From positions 200,311,600 through 200,375,599 of the forward strand of contig CM061141.1 in NCBI GenBank assembly GCA_030789695.1: a DNA stretch of 64,000 nucleotides, written 5' to 3'. The number at the start of each line of letters is the position of its first letter. Within the stretch, counting starts at the first letter, position 1. Made by a program: the position numbers and the translations under genes. Source of the stretch: Scilla litardierei (lineage: Eukaryota > Streptophyta > Magnoliopsida > Asparagales > Asparagaceae). Below, piece by piece: positions 1 through 64,000 of the stretch. Under the pieces are notes generated by a model. The model was not told where the DNA came from. It saw nothing but the letters and a program-made list of their open reading frames with translations, and searched no databases.

Positions 1-2263
1 GGGATAACTCGCACTTTTTCCTTCCCTCGTGCTCCATCACAAAATGGTGTTGTAGAAAGAAAAATAGAACGCTCATTGAGTGTGCACGTACTATGCTTAG
101 TGATAGCCGCATTGGTTCACAATTTTGAGTGGAAGCCATTCATACCGCGTGTTATGTACTAAATATGATTCTTGTGAGACCACGTACGAACAAAAATTGT
201 TATTAATTATTTTATAACAAAATTTCTCAAGTACGTTATTTCCATGTTTTTGGTTCAAAACGTTTTTTAAGAATATACACTGTAATTTGGTGAAGTTTGA
301 TTCACGTTCCAAAGAAGGAATATTTTTTGGATACTCCGATCGTAGCAAAGCCTATCGGATATTTAATAAAAGAACCTTAACGGTTGAAAAATCACTTCAC
401 ATTTCGTTTTATGAGAACTTTGATGTTCCCTTATCTCACTTTAATGTGAATGTTGAATTTTTGTGTAATTCAGTGAATAATGTTAAATTAGATGATTCTA
501 TTGCAACTAACTCTACTAATGATACAGTTGAGTTTGTTCCAAATGATCTAGGGTTACCCAAGACATTTGCTACAGTTCCAAATCATCCACAGGATCAAGT
601 GATAGGTAATATTGAAGATGGAGTCCTTACAAGGTCAAAGGTAGAGCGATTTGCACATTGTGCTTTCGTCTCAATAATTGAACCAAAGAGCCTGAAGAAG
701 ATTGCAAAGATAGCTCATGGATCATTGCTATGGAAGAAGAACTAATTCAATTTGAAAGGAACGATGTTTGAGAATTAGTTCCTCCTCCGGAAAATCACAA
801 TGTCATTGGAACAAAGTGGATCTTCAAAAAACATGACGGAAGAAACTGAAGTCGTCATCTGGAACAAGGCAAGGTTAGTAGCACAAGGTTACCTGCCGGA
901 AAAAGGTTTATATTTTGAAGTATCTTTTGCCCCGGTAGCTAGATTAGAATCTATTAGGCTATTATTATCATTTGCATCATTTAAGGATTTTAAGCTTTTC
1001 AAATGGATGTGAAAAGTGCATTTTTGAATGGACATGTTGTTGAAGAAGTTTATGTTTCATAACCACCCGGTTTCATAAATGAAAAATCACCAAATCATGT
1101 TTTAGACTCAAAAAAGCTCTTAATGGGTTAAGACAAGCCCCTAGAGCACGGTTTGATCGTCTAAAGAATTTTCTTGTTGCTTTGGGTTTCAAAATGGGTG
1201 ATGTTGATTCAACACTTTTCACAAAGTATTTTGATCATGACATTTTGTTAACTGAAGTATATCTTGACATTATATTTAGTTCTACTAACTCTACACTTTG
1301 TCAAGATTGTGCTAAGTCCATGAAAGATGAATTTGAGATGAGCCACATGGGAGAGCTCACCTACTTTCTAGGAATTCAAATCCGTCACTTGGAGCAAGGG
1401 TTCTTCATCCACCAAACAAAGTACACTGTGAAATTGATCAAGCGCTTTGGAATAGGATCCCCTTCATCCAAGCTACTCCAATGAGCACGAAAACGCACCT
1501 TGATAAAGATGAACGCGGAACAGATGTTGATATTCGTCAATATCGAAGTATGATATGTAGCTTACTCTATCTTACCGCTACTAGGACCGATATTATGTTA
1601 TCGGTATGCTTATGTGCACAGTATCAATCTCAAACAAAACAATCTCGAACAAAACAATCACATTTGATTGTGGTCAAACGAATTTTTTGTTATTTAAACC
1701 AATCACTTGACTATGGACTATTTTATCCTACGTCATGCGCTTATGAATTAGTTTCATTTAGTGATGCCGATTTTGTCGGATGTAAATCCGATAGGAGTAC
1801 TAGTGGCACTTGACATTTCTTAGGAAATTCCCTTGTGTCTTGGTTCTCCAAGAAACAAAATTCGGTATCTCTTTCTACAACCGAAGCAGAATATATTGTC
1901 GCAGGATTAGGTTATGAACAAGTCTTATGGATGAGACAAACACTTAAGGACTAAGGTAATGATTGTGGTGCATGTCCAATTATGGTTGATAACCAAAGTG
2001 CCATTTGTCTATCCAAGAACCCAATACAACACTTTCGTATCAAACACATTGATATTAGGCATCATTTCATTAATGATCATGTCCTCAAGAAGGATGTTTG
2101 TCTAGAGTACATCGACACTCAAAACCAAATTGTCAATATTTTCATTAAACCTCTCAAAGAAGGCTCTTTTATGAGGCTTAGGAGAGAATTAGGCATTATA
2201 TGTGAATCTGAACTCTTGAAGAGCATTTTCTGTGTGTCTACTACATTTCATCTCATTATATGA
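1..2263 (+). pseudogene. Sire-A pol remnant (copia integrase-RT-RNase H)
   Basis: This is a decayed Ty1/copia pol that enters from the left edge. Recognisable pieces, in order, are the end of the integrase core (QNGVVER near 48), the integrase C-terminal stretch with SRSKEGIFFGYSDRSKAYRI near 300, the RT start ([10 protein letters not shown] near 865), an RT segment near 1330 and RNase H (SDADFVGCKSDR near 1760, STTEAEY near 1880, HIDIRHHF near 2050). It is collinear with the intact Sire-B pol (about 7600-9822) and uses the same motif order. Many frameshifts and stops break it (for example near 745, 1012 and 1813). The YVDD box of RT is damaged near 1260. It cannot make a working polymerase. 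The rest of this element resumes at 37178, after the LARD-1 insertion. Confidence 0.9.
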
Positions 2264-2422
2264 TATGCTCATGTTATTTGATGAATTTCTCTTGTTTATA
2301 TATCTTACTTTCATAAGGTGTATATTTCACTCAAGAGACATATAAGTTTCCTATGATTCATTTTGAGCATTGTGTATTTGATGTGAAAAGATATCATATG
2401 AGTTGATTGTATATGTGATTAG
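2264..2422 (+). other. Sire-A downstream-of-pol spacer, ending in TSD
   Basis: This is AT-rich, non-coding sequence between the Sire-A pol end and the LARD-1 insertion point. The last five bases (2418-2422, ATTAG) are repeated at 37173-37177 directly after the LARD-1 3' LTR. They are the target-site duplication made by that insertion. Confidence 0.8.
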
Positions 2423-3565
2423 TGATGTGTCCTTATATTCCACGTTTTATCTATATGATTACACGTCAAAATGATTGCTCATTTAAATATTTCATAAGAT
2501 TTTCGCTATTATTTGGAATAATATGACTTTCGGAGCGTTTATATCATTTCAGGGATTTGGAGCGATATTAGTGCAATTTGGAGTCAATAAGACGATCGGC
2601 GACGTGAGAGCACCAAGAATACTCATGATGACATGCTTGAGGTGCCAAAGGAGAAGACCAGAGGAAGAGAAAGAGAAAGGAGAAGCCAAGAAGCAATCAG
2701 CTTCACTTTCCCAGGTGACTCGACCGAGTAGCACAAGCTGCTCGATCGAGCTGATACACGAGCCCAGCAGAAAAGAGAATGTGCATCCTACTCGACGGAG
2801 CAGCGTGGTGACTCGGTCGAGTCATTTCTATTTTTCAAAGCTCCATCCAGTTCAACATCCTGCTCGACTGAGTAGGACTTACTCGATCGAGCCAGCAGGC
2901 GACTCGACCGATCAAGGCCTACTCGGGCCGAGTAAGCAGAGCGACACTATTGGAGGAGCCCGATCCACTGACAGACTCGACCGAATAGGGGGTGACTCGA
3001 CCGAGCAGGGGGCGACTCGACCGAGCACGAAGGCTACTCGGTCAAGTAAGGTGAAAACCCAGATTTTCAGACAGCCGTGCATGCTTTTCAAATCTTCTAT
3101 CACCTGGAATTTTTTAGTATTTTTCTGATATTTTTCCCAGGTAGTAGACTTCAATACGGTTCCAACGCCACCAAGAACATGCCAATCAGAGGTCGGATGA
3201 GCTCTGAAAAATTTCTGCAAGATGGTGCTGGAATGCTGAAATCTGCACTCGACCGAGTGATGTTCCTACTCGGTCCGAGTGCTGCCGGGGTCCACGAATA
3301 AGTTGCGGACAGAAACAGATTTGGGCCGAATTGGAGAGGGTTTTTTTGGTTGTTTTCTCGGGTTTAGAGAGGGATATATATTGTTTGGTAGCCGTCATTT
3401 TGAGGGGAACCTTTTGGAGAGTTTTTTTAGTTAGGTTTATCAAGTTTTGGGAGACGATCTTTTGGGGAGTTAGGCTATGCCATAGGCCCCTCCTCTTGTA
3501 TCAAGCTAAGTACTTTTGTCCTCTTGAACTCTATTTTTATTTCTTTGTGATTTCTTATTGAATAT
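2423..3565 (+). repeat. LARD-1 5' LTR, part 1 of 3
   Basis: This matches the 3' LTR from 35410 and breaks off where Sire-B begins. The last five bases (AATAT) are one copy of the Sire-B TSD. It contains a dense cluster of CTCGACCGAGT-like palindromes at 2717-3040 and near 3248-3280. A TATA-like GATATATATT lies near 3372. Compared with the 3' LTR it has about 24 extra bases inside the palindrome cluster near 2860-2890. Confidence 0.88.
2717..3040. repeat. Cluster of CTCGACCGAG-type palindromes (LARD-1 LTR)
   Basis: At least ten near-palindromic copies centred on TCGACCGA or TCGATCGA occur here, for example 2718-2729 (ACTCGACCGAGT), 2740-2751 (GCTCGATCGAGC), about 2813, 2861 and 2880, and several between 2900 and 3040. 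They often come in pairs 10-20 bases apart. The 3' LTR carries the matching cluster at about 35705-36020. Their function is unknown. Confidence 0.85.
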
Positions 3566-3907
3566 TGTTGGGATTTCATAATCACATGTTCACTTTCCTA
3601 TTCTATTCCATATGATTTTGATGTGACAACTATTATTATTGCTACTCACTCTATCTATGCAGATGTGCAGATTCCTAATATATCCACGCTTGGACAATAA
3701 TCACTTGATAAGGAATCCATGCACAAAGGCATCTCAAATACTCACATGAAGCTCAACATATATATCTACGGAAATCTACGGACTGATGTATTTTTTATAT
3801 TTATAGATTTCAGAGCCTTGAATATGAAATCCATCTAAGTCCTAGGTTCCTAATAACATATCCTAAACATCCCTTTTCAGAAAAGTCAAAATTCACGTTT
3901 TTCTGTC

Positions 3908-4073
3908 CTGGTCGACTAAGACATTCATTAGTCGACTAAAAACTTTTTCTTCGAATTTTGACCTGAAAATTTCTGAGTAGTCTTCAGTCAACATCAGAAA
4001 GTTACCGTTAAAATTTCAGTCAAAAATTCCAAGTTTGACTTTTAGTCGACTAAGACTTTCTTTAGTCGACTAA
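3908..4073. repeat. Paired TTAGTCGACTAA palindromes (Sire-B 5' LTR)
   Basis: Two pairs of a 12-base perfect or near-perfect palindrome occur here. The first pair is at about 3908-3919 and 3928-3939. The second is at 4042-4053 and 4062-4073, with an 8-base spacer. Further copies lie in the spacer after pol and before the polypurine tract. They sit just upstream of the TATA box, in U3. Confidence 0.9.
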
Positions 4074-4175
4074 TGAAATTTTGCGTCCGTTTTTTCTGAA
4101 ACTTTCCAGACCGTTTGTGAACGGTAGGAAACTCCTTTTCCCCCCATTTTCCCTCAGAATAACTGTCCAAAAATA

Positions 4176-4185
4176 CTATAAATAG
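4176..4185 (+). promoter_or_regulatory. Sire-B 5' LTR TATA box
   Basis: CTATAAATAG lies 100 bases after the last LTR palindrome, in the right place for the U3/R boundary. Transcription would be expected to begin around 4205-4215. Confidence 0.75.
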
Positions 4186-4922
4186 AGGGGTAGACCCTCT
4201 CTTTTCTACACACAACTTTCTTCTCTCTTTCTTACTAGAATTGTTGATTCTAAGCAATCTTGCCTTAGTTGCTCTTTTCTTATTTGCAAGAAGAAATCCA
4301 TAGATTTCTCTCTTCTTATAAGAACGGAAGAACTTCAAGATTCTTAATCATAGATCTTTTGGAAATTGAAGTTTTCTTCCTTGGAGCAATTTTGATCTTT
4401 TTCAACATCAATTTAGAAAGTTGTTTGTGTTCATAATTGTAAGAAGATATCGATTGATCTCTTTCTTCTTTTATGAACCAGAGAACTTCAAGTATTGTTC
4501 TTCATTTCATATCTTTTATATCTTGAAGTTCATCTTCTAACACCATCCTTGTATTTAATTCTAATTTCATAACAAGGCTATAGGTGTTTTTCTATTTCTT
4601 ATTTAACAGGTTTGAATCTCTTTTGAGATTGTACAAAGTTTGGGACACGGGGAGTGTCGCCATTTTTGTAAGTTTGCGCTTGCGGGGCAAGTGGTTATAG
4701 TGGATTGAAAATCTCTACGGGGTAGAGGACTGGAGTAGGATCACAAGGATCCGAACCAGGATAAATCTCTGTGTTTGCGATTGATTTAATTTTCCGCACT
4801 TGTCATTTTATTTTCATTGCCATCTTTGCAAATATTACTAACATCTTATTTGCAACATTTTTTAATATACACTATTCACCCCCCCTCTAGTGTATTTGAT
4901 CCTTACAGGCTAGAATTTCATT

Positions 4923-4934
4923 TGGTATCAGAGC
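4923..4934 (+). other. Sire-B primer-binding site (initiator Met tRNA)
   Basis: TGGTATCAGAGC lies two bases after the 5' LTR. This is the standard plant initiator-methionine tRNA primer site used by most copia elements. Confidence 0.93.
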
Positions 4935-4943
4935 AAGGCTAAG

Positions 4944-6377
4944 ATGGCAGCAAGTTCCTCAACATCAAACATGAACGCCGTTCCACACAACTACAATCAG
5001 CATCCTGAAGGGCACTCTCAAACTCGTCCTCCTCTATTTGATGGTTCAAATTACTCATATTGGAAAATACGAATGGAGATTCATCTCCAAAGTATGAATT
5101 ATGAGATTTGGGACATCGTAGAGACAGGATACACAAAGCCAGAAACACCTGTTGCTGATTGGACCACCAACGACAAAACTGCAAAGACCAACAACTCAAA
5201 GGCCATGAATGCTTTATTTTGTGCCATGGATAAACATGAGTTTAATCGAGTATCTCAGGCTAAAAGTGCTAAAGAGATTTGGCATATACTCGAGGTAACT
5301 CATGAAGGAACCAATAAAGTGAAGGAAACCAAGATCGCCTCTTTGGTTCATAAGTATGAGTTGTTCAAGATGCAAGACAAAGAGACGATTGGTGAAATGA
5401 ACACCAGGTTCACTAACATTATTAATTCTCTTAATGCTCTTGGAAAAGTTTATTCTTCTCTTGATCAGGTACGCAAGATTCTCAAGGTACTCTCTCCAGA
5501 ATGGCGACCAAAGATCACTGCTATTGAGGAAGCCAATGATCTTTCCACATTAACAGTGGAAGATCTTATTGGTAACCTAATGGCTCATGAAGTCACACTA
5601 CAAGATGAAAAAGAAGAATCAAATCAGAAGAAGAAAGTACTCGCCTTCAACACAACATCTGATAATGAAGATTCAGATGATGACATGGCATTCTTTGCAA
5701 AGAACTTCAGAAAGTTCTTTCAAAAAGGTAAGTATAATAATAAGTTTAAAAATACTGATTCTTCTCTTTGCTTTAATTGTAATAAGCCAGGACATATGAA
5801 GAAAGATTGTCCACTTCTCAAAGCAAAGTTCAAAACTTCCAACAACGATAAATCCAGAAGAGAAAGGAGGTTTGATAAGATGAAGAAAGCATTTGCAGCA
5901 ACTTGGGATGAATCTTCAGATGAAGAAGATGACAATAATGAAAATGCTAATATGTGTTTTATGGCACAAGATAAAGAAGAAGAGGTAAGTTCCTTTAATA
6001 ATGAAGAATTATTAGAAACATTAAAAGATCTTTATTCTCGTTTCAAAAAGTTGAATAATCAACATAAATCTTTGAAACAGAATAATGATAATCTCCTTAT
6101 TAAATATCATGAATTATCTTCTTCTAAGAACAATACACCAAATTCCATACATATTGAGAATACATCTTCTCAAGTTTTGGATCTTAGTAAAGAGAATGAA
6201 ATTCTCAAAACTAAGAATGTTGAATTGCATACACAAATATCCGAAATGGATAAAAATATTTCATCACTAAAGATGAAATACGATAAGATGTCTTCCAATG
6301 TTAATAAATTTAACAAAGGAAAGACAAATCTCGATGATTTGATTAGAATTCAATATCCAGCAAATCATAGACAATGA
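4944..6377 (+). CDS. gag: Sire-B Gag (capsid/nucleocapsid)
   Basis: This 477-residue copia Gag packages the element RNA in cytoplasmic particles. The start is the first ATG after the primer site. Near residue 28 is RPPLFDGSNYSYWKIRM, the hallmark of plant copia Gag (UBN2/DUF4219 type). A CCHC zinc knuckle (CFNCNKPGHMKKDC) lies at about 5770-5811. The last ~130 residues are a Leu/Lys/Asn-rich coiled coil typical of Sireviruses. An in-frame TGA at 6375-6377 ends it, while the same frame stays open to 6702. In related Sireviruses gag and pol are usually one frame, so the TGA is either a mutation or part of expression control. A strong donor-like GAG|GTAAGT sits at 5984/5985. Confidence 0.93.
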   Translation: MAASSSTSNMNAVPHNYNQHPEGHSQTRPPLFDGSNYSYWKIRMEIHLQSMNYEIWDIVETGYTKPETPVADWTTNDKTAKTNNSKAMNALFCAMDKHEFNRVSQAKSAKEIWHILEVTHEGTNKVKETKIASLVHKYELFKMQDKETIGEMNTRFTNIINSLNALGKVYSSLDQVRKILKVLSPEWRPKITAIEEANDLSTLTVEDLIGNLMAHEVTLQDEKEESNQKKKVLAFNTTSDNEDSDDDMAFFAKNFRKFFQKGKYNNKFKNTDSSLCFNCNKPGHMKKDCPLLKAKFKTSNNDKSRRERRFDKMKKAFAATWDESSDEEDDNNENANMCFMAQDKEEEVSSFNNEELLETLKDLYSRFKKLNNQHKSLKQNNDNLLIKYHELSSSKNNTPNSIHIENTSSQVLDLSKENEILKTKNVELHTQISEMDKNISSLKMKYDKMSSNVNKFNKGKTNLDDLIRIQYPANHRQ

Positions 6378-6756
6378 TTGGGATATTCTAATAAGGATAC
6401 ACCCAATACATATAACTCTTCTTCCTCCTGTGGAAAAACAACTTTTGTTAAACCACAAAAGAAGAATCACGCATTCATTTACACGAAGAAAGTAAACACT
6501 TCTACTTCTTCTACACAAAGAAATGTTACTAACATTTCAAAAACAATTCCTAGGAAACCTACTACAATTAGTATATGGGTTCCTAAGGATTCTTGTTTAA
6601 AAGATAGGAATAATTATATTTCTACTTACATGCATTCTATTGTTTATTCCAATGATTATATTAGAAAGCCAAATTCCACTTGGGTTTGGCTTCCAAAGAT
6701 CTAATCTCATGGACCCTCATTCAAAGTGTACCAATGCTTAATGTTTTATCTTTCAG
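5985..6756 (+). other. Predicted intron joining Sire-B gag to pol in phase (hypothesis)
   Basis: The donor GAG|GTAAGT follows a complete gag codon at 5984. The acceptor TTTATCTTTCAG ends at 6756, exactly before a pol-frame codon. Removing 772 bases (one more than a multiple of three) would skip the stops at 6375 and 6702 and place gag and pol in one frame. It would keep the zinc knuckle and drop the coiled coil. This is a prediction from splice consensus and phase only. The alternative is that this stretch is decayed gag-pol coding sequence. Confidence 0.4.
6378..6704 (+). pseudogene. Sire-B gag-pol linker, open frame between stops
   Basis: This is the direct in-frame continuation of gag past the TGA at 6375, ending at TAA 6702-6704. 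It encodes a Ser/Thr/Lys-rich linker with WVPK-like words (IWVPKDS and WVWLPKI), which in Sireviruses precede the protease. A further ~40 bases carry another stop (6739-6741) before the pol frame opens in a different register at 6742. It is not expected to be translated on its own. Confidence 0.7.
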
Positions 6757-6780
6757 GTACCTAAAAAGGAAAGATGGATT

Positions 6781-9700
6781 TTGGACAGTGGATGTTCAAA
6801 ACATATGACGGGAAATATCAACTTGCTTTCTAACATTATATATAAAGATGGAGGCACCGTTACCTTTGGTGACAACAAAAAGGGAAAAATCATAGGCACT
6901 GGAACAGTTGGTAATGCAAATCAGCCTATCATTGAGAATGTTCACCTGGTTGACGGTTTGAAACACAACTTACTTTCCATTAGTCAATTATGCGATAAAA
7001 ATTACAAAGTAGTTTTTGAACAAAATGATTGCATCATTTACAATTCTGATATGTCATTCGTTTTATTCCGTGGTAAGCGTAAGAATAACATTTATATCTT
7101 ATGCATGTCTATTACTACTCACAATCACTGTTTAATGATTACTTCTGATGAAACATTACTTTGGCATAAACGTTTTGGACACACAAATTTCAAAAATCTT
7201 GCACATATTTCAAAACACAATTTAGTAAATGGAATGCCAAATATTTCTTTCAAACACAAATATTTTTGTGATGCTTGTCAACAAGGAAAAATGCATAAAT
7301 CCTCTTTTAAATCAAAGGGTATTATCTCAACAAAGAGACCGTTAGAACTTCTACACTTAGATTTGTTTGGTCCTTCAAGAGTAGCCTCTTTGAATAGAAG
7401 TAGATATGCATTTGTCATTGTTGATGATTATTCTAGATATACTTGGGTTATATTCTTACAAAATAAGAATGATGCTTTTGAAGAATTTTCAATATTTTGT
7501 AAAAAGATACAAAAAATCAAATCCTCTAACATTGTCACTATTCGTAGTGATCATGGGGGAGAATTTGAAAATGATTCTTTTACCAAGTTTTGTAATGAAA
7601 ATGGCATTACACACAATTTTTCTTTTCCTCGTACCCCTCAACAAAATGGAGTAGTTGAAAGGAAAAATAGAACTTTACAAGAATGTGCTAGAACAATGCT
7701 TTGTGACAGTAATCTACCAAAATATTTTTGGGCAGAAGCTGTTGCAACTGCTTGTTACATTATGAATAAAGTTCTTATAAGGCCATTGCTTAATAAAACT
7801 TGTTTTGAATTATTCTTTGATCGCATTCCTCGTGTATCGTATTTTAAAGTGTTTGGATGTAAATGTTTCATTCTAAATACTAAAGATGCTCTTGATAAAT
7901 TTGATTCAAAATCTGATGAAGGTATTTTTGTTGGGTACTCAACACGTAGCAAAGCATACAGAGTATTTAACAAAAGAACTTCAACAGTTGAAGAATCATT
8001 ACATGTTACATTTGATGAAAATCCTTCATCTAATTCTCCCATCATCATTGATGATGAAGAGAACATATTTCCTTTATCTAATTCTTTAGATAATATTAAT
8101 CTTGATGAAATTGATGCTACTAAACCCTCTGTTGAGTCTGTTTCAGATAATGCAGATCTTCCTAAGGCATTTGCACAAGTTCCAAACCATCCATCAGAAT
8201 TGATCATTGGAGATATTACAGATGGAGTAAGAACTCGACGTCAAATAGAACAAATGGCGCATTGTGCTTTCCTCTCATCCATTGAACCAAAGAACATCAA
8301 TGAAGCATGCAAAGACAGTTCTTGGATCATTGCTATGCAGGAAGAACTCAATCAATTTCAGAGAAATGATGTTTGGGAATTAGTTCCCAGACCAACAGAT
8401 CATTCAATTATTGGTACCAAGTGGGTATTCAAAAATAAATTGGATGAATCTGGTCAGGTAATTAGAAACAAGGCACGATTGGTTGCACAAGGTTATAATC
8501 AAGAAGAAGGTATTGATTATGATGAAACCTATGCACCAGTTGCTCGTCTTGAATCTATTAGGATGCTTTTATCATTTGCATGTTTTAAAGATTTTAAACT
8601 ATTTCAAATGGATGTCAAAAGTGCTTTTTTAAATGGTTTTCTTAAGGAGGAAGTTTATGTTGAACAACCTCCTGGTTTTATTCATGAAAATTTAGAAAAT
8701 CATGTTTTTAAATTGAAGAAAGCTTTATATGGTCTTAAACAAGCACCTCGTGCTTGGTATGAAAGACTTAAAAGTTATCTTTTAAATTCTGGTTATTCTA
8801 TTGGTAAAATTGATTCAACATTGTTTATTAAAAATATAAAATCTGACATCATTATTATTCAAATATATGTTGATGATATTATATTCGGTTCTACTAATGA
8901 AACTATTTGTTTAGAATTTTCTAAGATTATGCAGAAGGAATTTGAAATGAGTCATATGGGCGAACTCAACTACTTCCTTGGACTTCAAATCAAACAAATG
9001 AAGGAAGGTATCTTCATCCATCAATCAAAGTATTCCAAAGAACTCATCAAGCGTTTTGGTTTAGCAACTTCTGCTGATAAACATACTCCAATGAGTACAT
9101 CTACATCACTAGACAAAGATTTAAATGGTAAGAGTGTTGATCAACGTCTTTACAGAGGTATGATTGGCTCTCTACTTTATTTAACTGCTAGTAGACCGGA
9201 TATTATGTTTTCAGTATGCTTGTGTGCACGTTTTCAGGCAGATCCTAAGATGTCACATCTTACTGCCGTAAAACGAATTATTAGATATGTTAAACACACG
9301 TCTGATTATGGTTTATTTTATCCTAAATCAAGCACATTTGATTTATTATCTTATAGTGACGCAGATTTTGCTGGTTGCAAATCAGACCGAAAAAGTACCA
9401 GTGGTACATGTCATTTTCTTGGACATGCTTTGGTCTCATTGTTTAGCAAAAAGCAAAATTCTGTTTCATTATCTACCACAGAGGCAGAATATATTGCCGC
9501 TGGGTTAGCATGTGCACAAATATTATGGATGAAACAAACTATCTCAGATTATGGTATTGAGTGTTCCACATGTCCTATAATGTGTGATAACACTAGTGCA
9601 ATTAATTTGTCTAAGAATCCAGTTCATCATTCACGCACTAAGCATATAGATGTCCGTCATCACTTTTTAGATGATCATGTACAAAAAGGGGATATAGTTT

Positions 9701-9822
9701 TGAAATTCATTTCCACTGAACATCAGATTGCCGATATCTTAACTAAGCCTTTGAAAGAGGAATCTTTCATTAAACTTAGAAGAGATTTGGGCATTATCAG
9801 TGAATCTGAATTTATCATATGA
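6781..9822 (+). CDS. pol: Sire-B Pol (protease-integrase-RT-RNase H)
   Basis: A 1013-residue uninterrupted copia polyprotein frame; it is actually open from 6742. The protease active site [11 protein letters not shown] is at the start. The pre-integrase zinc region (HKRFGH ... CDACQQGK) is at about 7165-7290. The integrase core shows HLDLFGP near 7360, SDHGGEF near 7550 and the Glu in [11 protein letters not shown] near 7640. RT has [10 protein letters not shown] near 8610 and the catalytic YVDDII near 8866. RNase H has [13 protein letters not shown] near 9350, STTEAEYIA near 9470 and the terminal HIDVRHHFL near 9640. No ATG begins it, so it must be made as a Gag-Pol fusion by readthrough, frameshift or splicing. 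It looks catalytically complete. Confidence 0.95.
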
Positions 9823-10741
9823 TGTTTTCCAATTTTAGTGAATTTCTGGAATTTTCTTATAATTTATTGATAATAAATTTTCTTAGTCGACTAACGTTTT
9901 GTTTAATCGACTAATATATCCAGATTTTTTTTGTTACTTAACATTCGGTTTGTCTTTTCTACTATGAGATTTAATTTCAAAAAAATAAATTTTTTTACTT
10001 ACCATGCCCTGACATAAGGCTCTTTGGCTTCTTGTTGGGCGCCTCTCTTGTCTTGGAAACCAAAAAAAAAAATTACCTTCATAATATCATCTTGGAATTG
10101 GTTTTTACAATTTTCTTTCCCAATGCACTCTAGGCCACTTGTCTCTTTATCATTCGGTCACACCTTTGCCTCGAATCCAGCACTTGTCTCTTCTCTTGGT
10201 TTAAGACATTGTCATCATGATGCCTAGAATACCGCACACTCACCTTGGAACTCTCATTTTTTTTTATTATTTGTCTTCTTGGAAGGTGTACTTCAACAAC
10301 TCTATTTAAGAGTTTGACCACCTTTTTAATTTAGCCTACCCACTACCGTCCTTTCATCTCTTATTATTAATTTTTTTCAAATTTTTTATTATTATTATTT
10401 ATTATTTTTTAAATATCCGAACGGTTGCGCATTAGATTTTATTTCGGTTGCCTTAGTCGACTAACCAAATTCTTAGCCGACTAACTCAGTTTTTTAAACC
10501 GTTTCCGATCTAACTTCCATCTTTTCGCGTTTTAGTTTCGTCTTCCTCCCGCCTCTTCACATATTTTTGAAAACTTTTCAGTTCTAACTCACCCATTCAG
10601 TTTCTCAAACTGCTCACGAACTGCTCACGGCACCCATTCACTTGGATAACTACTCCCACTTTTGCCTATTTATTTTCGGAAATTTCCCTTCATTTCTTTT
10701 ATCCCAACCGAACCCTCTCTTCATCCTCATCTTCTTCTCCG
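9823..10741 (+). other. Sire-B spacer between pol and ORF3, with palindromes
   Basis: A non-coding AT-rich stretch. It carries palindrome pairs: TTAGTCGACTAA at 9883-9894 with TTAATCGACTAA at 9903-9914, and TTAGTCGACTAA at 10453-10464 with TTAGCCGACTAA at 10472-10483. These match the LTR palindromes. Pyrimidine-rich sequence precedes the ORF3 start. A subgenomic promoter or splice acceptor for ORF3 could be here, but none is clear. Confidence 0.75.
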
Positions 10742-11976
10742 ATGGCTCTTCCTCAATTCCGTGATGCCGCGGCCGAAAAACGTTTCCAAGCCTCCGCAAA
10801 AGCAAAATTCCATCCTGAACGCTTCATCGACTACAATGCTCTTGCTTCCTTCAATATTCTCTCTATCCTATCCGCAGCCGGCCTTGAGAAGATCTGGGCA
10901 CTCGGGAACAAGGAACCATACTACCCTCTTCTCGTCCGTGAGTTCTACGCCAATCTCGAGCCATGCATGGTTGGTCGTGATACTCACATTCTCTCTCGTG
11001 TCAAGAACCTCCCAATTTGTCTCACTCTTCGTCGGATCTGTGAGTTGATTGATCTTCCTCCCCATTTCTCAGGTTCTCTCAATTTTACAATGACCGATCC
11101 CCATATCCTAGCAAAAATCGCAACCCCTTGGGTCCATAAACTCTCTGCTGTTCATTTCCACCCCCCTGCTCGCATTATCCTTAAGGTTATAGTTTCTAAT
11201 CTTATGCCAAAAGGCGGCTCCTTTAATTATCTTTCAAACGAATTAGAGCATTGCCTTTATGCGGTGATGGGCGGATTACCTATTAACTGGGGTTTTGTGA
11301 TTTTGCAATCCCTTCTTCGACCGGTTCAAACACATATCTATCATCCTTCGTTTATCACTTTGGTACTTAAGATGTTTTGTGTTCCACTTGACGGCGAACT
11401 CGCTGTTTCCAATCCTTATAATATCAACATCATCACTTTGCACAATATGCATCTGGATCTTCCGGACCCTGAGGAATCCGATGCGGCCAACAGTGATGAT
11501 GATGATGCCGATGAAGATCCCGAAGAAGACCCCGTAGAAGACCCCACTTCAGCCGATCCCGACTATACTCCGACCCAAACCACTTACGTCCCCTCCTCTA
11601 TGCCGAGTTCATCTCGTGGTTTTCGTCGTTTTGTTAAGAAACAATGTGTCCACAAGTGTTTTCCAGAGTGCCGCACCAATCCTAGCTCCTGTCCCCTAAA
11701 GACCCCACGGACATCCTCTACTCCAACCAAACTACCCAGTCTGCACTCCACGGTCTTCGCGAGGATGTTCGCAGTCTACGCGACACAATGTCAACTGGGT
11801 TTTCTGATTTTCGCTCGGCCTTGACTGAGCAGGCCCGCGTGCTCGATCAAGTTCAGCTTAACCAGAGTAAACTCGTCTCCTCGCTTGAGGCCCTCAATAT
11901 CGTTGCCCCTGAAGAAACTCCTCGTCGCAAGAGTGCTCGTACATCCCAGCCCTTTGGATCCCCTTCCAGCCGTTAG
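10742..11976 (+). pseudogene. Sire-B ORF3 (env-position protein), frameshifted
   Basis: The ORF starts at the ATG at 10742 and is open to 11824 (360 codons). It sits where Sireviruses carry an extra 'env-like' ORF. The N-terminal ~200 residues include YYPLLVREFYANL and a following ICELIDLPP, which resemble the retroelement-derived 'putative plant transposon protein' family. I recognise no catalytic motif or membrane segment. A highly acidic Asp/Glu tract follows near 11475-11560. After about 11640 the likely frame is lost by two single-base shifts: it passes through a second frame (to about 11694) and then a third, with heptad-like LREDVRSLRDT and a basic tail ending at TAG 11974-11976. Its function is unknown; a virion or targeting role is only a guess. 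Confidence 0.7.
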
Positions 11977-12552
11977 ATTGTGGCGACAGTTGCCGTTGTT
12001 TACTCCTCCGTTGTGTTGTTTACTGTGTTTTGGTTTGCTGATGTCGGATACTAGGTCGTATGTCGATGTGCTGATGCTCTTTTACTGTTGTTTTTTTTGC
12101 TTGTTGCATAATGGTTTTTAGATGTGTTTTGTAATCGGCCATAGGGCCTTAGTTCTAGGTATGTGGGAATGTATGTTTGCTAGTTCCTTTGTATCCTTCC
12201 TATATGTGTTCTGTTAGTAAAATCTGTTTGGTTATGTTATGTGACACTTTTTCCATTGTCTGTTTAGTCCTAGATATATTGTGTTATTAGTCGACTAACA
12301 AGTTCTCTAATCGCCTAACTTATTTTTTACCCCATCTTTTTGTCAATGACAAAGGGGGAGAATATTTAGGCAATTTTTAAGGGGGAGCATACATATTTGT
12401 CATCATAACCTAAGTTTGTAAACTAAGTTTATAGAATTGAATATGACACCAATTCTATGACACTTCATTTTTTTATGACATGATATCTGCATATAACTGA
12501 GTATGACACTTCATTTTTTATAAATATTTGTCATCATCAAAAAGGGGGAGAA
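11977..12552 (+). other. Sire-B 3' non-coding region and polypurine tract
   Basis: T-rich non-coding sequence with one TTAGTCGACTAA palindrome at 12287-12298 and a degenerate partner just after it. AAAGGGGGAGAA repeats appear at about 12350 and again at 12539-12552. The last one touches the 3' LTR and is the plus-strand primer. The earlier copy could be a decoy or former tract. Confidence 0.85.
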
Positions 12553-13906
12553 TGTTGGGATTTCATAATCACATGTTCACTTTCCTATTCTATTCCATAT
12601 GATTTTGATGTGACAACTATTATTATTACTACTCACTCTATCTATGCAGATGTGCAGATTCCTAATATATCCACGCTTGGACAATAATCACTTGATAAGG
12701 AATCCCTGCACAAAGGCATCTCAAATACTCACATGAAGCTCAACATATATATCTACGGAAATCTACGGACTGATGTATTTTTTATATTTATAGATTTCAG
12801 AGCCTTGAATATGAAATCCATCTAAGTCCTAGGTTCCTAATAACATATCCTAAACATCCCTTTTCAGAAAAGTCAAAATTCACGTTTTTCTGTCCTGGTC
12901 GACTAAGACATTCATTAGTCGACTAAAAACTTTTTCTTCGAATTTTGACCTGAAAATTTCTGAGTAGTCTTCAGTCAACATCAGAAAGTTACCGTTAAAA
13001 TTTCAGTCAAAAATTCCAAGTTTGACTTTTAGTCGACTAAGACTTTCTTTAGTCGACTAATGAAATTTTGCATCCGTTTTTTCTGAAACTTTCCAGACCG
13101 TTTGTGAACGGTAGGAAACTCCTTTTCCCCCCATTTTCCCTCAGAATAACTGTCCAAAAATACTATAAATAGAGGGGTAGACCCTCTCTTTTCTACACAC
13201 AACTTTCTTCTCTCTTTCTTACTAGAATTGTTGATTCTAAGCAATCTTGCCTTAGTTGCTCTTTTCTTATTTGCAAGAAGAAATCCATAGATTTCTCTCT
13301 TCTTATAAGAACGGAAGAACTTCAAGATTCTTAATCATAGATCTTTTGGAAATTGAAGTTTTCTTCCTTGGAGCAATTTTGATCTTTTTCAACATCAATT
13401 TAGAAAGTTGTTTGTGTTCATAATTGTAAGAAGATATCGATTGATCTCTTTCTTCTTTTATGAACCAGAGAACTTCAAGTATTGTTCTTCATTTCATATC
13501 TTTTATATCTTGAAGTTCATCTTCTAACACCATCCTTGTATTTAATTCTAATTTCATAACAAGGCTATAGGTGTTTTTCTATTTCTTATTTAACAGGTTT
13601 GAATCTCTTTTGAGATTGTACAAAGTTTGGGACACAGGGAGTGTCGCCATTTTTGTAAGTTTGCGCTTGCGGGGCAAGTGGTTATAGTAGATTGAAAATC
13701 TCTACGGGGTAGAGGACTGGAGTAGGATCACAAGGATCCGAACCATGATAAATCTCTGTGTTTGCGATTGATTTAATTTTCCGCACTTGTCATTTTATTT
13801 TCATTGCCATCTTTGCAAATATTACTAACATCTTATTTGCAACATTTTTTAATATACACTATTCACCCCCCTCTAGTGTATTTGATCCTTACAGGCTAGA
13901 ATTTCA
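12553..13906 (+). repeat. Sire-B 3' LTR
   Basis: A 1354-bp near-identical copy of the 5' LTR, with TATA at 13163-13172. I see about six substitutions and a one-base difference in the C run near the end. It is followed by AATAT, the target duplication, and then by resumed LARD-1 LTR sequence. Confidence 0.95.
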
Positions 13907-14322
13907 AATATCTCCTTGATGCATGCTATGATGAATTCTCTTGCTATTATTGAATCTTCTATTGCTTTTCCTATGATGCATGCGTAGTTCTATCTAGGGC
14001 TAATGGATTAGCCCTAGGATTTTAAGATTTAGATGCAAAGATAGGATTTTTATGATGCGTTGAGAATAAAAGGGGATGCATTCGAACCACGAGAGTGGTG
14101 AGATTATTGTAGATCCCTTATGCACATACTGTATGCACATATCGTGCGAGCGGGGTGAATACGGTATGTTAGATTCATGATGCCTAGACACATAAATTCA
14201 CTTCCTAGATGCTACAACCCCCAATTAAACCAATGCAATGTATCTCAACCGAGCATCGACGTCCGACGGTCCTAGCGGCAAGTCCTAAAGCCCTAATCTT
14301 TTATATTTTATTTCTTTCCTTC
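13907..14322 (+). repeat. LARD-1 5' LTR, part 2 of 3
   Basis: This resumes after Sire-B and matches the 3' LTR from about 36531 to 36950. The first five bases are the Sire-B TSD. The last five (14318-14322, CCTTC) are the left TSD of Tekay-A. Confidence 0.88.
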
Positions 14323-14418
14323 TGTAACGACCAGTATTTTTCAACACATCAATTTACGTATGTTTAGGTATTTTCAAAATTACTTTTTAAATGTAGTCAA
14401 GAGTTTTATAACAAAACT

Positions 14419-14651
14419 GAGAGATATGAGCAGGAGGCTTCGAGAAAACTAGTGTTTTCTGAATTATATGAAGCCAGTAAGCAAACAAAAAATCCATGGG
14501 TATTTGAACCCGAATACACGGGAAAAAGCAGAATATTTGATGGAAGAATAGGAGATCCTTTTGAACAACCTGTTCTAATAGGCAAGTCCTATATCCTAAA
14601 ATTAATTCATCAAGTTGATGATAAAATCCATGGACGTTCGAGTGGGCATTC
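14419..14651 (+). pseudogene. rpoB: Plastid rpoB fragment inserted in the LTR
   Basis: About 78 codons read in one frame as the C-terminal part of the chloroplast RNA polymerase beta subunit. Recognisable words are [43 protein letters not shown] and [16 protein letters not shown]. The plastid gene would continue with a Y-A-L-V-T-Q-Q type stretch, but the match stops abruptly at about 14651. It is a nuclear copy of plastid DNA with no promoter or start, so it is not functional. It lies only in this LTR and is absent at the matching place in the 3' LTR (about 25965). Confidence 0.88.
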
Positions 14652-14936
14652 GGGAAGTACAGCTTGCGGAACTTCAATATCCACAGGCTTATTAGCTAAG
14701 TGGCAATTGTAAAAGAAAAGCTGAGAAAGGGAAACCAAACGTCGGATGCCGCACGGCGGAAACAAGAAACGGAATACCTAGGTCGCAAGGCAAGGGAGGA
14801 CGGAACCCCACTTCGACTCACCAAGGATAAGGTAAGTTGGAATTGGAATAGGTTCGGCCGCAGATCACGAAACCTTGGCGATCTTCTCTATCTAATGAAT
14901 GAGGAGTCCGTTTGGAAATCGTCCGCCCCGCGCCAC
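14652..14936. other. Unidentified second half of the organellar insert
   Basis: This is joined directly to the rpoB fragment and is absent from the 3' LTR. Its base composition is more balanced than that of the flanking LTR. An open stretch from the ATG at 14700 reads through a basic sequence, but I cannot assign it. Another organellar source, mitochondrial or a distant plastid region, is plausible but not shown. Confidence 0.5.
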
Positions 14937-15599
14937 CCTTATAAAAATATTTCGAAGGACTAGACTAATTATATTGTATTTCAGTAAGTTCAGATTTCAT
15001 CAAATACTCAAAACAATTCTGATAAAAATTCATTTTCAATTATTACTATTTTGGCTCAATGAATTAATTTTCTATACAAACATATTCAAAACGTTTTCAA
15101 ACTACTACAGTAGCATCCTATGATCATTTAGGGATCCCCACTTAATTCTGTATTTTTCTAATATCAAATCAACCTAGAACCCGCAAACCCGCTTTCTAAA
15201 TGTTTTGGCCTAAAACTAGTATCTCCATAGCTCAAATCCAAAAATGGATCTTGTATTCGTGATCCTCGTGACGATACGATCCCATGGGTATGTTTTTCGT
15301 AATTTTTCGGAGTCATATGCGAAAACGGGCTTGTATTCCTCCGTTTTCACTAATTACATTCACTAATTACATTTTTACAATTACTAAACTACTTTTACCT
15401 ACTTACTTCTACCCTAAACCCCCAACAACACCCTTAACCAGCCTCCCTTAGCTGGTGAGATCAAATAATTTGGATCTCATCGACCTACATTAAGTTATGT
15501 GTTCCCTCACTAATTACAAAAATACCATTCCCTAATCTACCCCCTCTCCATGTGTATTAACCCACACAGTATCCCTCTCCTTTCATTTTCTTTTCGTTC

Positions 15600-16110
15600 A
15601 AACCCAGCAAAACTCAGCTCGTGCACTTTCCCGCATCTCTCTCTATCTCTCGCACTCTCGCACTCTCGCTCTCACCCCCACCGGCCGTCGCCGCCGCCCG
15701 TCGAGCTCCTGCCGCTGCCTCAGCGTCGACTGCCGCCTCCGACTCACCCCCGTCGCTCCGCCACACCCCGAAGAACTGCCCGAAGCCATGCAACGCTCCT
15801 CCTCTCCCTCTCTTGCTCTTTTCCATTGCCAAAGCCCGCCACCACCGTCGCTCGCCTTCGCAGCAGCGCCGCCGTCACTCCCAAGCATCGACGACAACCT
15901 TCCCGACTCGCTCTCCTTACCGCCATGCCTGCCACCCTCTCTGCCTGTACATGCCGCCATCCCAAGCTGCCCAGCGCCCCGCCGTCGCCGCTGCCACCGA
16001 CAGTCGCATGACGCTGCCATTTCGAGCACGCCGCCGACGCCGTGACCACCGCCTAGCCCCGCCGCCGAGAGCACGACGAACCCCCCGTCGACGTGAGGGA
16101 ACGAGGGTGA
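15600..16110. other. GC-rich, stop-poor island in Tekay-A 5' LTR
   Basis: A C- and CpG-rich stretch with overlapping open frames on both strands (Ser/Pro/Arg-rich when translated). The frames are long mainly because stops are rare at this composition. The equivalent in the 3' LTR is at 26640-27147, where it ends at a clear donor-like AAG|GTGAGT. It lies downstream of the TATA position, so it would be transcribed leader. Confidence 0.65.
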
Positions 16111-16740
16111 GGTTGATTTTCAAAACATATTTTGGTGAAATACGTAAACGTATTTGCATAAATACGAGTATAATTAATTAATAAATGGGTATTATTTGGT
16201 TTTAACTCATAACTAAATATTTAGACCTCAGAAAACTGTGAGACTAACTCCAGAAAATCGGAAATAATATTATGGATCCAATGGCGCTGGTCTCATCTCG
16301 ATCAGATGCTTAATTTTTCAAAAATCATTTTTAGCCTAAAACTTAAATGCATAAAATTCATTCTAAAATCTGTAACCTTTTATTTTCACATACACTAATA
16401 CGTGATAAAGATATAGGATATAGTAATCTTCGAGACGGTCGTTTTAACTGCTCATTCGAGTATTTCCGACTAGTATTGCACCCGGAAGAAATTATGGAAG
16501 TTTTACATTACTTAAAAAAATTGAGTTTTTAAAATGATTTTCAAGCTTCTAAAAATTATAAAAAATCGCACGAGCTTCTGAAAATATTTTCCTTTTGCAG
16601 TAAAATTATAATATTCATTTTCAGCTTATATAAAAATTTTGAACGTTTTCCGACACCGTTTCAACCGGTTTTGAAAATCAAAACGATCAATATTTAGATG
16701 GAAAAGTTGTGTTTTCTAACTGATTATTTTTGTGTTGCAG

Positions 16741-16815
16741 ATACAAACTCTTGTGTACCAACTTCAGAGGAAGCCATAGATCCATTCCCGGCCTGCTACG
16801 ACGGCCTTGAAATTT
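16741..16815 (+). other. Exon-like 75-bp segment in Tekay-A 5' LTR
   Basis: It is preceded by a branch-like TTCTAACTGAT and the acceptor TTTTTGTGTTGCAG, and followed by the donor GTAAGTCACG. The 3' LTR has the same at 27782-27856 and the second solo LTR has it at 32713-32778. In all three copies the AG and GT borders are kept although the sequence between them differs. Predicted leader exon. Confidence 0.55.
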
Positions 16816-17684
16816 GTAAGTCACGACAGATTCTAAACTTAGAAACCTAGTTAAATGTACTCGTATGAACTTGTAGAACACCACTTATAGCCTCCGAACG
16901 GCTATTGACTTGTACCGAACTAGAGACCTAACCTAAAAGAAAAGTAATCAACCAAAGATTACTTTACCAACTTTCAACTTTGGTGGTTGTAGCACACAAC
17001 CATCAACTTGGGTAAATTGTGTGCTAAACCACACTACCACGTGCTCAAAGCACGAAAGTAACATCTTTTGTGTTGGACTTGTCTTTATCCTCTCTCTTAC
17101 TTTCTGGTTTTCAATAAGAAAGTCAACTAGTTGTCTTGGTTTGACTAGTAACATGTGGAACATCTTGTGGAACTTTTCGGTAAAGAGCTTGTACTTGACA
17201 CATCACCGGGGTTTTGGGGTAACTCGCAGTTTGTGAGAGTGCGGGAGTGACTCGAGTTCATCTACATGTCTAGCTGCCTGGGTTTTGGCATCCTGTCTAG
17301 CTGCATGTATTTCAGCAAACATATATGCTGCTTGTCAGCATCCTGTCTAGCTGCCTTGGTTTTCGGCATTCGTCTGGGTAAGCGCACCCAGGCAAGAGAT
17401 GAACTCAACGGTCACATATTGTACTCTCCGACTTGAGCCACGTAGTCACTTATGCACAGTCATCGTACTCTACTTGTCATGCTTTTAGCTACAACAGTAG
17501 CCTGTTACACTTGCACTCCCACGTTCAGTTGTTCTCACCTTTCGGTGTTGTTTACTTTACCACTCAATTGCTCGGTTACTTTACTTTTCACTTTGGTCTG
17601 CTTGTACGTAGTTACCCTTGTCATACTTGTACAATACTTCGTTTCTTTATTTAGAATTGTTGTGACTTACCTTCGGTTCCATAT

Positions 17685-17771
17685 ATGGCACCGACAGACG
17701 ACGACCTGATTGAGGAGTTTGCCCCAGAGTTCGAGGAGCCTGCATTTGTCACAGAAGTCGCAGAGTTTTAG
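17685..17771 (+). CDS. Acidic 28-residue micro-ORF near LTR end (5' copy)
   Basis: ATG to TAG, encoding a peptide rich in Asp and Glu (begins MAPTDDDLIEEFAPEF and ends EVAEF). The 3' LTR copy at 28726-28812 has the same length with three amino-acid changes. The other Tekay-type LTRs carry acidic frames at the same relative place, 300-360 bases before the LTR end. I know of no function. It is too short to rule out chance on its own. Confidence 0.45.
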   Translation: MAPTDDDLIEEFAPEFEEPAFVTEVAEF

Positions 17772-18030
17772 CTATTTGTGCTTGTGTACGTGTTATGCTA
17801 TGTATTTCCTTTCTACATCTCCTTTCAGTACTTTTCCTTTTTATGTATTTGTGTGTGTGTGTGTGTTGCTGCTTGTTTGTACTTTTATTTGGACTGTAAT
17901 AATGTCTGTACGCTGGTTGAGTGTTTGGTACATCTCTGAGTTGTGGGTATACTGATTTCACTGGTAAACTGCAAGACCTGCAAATAAATCAAATAAGTAA
18001 CTGGCCTCCGAGAGCGGGTCGTTACAAGTT

Positions 18031-18049
18031 TGGTGGCCCATGCAGGTCC
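18031..18049 (+). other. Candidate primer-binding site of Tekay-A (non-standard)
   Basis: TGGTGGCCCATGCAGGTCC begins four bases after the 5' LTR. The identical 19 bases follow the Tekay-B 5' LTR at 51340-51358. It starts with TGG as primer sites do, but is not the initiator-Met site (TGGTATCAGAGC) expected for chromoviruses. The tRNA is not identified. Confidence 0.6.
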
Positions 18050-19191
18050 GTGCAAAATACCTCGTGAACAGTATAGTTCAACCAGGATGTATCGTATACG
18101 ATACTCGACTAAGCTGACATTTTTCTATGAATGCAGGTTTGACACTCGAAAGATGGACGGGAACACCTCGGAGAGCCCCAATGGAGCTGACCAATCTGGA
18201 GCCAGCAACCAGACCAACAACGGACCTCCTCCCACGATGCATCAGATATCTGATCTCACATTGCGAGAGATGGTCCAAGCTATCAAGGGAGAACATAATC
18301 CTGTAGGAGGCATACAACTATTCCGCTCACTTCACCCAAAGACCTGGAATGGTGTGGATGGCCCGATGAAGGCCAAAGAATGGCTGGAAAGTACCGAATA
18401 TAACTTGAGAGCTGCTCAAATCGGAAAACATGCCTGGGTGGACACTGCGAAGTCCCAACTGACGGATGGAGCCAGAATCTGGTGGAACTCTGCTGAAGAT
18501 CGTCTTCAACGACCAATCGACTGGGCGACGTTCACTGAACATTTTCATACACAATATTTCTCCCCTGAAGCTCAGATGGAACTTCAAGCACAATTCGTCG
18601 GGTTAAAATAGGGTTCCATGTCAGTGGAACAGTATGATGCCCAATTGTAACGGCCGCTTTCCGACCGTGGTATTTTCAACGTGCAAACTCTTTTCGTGTG
18701 CGCATTTTTTTGGGCCTTTTCTTGGATCCGGGCCATGCGACGTGATATATCGTTGTGACCGTATGGAAGAGTAGTTATTTGTGGGATTTTTAGTGAACGT
18801 CATTTCACGGGTTGTTCTCCCACAAATCAGCTTTGATTAGAGAGATGTCGTAACTTTAGACTTCGATGCCGGATCTTTTTATCTTTAGTTCGTTTTCTGT
18901 GAATCTAACACACGATCGACCATAGTACTCCCGAGCCTCTCGTCGTCACGGTCGTCCCGATATTTTTTCGTAATTTTCGGACAACGTTAGCCCAACCTAA
19001 CCCACTAATTATCTTCGAAGCCCAATTAGCCTAATCAAAATTTTGAATTCAAACTTAACCCAAATCTTTTAGATTTCATACGTATCATGAGAGATTTCTG
19101 TGGCTACCGTCACCCAACTTAAACCCTCTTTGCACACCCCCTTTCTCACACACTCTCTCCCCCATCACTTAACCACACCCCTATTATATCC

Positions 19192-19199
19192 CTATATAG
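19192..19199 (+). promoter_or_regulatory. TATA box of the solo LTR in gag
   Basis: CTATATAG lies about 550 bases into the LTR, followed by a C-rich island, as in the Tekay-B LTR. Confidence 0.55.
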
Positions 19200-20480
19200 C
19201 ATCTTTCTCATTCTAAAACACAACCCTTCACGCAAACCATATGATAAACGCAGCCACCCCCTTCTTCTTCAACCTCGCCCATGCACGACAGCCGGCCACC
19301 TTCATCTGAGCTCTGGCCATCCCCTACTTCCCTCTCCTCTCTCTTCTCTCCCTCCTCGCAGTTCTCTCCCTCTTAAAAAGCTCCCAAGAAACCCCATGGC
19401 CGCAAAAACGACAGCCTACCCCATAACCGCATGCGCAACCCTTTCTGGCTACCCCGCTGTCGCACAACCACCCTTCGGCCACCCTCAAAGCACCAACAAC
19501 TTTCCCTCTCCTTCCTCTCTCCTCTCTCCTCTCTCTCACCTCTTAAAACCCATCAAACACAGCCCCAAAGCCGCATAAATTCTGCTGCTTGCGTCGCTAG
19601 AAAACACCCACGACCGCCACCCTCCGGCCATCGCCGACGACAATCTCTGCCTTCGCCAGCCTCCCCTCGACTCCCTCTATCACCTGCACCTCTTTGATAC
19701 TCCCTCAAGCCGTGACAAACCACTCTACGAACCCAAACACCCGGTATTTTTCAGATTTGTCCTTTTCACCTTCAAACCCAGCGCCCGCCGCTTTCCAGCC
19801 GCCGTCGGCGATCCCCCTCGCCACCGTTGACTCCACACAACCTCCTCTACTCGTTGCCATCATCATTTGCTTCTCCCTTGGCCCTATCATCTCGCTACGG
19901 ATCCAAACACCCGGTTTTCCCAAATCTGTCTTCTTCCACGCAAATCGACCGGCCACCTCACCGCCGGCAGTTGATCCAGCCACCCCTCAGGCCTCGTGAC
20001 TCCCTTCGACCTCCACTAATCCTTGTCATCCCCCGTACATCTTGACATGTGACTGTTTAGGGTAGCCACATTTAACCTAGAAATGAACCTTAATAGGATT
20101 AATGATGAGCATGACCTGACACCGTCGCTTGACTCATTTCAGATGACCCATTACCGACGCTTCGCCTCGACGAGACGTTCCCGACGGATGTACCGCTCAC
20201 CACCGCAGGCAAGTGTGTTCACTTGCGCAGTTTCGGCCATGTTTTGGCCTTTGTCTTCCTTAAAACTGTAAAAAATAATGAACGAGAGAACCAGACATGA
20301 AATGATAGCATCTTGGACACCCCATGACAGCTTGGACTTGACGACGAAGTCCGGGCACAACAACAACTGACACCTTAGGGCTATTCTGTGTGTGTGTGCG
20401 TGTGGACCCCCTAGAATAACAACTGAACAACAGAACATTCATAACTGGTCATATCTTGTCTTCTTTAGTTCATGTGGTAT

Positions 20481-20770
20481 ACCTTACGGGAGTCTCGGCG
20501 TCTCACCAGGGGAGTGAGCGTCCCGGCTGACCGTGGGGAATCTTGGGGAGCCCACCGAGGGAGGGGCGTTCCTTTCGTGTTGACCTTATGGGAGTCTCTG
20601 TGTCTCACCAAGGGAGTGAGCGTCCCGGCAGACCGTGGAGAATCTTGGGGAGCCCACCAAGGGAGTGGGTGTTCCTTTTCGTGTACACCTTACAGGAAGT
20701 CTCGGCGTCTCACCAGGGGAGTGGGCATCTCGGCTGACCGTGGGGAGAGGCACTCACCAAGGGAGTGAGC
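20481..20770 (+). repeat. Tandem repeat, about 103 bp, 2.7 copies
   Basis: Units begin at about 20481, 20583 and 20687 with CCTTACGGGAGTCTC-like sequence, and contain CTCACCAGGGGAGTGAGCGT and GACCGTGGGGA. The third unit is partial. It lies in the transcribed part of the solo LTR. Within the unit are shorter repeats of the word CACCAAGGGAGTG. Confidence 0.85.
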
Positions 20771-21155
20771 AGTACTCGTACAGTCCAGTATTGACTTGAC
20801 TTGAGCACTTGGGTTGGGTTGGGTGAGCGGCCACCAGATATAGAGTTTAGCCACTCTCAACGCTTCAGGCGCGAAATCTCTTTGGTGTCACACACACGTC
20901 TTGTCTTGGTTGTCATGTCCCGTCTAGCTTAGTCCAGTAGCCAGTAGCACACGCTACGGCTACTGCCTGTCATATTTACTTTCCTGCACTGCTTTATTTC
21001 TAGCATAGTATAATTGCCATGTCATCACAACAGCATGTAATCAACCAGTAAAATGTTGCTCTTAAATTACTTTACACCTTGCAGTGGAGTCTTCTCACGT
21101 TTACTAGCAGACTTCGCCTGACGTATAACCACTTTCTCTTGGTGTTTGTACATCA

Positions 21156-21257
21156 GGTACCGAGACAGAGTTAGTAGACCAGGACCTAGTACCAGAGGAC
21201 TTGGAGCAGGAGTACGTTACTGGTCAGGAGTACGACCCGAGTGAGTACCAGTCTTAG
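21156..21257 (+). other. Acidic frame at the end of the solo LTR
   Basis: An open frame encoding an Asp/Glu-rich peptide ends in EYDPSEYQS and TAG. It has no ATG. It begins just after an acceptor-like TTTGTACATCAG|GT. The Tekay-B LTR ends its acidic frame with GDQS and TAG at the same relative place. This suggests a 3'-terminal coding exon rather than a free-standing ORF. Confidence 0.4.
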
Positions 21258-22251
21258 AGGTTCCTCAGTTGCTGACTTTGGAGTTTTAGTCGCTTTCTAG
21301 TTTTTGTGCGTAGCAGCTCTTTACTTTCTGTTTTAGGTTGGGTGTGTAGCACCATTAGTTTCCTTTCTGCAGTTGTAGCCATGATGGGCATTATTTCCTT
21401 TTTAGACTCTTGTACTTCTGGATATCCTTGTGGAATAAAATGAATGCATCTTTCTTTCAGTACTTTCTGCTGTTCCAAATTTTAAATATGCAAGGACCTA
21501 TTACTATCTGTGGTGTTCCTCATATACTCTTATTGGGTCTGGGCTTCTCAGCCCCGGCCCATGCGGACCTTAGTCACGTCTCGCTTCCGTCGTTTTGGGA
21601 AGCGGGGCGTGACACCAATTCACCTTGCTGAGCCGTTTTGCTCCCGAAATGGTTGCCACTCCTATGACCCGAGCCTGACGCTTCAAGCAAGGACTCAACA
21701 TAGAGATCCGACAGAACTTAGTCGGATGTCAACTGTGCACTCACACCGAGGTCCTAGCTACTGCTCGTGAACATGAGTTCATCGAGAGAGAAAAAAGGCG
21801 TTATATGGCTGCCCCTTTCAGAAGGCCACCACCCCCAAGCACTGCTGTTGGACCCAGCCGACGACCCCCGCCCAATCAAATGTACCGACCCATCCAGCAG
21901 ATGCAGTTCAAGAGGTAGGCCCCACCACCGCGACAAGTGTGTCTTCATTGCAGGAAGCCAGGGCACTTTCGGTCCAAATGCTGGTCTTTTCTGAACCATT
22001 GCCTGATCTGTGAGGCAAAGGACCATGCCGCAAGAGATTTCCTGAAGAGGCCGCCACCTTCTAACTCTGCCCCGGCCAATGCCCCTGCCAAGAATGCACC
22101 GCAGCGACCACCACCATCTACTCAGCAACGTCAACCACTCCCTCCTCAGCAACAAGTGTACCAGTAGACTCGACGACAGGCGCCACCCCAGAGACCCAAG
22201 CTTATACCATGACGGTAGAAGAAGCCGAGGCTACGGACCAAGTAATCACAG

Positions 22252-22327
22252 GTACGAGATATTCCACTAAGCTATACCCTCTATTATTTATAAATCGTAA
22301 GCTTAGACATGATTCTCATAACCGTAG
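22252..22327 (+). other. Predicted intron at Tekay-A gag-protease junction
   Basis: 76 bases bounded by ACAG|GTACGAG and CCGTAG|GT. Removing them joins the Gag end to the sequence leading to the protease DSG site in a single phase-1 frame. The same position and phase are seen in Tekay-B (52565-52680), although the intron sequences differ. Confidence 0.65.
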
Positions 22328-25300
22328 GTACCGTCTTAGTAGCCAATAAACCTGCCCTCACATTGTTCGACTCGGGAGCTACACATTGCCTCTTGGCGAG
22401 TTGATTCGTCCAAACACATGACATCTCTGTTGAACCTCTGACTTCCCATTGGAAGGTCGAGATCACTGGAGGTTCCCTACCGGTAACCAGCGGATGCCTC
22501 AAATGCTCTGTAGTGATTTGTGGATGAGATCTCTTTGCTGACTTCATGGTGATAGCGATGCCAACTTTTGATGATGTTCTTGGGATGGATTGGTTGGGAA
22601 CATTTCATGCCACCATTAACTGTCGTCAAAGGAGGGTAGAATTCGAAATATCCAACCATCCTAAGTTCAAATTCCTCAGCGGAAGCCGATCGGAAGGACC
22701 GGTGAAGTTTTGAGCCAGACTTTCAAAGACGGTGGCAACTGCAGCAGAAGACGAGCAAGAGAAGCCCGAGATAGTTTGAGAATTATTGGATGTATTTCCA
22801 AACGACCTCTTAGGTTTGCCTCCAGATCGAGGCCTTGAATTTACCATTGATCTTATGCCAGGTGCACAACCAGTATCCAAGGGACCCTATCGCATGGCAC
22901 CACTTGAGCTTGAAGAGGTTCGAGCTCAGCTGGACGACCTCATACAGAAAGGATGGATACGACCCAGTGTATCCGCATGAGGTGCTCCAGTGCTCCTCGT
23001 GAAGAAGAAGGACGGATCGCAACGCATGCGCATCGACTACCGGGAGCTGAACAAGATGACAGTGAAGAACAAGTATCCTCTGCCATGCATCGACGACCTG
23101 TTCGACCAGCTTGGAGGATCGAGCGTGTTTTCAAAGATGGACCTGAAGACTGGATATCATCAAGTGAAGGTGAAAAAGAAGGATGTCCACAAGACTGCTT
23201 TTCGGACCAGATATGGACACTACAAATTCTTGGTGATGCCATTTGGTGTGACTAATTCACCTGTTGTATTCTTGAGTCTCATGAACCAGGTCCTATACAA
23301 CCATTTGGACAAGTTCGTAGTCGTCTACATCGATGACATCCTCATCTACTAGAAGGATACTGAGGAGCACAGAGTTCACCTGAGGAAGGTCTTGGAGACG
23401 CTAAGACAACACCAATTGTATGCCAAGTACAGTAAGTGTGAGTTTTGGCTCGACAAGGTGGCTTTCTTGGGCCACATCATATCTGGAGAAGGGATATCCG
23501 TCGACCCTGAGAAGGTAGCTGCTGTTCAGAATTGGCCGGTCCCTAAGACGGTGACTGAGATTCAAGGTTTCCTGGGACTGGCTGGTTACTACAGACGATT
23601 CATCCAGGAGTTCTCGAAGATCGCAGGATCCATGACGTGATTGACGAGAAAGGACGTGGTATTCGTCTGGTCGAAGGCCTGTGAGGATGCATTCCAGGAG
23701 CTGAAGAGAAGACTGACTTCTCCCCTGATTCTGGTCATACCAGACAGAACCGAAGGGTTCGAAGTATTTTGTGACGCTTCTGGCAAAGGACTTGGGTGCG
23801 TGCTGCATCAGCATGGCCGAGTCATCGCTTATGAATCCAGGCAACTGAAGATCCATGAGAAGAACTACCTCATTCATGACTTTGAGTTGGCGGCAGTTAT
23901 ATTTGCTCTAAAGATCTGGAGGCACTTCTTGCTGGGCAAACACGTGAAGATATTCTCGGATCACACGAGTCTCAAATACCTATTCACCCAGAAGGAGCTC
24001 AACATGCGCCAACGACGATGGATCAAGCCGATGGCAGACTATGATATTGACCTTCAGTACCATCTTGGGAAGGTTAATGTCATACCGGATGCTCTGAGTA
24101 GCCTCCCTACAGTGATGACTCTCACATCACAATGGAGGCTTCGACACAAGATTCGAGCCATGGAGATGGATGTCATACTGCCTAGAGTAACGTCTTCGTT
24201 ACTCAACTTGCAGATCCAGTCTGACTTGTTGGACAAGATCAAGGCTGTCCAAGCAGGAGACGAGAAGCTGCAGAAGATCAGAGACATGGTGTTAGTAGGC
24301 CAGAGGCCGGAATTCAAGATCGATGAGGACGGATCTTTGAGATTCGACAACCGCATCTGTGTACCATCTGGAGATGTCAGGAAGCTTTATTAGAGGAAGC
24401 CCACAGCTCTCCTTATTCCATTCATCCAGGAGGTACCAAGATGTATCAGGACTTGCGACTACACTACTGGTGGCATGGGATGACGAGAAGCGTCGCACGC
24501 AGTGTGGCAAAGTGTATAGTGTGCCAACAGGTGAAGGCTGAACATCACCGGTCTGCCGGTTTGTTACAGCCTTTACCCATCCTAGAGTGGAAGTGGCAAC
24601 ACATCACGATGGACTTTGTGACAGGACTGCCCAAGGGCACGAAGCACAATGATGCCGTCTGGGTGATCGTTGATCGATTGACCAAGTCAGTACACTTTAT
24701 TCCTTTCAGAGTGGCCCGTCGACCGAGGTGCTTGCCAAGAAGTATATGGAGGAGATCGTGAAGCTGCATGGTGTCCCTGTCAGTATTATTTCAGACAGAG
24801 ACACTCGATTCACGTCTCACTTTTGGAAGCGCTTGGAGGAGTGTCTGGGGACCCGCTTAAGCTTCAGTACAGCTTATCATCCTCAGACCTAAGGCCAATC
24901 AGAACACACCATTCAGATCCTGGAGGACATGTTGCGTGCGTGTATGCCGGACTTCAAGGGATCTTGGGAGGACCATCTGCATCTCGGAGTTTTCTCACAA
25001 CAACAGCTACCAGGCCAGCATCGGTATGGCGCCTGTTGCAGCGCTATATGGCAGGAAATGTCGTTCCCCCTTGAGCTGGGACGGCGTTGGCGATCGAGAG
25101 CTCATTGGTCCGGATTTGATTGTAGAAGCAGTGGAAGTACTTCGGACCATCAGAGAGAAGCTATAGTTGGCGCAGGATCGATACAACCATTGGGCAGATG
25201 CAAAGCACCAACATTTGGAGTTCCAGCCTGGCGACCATGTATTTTTGAAGATCTCATCGAATCGTGGGATGATTCGCTTTGGACGAAGAGGGAAGCTCAG

Positions 25301-25715
25301 TACTCAATATATTGGTCCATTTGATATCTTGGAGCGAGTAGGCGAGGTGGCCTATCGCCTTGCCTTGCCACCTGCATCGGAAGGAGTGCATGAAGTCTTT
25401 CATGTCTCACAGCTTCGACGCTACGTGAGTGATCCTAGTCATGTTGTGGATTACTCTGAGATTACCATTCGTCCATATCTATCTTATGATCAGCAACCAG
25501 TCAACATATTAGATCGACGACATAAGACCCTCAAGAATAGAGTGATCAATGTTGTCAGGGTCTCGTGGCATCACGACTCACCTGGAGAGTCTACTTTGGA
25601 GCGAGAGGATGATATACAGGGACACTACCCTTATTTGTTTACCGAGTCTGAGGATCTTACTAGTCTTCAGGCTAGTCTCGGAAACAATATTGATGTCGAT
25701 AGTATGTATTCATAA
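22328..25715 (+). pseudogene. pol: Tekay-A pol (PR-RT-RNase H-IN-chromodomain end)
   Basis: A decayed gypsy polyprotein. The protease FDSGATHC is near 22370. RT is at about 22950-23352 with [21 protein letters not shown] and the catalytic YIDDILIY. RNase H is near 23765-24090 with [11 protein letters not shown]. The integrase zinc region HPGGTKMY ... [11 protein letters not shown] is near 24425-24545. The integrase core has TMDFVTGLP near 24610 and SDRDTRF near 24795, with the GQSE region damaged near 24890. The C-terminal GPFDILERVG, ILDRR and a final chromodomain-like tail are at 25300-25660. Premature stops, mostly TGA, occur near 22402, 22527, 22712, 22777, 22978 and 23638, with TAG near 23350 and 25164. 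A frameshift near 24390 and another near 24990 add damage. Integrase has no intron at 24751/24752, unlike Tekay-B. Confidence 0.93.
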
Positions 25716-25868
25716 ACAACATCTCTTGTTTTCTAGATGTTGTGATATTACATTATATTTCATAATATTTTTCTATCTTTTATTTGCTTGAGCTTCTTCA
25801 TAACATCAATTATTTTGTTTTATTAAGTTTGAAATTCTGAGGACTGAATTATTTTAAGGAGGGTAGGA
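25716..25868 (+). other. Tekay-A 3' untranslated end and polypurine tract
   Basis: A short AT-rich stretch ending in AAGGAGGGTAGGA (25856-25868), the plus-strand primer, directly before the 3' LTR. Confidence 0.85.
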
Positions 25869-28800
25869 TGTAACGACCAGTATTTTTCAACACATCAATT
25901 TACATATTTTTTACGTATTTTCAAATTTACTTTATAAATGTAGTCACGAGTTTTATAACAAAACTGATTTCAAAAATTTCTTATAAAAATATTTCGAAGC
26001 ACTAGACTAATTATACTGTATTTCAGTAAGTTCAGATTTCATCAAATACTCAAAACAATTCTGATAAAAATTCATTTTCAATTATTACTATTTTGCCTCA
26101 TTGAATTAATTTTCTATACAAACATCTTCAAAATGTTTTCAAACTTCTACAGTAGCATCCTATGATCATTAGAGCTCCCCACATTAATTTTGTAATTTTC
26201 TGATATCAAATCAACCTAGAACCTGCAAACCCGCTTTCTAAATGTTTTGGCCTAAAACTAGTATCTCCGTAGCTCAAATCCAAAAATGGATCTTGTATTC
26301 GTGATCCTCGCGACGATACGATCACGTGGGTATGTTTTCGTAATTTTTCAGAGTCGTATACGAAAACGGGCTTGTATTCCTCCGTTTTCACTAATTACAT
26401 TACATTTTACAATTACTAAACTACTTTTGCCTACTTACTTCTACCCTAAACCCCCAACAACACCCTTAACCAGCCTCCCTTAGCTGGTGAGATCCAAATA
26501 ATTTGGATCTCATCCACCTACATTAAGTTTTGTGTTCCCCCACTAATTACAAAAATACCATTCCCTAATCTCTATTTAAACCCCATCTCCATGTGCATTA
26601 ACCCACACAGTATCCCTCTCCTTTCATTTTCTTTTCATTCGAACCCAGCAAAACTCAGCCCACGTGCTCTCCCACATCTCTCTCTATCTCTCGCACTCTC
26701 GCACTCTTGCTCTCACCCCCACCGGCCGTCGTCGCCGCCCACCGAGCTCCCGTCGTTGCCTCAGCATCGATCGTCGCCTCCGACTCACCCCTGCCACTCC
26801 AACACGCCCTGGAGAACCACCCGAAGCCATGAACCGCTCCTTTTCTCCCTCTCTCGCTCTTCGCCGTTGTCGGAGCCCGCCACCACCGCCGCTCGCCTTC
26901 GCAGCAGCGCAGCCGTCACTCTCGAGCACCGACGACAACCTCCCCGACTCGCTCTCAATTCCGCCGTGCCTACCACTCTCGCCGCCCGTACATGCCGCCA
27001 TCCCAAGCTGCCCAGTGCCCCACCATCGCCGCTGCCACCGACCGTCGCCTGTCGCTGCCGTTTCGAGCACGCCGTCGACGCCGTGACCACCGCTTCGCCT
27101 CGCCGCCGAGAGCACGACGAGCCCCCTGGCGACGTGAAGGAGCGAAGGTGAGTTGATTTTCGAAACGTATTTTGGTGAAATACGTAAACGTATTTACATA
27201 TATACGCGTATAATTAATTAATAAATGGGTATTATTTGGTTTTAATTCATAACTAAATATATAGACCTCAGAAAACTGTGAGACTAGCTCCAGAAAATCG
27301 AAAATAATATTTTGGATCCAATGGCACTAGTCTCATCTCGATCAGATGCTTAGTTTTTCCAGAATCATTTTTAAGCCTAAAACTTAAATGTGTAAACTTC
27401 ATTCTAAAATCTGTAACCTTTTATTTTCACGTACACTGATACGTGATAAAAATATAGGTTATAGTGATCTTCAAGACGGTTGTTTTGACTACTCATTCGA
27501 TTATTTCCGACTAGTATTGCACCGGGAAGAAATTACGGAATTTTTACATTACTTAAGAAAATTGAGTTTTTAAAATGATTTTCAAGCTTCTGAAAATTAT
27601 AAAAAATCGCATGATCTTCTGAAAATATTTTCCGTTTGAAGTAAAATTATAATATTCATTTTCAGATTATATAAAAATTTTGAACGTTTTTCGACACCGT
27701 TTCAACTGGTTTTGAAAATCAAAACGATAAATATTTAGATAGAAAAGTTGTGTTTTCTAACTGATTATTTTAGCGTTACAGGTACAAACTCTTGTATACC
27801 AACTTTAAAGGAAGCCATAGATCCATTCCCGGCCTGCTACGACGGCCTTGAAATTTGTAAGTCACGACAGATTCTAAATTTAGAAAACTAGTTAAATGTA
27901 CTTGTATGAACTTGTAGAACACCACTTATAGCCTCCGAACGGCTATTGACTTGTACCGAACTAGAGACCTAACCTAATAGCAAAGTAATCAACCAAAGAT
28001 TACTTTACCAACTTTCAACTTTGGTGGTTGTAGCACACAACCATCAACTTGGGTAAATTGTGTGCTAAACCACACTTCCACGTGCTCAAAGCACGGAAGT
28101 AACATCTTTTGTGTTGGACTTGTCTTTATCCTCTCTCTTACTTTCTGGTTTTCAATAAGAAAGTCAACCAGTTGTCTTGGTTTGACTAGTAACATGTGGA
28201 ACATCTTGTGGAACTTTTCGGTAAAGAGCTTGTACTTGACACATCACCGGGGTTTTGGGGTAACTCGCAGTTTTTGAGAGTGCGGGAGTGACTAGAGTTC
28301 ATCTACATGTCAAGCTACCTGGGTGTCGACATCCTATCTAGCTGCCTGTGTTTCGACAAACATATATGCTGCTTGCCAGCATCCTTTCTAGCTGCCTTGG
28401 TTTTCGGCATTCGTCTGGGTAAGCGCACCCGGGTAAGAGATGAACTCAACGGTCACATATTGTATCCTCCGACTTGAGTCACGTAGTCACTTATGCACAG
28501 TCACTGTACTCTACTTGTCATGCTTTTAGATACAACAGCAGCCTGTTACACTTGCACTCCCGCGTTCAGTTGTTCTCACCTTTCGGTGTTGTTTACTTTA
28601 CCACTCAGTTGCTCAGTTACTTTACTTTTTACTTTAGTCTGCTTGTACATAGTTACCCTTGTCATACTTGTACATTACTTCGTTTCTTTATTTAGAATTG
28701 TTGTGACTTACCTTCGGTTCCATTTATGGCACCGGCAGACGACGACCTGATTAAGGAGTTTGCACCAGAGTTCGAGGAGCCTGCATTTGACACAGAAGTC

Positions 28801-29066
28801 GCAGAGTTTTAGCTATTTGTGCTTGTGTATGTGTTGTGCTATGTATTTCCTTTTCGCATCTCCTTTCAATACTTTTTCTTTTTATGTATTTGTGTGTGTG
28901 AGTGTTGCTGCTTGTTTGTACTTTTATTTGGACTGTAATAATGTCTGTACGCTGGTTGAGTGTTTGGTACATCTCTGAGTTGTGGCTATGTTGATTTCAC
29001 TGGTAAATTGCAAGACCTGCAAATAAATCAAATAATTAACTGGCCCCCTGAGAGCGGGTCGTTACA
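25869..29066 (+). repeat. Tekay-A 3' LTR
   Basis: A 3198-bp LTR. It matches the 5' LTR without the organellar insert. It retains CTATTTAAA at 26571-26580 as the likely TATA, a GC-rich island to 27147, a predicted intron 27148-27781 (AAG|GTGAGT to GTTACAG), the exon-like segment 27782-27856, and the acidic micro-ORF 28726-28812. Poly(A)-like AAATAAAT is near 29020. It is followed by CCTTC and LARD-1 LTR part 3. Confidence 0.93.
28726..28812 (+). CDS. Acidic 28-residue micro-ORF near LTR end (3' copy)
   Basis: Same length and frame as the 5' LTR copy. It begins MAPADDDLIKEF. Relative to the 5' copy there are three amino-acid changes and one silent change, as expected for two copies drifting without selection since insertion. 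Confidence 0.45.
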   Translation: MAPADDDLIKEFAPEFEEPAFDTEVAEF

Positions 29067-29295
29067 CCTTCTTTGTGTGGAATCCCTTGTTCGCGACGTT
29101 GAGTGACACAACCTTCGCATCAATCACCATTACGACATTCCACAACCCACCTCCACCAATAAATCCGCAAGTCTAACTCAACCTAGGAGTAGATAGGGAG
29201 TATAGCACCGCTTCCCCGTGTTCAATACCCGCTTGCCACTATACCATGCGCTTACGGTAAACGACATTGTTTCGGAGTTAATTTTGGCCCAATCA
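29067..29295 (+). repeat. LARD-1 5' LTR, part 3 of 3
   Basis: The first five bases are the Tekay-A TSD. The rest matches the end of the 3' LTR (about 36955-37172) and finishes in GGCCCAATCA. The three parts add up to about 1.78 kb after removing duplicated targets, against 1763 bp for the 3' LTR. Confidence 0.88.
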
Positions 29296-29301
29296 AGTTT
29301 A

Positions 29302-29318
29302 TGGCGTCGTTGCCGGGG
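29302..29318 (+). other. LARD-1 primer-binding site (tRNA-Asp)
   Basis: TGGCGTCGTTGCCGGGG lies six bases after the LTR. It differs by one base from the site complementary to plant tRNA-Asp (TGGCGCCGTTGCCGGGG), the usual primer of Athila/Tat elements. Confidence 0.88.
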
Positions 29319-30523
29319 AGGTGTTCCGCCATATTATCTATTTACCCCAATTAGGTTGATTAGATTGCGTTAAACAAAAAAACAAAAAACAAAAAAAACA
29401 TAAAACAAAACAATAAAATAACAGAGATAAAGATTTTTCCCCACCACCTGCTATTATAATTATCTTTATCTCTTCTTGTACCATTGATATCTTTTCCAGG
29501 TTGTTTATTTTTGATTATTCAGGTACAATGAATCAGTCTTGGCATTATTCAGGCAATGATTATTCGGCACAGTATGAGGCTCCAATGGAAGAATGCGAAT
29601 ATTATTCATAGGACCCATACTATCAGATGGAAGGATATGATCAATATTCAGAGTGCTATACCTACTGCGAGTCTTGAGACAAGGAGAGACACATGCCCTA
29701 CGAAAGCCGTGTTTGTCTCTTGAGTCCTAACCATCCACTCAATTTGACACTCAATGCGTTTATGGCAAAGGTAGAGGAGAGCACGGCTGTCAGTGCTATG
29801 TTGAATGAGTCACATGATCGATGGCAGAAAGATATGGCCGAAATCAACAAGTGTCTTTCATATTATGAGCTCGATGGAGAGACTGAGGACATTAATCATC
29901 ACATCTGAGGAGATAGCGGCTGACATACACGATGCATCCAAGGGCGACACATTCACTTCCATACCAACGGAGCCAGAGCTTGTCGCTGAGGAGATCGTGC
30001 ATTGGGATGATGACACAGATATTCATAAGGATCCCGAGTGTTGCCCACCTTCAGAGCTGCCTGAAAATCCTGAGACGAACGACAAGGAACTGTCGTGGTA
30101 CATGAGAGCAGAGATGTATTTTCAGGGAAGTATCGTCTACCTATTTTTTACTTTACATATTTCTTTTGACAATCTTCTTTGGAAAAATTTTATTTTAGGG
30201 AAAATTTTTCCACATCAGATTGATGCGGCTTATCTCTTCCAGGATACAGGTGGAGTCCTTGGAGAGATGCTGGGAGCTGCATTGCTAGAATCTGATGGAA
30301 CCTGTGGAGATACGCACCTGGCGGAGCCACGGAAAGTGCAGATAGGCAGCTACCTGCATCGGCAAAGATATTGGACATGTCTTTTGCTACATGTGGTACC
30401 AATCTAGTAGCATAGTATTTTATTCTTTCAATAAAAACGAATCCTCTCGACAGCAAGAGGACCGTATAGGATTTTATATGCTTTCTTAGTTTAATAAATT
30501 CACCCCATATGATGGCTCAATTA
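29319..30523 (+). other. LARD-1 interior, left part, with decayed short frames
   Basis: After an A-rich tract (about 29370-29420) a short frame begins at the ATG at 29528, rich in Tyr and acidic residues, and is stopped after about 27 codons. A helical, Glu/Lys-rich frame at 29693-29908 resembles the N-terminal region of Athila-type Gag leaders but has no capsid or zinc motif. I see no other genes to the solo LTR. The last five bases (AATTA) are its left TSD. Confidence 0.6.
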
Positions 30524-31260
30524 TGTAACGGCCTGTATTTTTCCAATACTTTTAAATTAAGTATTTAAAGTAAATTCATTTTTAATTGTATTTTATAATG
30601 GTTTGTTAGGAGTCTTAAACTGATTTCAAAATTTATTATAAAAATATTTTGAAGTACCAGACTAGTTATGGAGTATTTTAGTAAAATCGGATTTCGTCAA
30701 ATAACTCTGAAAGATCTGATAAAAATTCATTTTCGGATATTGCAGTTTTGGGTCAATGAATTTATTTTCTATTCAAATGTTTTCAAAACGATTTCAAACT
30801 TCCGCAGTAGCATTCTATGATCATTTAGGGCGCCCCACATTAATTTCGTAATTTTCTGATATTGTTTCAATAGAGAACCCGCAAACCCGCTTTCTAAACG
30901 TTTTGGCCAAAAACTAGTATTTCCGTAGTCCAAACCCTGGAACGGTCTTCGTGTTCGCCATCCTCGTGACGATACGATCCCGTGGGTATGTTTTCGTAAT
31001 TTTTCGGACACGTTTACTAGTAGGGGCATTTTCGTAATTTCGTATTTATCTTTTCACTAATGACTTTCGTTAATGGGGTTTTACCTTCTTAATTACCTTT
31101 CTAATTACCATTACCCTACCTAATCCTACAGCTAACCCAGCCCGTATCTACCCCCCTAATTACTTTTCCTAACCCCCCCAACAACTTAAATGGGTGACAC
31201 GTTTCCCCCCTCTTCTCATTTTTTTTGCAGGCATCCCCTCTCTTCCCCCCCTCTCTAAAC

Positions 31261-31274
31261 CTATATATATATAG
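31261..31274 (+). promoter_or_regulatory. TATA box of the solo LTR in LARD-1
   Basis: CTATATATATATAG is followed after about 35 bases by a C-rich leader. It is the clearest TATA among the Tekay-type LTRs here. Confidence 0.7.
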
Positions 31275-31309
31275 CTGCTCCCCCCTCCTCTCAAAATAAA
31301 CCCACTCTC

Positions 31310-32090
31310 TCAACTCTCTACCCCCGTTCGCATCCCCCACCCTCTCGCTCTCTCTTCATCTCCCCGCCCTCGTCGTCGGAGGGTTGACCAACGTCGCCCC
31401 GACTGCCCCTCAGCCGTGCGACGCCACCTCCGCCACGAACGTGCCCACCGGAGCTCCGCCTCCGCTCCACAGCGCCCACCGAAGAGTCCCCTTCGACGAC
31501 GACGACGACGATCGACAGCAACGTTGCTCAGTCAAGAGTCTCGCCTCCTCCAAGCAGTCACCGCCGACTTCCGCTCCTCCCGACGCCGACGAACGCCTCC
31601 AGCGGCCTCCGCCGCACAGCTGCACCACCGAGCTCCCCAGCGAGCTAAGCCCTCCCCCGCTTCGCCATCCGCCGTCAACCACGTCCCGCTGCCTGCTGCC
31701 AGAGCACGAGCCCACGACCGCCGGAGCTCCGACTGCAACGCCCCCCAAGCTCCGCTCTTCGCCTTCGCTCGTCGTCACCCCGCACCGCCCTCCGTACGTC
31801 GCCGCTTCGCCTGAGAAGCTCCGCCTCGCCAACAGCCGCTGCTCCGCTCTCAGAGGGTCACGCCGACCGCCTCCCTCTGCTGAAGCTCCGACGAGCCCGC
31901 ACCCTCCGCCACGTCCCACGGCGGCATCAACTGCCCCGCCGTCGCTGCCCCCCGGAGACGCCCGCCGCCTTTCCACCTCGGTCGCCGCCCCGCTCGCCGC
32001 CGAGCCCCCTCCGCCGTCGTCGCCCTCCGCCCCCACGCCCACGTTGCTCCGACGAGCACACGCCCCTGCATACGGTAACGAAGAAACAGG
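31310..32090. other. GC-rich, stop-poor island of the solo LTR
   Basis: CpG-rich sequence with a 236-codon open frame (31384-32094, Pro/Ala/Ser/Arg-rich) and a 210-codon opposite frame. Amino-acid make-up follows base composition, so coding is not shown. It ends near a donor-like ACG|GTAACG at about 32075, before AT-rich sequence. Confidence 0.5.
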
Positions 32091-32712
32091 GTAATGGCAA
32101 ACTTGTAAATACGCCGAAAGTTCGTATTTTCGTATTTTAAATTAATTATTAAATGGGTTTTATGGTTTTAAATCCATAAGTAATAATATAGGGCCCAGAA
32201 AAATATGAGACTAGCTCTAGAAAATCAGAAATGACATTCTGGACCCAATGGCGCTAGTTTCATGTCAATTCGACGCTTAGTTTTCTCAGAATTAATTTTT
32301 AAGCCTATAAGTTAAATCCGTTATTTTCGTTTAAAAATCCGTATCTTCTTATTTTCACGTAAACAAATACTTGAGAAAAATATATGTTATATAACTCTCC
32401 GGGACGGTCGTTTTGACACCTCATTTGAACCATTCCGATGTAGATTGCTCCCAGAATAAATTCCTGAATAAATACGTTACTAATTGTAAAATAGATTTTA
32501 AATTGTTTTTGAGCTTTTAAAAATCCTAAAAATTACTATAAGCCTCAGAAAAATATTTCTTCTTGCAGTAAAATTATTTTCACCATATATAGTCTATATA
32601 AAATTTTAGAACCGTTTTCGACACCGTTTCAATCAGTTTTAAAAATCAAAACGATCGAGTTTAATAAATAGAAAATAGGGTACGCTTTAACCAATTGTTC
32701 TTGTGATTTCAG

Positions 32713-32778
32713 GTACCAATCTTCGTGCACCAGCTCTTCCAGCTCCAATCTCGTCTTGCCACGACGAGCTCTAAAATG
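32713..32778 (+). other. Exon-like 66-bp segment in the solo LTR
   Basis: Acceptor TTCTTGTGATTTCAG before it and donor ATG|GTAAGTCACG after it, as in the Tekay-A LTRs. It is the third independent copy of this arrangement. Confidence 0.5.
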
Positions 32779-33256
32779 GTAAGTCACGACAGATTCTAAC
32801 TTTAGAAAAATAGTCTACTGTGCTGGCATGAACTTGTGACACTTCACTTATAGCCTCGAACGGCTATTCAGGTTAAACCAAACTAGAGAACTAAATGAAA
32901 GTAATCTACCAAAGATTACTTTGCCAACTTTCAACTTGGGTAAATTGTGTGCTAGCCACACTACCACGTGCTCAAAGCACGGAAGTAACAGCTTTTGGTG
33001 TTGGACTTGTCTTTATCCTACTTGCTGGTTTTCAATGAGGAAGTCAACCAGTTGACTTGGTTGACTAAGCAACATGTGGAATATCATATGGAACATCGTG
33101 TGGAATATCTTGTGTGGAATATCTGATGGAACATCTCGTGGAACATCTTGTGGAACATCTCGTAATGGATACACATCACTGGGGTTTGGGGTAACTCATT
33201 GTAGTGAGAGTGTGGGAGCTATGACCGGGGGTTCATCTACTTGCGTGTCTGTGTCT

Positions 33257-33363
33257 ACAAGGTCTGCCTGCGTCGGCAAAATTACAAGGTCTGCCTGCGT
33301 CGGCAAAATTACAAGGTCTGCCTGCGTCGGCAAAACTACAAGGTCTGCCTGCGTCGGCAAAAT
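33257..33363 (+). repeat. Tandem repeat, 27 bp x 4
   Basis: Four almost identical head-to-tail copies of a unit beginning ACAAGGTCTGCCTGCGTCGG. There are no unique spacers. A looser 15-bp array of GGAACATCTCGT-like words lies just before it (33076-33165). Confidence 0.93.
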
Positions 33364-33974
33364 GGTCCCTGGCAATAGATGAACTTTATGGTTGCATATC
33401 ATACTCTCCTACTTGAGTCACGTAGTTCTAGTGTAGCTTGCACAGTTACTTTCTTTACAGTACTTGCACTTTACTTTCCTCACCAGTACAGTTACCATGC
33501 TTGCCTCACTTTACTTGCCAGTACAGTCACCTTTACTTTACGCATTCCATGCACGTTACTTTCTACACTTGTACAGACACTGCACCGTACTTTACTTTAC
33601 TTTCACTTTGGTCTGCTTTGTCATACTTGTACAGTACCTCTATTTCTTTATTTAGAATTGTTGTGACTTACCTACGGTTCCATCTCCGTGGCACCGCAGA
33701 CGACGTACATATGGAGGCAGATGCTCTTGAGCTAATAGCGCCAGACTTCGACCATGAGACCGCAGCTTCCAGAGCTATTTTCAGTTGTGTTCTTTCTTTC
33801 ATTCATGTATCATCGTTGGAACAATTTGTACGGGATAGATTGTAATAATGGACACTATTTGGGTATTTTTGTACATCTCTGCATCGTGGCTATTTTGACT
33901 TCACTGGTTAACTGCAGAACCTGCGCAATTATCAAATAAGTAACGGGCCCCCGAAAGCGGGTCGTTACAAATTA

Positions 33975-35409
33975 TCTTTTGCACCCAACCCTCTATTTAT
34001 CATCCATGCCCACCCTTGTATTTGGTGCTTATATCGACTCTCTCCCCAATTTTTATGTGATGTTTAAGCTTGGGGGAAAGAGACTATTTTGTTGAGTTGC
34101 CCCTTATCTTGTCGTTTTCCTCTATTTATATCATACACACATTGAGGACAATGTGATATTTTAGCTTGGGGGAGTGCATAGTGCATGCACTTTGCTTCAT
34201 CGTGAAACACACTTCGAAATTTCCATATGAACCATGTTCACTTCTATATTTATGTCTTATATGCTTCATTTTCTATGAAATATCGTGGATTTATTTTTTT
34301 ATGAACTCTGATATCTGTTAGATTAGAGTTTGATTCCTTGATTAGTGTATCTTTGTTAATATGCTTTTTCATAGTAGAATCCATAGTTTCACAACCATAT
34401 TCTCGAAAGAGTTAAGCTAAAAATGAATGAATCAAATCTGAAAATCATTTGACTCATGCGTGATTTGATTGATAACTCTATTGCTTCATGGATGTTTAGT
34501 GATTCAAACGAGATAGGATAACCCCATGATAACCAAAGTAGTGATGAGTAGGATTCCTGCAACCGAGCCATGTCTAGATTTTATGCTTTTTCTTTTTCCT
34601 TTGTGAATAGCCAATAAATGATCTTTGATCATGTTTTGCATTCCATCGCGTTTACGTGAGTTTGCAAAAATCCCAAAAATGCAAAAATCAAACAAATATC
34701 ATGAATAAAAGGCCCTAGGGGTTCTTCGTAACCCAATGCCCTAAGACCGTCTGGTCTGGGATGCATATGCCGCTTTTTGTATATATTGAGTTATTTCGTG
34801 TATATAAAAAATGTATATGAAATATTCATATAGCCAAAAACATTATAAAAGTACAAAAAACACATATCCTTATCTCCATTTCAATATAGAACAAAGACAT
34901 GGCAAAGTTGATGGGTTCCAGGAGTCCTGAAATGGCCTTAGTGTGGTGATGCCTTACTTTGATTGAATTTGCTAAATTCATTTCATGAAGTATAACAAAA
35001 TACCACGCACGCTTGAAAACGTTTGATCATGACCTATTATACTGCTTAGAGAATGAGTTGTGGACATCGGTTTCATTTCTGTGAACTTAGTATATTGCAT
35101 GATAAACTATGATATGATATAACTCTACTCTCATTTTATCACTTATCAAGTTCATTACATTTATCAAAGTCCACTTTATTTTAATTCGAGCGAGATTTAA
35201 GTACGTGTTTTGTATATGTGCTCTAATTTCATATTGACGTGTGTTCACGAGATCTTGCATACCTTGGGTTCTTATATTTTCTGAATTTAAGATTGAACCC
35301 CTTGTCTCCATTACACGCCACCGCCTCACATCTTCATTGTATCCTTCTCCCGTGTTCGCTACTTACTAGTCTTCCTCGAGGACGAGTAAGAGGGAAGCAT
35401 GGGGGATTT
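33975..35409 (+). other. LARD-1 interior, right part, and polypurine tract
   Basis: Non-coding. It holds motifs typical of the Athila/Tat 3' region: AAGCTTGGGGGAAAG near 34070, an inverted ACATTGAGGACAATGT near 34140, AGCTTGGGGGAG near 34165, CTTCCTCGAGGACGAG near 35371, and a final AGAGGGAAGCATGGGGGATTT (35390-35409) as plus-strand primer. No open frame looks real. Confidence 0.75.
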
Positions 35410-37172
35410 TGATGTGTCATTATATTCCACATTTTATCACTATGATTACACGTCAAAATTATTGCTCATTTACATATTTCATACGCTTTTACGCTATTAT
35501 TTGGAACAATATGACTTTCAGATCGTTAATGGCCATTTCAGGGATTTGGAGCGATATTAGAGCAATTTGGAGTCAATAAGACGATCGGCGACGTGAGAGC
35601 ACCAAGAATACTCATGATGACATGCTTGAGGTGCCAAAGAAGAAGACTAGAGAAAGAGGAAGAGAAAGGAGAAGCCAAGAAGCAATCAGCTTCACTTTCC
35701 CAGGTGACTCAAGCGAGTAGCACAAGCTGCTCGATCGAGCTGATACACGAGCCCAGCAGAAAAGAGAATGTGCATCCTACTCGACCGAGCAGCGTGGTGA
35801 CTCGGTCGAGTCATTTCTATTTATCGAAGCTCCATCCAGTTTAACATCCGCTCGACCGAGCCAGCAGGCGACTCGACCGAGCAAGGCCTACTCGGGCCGA
35901 GTAGGCAGAGCAACACTTTTGAAGGAGCCCGATCCACTGACAGACTCGACCGAATAGGGGGGTAACTCGACCGAGCAGGGGGCGACTCGACCGAGCACGA
36001 AGGCTACTCGGTCAAGTAAGGCGAAAACCCAGATTTTCAGAAATCCGTGCACGCTTTTCAAATCTTCTATCACCTGGAATTTTTCAGTATTTTTCTAATA
36101 TTTTTCCCAGATAGTACACTTCAATACGGTTCCAATGCCACCAAGAACATGCCAATCGGAGGTCGGATGAGCTCTGAGAAATGTCTGCAAGATGGTTCTG
36201 CAGTGCTGAAATCTGCACTCGACCGAGTGCTGTTCCTACTCGGTCCAAGTGCTGCCGGGGTCCACCAATAAGTTGCGGACAGAAACATATTTGGGCTGAA
36301 TTGGAGAGGGTTTTTTTGGTTTGTTTTCTAGGGTTTAGATAGGGATATATATTGTTTGGTAGCCGTCATTTTGAGGGGAACTTTTTGGAGAGTTTTTTAG
36401 TTAGGTTTATCAAGTTTTGGGAGACGATCTTTTGGGGAGTTAGGCTACGCCATAGGCCCATCCTTTTGTATCAAGCTAAGTACTTTTGTCCTCTTGAATT
36501 CCATTGTTATTTCTTTGTGATTTCTTATTGAATATCTCCTTGATGCATGCTATGATGAATTCTCTTGCTATTATCGAATCTTATATTGCTTTTCCTATGG
36601 TGCATGCGTAGTTCTATCAAGGGCTAATGGATTAGCCCTAAGATTTTAGGATTTAGATGCAAAGATAGGATTTTTATGATGTGTTGGGAATAATAGGGGA
36701 TGCATTCGAACCATGATAGTGGTGATATTATTGTAGATCCCTAATACATGTTCCGTATGCATCTATCGCGCGAGCGGGGTGAATACGGTATGTTAGATTC
36801 ATGATGCCTTGACACATGAAGTCACTTCCTAGATGCTACAACCCCCAATTAAATCACTGCAATGTAGAAGTCTCAACCGAGCATCGACGTCCGACGGTCC
36901 TAGCGACGAGTCCTAAAGCCCTAATCTTTTATATTTATTTCTTTCCTTCTTTGTGTGGAATCCCTTGTTCGCGACGTTGAGTGACACAACCTTCGCATCC
37001 ATCACATTAAGACATTCCACAACCCACCTCCACCAATAAATTCGCAAGTCTAATTCAACCTAGGAGTAGATAGGTAGTATAGCACCGCTTCCCCGTGTTC
37101 GATACCTGCTTGCCACTATACCGTGCGCTTGCGGTAAACGACATCGTTTTGGAGTTAATTCTGGCCCGATCA
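35410..37172 (+). repeat. LARD-1 3' LTR
   Basis: A 1763-bp uninterrupted LTR from TGATGTGTCATT to GGCCCGATCA, then ATTAG. It has the palindrome cluster (35705-36020, near 36218-36250). By eye it differs from the split 5' LTR at roughly 5-10% of positions in sampled stretches and lacks about 24 bases between two palindromes. Confidence 0.93.
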
Positions 37173-38021
37173 ATTAGCATTAATAAATGCTTAGTTAAGA
37201 TGTTTGCATATATCATTTAGCTTGAGAATGCGTATAGAAGTACTTCTAGGTTCAACACAAGCTCTATGATATAAGTCAGACGCCTAGTGTAGTAGAACCA
37301 GACGTCTGACGTATCAGATCCAACAGATATATGTCACTCAGATTTTTTCAATCTGACCAGACGTTTGATGTTGTCATACCAGACGCCTGAACAACTGTTC
37401 AGATGACTGGACATTGAACTCTAGACGATTGGTAATAGAAATGTTAGTTTGTAAAAAGTTTCCCGAGAGCAATCATCTTTTGACTTCACGAGATCAGAAA
37501 TTTGATGCTGACTTATCAGGCAGCTAGACAGTTCGTCCGGTGCCTGATTGGTCTGCTATAGATGCCTGATCATCATATCATATGATTTTCACCCAGTTCA
37601 GTCTTTCTACCAGACGTCTGATAATCTTGATCCAGACGCCTGGCTCAGTATAATCTCACCATCTCGATTAATACTCCAGACAAGTGGTTACATCATTCCA
37701 GACGCCTGTCGAATAATTTTAAGTCAAATCAATTTTTTATCCAACGGTTGAGATTTAACGTCTGATCGTTATAAACTCTGATTCGTTCGATTAGGGCTTA
37801 AGTGAAGTATTCCATTTCACCTGCCCATTTGTCTGCCATTACGGTCTCGACAAACTTTCGACAAACTCTTGTCTGATTTGAGGTAAATAAAAACGCATTT
37901 CTTTGCATCGATCATTTTGACATCTAGGGTTTTTCGATTCAACTCACATCCTTCAATATTTGAACGATAGGGTCTCATCATCCTGCGTACGAAATGAACT
38001 CGATCGTCATCACCACAATAT
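37173..38021 (+). other. Sire-A spacer between pol and ORF3, with palindromes
   Basis: It begins with the second ATTAG copy and then continues Sire-A. Between 37279 and 37700 there are about ten copies of CAGACGTCTG and variants such as CCAGACGCCTG (perfect at 37299-37308), often paired 10-20 bases apart. The position matches the palindrome-bearing spacer of Sire-B (9823-10741). Confidence 0.78.
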
Positions 38022-38652
38022 TTGACGATTGAGACGTCTTCACATCCACCAAAACCATATGAGCCTGGTTCTTCATCTCATCGGTTCAAGATGACCAATC
38101 CTCTTGATGTGTCGCATCAGATACCATTGACGTCAAAACAACCGCATGATCAACCTTCATCGCCATTTCGGCTACTGTCTTCTAAGCACTCTACTGCTCA
38201 CGACGACCCTCATGATCATTCAGAGTCTTCTGTTCCTGAAGATCCTCTTGAAGTCATCAGAAACAGACTTCAGTTTCTGATCAGAAGTTCCTGCCATCAA
38301 GATAATGATCTGATGTCCCTCTGTATTAACCTAGAGGAGGTTCGAGCTATTGTCTTGTGACTTGGTCAAGATCATCGTCAGATCAGTAATATCCTCCGAG
38401 TTATTCAGGACAGTAGGTGTCCCTACTCTGATCCATCATCCTCTTCACATCCTCCTGAAGTCTTACCTCAGCGTTTGGGTGAGGTTGAGTACAATCTTTC
38501 CAACATCTGGACAGGTGTCTCACATATGAGTTTGGAACTCACCATTGTGAAGGAAATGATCCCAAACATACAGGAGAAATTGGACGCACGGGTGCCTACT
38601 CCTAAAGATATCCATGCTCTTGCCCCACCATCTCCACCTCATCCAGCTGTAT
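38022..38652 (+). pseudogene. Sire-A ORF3 remnant
   Basis: An open frame of 112 codons (38022-38360) and its continuation after a TGA give a Ser/Pro/His-rich segment followed by a heptad-like region (LGEVEYNLSNIWTGVSHMSL near 38480). It then ends at TGA near 38650. The layout resembles the C-terminal half of Sire-B ORF3 (coiled region just before the 3' untranslated part). The VREFYANL-type N-terminal domain is missing. It is broken. Confidence 0.55.
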
Positions 38653-39725
38653 GATGACGTTCTGGACTACCACAAGCCTCTCTTTACATTCATCAAATGA
38701 ATTTTTGAACATAAGAAGAGTGCTTGTGAGGATACATTTTGTTATTTTTGGGTTATGGGTGGTATATTTGTAAAGTATACAGCTATCACATCTTTATGTG
38801 ACTTTACTAGTGTACATTGACACATTTTGTTGTATGTGTCACATAGATATACTTTTGTTCTTTGATTAGAGATTAAGTTATATTTTGTATTTTTGCCCTC
38901 ACAATATATAAACATATATAGATACACACACACACACACACATATATATACATATATATATACATACATACATACATATACATACATTCATACATATACA
39001 TACATACATACATATACATACATACATACATACATGTGTGTGTGTATGCTTGTGGTTTTGGAAATGTTTTTTTGTTGATAATTATCTTATTGTGCACTTC
39101 CAATATAAGTTTTGAATATTTTTATCTCCAAATGAGACTTGATGCAACATGCTTAGTTAAATGGTGAAATAAGAACATCTTCACTTATTCTGTCATAATT
39201 TTGACCATCGATATCTATTTATTTTTGTTGTTCTATTCCTCCCATCTTACTTTTTTTGATTATGACAAGGGGAGAGAATTACCATGAGTAACCATATAAG
39301 ATTGATTATTTTATAAGGGAAAGAGAGAGAAGAATAATCATGTGTGTTCCATGATTATTGATTATATTTTGAAACTCATATAACTCCATGAATCATATCA
39401 TTTCTAATCTAGTTTTGATATTATTATATGATTCAGGGGGAGTTATTCTTAAAACGGATTTCATTATAATTGATTGACTTGATCTCCTTATTCATGCTTC
39501 TAATTACTCAATGTGTATCACCATATGTCTCATGCCTTGTGTATTCATATATGTTGAAGGCTTTAATAAACAATACTCAATTCATGTGATACAACATATC
39601 ATTATTTATATGTTTGCACTAAAATGTTTGGCATCAATGCAAGGGGAGTAAGTATTTTTAAATTTCAAGTACAATTATTGATTATGGTTATGATTGTGTG
39701 TCATCATCAAAAAGGGGGAGAAAGT
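38653..39725 (+). other. Sire-A 3' non-coding region and polypurine tract
   Basis: No gene. It contains a microsatellite (38921-39050), scattered AAGGGGAGA words (39268, 39433, 39640), and finally CAAAAAGGGGGAGAAAG (39709-39725), nearly identical to the Sire-B polypurine tract. Confidence 0.78.
38921..39050. repeat. CA/CATA microsatellite
   Basis: A (CA)n run passes into TATA and CATA repeats and ends in (GT)n. The apparent ORFs across it, made only of Tyr, Ile, His, Thr, Met, Cys and Val, are artefacts. Confidence 0.95.
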
Positions 39726-41537
39726 TGAATATTGGATTCTCCAAATGTAGTTTTGATGATAAACAAACATAATCGATTGTGACTAATCCCAAAATTTTGT
39801 AGTTAAGGAAAGCATCGTCAATAAAAATAAAGTCATATCAAATAAAGACGATGACTCGGGACATTTATGCAAGGACATCAATCAATGAAGCATGGAAATC
39901 AAGGAATGATAGCAAGGAAGTCAACATGTTGAACTCCACAAGTTCAATGCAAGTCTTCAAGGGATTCAATAGGAAGTGAAGAGGATTAAATATGTAAACT
40001 TTTCTTTCTTTACTTCTTAGTTGAATTAGCATGTTAAGCCTTGAATAGACTCAATAGAATATCACTCATAACACTCACAGCACTTTAGATCATATATCAT
40101 TGAGTGTCATAGGGTTTGAACTTGCATAAACTCGAAGAAGAGTTTTTCAGCCAACCCATGCGCCTGGTGCTTGGTCTCTAAATGCCCGGTGCTCATGTGC
40201 ATCTAGTTCTCTAAAGCCATACCTTACAGACGCCTGAAGTTCTAATTCCATACGGCTGCACAATGAGTCAGACGGCTGGATGATGAACTCCAGACATCTG
40301 ATTAATTCTACCCGAAACTCCACTAACTCAGCCTATGCTGACTAACGGAAAACAGGCTCCTAGATGATATACATCAGATGCTAGTGATTTAAGAGCATAT
40401 ATTTTCAGTAGCTCAAACTTTGCTGTCAGTCAAGATCAGACGTTTGAAGTTGTATTCCCAGACATCTGTATAGTTGACCAGACGTTTGGAGACATCTGGA
40501 TAATGAACATCAGACGCCTGGATATTCGGACCAAGTAATTCCAGTAACCTAGTTGATCTTAATCTGTATGGTCAGACGTCTCATGCCATTGAGCCAGACG
40601 ACTGCACAGTGGACCAGACGTTTAGGAAGTCTTCTTTAGAGGTCTGCTAAGTGTCTGTTAGACTATATTTATTGCCCAGTCAGAATTGTAGAGAAGTCGC
40701 CTGGCCGTTCTACTTCAGGCGACTAGTCACTAGGATTTCTACCCGTTAATAGTCGTTTCCAGCATTTAATGCTTGTGATTTTTATGTGATTTTGAGCAGA
40801 TTTCGATGGCTTATTTATAGGGCTTTATTGTCTTGACTTGAGAGGTTAGCTAAAACATCTAAGACTTCATTCAATACACTCTCAAGTGATCTCAATCCAT
40901 TAATTTATTTACTAGAGCATTCAAGAGCATTCAAAGTATTTCAAGCTCAAGCTCTAAAAGTTCAACTTGTCTCCAAAGATTTCAAGATCAGCTTCTGGCA
41001 TTAATTGTTACACATCTTGAGACAAGTTAGTAAGTGCTCTTACTCTCATCATTTAGAGCACATCATGCACACCTCATTGCCTCATTCTTAAGAGTATTAA
41101 TCAAGGCATATGTTGTGGAAATTGTTTCATATTTAGTTCTAACTTTCTTTTTTATATTTGAGAAGTTCCTCTCGGTTGTGAGAGTAGTCCATTCTCGGGT
41201 TGTGGGAAGTAAATGAAAAGATGTATTGGTTTTTCACTTGTCAGGTGTTTGCAAGTGGTTATTAGTGGATCATTAATCACTAGCAGGTTTGCTAGTGTGT
41301 TGCTGGAGTAGGATTCAAAGGATTTGAGGAGACTCAGAGTCGGGAGACTCGGTGAATCCGAACAAGGGTAAATCCTTTGTTTGGGTTTGCTTTTCTGTGT
41401 TTGTTGATCTCTCTTTCTATTCCACACTAAGGTTGCATACGTGATTATTAATTTGGCGTAATTTTCATATTATTGTTATAAAGCACTAATTCACCCCCTC
41501 CCAATAGTGTTTTCTCCCTATAGTTTCTGATCCTACA
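39726..41537 (+). repeat. Sire-A 3' LTR
   Basis: About 1.8 kb, from TGAATATTGGATTCTCC to TCTGATCCTACA. The end has the Sirevirus pattern seen in Sire-B (a GGTAAATCC...GTTTG word, then ATTCACCCCCTCCC). It carries CAGACGTCTG-type palindromes at about 40230-40620, matching those in the Sire-A interior. The 5' LTR lies beyond the left edge, if it survives. Confidence 0.82.
40230..40620. repeat. CAGACGTCTG-type palindromes in Sire-A LTR
   Basis: About ten degenerate copies such as CAGACGCCTGAAG, CCAGACATCTG, CAGACGTCTC and CCAGACGTTTGG. They are more eroded than those in the interior. Confidence 0.75.
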
Positions 41538-42375
41538 CTTGTTGCCATCGTGAACTCCGTTGCTAACTTGCTTGAATCCCTCTGAAGCATCAAGCCACAA
41601 CAACCTCTTGTCCGCACCTCAAGTCACGCACTGTGCCAAGTTGTTGCTCATCTACATCGCTGGCACATTGCTTCATCGAGCTAGAGCTGTTGCTGACCAA
41701 GATTTCCAAGCGCCATCCAAGCTGCTAGCACATTGCAGAACATTTCTTAACACACAGACCGAGCCCCCAGCAAGTAGTGCAAGGTTACTTTGCACACAGA
41801 CCAATTTGAGGCAGATCTGCGCAATGATCTTTGGAGGACTACATCTTCTGAATCAAACATCAGATTGAGACACCGTTTGCATCAGAGCGTATCTTACAAC
41901 GTGCTGATCGACAGGGACTACCCAAACATCACAAACTGAGCACTGTAAACTCTCTATCTTGTTTATATTTGTGATATTGTTTGGTAGATCTCTGTAATAG
42001 TTTTATTTTCACTTTTGGGGTTATTTTGGACTCTTGATTAGTTGGGGCTAGTCAAGAGAAAGTTTTTGCTAGAGTAGAAGTGTTTGAGACATTGGTGAGT
42101 GAGGTACCTACTTGGTGAGCTGAGCGTTAGGGCACGAAGTTCTGTATGTGGTGTATCTTGACATTATTATTCTAGTAATTACATTGAGGCTAGAGTATGT
42201 CGTTGGGGTGACCGAACTAGGGTAAATCTCGTGTGCACTCTGTGTTGGCTTCTGTGATATTTTTATCTGCACGCACTTGCTCTGAGATTGTCTGGTTGAG
42301 TAGGAGTAATTTTGATATTCGCAAAAATTGTTTACACGCCTATTCACCCTCCCCCCTCTAGGACTAGTTTGACCA
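41538..42375 (+). repeat. Sire-C: truncated Sirevirus-type LTR
   Basis: It directly follows the Sire-A LTR. Its right part has the common Sirevirus LTR ending (AGGGTAAATCTCGTGTGC, then TTCACCCTCCCCCCTCTAG, finishing in TTTGACCA). The left ~400 bases may be the same LTR or older sequence. No primer site follows. Sire-A may have inserted into this LTR, but no duplication can be checked here. Confidence 0.55.
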
Positions 42376-42589
42376 GTTAAATGCACATGTTTGACTTCAA
42401 TCAATTTAGCGGAGTTTATTAACAATTTGAAGACATATCCAAAGGGAAGTTTCCAAATTATTGAGTTCTATCAAATTGACAAAGATTGGATTGAAGATTT
42501 GAAGGAAGAGTAGAAGAACAAGAGTGATAATTTGAAGAAAACTTCTCATCCCATATAAAAGAGAGAGAGAGCCACCCCTTGGAGAAAAT

Positions 42590-42638
<49 letters not shown>

Positions 42639-44652
42639 ACGGTGTGTAGGAGGGCAAGTGTGAAAGGCTGTAAGGGTAGTGGCAAACTTGTAAATACCTA
42701 GAAGTAGTGAGGGTATTATGGTTATTGGACTTCTAAAAGGTATATAAATAAATGTTAGAAAAGTGAGAGGGCCTCCATAAATTTTCCAATTCTTAAGAGA
42801 AAAGAAAAGAAAAGAAGACGAAGGAAAAGAAAAGAAGGCAAAAGAAATAAGAACAAAAATATAGAAAACAATTACTTCCCATTCTCTTTCGTTTCCTTCC
42901 TTTCCTTTATTTTCTCTTCTTTTTCTTGTCATTTTCATTTTCCCCTCTCCATGCCCTACTTCTCCTACGTTTTTTCAAGAAAACCCCTCTCTTTCCCCTC
43001 TTTTAAACACCCTTATGCAAGCTTAAGACATGTAAAGTTATTGGGATCTTGGAAGAGGAGTTTCTTGAGCAAGTTGAGGACTTTTGGGTGATGGAGCTTG
43101 GGGGAAGAGGAGATGGAGCCAAAATGGAGTCTTTAGAGGGGAAAACAACTACTTTGAGGCAGGGAACCTAATCTCTAAAGCATGTTATTCAATTTTAGCA
43201 TTTTTCCCATGAATCTCTATGTGATGTTGGTGTCCATGCTCTGTTCCATTTTTGTAATACGCATAACTCTCTCTATTCATCCAAAATTTACAAATTAATA
43301 TAATCTAAAAATCTTATTAAGTTAGTTACAGCTTTCATTTAGAGGCTGACCTTAAAGTTTGACTGCAACTAGGCTAAAATTGCTAATATATATCGTAGTG
43401 TCAAATTCTGGCAGAATCTGCACACGGTCACCAAAAATGTAGAACTCCCAGTGTAGTGATCCAACCGTTTTAATTTTAGTCAATTTGAAAAACTAAATTC
43501 AATATCTACAACTTACATGCTTTGCCCTTGCTGAAATCCTGACTGTAAGTTAATGAAAATGACAACTCTTTAAGTCTCAACATTTCTTTCAAAAAAATAG
43601 ATTATGTAGCCTGTGGGGTTTAGTCTATATCAATTAACCTAATTGCTCTAAATTTATGATATTTGATATCTGAGAAGAAAACTTCATTCTTTACAACTTT
43701 CATTCAGTAAGTTTTAGCAAATTCATGAAGGAAATGGATGATATCTGCCACTATTCATGACTGTTTAAATTTTCCCTGCAAGCTAAAATGTTAAAGTGAT
43801 GTTCTAAACTATGTATTGTTGGTAATTTGAGTTGGAGGAGGGTACATGTTTGGTATGGCATGAAGTGATGATATTGTGATGGAATTTGTGATGGGCATGG
43901 CACTTAGGTGCATGACCCCTTATGAAAGAATGAGGAAATTGGGTATGGAAAGAGAATGTCAAAATGAACAACCATGCCAATCATAACCTCTTAAAAAGAA
44001 CTATATGTGTTTGTGCAATTTAATTCTCTTCTTGTAACGTTCTATAGCTTTCAACATACTTGTATACCCATGTTTAGACACACTTACTTTTATGCATATT
44101 GGTCTTATGCACACTTGCTCTTTAAGCATATTTAACTTTATGTCAAATTTGTAAGATTGCATAAATAGTAATGTTGAACAAATAATCTCTTGGGATGTCT
44201 CATTCCTCTCTAAGGAGGGTGATCTCCCAAGATGGGATTGGGAAAAAATCTGAGTAAGAGTGAGCATAAGGACTGGACTATGATGGAGTGGAGGTGATTA
44301 TCTTATACCCTACAGGGATAATTACTTTTGAGTGCCGAGTGACTACTGAGTGATATTGAGTGATGTGAGGTACATTCTCACTCCCACTAGTGAGGGGGGA
44401 GTTCGAGAGGCCCCGTTAAAGTTAATCAGTGCTCGTGTTTTACTGGCAGGGTAGTTTGAGTGCCACCCTGCCTTGGGGTGAGGTCCAGACCTTATGTTCT
44501 ACAGTTACTCAGGTTTCTAACGAACATCACTAAACCTAAGATACTCAAATCTACATAATAAGCATGTAAATACTACTTCCATTTGTTTTAGTTGAACTTG
44601 TTTTTATGCTTCTTTCTTCCTATGAATATGTTGCAGTTAATTTTCTTTCCCT

Positions 44653-44655
<3 letters not shown>
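42376..44655. other. Unassigned, probably a decayed gypsy LTR
   Basis: No convincing gene. It includes a (GT)n run (42593-42638), a TATA-like GGTATATAAATAAATG near 42738 followed by pyrimidine-rich sequence, long AT-rich non-coding stretches, and a GGCAGGGTAGTTTGAGTGCCACCCTGCC segment near 44440. The order of TATA, leader and AT-rich tail resembles the chromovirus LTRs elsewhere here. I found no clear ends or duplication. Confidence 0.35.
42593..42638. repeat. GT microsatellite
   Basis: About 23 uninterrupted GT units. Confidence 0.95.
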
Positions 44656-44688
<33 letters not shown>

Positions 44689-44795
44689 TTTATGTATGTA
44701 TGTATGTATGTGTATATATATGTATATATATATGTGTATATATGTGTATATATATGTATATATATGTGTATATATGTATATATATATATATATAA
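44656..44795. repeat. GT/GTATATAT microsatellite
   Basis: A (GT)n run passes into TATG and then TATATGTA repeats. It directly abuts the L1 ORF1 fragment, so any start codon called inside it is not the gene start. Confidence 0.95.
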
Positions 44796-46503
44796 TGAGG
44801 AGGGGAGGCGAGTTAGGCGATTGGGGCGATCCTGGCGCAGGGTGCTCCGGCAGCAAGCCCGGTGACTCAATCGGGGATGTGACCGGAAACTGTCAGGCTG
44901 CTCTCTTTGCAGCGACATCAGATAAAGGGGCTGTGGAGAAGACAAGCCTAGTTTGCAGCGATGGAGGATTCAAGGAGGTCTTTGGAGGAGACAGGCCGCA
45001 GGTCATTTCTGACGACCGTGTGCAAGCTGGCGATCGTGGGCAAACTGGCGATTGTGGATCTGGTGGGGATTGGAAGCTGGTCTCTAGGAAGAAGATGAGG
45101 GGACCAGTCACGGGTACGAGCGGACCTAATAAGGGATTGGGAGGCTTCAGGATTGTTAAGGGGATGAACTTCGGCAACATTCGCAGAGAACATCCCATTG
45201 ATGTGAGACACCGTAATGCAAGAGGGAAAGGTAATAACACCAACTCTTTTCTCCGGTTTGAGAACTCTGGGATTGCACGAAGTATGCTTGATAAATTGCC
45301 TGTGAGGCCAAAAGTGGAGTTAAAGATAGACACAAAGGGTGAGAAGCATTCGTGGTTGGATGTGTGCTCCAATAGGCGGAAATATGAAGCTGAGCTAGGG
45401 ATGTCGTTCGTCGTGCCCCACATAAAGGAGGATGGATCGGAGGTGGGATGAATACCAAGCACAGCTATGGCTAGAGGAAATGATCAGTGGAAGAATACCC
45501 TTGTAGGGTACGTGTTGGGGGATGTTCCATATGTTGGCCAATTAAGATCATGCTCTGGTTCCTCAAAAAGGGACTTAGAATCTATGTTCATGACAACGGG
45601 TTTTTCTGTTTTAAATTTGAAGATGGGGGGAAATGTGAAAGAATCCTTCATGGAGGGCCATGGATGTTCGATGGTAGGCTGGTCGTTCTGTAAAGATGGA
45701 GTGCTTCGCTCAAGCATGAGAGGGACATCCTCTCCTCAGTCCCAATGTGGGTGCAACTCCATGGGGTTCCATTGGGAATGTGGACTTTGGAGATACTCAA
45801 TGTTATTGCTTCTCTTATTGGTAAGCCTCTGTGTTTGGACAAGCTGACTGCAAAGAAAGAGCGTCTCACATACGCCAGACGCCTAGTTGATATTAATGCA
45901 AAGAGGCCTAACCCGAAACATGTTACAATTAAGACTGAAGACGGACTCTTAGTAGCAATAGAAGTCAAGATAGAAGGCGAACCCCCCCGGTGCAATACTT
46001 GTGTTTGTTTCGGCCATTCAGATCTGCAATGCCCAGACTCCGTGAAGCTCCATTCAATCCAAAAGGAGGACACTGCAACCAAAAATCTAAATACTTCCCA
46101 TCCTGTGTGCCAAGCTACAGGTGAGCCAATAATTTTAAAAGTGATAACTGAGGCCCCGCAGATGCCAGACCAAGTGGACTTGGATGATAATGTGGAGGGG
46201 TTTGTTGAGGGGGATAATAAAGACGGCACCCAGCCTGTAAGTGCAGGAGTGAGTATGGGATTAGAAGACATTAGTCGGTCTACATCATGTCTTGGGTTGA
46301 AGGGTGGGACCAATGCTAATGGGGTTCTGCCAAATACCATAAAAATATCAGAAGAATTAGATCTGGGAACTGAGAAAGAGTCAACCAATTCTGGGATTAA
46401 AAGCAAAGTTCTTGAAAATAAAGTGTGTTCTGGCACAGACCATTTGCCAAACCCAGGGGCACGGATTGAGGCAAGAGGGCATGATGCTGTTATGGGTGAC
46501 GGC
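44796..46503 (+). pseudogene. L1-type LINE ORF1 fragment (DUF4283 plus zinc knuckle)
   Basis: The first part (44796-45451) is a Gly/Lys-rich N-terminal region. A frameshift leads to the DUF4283 RNA-binding-like domain (FEDGGKCERILHGGPWMFDG near 45620-45670). After a single TAA (45691-45693) the same frame continues with WVQLHGVPLGMW and IGKPLCLDKLTAKKERLTYA. A CCHC knuckle (CNTCVCFGHSDLQC) lies near 45990-46033. This domain order is that of plant L1 ORF1, a Gag-like RNA-binding protein. The last stop belongs to the Ath-D LTR, which cuts the gene at 46503. ORF2 is not in the window. Confidence 0.82.
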
Positions 46504-46737
46504 TGACGTGAGTTTATATTTCATATATTCACGCCCGTCTTCTTTTGTGTTCCTCCGTCTCGTATCCGTTTTCTCGTATTTTCTTGTTTTATTTCACTTT
46601 TCCGTGTTTTTGTATGTTTGCAGGAGTTTGACAGCATAGAGGACACATAGCAAAGATATCATAAGTCCCTGGAGCAACGAGAGGAGTCACGCGTGATCCA
46701 GGGGGGTCAGACACAAAGATTTCTATCTTTCAGCCCC

Positions 46738-47190
46738 TCACCCGATCGGTTGGATACAGCCAACCGATCGGGTGATGCACGCGTGCACGACCCGGACAGC
46801 CGTTGAAGCAACGAGAATGTCAACCGACCGGGTCGGAGACTGGTTCAGCCCGACTGTTCTCTCTGGAAAAATTGGAGCTGAAATCCAACCGATCGGGTGA
46901 TCTTCACCCGATCGGTTCATCTGTAGCCGTTTCCTCGAAGAGATGACCCGGAGAGCTCACCCGACCGCCAGCAGACCGTGCCAAAACTTCCGAAGTTACT
47001 GTCTTTTGGGCGACAATTCCAACCGATCGGTTGATTTATCAACCGATCGGTTCACCCGACGACGCCAAGATCCAAACGGCTAGGAGCTTCCGCCAACCGA
47101 CCGTATCGCCTGACCGGGTGAAGCCCTGAAGAACGCTGCCAAAGAACGAAGCAGGTCACCTGATCGGGTGATTCTTCACCCGATCGGGCG
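46738..47190. repeat. CCGATCGG palindromes and 14-bp hairpins (Ath-D LTR)
   Basis: Repeated CCGATCGG cores occur within AACCGATCGGGTGA-type words. Two perfect inverted repeats stand out: 46887-46900 with 46904-46917 (3-base loop), and 47021-47034 with 47039-47052 (4-base loop). They lie just before the TATA box. Confidence 0.92.
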
Positions 47191-47202
47191 AAGTCGTTTT
47201 CT

Positions 47203-47210
47203 GTATATAG
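47203..47210 (+). promoter_or_regulatory. Ath-D LTR TATA box
   Basis: GTATATAG lies directly after the hairpin cluster. The Ath-E LTR has CTATAAATAG at the equivalent place. Confidence 0.65.
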
Positions 47211-48171
47211 AAGCCCTAGGTTTCCAGAAACTGGAGTTGTATTTTTTTACTGTTTTTCTCTCTTGTGACGGCTGTAATTTCTTTGTTATTTGTAAGTGTT
47301 CTGATCTTAACTAAACTTTGATATTATCTTAATTGCATTGCTATTACTCCATTCCGATCATCTGATTATGTTTTTAACAGTCGATTTTCATTTAGATCGC
47401 TTTTTAGCTAATATGTGTGAGTTGTTCCCAAATCTGGGATCTTGGTGGAAACCCCTTCGTGGGTTCTCCCTAATGCATCCATAGGACTAGGAAATCGATA
47501 GGGATTAGGAATCTACTGATTACGCGGGGTGTTTCATTTTCATCGGTGGGAAAAAAGACCGCCTTTGACCGTTGGGCCAAGGGGGAATAAACTTGGCGGT
47601 TGACTCCCTAGCCATAGCTCACGCCCTTAGCGTAGACATCGAATCCTCGCGTGCCGGAGCGGCAGGATGAGATGTTGGGAGTTATCATTGCGAGCTTAGT
47701 GCTCCCAGAGTCGGTCAGTGTTAATGGATATGGGAATGCCCACTGACCGAACCCGGGTAGTCCGGCGCATCATCCTGGGCACCGACCGGAATATCGGGCC
47801 CATGGGACGCTGGTATCACTCGTAGAGGCAACATCTCACCAATAGACCCTAATTCCGATCGTTATCCTATCCATCGGCTGTGTTATCGAGAATCACATGA
47901 TAGGGTGGAAACCGAAGTCCCAGGTTTCCTTTATTATTGTTTAACCCCTTACCTATGATTTGTGACAAACCATCATTCGATTTGGGCTAGCTCACCCCTA
48001 TGGTGAATTCGGTCCTTTCTGACACAAGCACAACCACGCCTCCCTATGTTCGAACCCCAAGCCACACTACAACACCGTGTGCTTGCAGTTTTAAATATTT
48101 AAATCTCACGCCCCCAATCACATATTATTGCACACTTGCATGCACGCACACATGGGGGACGGCAAGCTTTA

Positions 48172-48189
48172 TGGCGCCGTTGCTAGGGA
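48172..48189 (+). other. Ath-D primer-binding site (tRNA-Asp)
   Basis: TGGCGCCGTTGCTAGGGA lies seven bases after the LTR. It matches the plant tRNA-Asp site except for one base in the 3' part. Confidence 0.88.
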
Positions 48190-48356
48190 GGCAACGTGCT
48201 TGTTATTTTAGGATCTCATGAACCCTTGAGTCTAGCTCACATCCCTATCTCGCGATAATTTTCGCATTCTTCTTTTTCATTTTCATTTTCATTTTCTTAT
48301 TTTCTATTTTATCTGTTTCTATCCCACTTTTGTTTCACGGGTGTTTGTTGCTTTTC

Positions 48357-48499
48357 ATGCGCAGGAGTTCAAGGAGTCTCGACGACTTGATTCCTGTTGA
48401 TCCGGAGATAAACGCCTCCCTGAGGCGTCTGGCCGCAGAGAAGAGAAGAATAGAAGAGCCTGAAACCATAGGGGAGAACACCCCACCTCACAAGTCCCT
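48357..48499 (+). pseudogene. gag: Ath-D gag, N-terminal part
   Basis: It starts at the ATG at 48357 (MRRSSRSLDDLIPVD) and runs without stops to the Tekay-B insertion. The same frame is picked up at 58949, with LEYSMPSIEST soon after. The last bases (TCCCT, 48495-48499) are the left Tekay-B target. Confidence 0.78.
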
Positions 48500-49084
48500 T
48501 GTAACGGTACGTTTTCGTTGTACTTCGTTCGTGCACGTGCTTTTGGCCGTGCACGTGTTTATTCTAGACTTTGTTTGATTTTGAATGCTTTTGTGTGTTA
48601 TGCCGTTGCGAACGTCTCTGAGAGTATTAAATAGTGGCACTATCTTGGAACGACACTTCTCGAGTCGTTTTCCCACAATTTGAACTCACTCGATGAGACG
48701 TGACGACTTTCACTTTTGACGGGAGACGTTTCTATTTTTAGTTTCGTCGTCCGACGTCGAATTTGAGATCCGTCTTCTTAGTTAGCTCACATTCGTCGCC
48801 ACGATCACCACAATATTTATTTTATAATTTTTGGAGTTTATTTGACCACTTTTATAATTTTTACAAGTTTTATATTATTTTTAATAATTTATTTATTAAG
48901 TATTTTCGGCCAAATAAAATTTATTTGAGTTTAAAACGTTTTAAAGAATTTTTGAGCCAATTTCCAGCTCATTTGGACCAGGTCAAATCCTAGATTGGGT
49001 TGGAGAAGTTTAAATTCAAATTTCAAATCTTTTTGAATTCTAATCCTATTAGATTTAGCCCTAGACCAAGTCAACCCACCTATA

Positions 49085-49092
49085 CTATATAA
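49085..49092 (+). promoter_or_regulatory. Tekay-B 5' LTR TATA box
   Basis: CTATATAA. Transcription would begin about 30 bases on, near 49120. The 3' LTR copy is at 56704-56711. Confidence 0.75.
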
Positions 49093-49158
49093 GCAACCCC
49101 TAGCAAGTCCTATTTTCCAAAGAAATTAGCCCTAGCCTCTTCCAAACTCTTTTTGGAC

Positions 49159-49179
49159 GTTGCGACGAATCGTCGCAAC
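49159..49179. repeat. Perfect 10-bp hairpin at the start of the Tekay-B leader
   Basis: GTTGCGACGA and its exact reverse complement are separated by one A, and followed by another GTTGCGACG. It lies about 40 bases after the expected transcription start. The copy in the 3' LTR is at 56778-56798. Confidence 0.9.
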
Positions 49180-49189
49180 GTTGCGACGT

Positions 49190-49945
49190 TCAGAACCCCG
49201 CACGACCGAAGGAAAACCCGCCGTTCCCCCGCCCTGACCGGTCGCCCCGCCCGCACCCATCGCCGCCCGCTCCGCATCGCTCCGCACCGCTCTGTCCCCT
49301 CGGTCTGACCGAGGGATTGGCCCGCATCCAAGAAGCCCGCATCGCAGCACAGCTCCGCACCGTCGCCCGCTTGTCGCCCCGCTCCGCAGCCCGCACGACC
49401 GACAGATCCCCTCGCCCCCGCCCGCTGTGACCGAGCGCCCGAGCGCTGCAGCGTTGCAACGCTGTCCCGCCCGCTTCCAAGCGCCTGACCGAGGCCTCCA
49501 CCGTGTCTGACCGAGGGAAACGACCGCCCCCGCTGCTGTGACCGACCCCCAACGTTGCAACAGCGCCGCCCCCGTGTCTGACCGAGCCAAGTCCCCGCAC
49601 CGAGGCTGTACGACCGACGGCCACTTGTCGCAACCCCGCATCCGTCGCACCGCTTGCCTCCGTGGGCCCCCCAAGTTCTCCAGAGGTATTGTGGGTTCCC
49701 CAGAGGTCCCTAGGACTACTGTGGGCCCCACTTTGGTACGTTCTCTTCGACGACTTGCCGCGTACGACGTCGTCGCACGTCGTAGCCCGTCGTCGCACAT
49801 ACGAGCTTAGGAATCTGGAATCGTCGCCCGGGATATTTTCTCTGAATTTCCAGCGAGGAATCTAATTGGAATCTGGACTTGGAGCGCGATCTTATTATTC
49901 CAACCCCCGGCGTCGCTACCCGACGCCGGTGTAGCTCTCGCGTCG
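49190..49945. other. GC-rich, stop-poor island of the Tekay-B LTR
   Basis: A CpG-rich leader with repeated TGACCGAG words (at least six). Long open frames occur on the minus strand (222 and 202 codons, overlapping) and on the plus strand. They are identical in both LTRs only because the LTRs are. Coding is not shown. Confidence 0.5.
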
Positions 49946-50879
49946 TGTTGAGGTAACGTTTTGCACCCCTAGGACCCCCCAACCCAATTGCATGCTAATA
50001 AAGACTAAAAATCAGTATTTTAAAGTATTTTAAATGTTTTAGCAATCACTAATCAGGATTAATAAAACGGATGTAGGCCGGTGGACTTGTGCACGTAGGA
50101 ATCGTGACTTTGGACTCGTTGGACGGTGTTTTCTTGACGTGATAGTTGCAGGCAAGTGAAACTTGCCAACTTTTGTGTAGGGCCATGTTTTTAGGCCACT
50201 TACTTGCTTTTAGCGTAAAAGAGACTAGTCAGTGAAATGATAGCTGGCTAGACGCCTATTTGATCTAGTTTGACAACGAAACTAGATCCGTCACCTAAAT
50301 GATCTAGCTTGACAACGAAGCTAGATCCAAACATTAAACTTGTCATTCATGCATGCTAAACTGTCACGTTTACTTTTCTTACTTGTACGCTTTACTACTT
50401 GCCATACCATGTCATCCATGCATTGATTGTTGCATCGTAGCACACGCTACAATACTTGTCCTTGTACTACCTGTCCGGCTAGGTGCACCCCTACGCCATA
50501 CTTGTTTACACACTTCCTGGCTCGTGGTCCAGAAGCGGGCCTCATGTGTTGGCCAGAAACCAATGCCCGATACACGTGGAGGGGTAGGGATAAACGGTTA
50601 CTTGAGCTTAGGAGTTGGCCCGTACAGCCACTCTAGCCAAAGGACGGAATCTCTGTGCACGAGGTGCTTACTTTACTTGTCGTGTTCTTGTCTTGTGAAT
50701 GTCATGCCATGCTCGTACCTTACTTTACTTTCTTTACCTGTTGTACTCATACTTTAAACTGCCATGTCATCGCATTCATGCTAGAACTGCTAGGTTGCTT
50801 TACTTTTACCACCTTTCAGTTTCACTTGCACAAGTCTTCCAGACTTGCTGACATGTGCCCCTTTCTCTTTGGGTGCCAC

Positions 50880-50987
50880 ATGTTAGACCCTGAGCCAGAG
50901 ACAGTTGCTGAGGACGAGGTGTTTGCTGACGCTGAGCCCGAGCCTACGTTCGTAGAGGAGTTCGAGGACACCGGAGACCAGTCTTAG
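50880..50987 (+). CDS. Acidic 35-residue micro-ORF in Tekay-B 5' LTR
   Basis: ATG to TAG. It encodes a Glu/Asp/Pro-rich peptide starting MLDPEPETVAEDE and ending EFEDTGDQS. It can be extended upstream to an ATG at 50655. The position is equivalent to the acidic frames of Tekay-A and both solo LTRs. An identical copy is at 58499-58606. Its function is unknown. Confidence 0.5.
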   Translation: MLDPEPETVAEDEVFADAEPEPTFVEEFEDTGDQS

Positions 50988-51339
50988 AGACTGATTTTAC
51001 TTGCTTTTGCTTTAGGTTGCTGTTAGATGTCGGTGCTTGCACCTTTTCTTTATTTTCGTACTTTGTACTTTTGTTGGCCATGCTAGGCCTCTTTTAGACT
51101 CTCTTATTTGTAGCCTGGTGGCTTTTCTGCGTTGTTGAGATTTATTATTATGGATATTCTGAGATGTTCTTTTTGTCTCTTTCGATATTATTATCTTTGT
51201 TTCGTTTCACGTTGCAAGGACCTGCAGTTTAAAGTGATTGACGCTTATCGGACTTGCGGCTTTGTAGCTTCAAGTCTGAGCGGACCTTCTCACGCTTCGC
51301 CTCCACGTTTTTGGGAAGCGGGGCGTGACAGGTTTTTGT

Positions 51340-51358
51340 TGGTGGCCCATGCAGGTCC
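51340..51358 (+). other. Candidate primer-binding site of Tekay-B (non-standard)
   Basis: TGGTGGCCCATGCAGGTCC lies nine bases after the LTR and is identical to the Tekay-A site. It is kept although the neighbouring bases of the two elements differ. Confidence 0.62.
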
Positions 51359-51480
51359 TCTTCTTGCGATTGCGAACTAACGGAACAACGATAATTAACG
51401 GAATATCCATTAAATAAATAGCAACATCCAAGTCATTAAGCTATGAGTCTAATTTGTTTGTTCGTTTTCTATGTCATTAG

Positions 51481-52596
51481 ATGGCTGGACGACGACAGAC
51501 CCGATCTGGCAGTGGGCCCAATCGTGCTGAGGAGCCGGATAGAGAGCCCACCAATGCTGAGATCATGAGGATGATGCATCAGATGATGCAGGTACAGCAG
51601 GGCATGCTCCAGAACACTCAGAGTGCTCCTCGCCATGAGCCAGGAGCGAAGCAGTTTCGGGAGCTGGGCCCGACGTACTTTGATGGATCTGAAGGACCGA
51701 TGGCTGCAGAGGAGTGGATCAGAAACACTGAGGATAATCTGAAGATGTCGAAGGTCAACCCGGCTGGATGGGTTGATCTGGCAAAGAGGCAGCTGAAGGA
51801 TAATGCCCGAAACTGGTGGGATGCCGAGGAGGAGTTGCTGGTGAGCCCTATACCTTGGGCTACTTTCAAGGCTAGATTTGATGAGGAGTACTTTCCGAAG
51901 GCTGCTAGGAGGGAGATGGTGCAGCGCTTCATTGAGCTGAAGCAGGGGAGTCTGACGGTGGACCAGTACCACCAGGAGTTTACTAGATTGAGCCGCTTCG
52001 CGCCGAAGATGGTAGAGGATGCTGAGGAGAAGGCTCAGAAGTTTCTGCAGGGTCTTTCTCTAGACTTGCAGAGTCTGGTGTCTACGTCGGACATGGAGTC
52101 ATATCAGAAGTTATTGGTAGCTGCTCGGAGACAGGAGAAGATTGCGAAGCTGAAGAGAGGACAGATTTCTGGAGCTGGGAAGAGGCCTATGGAGCAGGTC
52201 AGAGGAGTGGTTAGGCCTGGGACTAGGCCTAATCAGACGGTGCAGTTCAAGAAGCCAGGTGTACCTCCTGAGAAGACTTGCTACTTCTGTGGCAAGACCG
52301 GGCATATCAAGGATCAGTGTAGGAAATTTCTGGGGCAGTGCCTGATTTGTGGAGATCCTACTCATGCTATGAAGGAGTGCCCTAGGTCTAAGGTACCCTG
52401 GAGGGATCCCGTTGCAGCACAGCCGTTGCAGCAGAGAGCACCTGCAGGTCGTGGAGCGCCTCTTCCTCCGCAGAAGAAGGCTTTTCAGCAGGCTGTGCAG
52501 CCGAGGAGGCAGGCTTACCTGATGACGGCAGTGGAGAACGAGGCTACGGACGAGGTTATCGCAGGTAATTCTCAAACTAGTGGTTTCCTTCCTTAG
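51481..52596 (+). CDS. gag: Tekay-B Gag
   Basis: An intact 371-codon frame that starts with the ATG directly after an acceptor-like TTTCTATGTCATTAG. It has a Met/Gln-rich N-terminus. The capsid domain shows FDGSEGPMAAEEWIRNTEDN, ARNWWDAEEE, WATFKARFDEEYFP and FAPKMVEDAEEKAQKFLQGL. There is a basic linker, then two knuckles: CYFCGKTGHIKDQC near 52278-52320 and CLICGDPTHAMKEC near 52339-52380. It forms the virus-like particle and binds RNA. The annotated end at TAG 52594-52596 lies inside a predicted intron. If that intron is spliced, the frame passes directly to protease. Unspliced RNA would give Gag alone. Confidence 0.93.
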   Translation: MAGRRQTRSGSGPNRAEEPDREPTNAEIMRMMHQMMQVQQGMLQNTQSAPRHEPGAKQFRELGPTYFDGSEGPMAAEEWIRNTEDNLKMSKVNPAGWVDLAKRQLKDNARNWWDAEEELLVSPIPWATFKARFDEEYFPKAARREMVQRFIELKQGSLTVDQYHQEFTRLSRFAPKMVEDAEEKAQKFLQGLSLDLQSLVSTSDMESYQKLLVAARRQEKIAKLKRGQISGAGKRPMEQVRGVVRPGTRPNQTVQFKKPGVPPEKTCYFCGKTGHIKDQCRKFLGQCLICGDPTHAMKECPRSKVPWRDPVAAQPLQQRAPAGRGAPLPPQKKAFQQAVQPRRQAYLMTAVENEATDEVIAGNSQTSGFLP

Positions 52597-52680
52597 ATAA
52601 TTTCGATTTTAGTTTATGTTTGAATTGATTGCATATGATTGTTTGTTAGAATAGGGCTTGATTGTTAGATTACTTGTTAG
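52565..52680 (+). other. Predicted intron at Tekay-B gag-protease junction
   Basis: 116 bases, from GCAG|GTAATTC to ACTTGTTAG|GTG, T-rich with several stops. It is phase 1. Without it, gag (frame 1) and pol (frame 3) form one frame. Position and phase match the 76-base interval in Tekay-A. Confidence 0.7.
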
Positions 52681-55100
52681 GTGTGATTTTGGTGTGCACA
52701 TTTCCTGCATGAGTCCTCTTTGACTCAGGTGCATCAATGTGCATTATCTCGCGGAGCTTCGTAGAGAAGCATTCCTTGACGACTTCCCCTCTTCCCAAGA
52801 GTTGGAACATCGTCACGGGAAATGGCGTGATCTCGGTGCATCGTGGGTGCACTTCTTGCCCTTTGGTGGTTTGTGGACACGAGCTATACGCTGACTTTAT
52901 TGTCCACGACATCATCAATTACGATGCCGTGCTCGGGATGGATTGGCTTGCGAGCTTCTATGCTACGATCGATTGTCGGAGGAAAAAGGTGGTGTTCGAG
53001 ATCCCCGGACATCCGGTGTTTGAGTTCAGTCGAGGTAGCAGTTCGCTTGGCCCTGTCCGATTTCGGGCCAATCCAGTGGAGCTTGTTGCGATGCAGATGG
53101 AGCAGGATAGACCAGCTGTGGTACGTGAATTCGACGACGTCTTCCCTGAGGAGATGTCTGGGTTGCCACCCGATCGAGCTCTCGAGTTTTCGATCGATCT
53201 TATTCCGGGAGCGCAGCCTATTTCGAAGGCACCGTATCGGATGGCTCCAGCAGAGTTGGAGGAGTTACGTAGGCAGCTGGACGAGCTTTTGCAGAAAGGA
53301 TACATCAACCCCAGTGTGTCTCCATGGGGAGCACCGGTGTTGCTGGTGAAGAAGAAGGATGGCTCGCGTCGCATGTGTGTGGATTACCGGGAGCTGAATG
53401 CTGTGACTATCAAGAATAAATATCCTTTGCCTCGGATAGATGACATCTTTGATCAGCTCGGAGGATCGAGGGTGTTCTCTAAATTGGATTTGAGAAGTGG
53501 CTACCATCAGCTCAAGGTGAAGAAGGACGACATCCCGAAGACAGCTTTCAGGACGAAGTATGGTCACTACGAGTTCGTGGTTATGCCCTTTGGCGTAACC
53601 AATGCACCCGCAGTCTTTATGAACCTGATGAATTTGGTCTTCTACGACTTTCTAGACAAGTTTGTCGTCATCTTCATTGACGATATTCTGATCTATTCAA
53701 AGTCGGAGGAAGAGCATGCCTCGCACTTGAGGACAGTGTTGGAGATCTTGAGGAAGCATCGTTTGTATGCTAAGTATTCCAAGTGCGAGTTCTGGCTGGA
53801 TAGAGTTGCTTTTCTCGGGCATGTGGTGTCTGGTGATGGAATTTCTGTGGACCCCGAGAAGATTGTGGCTATCAGAGAGTGGCCGGTTCCGCAGTCGGCG
53901 TCAGAGATTCGAAGTTTCCTTGGACTTGCAGGCTATTACCGACGTTTCATTAAGGACTTCTCTCGGATTGCTGAGCCGATGACCAGACTTACGCGGAAGG
54001 ATGTACCTTATGTTTGGTCTGATGATTGCGAGAAGGCTTTTGGTATTCTGAAGGAGAGGTTGACGACTGCCCCTGTACTTGCTGTGCCCGATCGGAGTGG
54101 AGGATTTGAGATCTTTTGCGATGCTTCTGGAAAGGGTCTTGGATGTGTGTTGCATCAGCATGGGCATGTGGTTGCGTATGCTTCTCGTCAGCTTAAGGCT
54201 CATGAGAAGAATTACCCGACACATGATTTGGAGTTGGCCGCTGTCGTGTTCGCGCTGAAAATTTGGAGGCACTTCCTGCTGAGTGAGAAAGTGAAGATCT
54301 TCACCGATCACAAAAGCTTGAAGTATATCTTTACACAGAAGGAGCTCAACATGCGACAGCGTCGATGGTTGGAGCTCATGGCAGACTACGAGATTGACTT
54401 GCAGTATCACCCTGGCAAGGTGAATGTGGTTCCGGATGCGCTGAGTAGACTTCCGGCGGTGATGATGTTGACGTCGCAGTGGAGACTGCAGCAGGACTTT
54501 TGTGAGACCGGTATCGAGATTATTCTTCCTGGAGAGGCTTCTACGATGATGAGCATGCAGATACAATCGACGATCGTGGATAGGATCAAGGCTGGACAGG
54601 CTGGAGATGCTAAGCTGGTGAAGATTCGGGAGCAGGTGGAAGTCGGTCTGCGGACTGACTTCTTGATTCACGAGGATGGTTCGTTGAGATTTGGAGCCAG
54701 GTTGTGTGTGCCAGCTGGAGATATCAGAGAGGAATTATTGGTCGAGGCACACAGTTCGCCGTATTCTGTGCATCCTGGTGGGACCAAGATGTACAAGGAT
54801 CTTCGTCTGAACTTTTGGTGGCATGGAATGAAGAGAAGTGTGGCTCGGAGTGTAGCCAAGTGTTTGGTATGCCAACAAGTAAAGGCGGAGCATCAGCGTA
54901 CGGCAGGGTTGCTACAACCGCTTCCGATTCCGGAGTGGAAGTGGCAGCACATCACTATGGATTTCGTGACTGGACTACCTCGGAGTCCGAAGCAGAACGA
55001 CGCGATTTGGGTGATCGTAGACCGATTGACCAAATCCGCTCACTTTATTCCCTTCCGAGTAGGACAGTCTACCGAGACGCTAGCGAGGAGATACATGGAG
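52681..55100 (+). CDS. pol: Tekay-B Pol, exon 1: protease, RT, RNase H, integrase N-part (one TGA)
   Basis: The protease site LFDSGAS is at about 52716-52736, preceded by an in-frame TGA at 52710-52712 where an Arg codon is usual in this family (CGA to TGA is a CpG transition). After it the frame is open. The protease flap region has GMDWLASF near 52940. RT has RMCVDYREL near 53370, [12 protein letters not shown] near 53480, MPFGVTNAP near 53585 and catalytic [10 protein letters not shown] near 53675. RNase H has [11 protein letters not shown] near 54115 and PDALSRL near 54440. The integrase zinc region HPGGTKMY ... [11 protein letters not shown] is near 54775-54890. The first catalytic Asp is in TMDFVTGLP near 54955. 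Exon 1 ends at ATGGAG|GTAAAT. Confidence 0.93.
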
Positions 55101-55171
55101 GTAAATTCGTTTACTCTCCGTTCTATTTCCTTTTTCCTAGTCTAGTTAGTGATGTAACGTGAATCGTGCAG
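55101..55171 (+). other. Predicted 71-bp intron within Tekay-B integrase
   Basis: Donor GAG|GTAAATTC, a T-rich body, a branch-like GTGATGTAAC, and acceptor GAATCGTGCAG|GAG. It is phase 0. It interrupts the integrase core between its first and second catalytic residues. Tekay-A has uninterrupted coding sequence at the same codon border (24751/24752). Confidence 0.8.
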
Positions 55172-56077
55172 GAGATCGTACGACTTCACGGAGTCCCCGT
55201 GAGTATCGTGTCGGACAGAGACACGAGATTCACATCTCAGTTTTGGCAGAGTCTGCAGAAGAGCTTGGGTACGAGTCTGAGTTTCAGCACGGCGTACCAC
55301 CCGCAGACGGATGGCCAGTCCGAGAGGACGATTCAGATTTTGGAGGATATGTTGCGAGCTTGCATGTTGGACTTTAAAGGATCTTGGGAGGATCATCTCC
55401 ATCACGTTGAGTTTGCCTACAATAACAGCTACCAGGCGAGTATTGGAATGGCGCCTTTCGCCGCGCTATATGGAAAGAAATGTCGATCGCCACTTAGCTG
55501 GGATGATGTTGGAGATCGGGGGCTGTTAGGACCGGAGATGATCGTGGAGGCCGTGGATGTTGTGAGGAATATACGAGAGAAGCTGAGGATTGCGCAGGAC
55601 CGTTTCAAGCATTGGGCGGATGCTAAACGGAGGCCTTTGGAGTTTCAGCCTGGAGATCACGTTTTTCTGAAGATTTCTCCGAACCGCGGAGTTATTCGAT
55701 TCGGGAAGAGAGGCAAGCTGAGTCCGAGGTTCATTGGACCGTTCGATGTTCTAGAGAGAGTTGGAGCTGTGGCTTATCGCTTGGCGTTGCCACCGTCGCT
55801 TGTGGGAGTTCACGACGTATTTCACGTATCTCAGTTACGCCGATACGTTAGTGATCCATCCCACGCTGTGGATTTCTCGGAGATTACGGTTCGTCCGGAT
55901 CTGTCTTATGATCAGCAGCCCGTTGAGATTCTGGATCGTCGACAGAAGCAGCTGAGGAATAAGACCTTCGACTTGGTTCGTGTGCAGTGGCGTCACGGTT
56001 CCCCTGGTGAGTCTACCTGGGAGCGTGAAGATGAGATGAGAGAGCGCTTCCCGCACCTTTTCCCGAGCAGCGCTTGA
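55172..56077 (+). CDS. pol: Tekay-B Pol, exon 2: integrase core end and chromodomain-type tail
   Basis: An open frame to TGA at 56075-56077. It has [12 protein letters not shown] near 55210 (second catalytic Asp), the Glu in [11 protein letters not shown] near 55320, [12 protein letters not shown] near 55415 and [14 protein letters not shown]. The GPY/F-type module is [10 protein letters not shown] near 55740. The end carries [28 protein letters not shown] and a chromodomain-like [19 protein letters not shown] near 55985-56040. In chromoviruses this tail helps direct insertion to marked chromatin. No damage is visible. Confidence 0.93.
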
Positions 56078-56118
56078 TGTTGATTCCGAGGACGGAATCA
56101 TTTCTAAGGTGGGGAGGA
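56078..56118 (+). other. Tekay-B polypurine tract
   Basis: AAGGTGGGGAGGA lies directly before the 3' LTR. Confidence 0.85.
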
Positions 56119-58948
56119 TGTAACGGTACGTTTTCGTTGTACTTCGTTCGTGCACGTGCTTTTGGCCGTGCACGTGTTTATTCTAGACTTTGTTTGATTT
56201 TGAATGCTTTTGTGTGTTATGCCGTTGCGAACGTCTCTGAGAGTATTAAATAGTGGCACTATCTTGGAACGACACTTCTCGAGTCGTTTTCCCACAATTT
56301 GAACTCACTCGATGAGACGTGACGACTTTCACTTTTGACGGGAGACGTTTCTATTTTTAGTTTCGTCGTCCGACGTCGAATTTGAGATCCGTCTTCTTAG
56401 TTAGCTCACATTCGTCGCCACGATCACCACAATATTTATTTTATAATTTTTGGAGTTTATTTGACCACTTTTATAATTTTTACAAGTTTTATATTATTTT
56501 TAATAATTAATTTATTAAGTATTTTCGGCCAAATAAAATTTATTTGAGTTTAAAACGTTTTAAAGAATTTTTGAGCCAATTTCCAGCTCATTTGGACCAG
56601 GTCAAATCCTAGATTGGGTTGGAGAAGTTTAAATTCAAATTTCAAATCTTTTTGAATTCTAATCCTATTAGATTTAGCCCTAGACCAAGTCAACCCACCT
56701 ATACTATATAAGCAACCCCTAGCAAGTCCTATTTTCCAAAGAAATTAGCCCTAGCCTCTTCCAAACTCTTTTTGGACGTTGCGACGAATCGTCGCAACGT
56801 TGCGACGTTCAGAACCCCGCACGACCGAAGGAAAACCCGCCGTTCCCCCGCCCTGACCGGTCGCCCCGCCCGCACCCATCGCCGCCCGCTCCGCATCGCT
56901 CCGCACCGCTCTGTCCCCTCGGTCTGACCGAGGGATTGGCCCGCATCCAAGAAGCCCGCATCGCAGCACAGCTCCGCACCGTCGCCCGCTTGTCGCCCCG
57001 CTCCGCAGCCCGCACGACCGACAGATCCCCTCGCCCCCGCCCGCTGTGACCGAGCGCCCGAGCGCTGCAGCGTTGCAACGCTGTCCCGCCCGCTTCCAAG
57101 CGCCTGACCGAGGCCTCCACCGTGTCTGACCGAGGGAAACGACCGCCCCCGCTGCTGTGACCGACCCCCAACGTTGCAACAGCGCCGCCCCCGTGTCTGA
57201 CCGAGCCAAGTCCCCGCACCGAGGCTGTACGACCGACGGCCACTTGTCGCAACCCCGCATCCGTCGCACCGCTTGCCTCCGTGGGCCCCCCAAGTTCTCC
57301 AGAGGTATTGTGGGTTCCCCAGAGGTCCCTAGGACTACTGTGGGCCCCACTTTGGTACGTTCTCTTCGACGACTTGCCGCGTACGACGTCGTCGCACGTC
57401 GTAGCCCGTCGTCGCACATACGAGCTTAGGAATCTGGAATCGTCGCCCGGGATATTTTCTCTGAATTTCCAGCGAGGAATCTAATTGGAATCTGGACTTG
57501 GAGCGCGATCTTATTATTCCAACCCCCGGCGTCGCTACCCGACGCCGGTGTAGCTCTCGCGTCGTGTTGAGGTAACGTTTTGCACCCCTAGGACCCCCCA
57601 ACCCAATTGCATGCTAATAAAGACTAAAAATCAGTATTTTAAAGTATTTTAAATGTTTTAGCAATCACTAATCAGGATTAATAAAACGGATGTAGGCCGG
57701 TGGACTTGTGCACGTAGGAATCGTGACTTTGGACTCGTTGGACGGTGTTTTCTTGACGTGATAGTTGCAGGCAAGTGAAACTTGCCAACTTTTGTGTAGG
57801 GCCATGTTTTTAGGCCACTTACTTGCTTTTAGCGTAAAAGAGACTAGTCAGTGAAATGATAGCTGGCTAGACGCCTATTTGATCTAGTTTGACAACGAAA
57901 CTAGATCCGTCACCTAAATGATCTAGCTTGACAACGAAGCTAGATCCAAACATTAAACTTGTCATTCATGCATGCTAAACTGTCACGTTTACTTTTCTTA
58001 CTTGTACGCTTTACTACTTGCCATACCATGTCATCCATGCATTGATTGTTGCATCGTAGCACACGCTACAATACTTGTCCTTGTACTACCTGTCCGGCTA
58101 GGTGCACCCCTACGCCATACTTGTTTACACACTTCCTGGCTCGTGGTCCAGAAGCGGGCCTCATGTGTTGGCCAGAAACCAATGCCCGATACACGTGGAG
58201 GGGTAGGGATAAACGGTTACTTGAGCTTAGGAGTTGGCCCGTACAGCCACTCTAGCCAAAGGACGGAATCTCTGTGCACGAGGTGCTTACTTTACTTGTC
58301 GTGTTCTTGTCTTGTGAATGTCATGCCATGCTCGTACCTTACTTTACTTTCTTTACCTGTTGTACTCATACTTTAAACTGCCATGTCATCGCATTCATGC
58401 TAGAACTGCTAGGTTGCTTTACTTTTACCACCTTTCAGTTTCACTTGCACAAGTCTTCCAGACTTGCTGACATGTGCCCCTTTCTCTTTGGGTGCCACAT
58501 GTTAGACCCTGAGCCAGAGACAGTTGCTGAGGACGAGGTGTTTGCTGACGCTGAGCCCGAGCCTACGTTCGTAGAGGAGTTCGAGGACACCGGAGACCAG
58601 TCTTAGAGACTGATTTTACTTGCTTTTGCTTTAGGTTGCTGTTAGATGTCGGTGCTTGCACCTTTTCTTTATTTTCGTACTTTGTACTTTTGTTGGCCAT
58701 GCTAGGCCTCTTTTAGACTCTCTTATTTGTAGCCTGGTGGCTTTTCTGCGTTGTTGAGATTTATTATTATGGATATTCTGAGATGTTCTTTTTGTCTCTT
58801 TCGCTATTATTATCTTTGTTTCGTTTCGCGTTGCAAGGACCTGCAGTTTAAAGTGATTGACGCTTATCGGACTTGCGGCTTTGTAGCTTCAAGTCTGAGC
58901 GGACCTTCTCACGCTTCGCCTCCACGTTTTTGGGAAGCGGGGCGTGAC
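56119..58948 (+). repeat. Tekay-B 3' LTR
   Basis: A near-perfect copy of the 5' LTR. Differences I see are T/A at about 48889 versus 56508, A/C at about 51185 versus 58804, and A/G at about 51210 versus 58829. It ends GGGCGTGAC without the final A. TATA is at 56704-56711 and the acidic micro-ORF at 58499-58606. Confidence 0.95.
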
Positions 58949-60584
58949 CTGCTGGAGTACTCGATGCCATCCATCGAGTCCACCTCCGCCATACGTCCTC
59001 CTGCTACTACGGCGCAAAGCTTTGAGCTTAAGCCGTCTTTGGTGACGTGGATCCGGCGGGATCAATTCTCTGGGTCACCCATGGAGAGCCCCATCGAACA
59101 TCTGGACTCCTTCCTCGAGAAATGTGACACCTTCCGGATAAATGGTTTCACAGCTGAAGCTATCCGTCTGAAGTTATCCCCCTTCTCTCTGCGTGATAAG
59201 GCCAAGCTGTGGCTTAGGGGGAAGGACCCGAATACGTTCAACACTTGGGAGAAGCTTTCAAACGCTTTTCTGACTATGTTCTTTCCTCCGGGGAAGACCA
59301 TGAAACTAAGGAGTGAGATCTCCTCCTTCTCCCAAGCCAGCCACGAGTCCCTGTAAGAAGCTTGGACAAGATTTAAAGAGATGCAGCGAAGATGCCCTCA
59401 TCACGAGCTTCCCAAGTGGAAGATAATTAATCTGTTCTACAATGGATTGAGGGACGATTTAAAATCTTCGATGGACATCACGGCTTGGGGGTCCTTCATG
59501 TCCATAAGTGAAGAAGATGCCTGGAACATATTAGAAAATATGGCATCGAACAATGAGCGGTGGTGTGACGAGAGAGCCACACCTAGATCTGGGGGTATCC
59601 ACAGGGTCGAGGACGTCGATAAATTATCCAGCAAGTTTGACTTGCTGTCGACCCAGATCTCAGCACTGATGGTAGGAACCGGTGGTGCCGGTACACAACA
59701 TATTGCGGCGGTGGAATCCGAAGTCATTGGAGACTTCGAGGCTGGTGATATCTCACCACCATTGGACCAAGCGAGCGCACTATTCTACAATCCTACAGAA
59801 AACGCGCCGTACCCTCCACGGACTAGCTCCAACCCGGCCTACTCTCCAAACCACCGGAACCATCCCAATCTTAGCTACCGGGCACCGTATCAGCAGCCGC
59901 CTCCTCAGCAGCAGCAACAACAGATATATCAGCCGGCTAGGCCTCAGCAACAGTAGTTTCAGCCGCAGCAGCAATTTCCACAACAGCGGCCTCCACAATA
60001 GTATCAGTAGTACCCCCCCAAGAAACCAGCAGCCCATACAACAGCAACAGCAATATGGCCAGCAGAGGGCCATCTCTCCGGTTGAGTCCCTCTTGACTCA
60101 ATACATTACCAACCAAGAGAAGATAAATTTGAAGCTGAAAATGGGGCAGAGGGCTCTCACGGACCAAGTAACCCAGCTGGGGTTACAAGTGTCGAATCTT
60201 CAAAGGTCGCAAAATCTATTGCCGCCACAACCGAAAGTGAACCCGAGGGGAGCAAACCAAACTTTGGCACTCACGCACGAGCATGCGAATGTGTCCCCTA
60301 TCGTTTTGAGAAGCGGAACACAAATCCCCACGAGAGTGCCCGCCAAGGAACCGGAAGCACCGTTGGTAGTAGAGCGACCAATTGAAAAATTGAATGACGA
60401 CGATGCATCGTCGCCAAAGCCAACGACTCCCGATCGAGTTCCTGAAGAGGAGAAGAAGAAGAACGAGGAAGGGAACCTCAAAGTATTCAAGCCCGTTGTG
60501 CCCTTTCCACAATGGCTTGCCCAAGCCAATATTGATGAAAAGTATGGCAAATTCTTTGCCATGGTCAAGGATCTAAGCTTTTAA
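58949..60584 (+). pseudogene. gag: Ath-D gag, main part
   Basis: It continues the frame left at 48499. The Athila/Tat Gag core has HLDSFLEKCDTFRINGFT, AIRLKLSPFSLRDKAKLWL and NTWEKLSNAFLTMFFPPGKT, and after a TAA (59354-59356) EAWTRFKEMQRRCPHHELP and FYNGLRDDLKSSMD. A Gln/Pro-rich tract follows (59880-60010) with three TAG stops at 59954, 59999 and 60008, each where CAG is expected. A frameshift near 60010 leads to a second frame with VPFPQWLAQANIDEKYGKFF near 60500, then TAA at 60582-60584. No zinc knuckle is seen. It is broken in at least six places. Confidence 0.88.
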
Positions 60585-60605
60585 ATCCCCTTCCTTGAAG
60601 CTATC

Positions 60606-61724
60606 TTGACGATTCCCTCTTACGCCAAATTTCTAAAGGATTTGGTGACAAGAGGGTCCAGAAAGGAGAAGGTCGTATTAACGGCGGAATGCAGTGCTCT
60701 CATTCAGAGAGCAAATCCACCCAAGCTTAAAGACCTGGGGAGCTTCTCCATCCCTTGTGCGATCGGGGAGGTAAAGATCCATCGCGCGCTCGTCGATCAT
60801 GGGGTGAGTGTCAGTTTAATGCCCCTGTCACTATATAAGAGGATAGGGATGGGCGACTTGGAGCCCACCGGTATGACCCTACAGCTTGCAGACCGATCGG
60901 TCAAATATCCGGTGGGGGTTGTAGATGACCTCCCTGTCAACGTAAGTGGGGTGCATGTGCCAGTGGACTTCATCGTCATGGACATGCCTGAAGATGCGCA
61001 CACCCCCATCATCCTTGGACGGCCTTTCATGGCCACTGCCGGCGTTTTAATAGATGTGAAGAATGGGAAGCTTTCCCTTAACGTCGGCAACGAAAAAGTC
61101 GAGTTTGACTTAGGGTTGTCAATGAAGCACCCCAATCCCCCGGATGATCCAAGATGCAATATGCTGGAGTTAGAAGAAGGGAGAGTTGTGGAAGAAAGCT
61201 CCTGGGAAATTCTTTCAAGAAATCCCCCCGATAGCTTAGGGGACTTAGAAGAACATTTCGGCCCGAAGGAAGATGATGTTGCTGGGAAAGCTGATGCGGC
61301 ACATACGGTCCCTCCCGGATTTCAAAAAGGTCCTCCGACGATGAGGAAAGGGAAAGAGCCCATGGGGCTCACCGGAGATGAGATCCGGATCCTGAAACGA
61401 GTGGCGGTAGACGCTAATATAAGGGAGAAGCCTCCAGATTCCATCAACGGAGGGAGAGTTGTCGAGCAAGTTTTCTTGTCACCACCGACGACACCGAAGG
61501 GCGCCAACTCTGAATCTGAAGCGATGCCGACTTTAGGGCATCACCCCCTGTCCGCCTTGAATATCACATACGGGCATCGAGCAAACGACGTTAAACAAAA
61601 GCGCTTCATGGGAGGCAACCCATGCTCTGAACTTTTATCTTCGCTTTTAGGATTATATTTTAGCTTTATTTTTTCTATTTTAATAATTAAATCCAGCCGC
61701 GGGAACTTCGGTCGAGAGACTTAG
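60606..61724 (+). CDS. Ath-D protease region and C-terminal extension
   Basis: A 372-codon open frame, in phase with the preceding gag tail after one stop. It has SYAKFLKDLVTR and SIPCAIGEVKIHRALVDHGV with the protease Asp. The usual D-L-G-A is here D-H-G-V, so activity is doubtful. SVSLMPLSLYKRIG, LQLADRSVKYPVGVVDD, VDFIVMDMPED, IILGRPFMATAG and DVKNGKLSL follow, as in Athila/Tat protease. After that is ~180 residues of charged sequence with no RT. The frame ends soon after DVKQKRFMGGNPCSE, which comes from the conserved GCGCTTCATGGGAGGCAACC sequence normally found downstream of pol. The polymerase has therefore been deleted. Confidence 0.82.
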   Translation: MTIPSYAKFLKDLVTRGSRKEKVVLTAECSALIQRANPPKLKDLGSFSIPCAIGEVKIHRALVDHGVSVSLMPLSLYKRIGMGDLEPTGMTLQLADRSVKYPVGVVDDLPVNVSGVHVPVDFIVMDMPEDAHTPIILGRPFMATAGVLIDVKNGKLSLNVGNEKVEFDLGLSMKHPNPPDDPRCNMLELEEGRVVEESSWEILSRNPPDSLGDLEEHFGPKEDDVAGKADAAHTVPPGFQKGPPTMRKGKEPMGLTGDEIRILKRVAVDANIREKPPDSINGGRVVEQVFLSPPTTPKGANSESEAMPTLGHHPLSALNITYGHRANDVKQKRFMGGNPCSELLSSLLGLYFSFIFSILIIKSSRGNFGRET

Positions 61725-62230
61725 GACATTTATGAATTTTTGCAGGAAACAAGCCCTCACCCAATCGGGTGATTACTCAACCGATCTGGTGAGACGTGTC
61801 AGACAATGGCCGTATCTGAGCTCCAACGAACCGGTCGGGTGAAGCAAGCTTAGACCGGGTGGCAGACCGTGTGAGCTGGGCCGAAGTCTCAGAAAATTTT
61901 GGGAATTGATCAACCGATCGGTTAATACAAAGCATGGCTGGGTGACTGACCGGGTGAGCTGTACTAAAATTTCGGGAAAAATTGTGAAGCGGCCAACCGA
62001 TCGGGTGAGTTATCACCCGATCGGTTCGGCTGTAGCATCTTTTCAGCAAAAATTTCGACCTAATTGTCAACCGATCGGGGGAAAACTCAACCGATCGGTT
62101 CGACTTAAAACCTATAAATACAACAACACCCCACCCGTTCATCTCCCTCGCCCGATCTCGATTCTCTCTCACCGTTTCGACTTCCCCAAGCTCCAAACGG
62201 CCTCGTTTCTCCCTCAACCTACCACACAAC
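61725..62230 (+). other. Ath-D spacer with CCGATCGG palindromes and a TATA-like site
   Basis: Non-coding. It has several CCGATCGG words, including the perfect hairpin 61995-62008 with 62013-62026, and CCTATAAATAC near 62112 followed by C-rich sequence. This could be an internal promoter or part of another LTR. It stops at ACAAC (62226-62230), possibly the TSD of Ath-E. Confidence 0.6.
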
Positions 62231-63789
62231 TGACCGGCGCCCCGCTTGAGTCGCGGCGGCGCGGTGTCGTTTACCGCAAGTTTCACGGTTAGTGTAGGGT
62301 GCGGGAATATCGAACTCAGGGAGGCGAGGTTGTGCTTGGGTCAGGTAGGACCAAAATCACCCCGAGGGGCGAGCTAGCCCGAATCGGTGAATGGTTGTCA
62401 CGAAAGGAAATAAACTGGTATGAACAACAAGAAGGAAAACCCGGGACTCTGGTTTCCACCCCGACGAGAGACTCTCGCCGATACAGCCTACGGGTATGGA
62501 TAGCGATCGGGATTAGGGTCTAATGGTGAGACGTTGCCTCTGAAAGTGGTACCGGCGTCCCATGGGCCCGATATTCCGGTCGGTGCCCAGGATGATACAC
62601 CGGACTTCCCGGGTTCGATCAGTGGGCACTCCCGTGTCCATAAACACTGATCGATCCCGGGAGCACTAAGCCCGCAACGATAACTCCCAACGTCTCATCC
62701 TGCCGCTCCCGCGTGCTAGGATTCGACGTCTACGCTAAGGGTGTGAGCTATGGCTAGGGAGTCAACCGCCAAGTTTATTCCCCCTTGGCCCGACGGTCAA
62801 AGGCGGTCTTTTTCCCGCCGATGACAATGAAACACCCCGCGTAACCGTTAGATTCCTACTCCCTATCGATTTCCTAACCCTACGGACGCATCGGGAAGAG
62901 CCCCCGAAGGGGCTTCCACCAAAATCCCAGATTTGGGAACTACTCACAAAAATTCATGAAAAAGCAATCTAAATGAAATTTAACTGTTGGAATCATAATC
63001 GGACAATTGCAATGCGGAAGTAATAGAGTAATAAAGACAATACTAAAATTTTAGAAAGATCTGAAAACTTACAAAAGAGTAACAATTACAGCCGTCACAG
63101 GGAAATAAAACAGTAGAAAAAATAACAGCTCTCGTTTCTGGAACCCTAGGGGTTCTATTTATAGACCGCCGCATCAACCGATCGGTTGACAAGTCAACCG
63201 ATCGGTTGATCCGTTACAGATAAATTACAGAAAACGGCGACTTTTCACCCGATCTCATGAACCGGTCGGGTGAGTTCTTGAGTGACTGGTTGGATCTTGG
63301 AGCGGTCGGGTGAATCGATCGGTTCAACGTCCGTGTCTTCAGCTCATCTTCTTCAGCTACAGATGAACCGATCGGGTGAGAGTCACCCGATCGGTTGGAA
63401 TTCTGCTCGAAAAAACAGAGAACAGCCGCCCGCAGAACCGGTCTGCGAACCGGTCGGGTGACTTCTTTGTGAGCTGTGGCAGAGACCGGGTGGTGCACGT
63501 GTGCATCACCCGATCGGTTGGAGATGACCAACCGATCGGGTGAGGGGCTGAAAGATGAATTCTTTGGCGTTTGACCCCCTGGATCACGCGTGACTTCTCC
63601 CGTTGCTCCGGGGACTTGGGATATCATCGTTAAACGTCCCCTACGTGGTCAATCCCCTGCAATCATGGAAAAACAAAGAAAAGTGAAAGAAAACGGGAAA
63701 ATACACGAAAACGAATAAGAGACGGCGGAAAAACATGGAGAAACACAAAAGAAAACGTGCGTGAATATATGAAATATAAACGCACGTCA
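62231..63789 (-). repeat. Ath-E 3' LTR (inverted)
   Basis: Read on the minus strand it starts TGACGTGCGTTTATATTTC at 63789 and ends GGCGCCGGTCA at 62231. It is the same family as the Ath-D 5' LTR through most of its length, including the segment with CAAGGGGGAATAAACTTGG near 62775. It has hairpins at 63176-63207 and 63366-63396 and a TATA (minus strand CTATAAATAG) at about 63155-63166. The last ~50 bases differ from Ath-D and resemble the LARD-1 ending (TTGCGGTAAACGACACCG). Confidence 0.85.
63176..63545. repeat. CCGATCGG palindromes and hairpins (Ath-E LTR)
   Basis: Perfect 14-bp inverted repeats at 63176-63189 with 63194-63207 and at 63366-63379 with 63383-63396, plus more single CCGATCGG cores to 63545. 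Confidence 0.9.
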
Positions 63790-64000
63790 AAATCCCCCAA
63801 GCTGAACTCTTCCTCGTCCTCGAGGAAGACGAGTGAGAGTAGGAGCTCGGAAGGGGAAAATAAAGAGGAAGAAAGAAAAAAGAAAACTCTAAGCCCTAGA
63901 TCGTCCATCAGAGCCACAAAAATCAAAAACGACACACCAAGCAAGCAAACGCCAAATCTCACCACTAAACCTAGGAAAGCGAGTCCAAATAAGTGTCGTG
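63790..64000 (-). mobile_element. Ath-E interior, 3' end with polypurine tract
   Basis: On the minus strand, AGCTTGGGGGATTT (63790-63803) lies directly before the 3' LTR, and CTTCCTCGAGGACGAG just upstream of it is also present before the LARD-1 3' LTR. No gene is visible in these 200 bases. The element continues past the right edge. Confidence 0.78.

Follow-up and report, generated by a model that had tools for sequence, protein, structure and literature searches.

Intron-like intervals at the gag-protease junction and within the integrase of Tekay-like retrotransposons in Scilla litardierei

Retroelements need Gag in excess of Pol, and two elements in the genome of Scilla litardierei raise the question of whether host splicing could supply it. 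The window, that is, the whole stretch analysed here, comprises 64,000 nt of the forward strand (GCA_030789695.1, contig CM061141.1, 200,311,600–200,375,599; locus label G000:C12:200311600-200375599), and the 3.68-Gb assembly was searched for further copies. In both elements, Tekay-B and Tekay-A, an intron-like interval (interval 1) separates gag from protease, and Tekay-B carries another (interval 2) inside its integrase. From the sequence we infer that interval 1 is very probably a U-rich spliceosomal intron of a Tekay-like clade, whose partial splicing would divide Gag from Gag-Pol, and that interval 2 is a second intron. Unspliced RNA would then be both genome and Gag message, with Gag terminating at a stop codon that lies inside the intron or immediately beyond it, and host splicing of part of the RNA would fuse gag to pol and yield Gag-Pol. 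Interval 2 would be a second, probably more recent, polymorphic intron, and a working integrase in copies that bear it would also need its removal. If true, such a splice switch would give a clear and testable answer to the need for Gag excess in Tekay-like elements.

Two elements and the gag-protease junction

Tekay-B has the domain order gag-protease-RT-RNase H-integrase between its LTRs, as judged from Pfam domains and LTR self-alignment (Table 1). Integrase_H2C2 and SH3_Tf2-1 lie above their curated cut-offs and rve below its own, and the Chromo match (residues 254–299 of the last ORF) reaches 22.4 bits against a curated cut-off of 25.1. Tekay-B, a very abundant element, amplified recently, the LTRs of the window copy being nearly identical; Tekay-A, whose LTR regions are 92.6% identical and which contains many stops, is older. 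The clade name, which we take over from the initial annotation, agrees with motifs known for Tekay, and the protease tree described below contains no named reference Tekay sequence. The sequences flanking Tekay-B (48490–48499 and 58949–58965) contain no clear target-site duplication despite the near-identical LTRs. The Tekay-A 5' LTR at 14323–14937 apparently has around 500 bases more than the 3' LTR, as seen from shifted repeat spacings, and both elements have a TTGGTGGCCCATGCAGGTCC-like sequence immediately internal to the 5' LTR (51330–51360 in B, 18027–18060 in A).

Table 1 Features of the two elements, in window coordinates
Feature	Position	Strand	Evidence
Tekay-B 5' LTR	48500–51329	+	Self-alignment, 2830 bp, 99.89% identity to 3' copy
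Tekay-B 3' LTR	56119–58948	+	Self-alignment
Tekay-B gag frame, ending within interval 1; coding exon to 52564	51481–52596	+	ORF list; Pfam Retrotrans_gag, Ty3_capsid, zf-CCHC
Tekay-B interval 1, intron-like, 116 nt, GT..AG, phase 1, 70.7% AT, stops in all frames	52565–52680	+	Sequence and copies
TAG ending Tekay-B Gag on unspliced RNA	52594–52596	+	Found in 30/30 copies read
Tekay-B Pol coding: protease, RT, RNase H, integrase start	52681–55100	+	ORF 52713–55145; Pfam RVP_2, RVT_1, RT_RNaseH, Integrase_H2C2
In-frame stop in the window copy of Tekay-B, just before protease motif	52710–52712	+	1/30 copies read
Tekay-B interval 2, intron-like, 71 nt, GT..AG, phase 0, inside integrase	55101–55171	+	Exactly absent in L091
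Tekay-B remaining integrase and chromodomain-like tail	55172–56077	+	ORF 55163–56077; Pfam
Tekay-A interval 1, 76 nt, GT..AG, codon and phase as in B, 65.8% AT	22252–22327	+	Sequence; 30 copies
Tekay-A empty site homologous to interval 2 (ATGGAG then directly GAGATC)	24751–24752	+	Direct reading

In Tekay-B the exon ends in GTTATCGCA G|GTAATT and, 116 nt on, the interval gives way to protease coding at ACTTGTTAG|GTGTGATT, so that the borders are splice-like (donor CAG|GTAATT, acceptor TTGTTAG|GTGTG). Counted in the gag frame starting at 51481, position 52565 is the second base of its codon, which makes the interval phase 1; that frame closes at the TAG within it, where all three frames have stops. 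The Tekay-A interval (ATCACA G|GTACGA...CCGTAG|GTACC) sits at the identical codon and phase, and its gag frame has no stop inside and closes just beyond, at 22347–22349. Omitting the interval puts gag and protease in one frame in both elements, by frame arithmetic alone. The initial annotation had described the extent, borders and phase of both intervals, the closure of the B gag frame and the rejoining of protease to gag in B, and its coordinates are exact.

The donor consensus is MAG|GTAAGT. Scored against it, the B donor is the sole site among 291 GTs in the B coding stretch to match at 8 or more of nine positions, and the A donor matches at seven, a level reached by 5 of 212 GT sites including itself. 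No equal-length segment in the coding stretch of either element is as AT-rich as its interval 1 (0/4249 in B, 0/3848 in A, segments overlapping the interval excluded). T content is 46.6% in B, versus 21.0 and 31.0% in the flanks, and 32.9% in A, versus 16.7 and 30.3%; as far as base composition tells, this T- and AT-rich make-up is that of plant introns.

The gag and pol frames of B do not overlap, given that gag ends at 52596 and pol opens only past a stop at 52659–52661, and the first in-frame AUG of B pol lies past the protease DSG in 30/30 copies. Hence neither simple frameshifting nor re-initiation at an AUG would yield intact Pol. We rejected re-initiation as a source of B Pol, since the sole AUG near the protease start follows DSG and would give no intact protease.

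Interval 1 across copies, families and relatives

Thirty B copies, the window copy included, were read (30 of 40 scored, from 4122 first-look candidates, with a query that included the interval), and in 30/30 the interval measures 116 nt, has GT and AG at its ends and contains the gag-frame stop. An interval-free test used two queries that omit interval 1, one from the gag tail (150 of 38946 candidates scored) and one from protease (150 of 42650). The two lists have 46 B copies in common, with a match distance of 145–152 in 46/46, judged by distance only with the letters unread; presence of the interval predicts 149, and its absence 33. Among the 150 scored gag frames, many of them shortened by other damage, the longest reaches 394 aa and none is long enough to enter pol. 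Mostly uninterrupted gag-pol frames, the outcome that the initial annotation had named beforehand as counting against an intron, are therefore not what these samples contain. On that same count (0/150), the single continuous gag-pol ORF described for beet Tekay elements is absent, and we take its absence as a new trait rather than as a clade-defining feature. No B copy without interval 1, and hence no spliced retrocopy for it, was seen among the 30 copies read and the 46 placed by distance, a point against the intron reading. The idea that interval 1 is a private defect of the window copy was rejected on the same counts.

A stop that is indeed private lies at 52710–52712, where the 29 other B copies read carry a sense codon; the initial annotation had overlooked it. 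Even with splicing, the window copy would be unable to produce full-length Gag-Pol, which counts against the intron reading, but this stop is a defect of one copy and does not define the B family. Thirty A copies were also read, again with the window copy (30 of 40 scored, from 2277 candidates): GT is present in 30/30 and AG in 24/30, and the length is 76 nt in 29 and 77 in one. The loss of the acceptor AG from six of these copies counts against the intron reading.

A genome search with Pfam RVP_2 (150 of 47147 candidates scored, classes counted by hand from match starts) extended the comparison to other families. In 48 of the 150 the match starts at profile positions 3–9, upstream of the junction and in the protease frame, with open frames of up to 1531 aa; in 101 it starts at positions 20–23, right at the junction, and one match starts at 13. 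We extracted 30 loci of the first class, and their translations continue through the junction; one family reads VVSG|NISFSSTKARVLFDSGAS there, and locus L090 reads VISG|VVLIATYPALTLFDSGAT. The latter, read as VISG|VVLI, is a natural empty site for interval 1 in a decayed copy with a frameshift upstream. Two of the 101 junctions of the second class were read, an 880-aa open frame and an unusual match range being the grounds for choosing them. An interval is present in each: L092, representing family E, has 97 nt (CAG|GTATTACC..TTCTAG|GT), and L093, the single copy of family F, has 92 nt (CAT|GTAATG..ACTAG|GT). The altered base preceding the donor in F counts against the intron reading.

Four families thus carry an interval at one codon and phase, with lengths of 76 (A), 116 (B), 97 (E) and 92 nt (F), an AT content of 66–73%, and GT at the start and TAG at the end in each. 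As in U2-type introns, GT..AG ends, U- and AT-richness and a frame restored on excision come together, the ends and the restored frame in 4/4 families. In A, Gag closes just past the interval, and in the other three families inside it. The lengths are 1, 2, 1 and 2 modulo 3, so a single frameshift direction cannot serve the four families, and excision restores the frame in each.

The initial annotation had also argued that borders are kept between A and B while the interior diverges. This stands in part, in that GT and TAG are found in 4/4 families and the interiors can be aligned in one of six pairs, E vs F, where local similarity exceeds chance (0/1000 shuffles as high, compared with 50 for A vs F and 141–498 for the other four pairs). 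It is weakened by the protease start, where nucleotide similarity between A and B is itself no better than shuffled (57 of 120). The first 15 nt of the interval agree at 11–12 positions among B, E and F and at 6–8 with A, and the last 15 nt at 4–11 among families. We read the comparison of borders with interiors as support for an intron, not as proof.

Tekay-like relatives, including families of this genome, appear from their translations to read straight through the junction. Among 120 plant proteins listed, all of them predictions from which an intron may have been removed and many without the protease-start motif, those whose protease start was found by motif search, for example from Cucumis, Rubroshorea and Dioscorea, read straight through and served as outgroups. 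P0121, a JGI protein 52% identical to B Gag, ends nine residues past VITG; P0006, from ENA and 64% identical in the protease-RT region, has around 25 additional residues at the junction, and its residues preceding VITG are not Gag-like in that frame. A further protein search returned only P0006, P0005 and P0008, and no relative was found among viral contigs. A protease tree was built from 25 rows, a 26th sequence, from Cannabis, being too short to include. In it A, B, P0006, L090 and the Asparagus model P0005 group together with support 98/99, separate from the straight-through rows. Scoring L090 and P0005 as without the interval gives three changes of the interval label on this tree, not one; 1/500 shuffles gave as few changes, a result that near-copies favour. 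An intron may have been taken out of P0005, which is a gene model.

These frames bear on a different explanation, in which gag and pol lie in different frames, programmed ribosomal frameshifting or stop readthrough across the interval produces Pol, and the interval encodes a linker. Most gypsy elements use +1 frameshifting, according to PMC3735527, and Tekay-A alone would also fit such a scheme, given that no stop interrupts its gag frame within the interval, nor its pol frame in many copies. Family E is open in the pol frame, and P0006 reads through in frame. However, the frames of B do not overlap, no single direction fits the lengths in four families, and both the GT..TAG borders and the U-richness would go unexplained, and we regard frameshifting or readthrough as quite improbable.

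For the intron reading, selection on the copies offers a further line of evidence. Among all pairings of the 30 B copies, we took the 12 that diverge most, in which individual copies recur: pN is 0.013–0.032 vs a pS of 0.103–0.138 in gag, and 0.009–0.021 vs 0.138–0.175 in protease-RT up to 54256. Both regions of family B are under strong purifying selection. Between two chosen groups of B copies (five vs 25), interval 1 diverges by 0.0495, against fourfold-site values of 0.027 and 0.067 in the exon stretches that adjoin it in the same query, and of 0.079 across whole gag and 0.098 across whole protease-RT. It drifts at approximately or somewhat below the silent rate. Neutral drift alone does not account for its position below the whole-region values, a point against the intron reading; the interval-including query may be the cause. 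Long open pol stretches are common, 79 of the 150 scored frames having at least 800 aa.

Selected coding around a drifting interval speaks against a dead family riding on others, and thereby against the proposal that the interval is a disabling insertion in a master copy and that B is non-autonomous, its mobilisation depending in trans on Tekay-like families whose gag-pol frame is unbroken. The genome does contain several families with continuous frames, the longest being those of 1531 aa, B amplified recently, and its pol is broken by two intervals. Set against this are the purifying selection on gag and protease-RT between B copies, the many long pol frames and the recurrence of the interval position in four families, and we think mobilisation in trans just as improbable as frameshifting.

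Interval 2 in the Tekay-B integrase

The pol frame of B stops again at 55143–55145, and integrase resumes past 55171. The 71 nt in between (GAG|GTAAAT..GTGCAG|GAG, phase 0) have a T content of 42.3% vs 22.7 and 24.7% in the flanks, and look like another intron, one overlooked in the initial annotation. In the protease search (150 scored), 79 open pol frames reach 800 aa or more. Of these, 78 fall within 800–834 aa, 48 of them at exactly 827, which is roughly the length expected if the interval-2 stop ends the frame. The remaining copy, L091, has a pol frame of 1114 aa, the length expected without interval 2. Over the 150 letters read it matches the B flanks at 146/150 positions, and the 71 nt are absent exactly at the splice borders; four placements of this empty site fit, one of which is GT..AG. 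When L091 was used as query, 40/40 scored copies (of 2398 candidates, L091 included) aligned across all 150 letters. B copies without interval 2 are thus common, at least 40 by alignment, and we gave up the idea that L091 is a lone spliced retrocopy.

Six copies lacking interval 2, including L091, also occur in the gag list at distances of 2827–2834, where 2828 is expected with interval 1, and so keep interval 1 as far as distance tells. The protease list contains three of the copies lacking interval 2: two match at the expected distance of 2316, and the third, at 1074, must carry a deletion. The RVP_2 search table (150 scored) also includes 20 pol frames that measure 832 aa and three that measure 1115 aa, counted by hand with the junctions unread, which may represent the states with and without interval 2 in a sister subfamily.

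The interval-2 site is empty in Tekay-A and in P0006, which favours a recent gain. The six copies lacking it are 94–98% like the window copy in the gag tail, and copies with pol frames of interval-2 length go down to 92% or less; losses or recombination are therefore also possible, and the copies without interval 2 could possibly be spliced retrocopies rather than copies that predate the gain. If the intron reading is true, interval 2 would record either the gain of an intron by a mobile element or a return of spliced RNA, as a DNA copy, to the genome.

Known systems and meaning

Introns in plant LTR elements are already known, and the site at the gag-protease junction in Tekay would be the new part. 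Ogre, a plant Ty3/gypsy element of the Tat lineage, has a facultative intron between GAG-PROT and RT, its RNA is partly spliced, and splicing opens the downstream polyprotein (PMC6317226). Tekay-B and Tekay-A would resemble it in having a facultative intron between coding parts whose splicing gives access to a downstream polyprotein. However, Ogre is not a chromovirus, and interval 1, at 76–116 nt, lies between gag and protease and so precedes the protease rather than following it; the second interval in the Tekay-B integrase is another difference. In BARE1 of barley (Ty1/copia) and EVADE of Arabidopsis a facultative intron splits the RNA between Gag and Gag-Pol, and the BARE1 intron is small (104 nt), U-rich and located in the gag part (PMC3735527 and PMC12786077). 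There, splicing of a single ORF yields the Gag-only RNA, whereas in the Tekay-like elements unspliced RNA would give Gag and spliced RNA Gag-Pol.

CRR is a rice chromovirus of the CRM clade. It is a gypsy element with spliced transcripts, in which rt is spliced out and two ORFs result (PMC3735527); its splicing does not fuse gag to pol, as that of the Tekay-like elements would. Bongo and SCHMIDT (Bongo3), of the Tekay clade in Beta vulgaris, share the domain order of Tekay-B and, by the naming in the initial annotation, its clade. They have a continuous single gag-pol ORF (PMC3605345), and SCHMIDT is without introns (PMC2669250), in contrast to the interrupted frame of Tekay-B. The closest named proteins with both gag and protease-RT are Asparagus officinalis LOC109833769 and LOC109838678, both gene models only, at 69% in the protease-RT region across 100% and 88% of it, respectively; LOC109833769 falls in the same protease-tree clade as Tekay-A and Tekay-B. 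No description of an intron at the gag-protease junction in Tekay was found in the full-text literature searched, which was available in part and leaves most subscription journals outside.

Splicing might also occur incidentally, or serve RNA export, silencing or the lowering of Pol instead of the Gag:Pol ratio, a role that we infer only, and interval 2 has no obvious part in setting that ratio. Yet in each of the four families read, Gag from unspliced RNA would terminate within the interval or immediately after it, and stops inside the interval close the pol frame of B and F. We consider an incidental role less probable again than either frameshifting or mobilisation in trans.

If the intron switch is real, a wider reading follows: a chromovirus clade would have gained an intron that splits one RNA into Gag/genome and Gag-Pol messages and would have kept it over very numerous cycles of reverse transcription, with only unspliced RNA packaged, and the second, polymorphic intron in integrase would mark intron gain or spliced RNA copied back. 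We hold this tentatively, as plausible though short of probable. Reverse transcription of spliced RNA should erase retroelement introns, so the retention of interval 1 in all copies checked, beside a polymorphic interval 2, makes the packaging of unspliced RNA testable, and it does the same directly for intron gain and loss.

The arrangement of copies along the assembly is a separate matter. L032 (G000:C12:200395525-200398805) nearly copies the window Tekay-A region, with 3257/3281 positions identical, and is found 63,266 bases downstream of it on one contig, an arrangement suggestive of local duplication. Seven B matches lacking interval 2 occur 132–187 kb apart along one contig (G000:C5816), perhaps as a large repeated block. 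B-family matches also lie approximately 7.61–7.62 kb apart at G000:C5703:6944 and 14568, at C4789:163, 7773 and 15383, and at C12:195510019 and 195517632. This spacing is close to the combined length of an LTR and the internal region, 7619 in the window, and suggests head-to-tail arrays with common LTRs.
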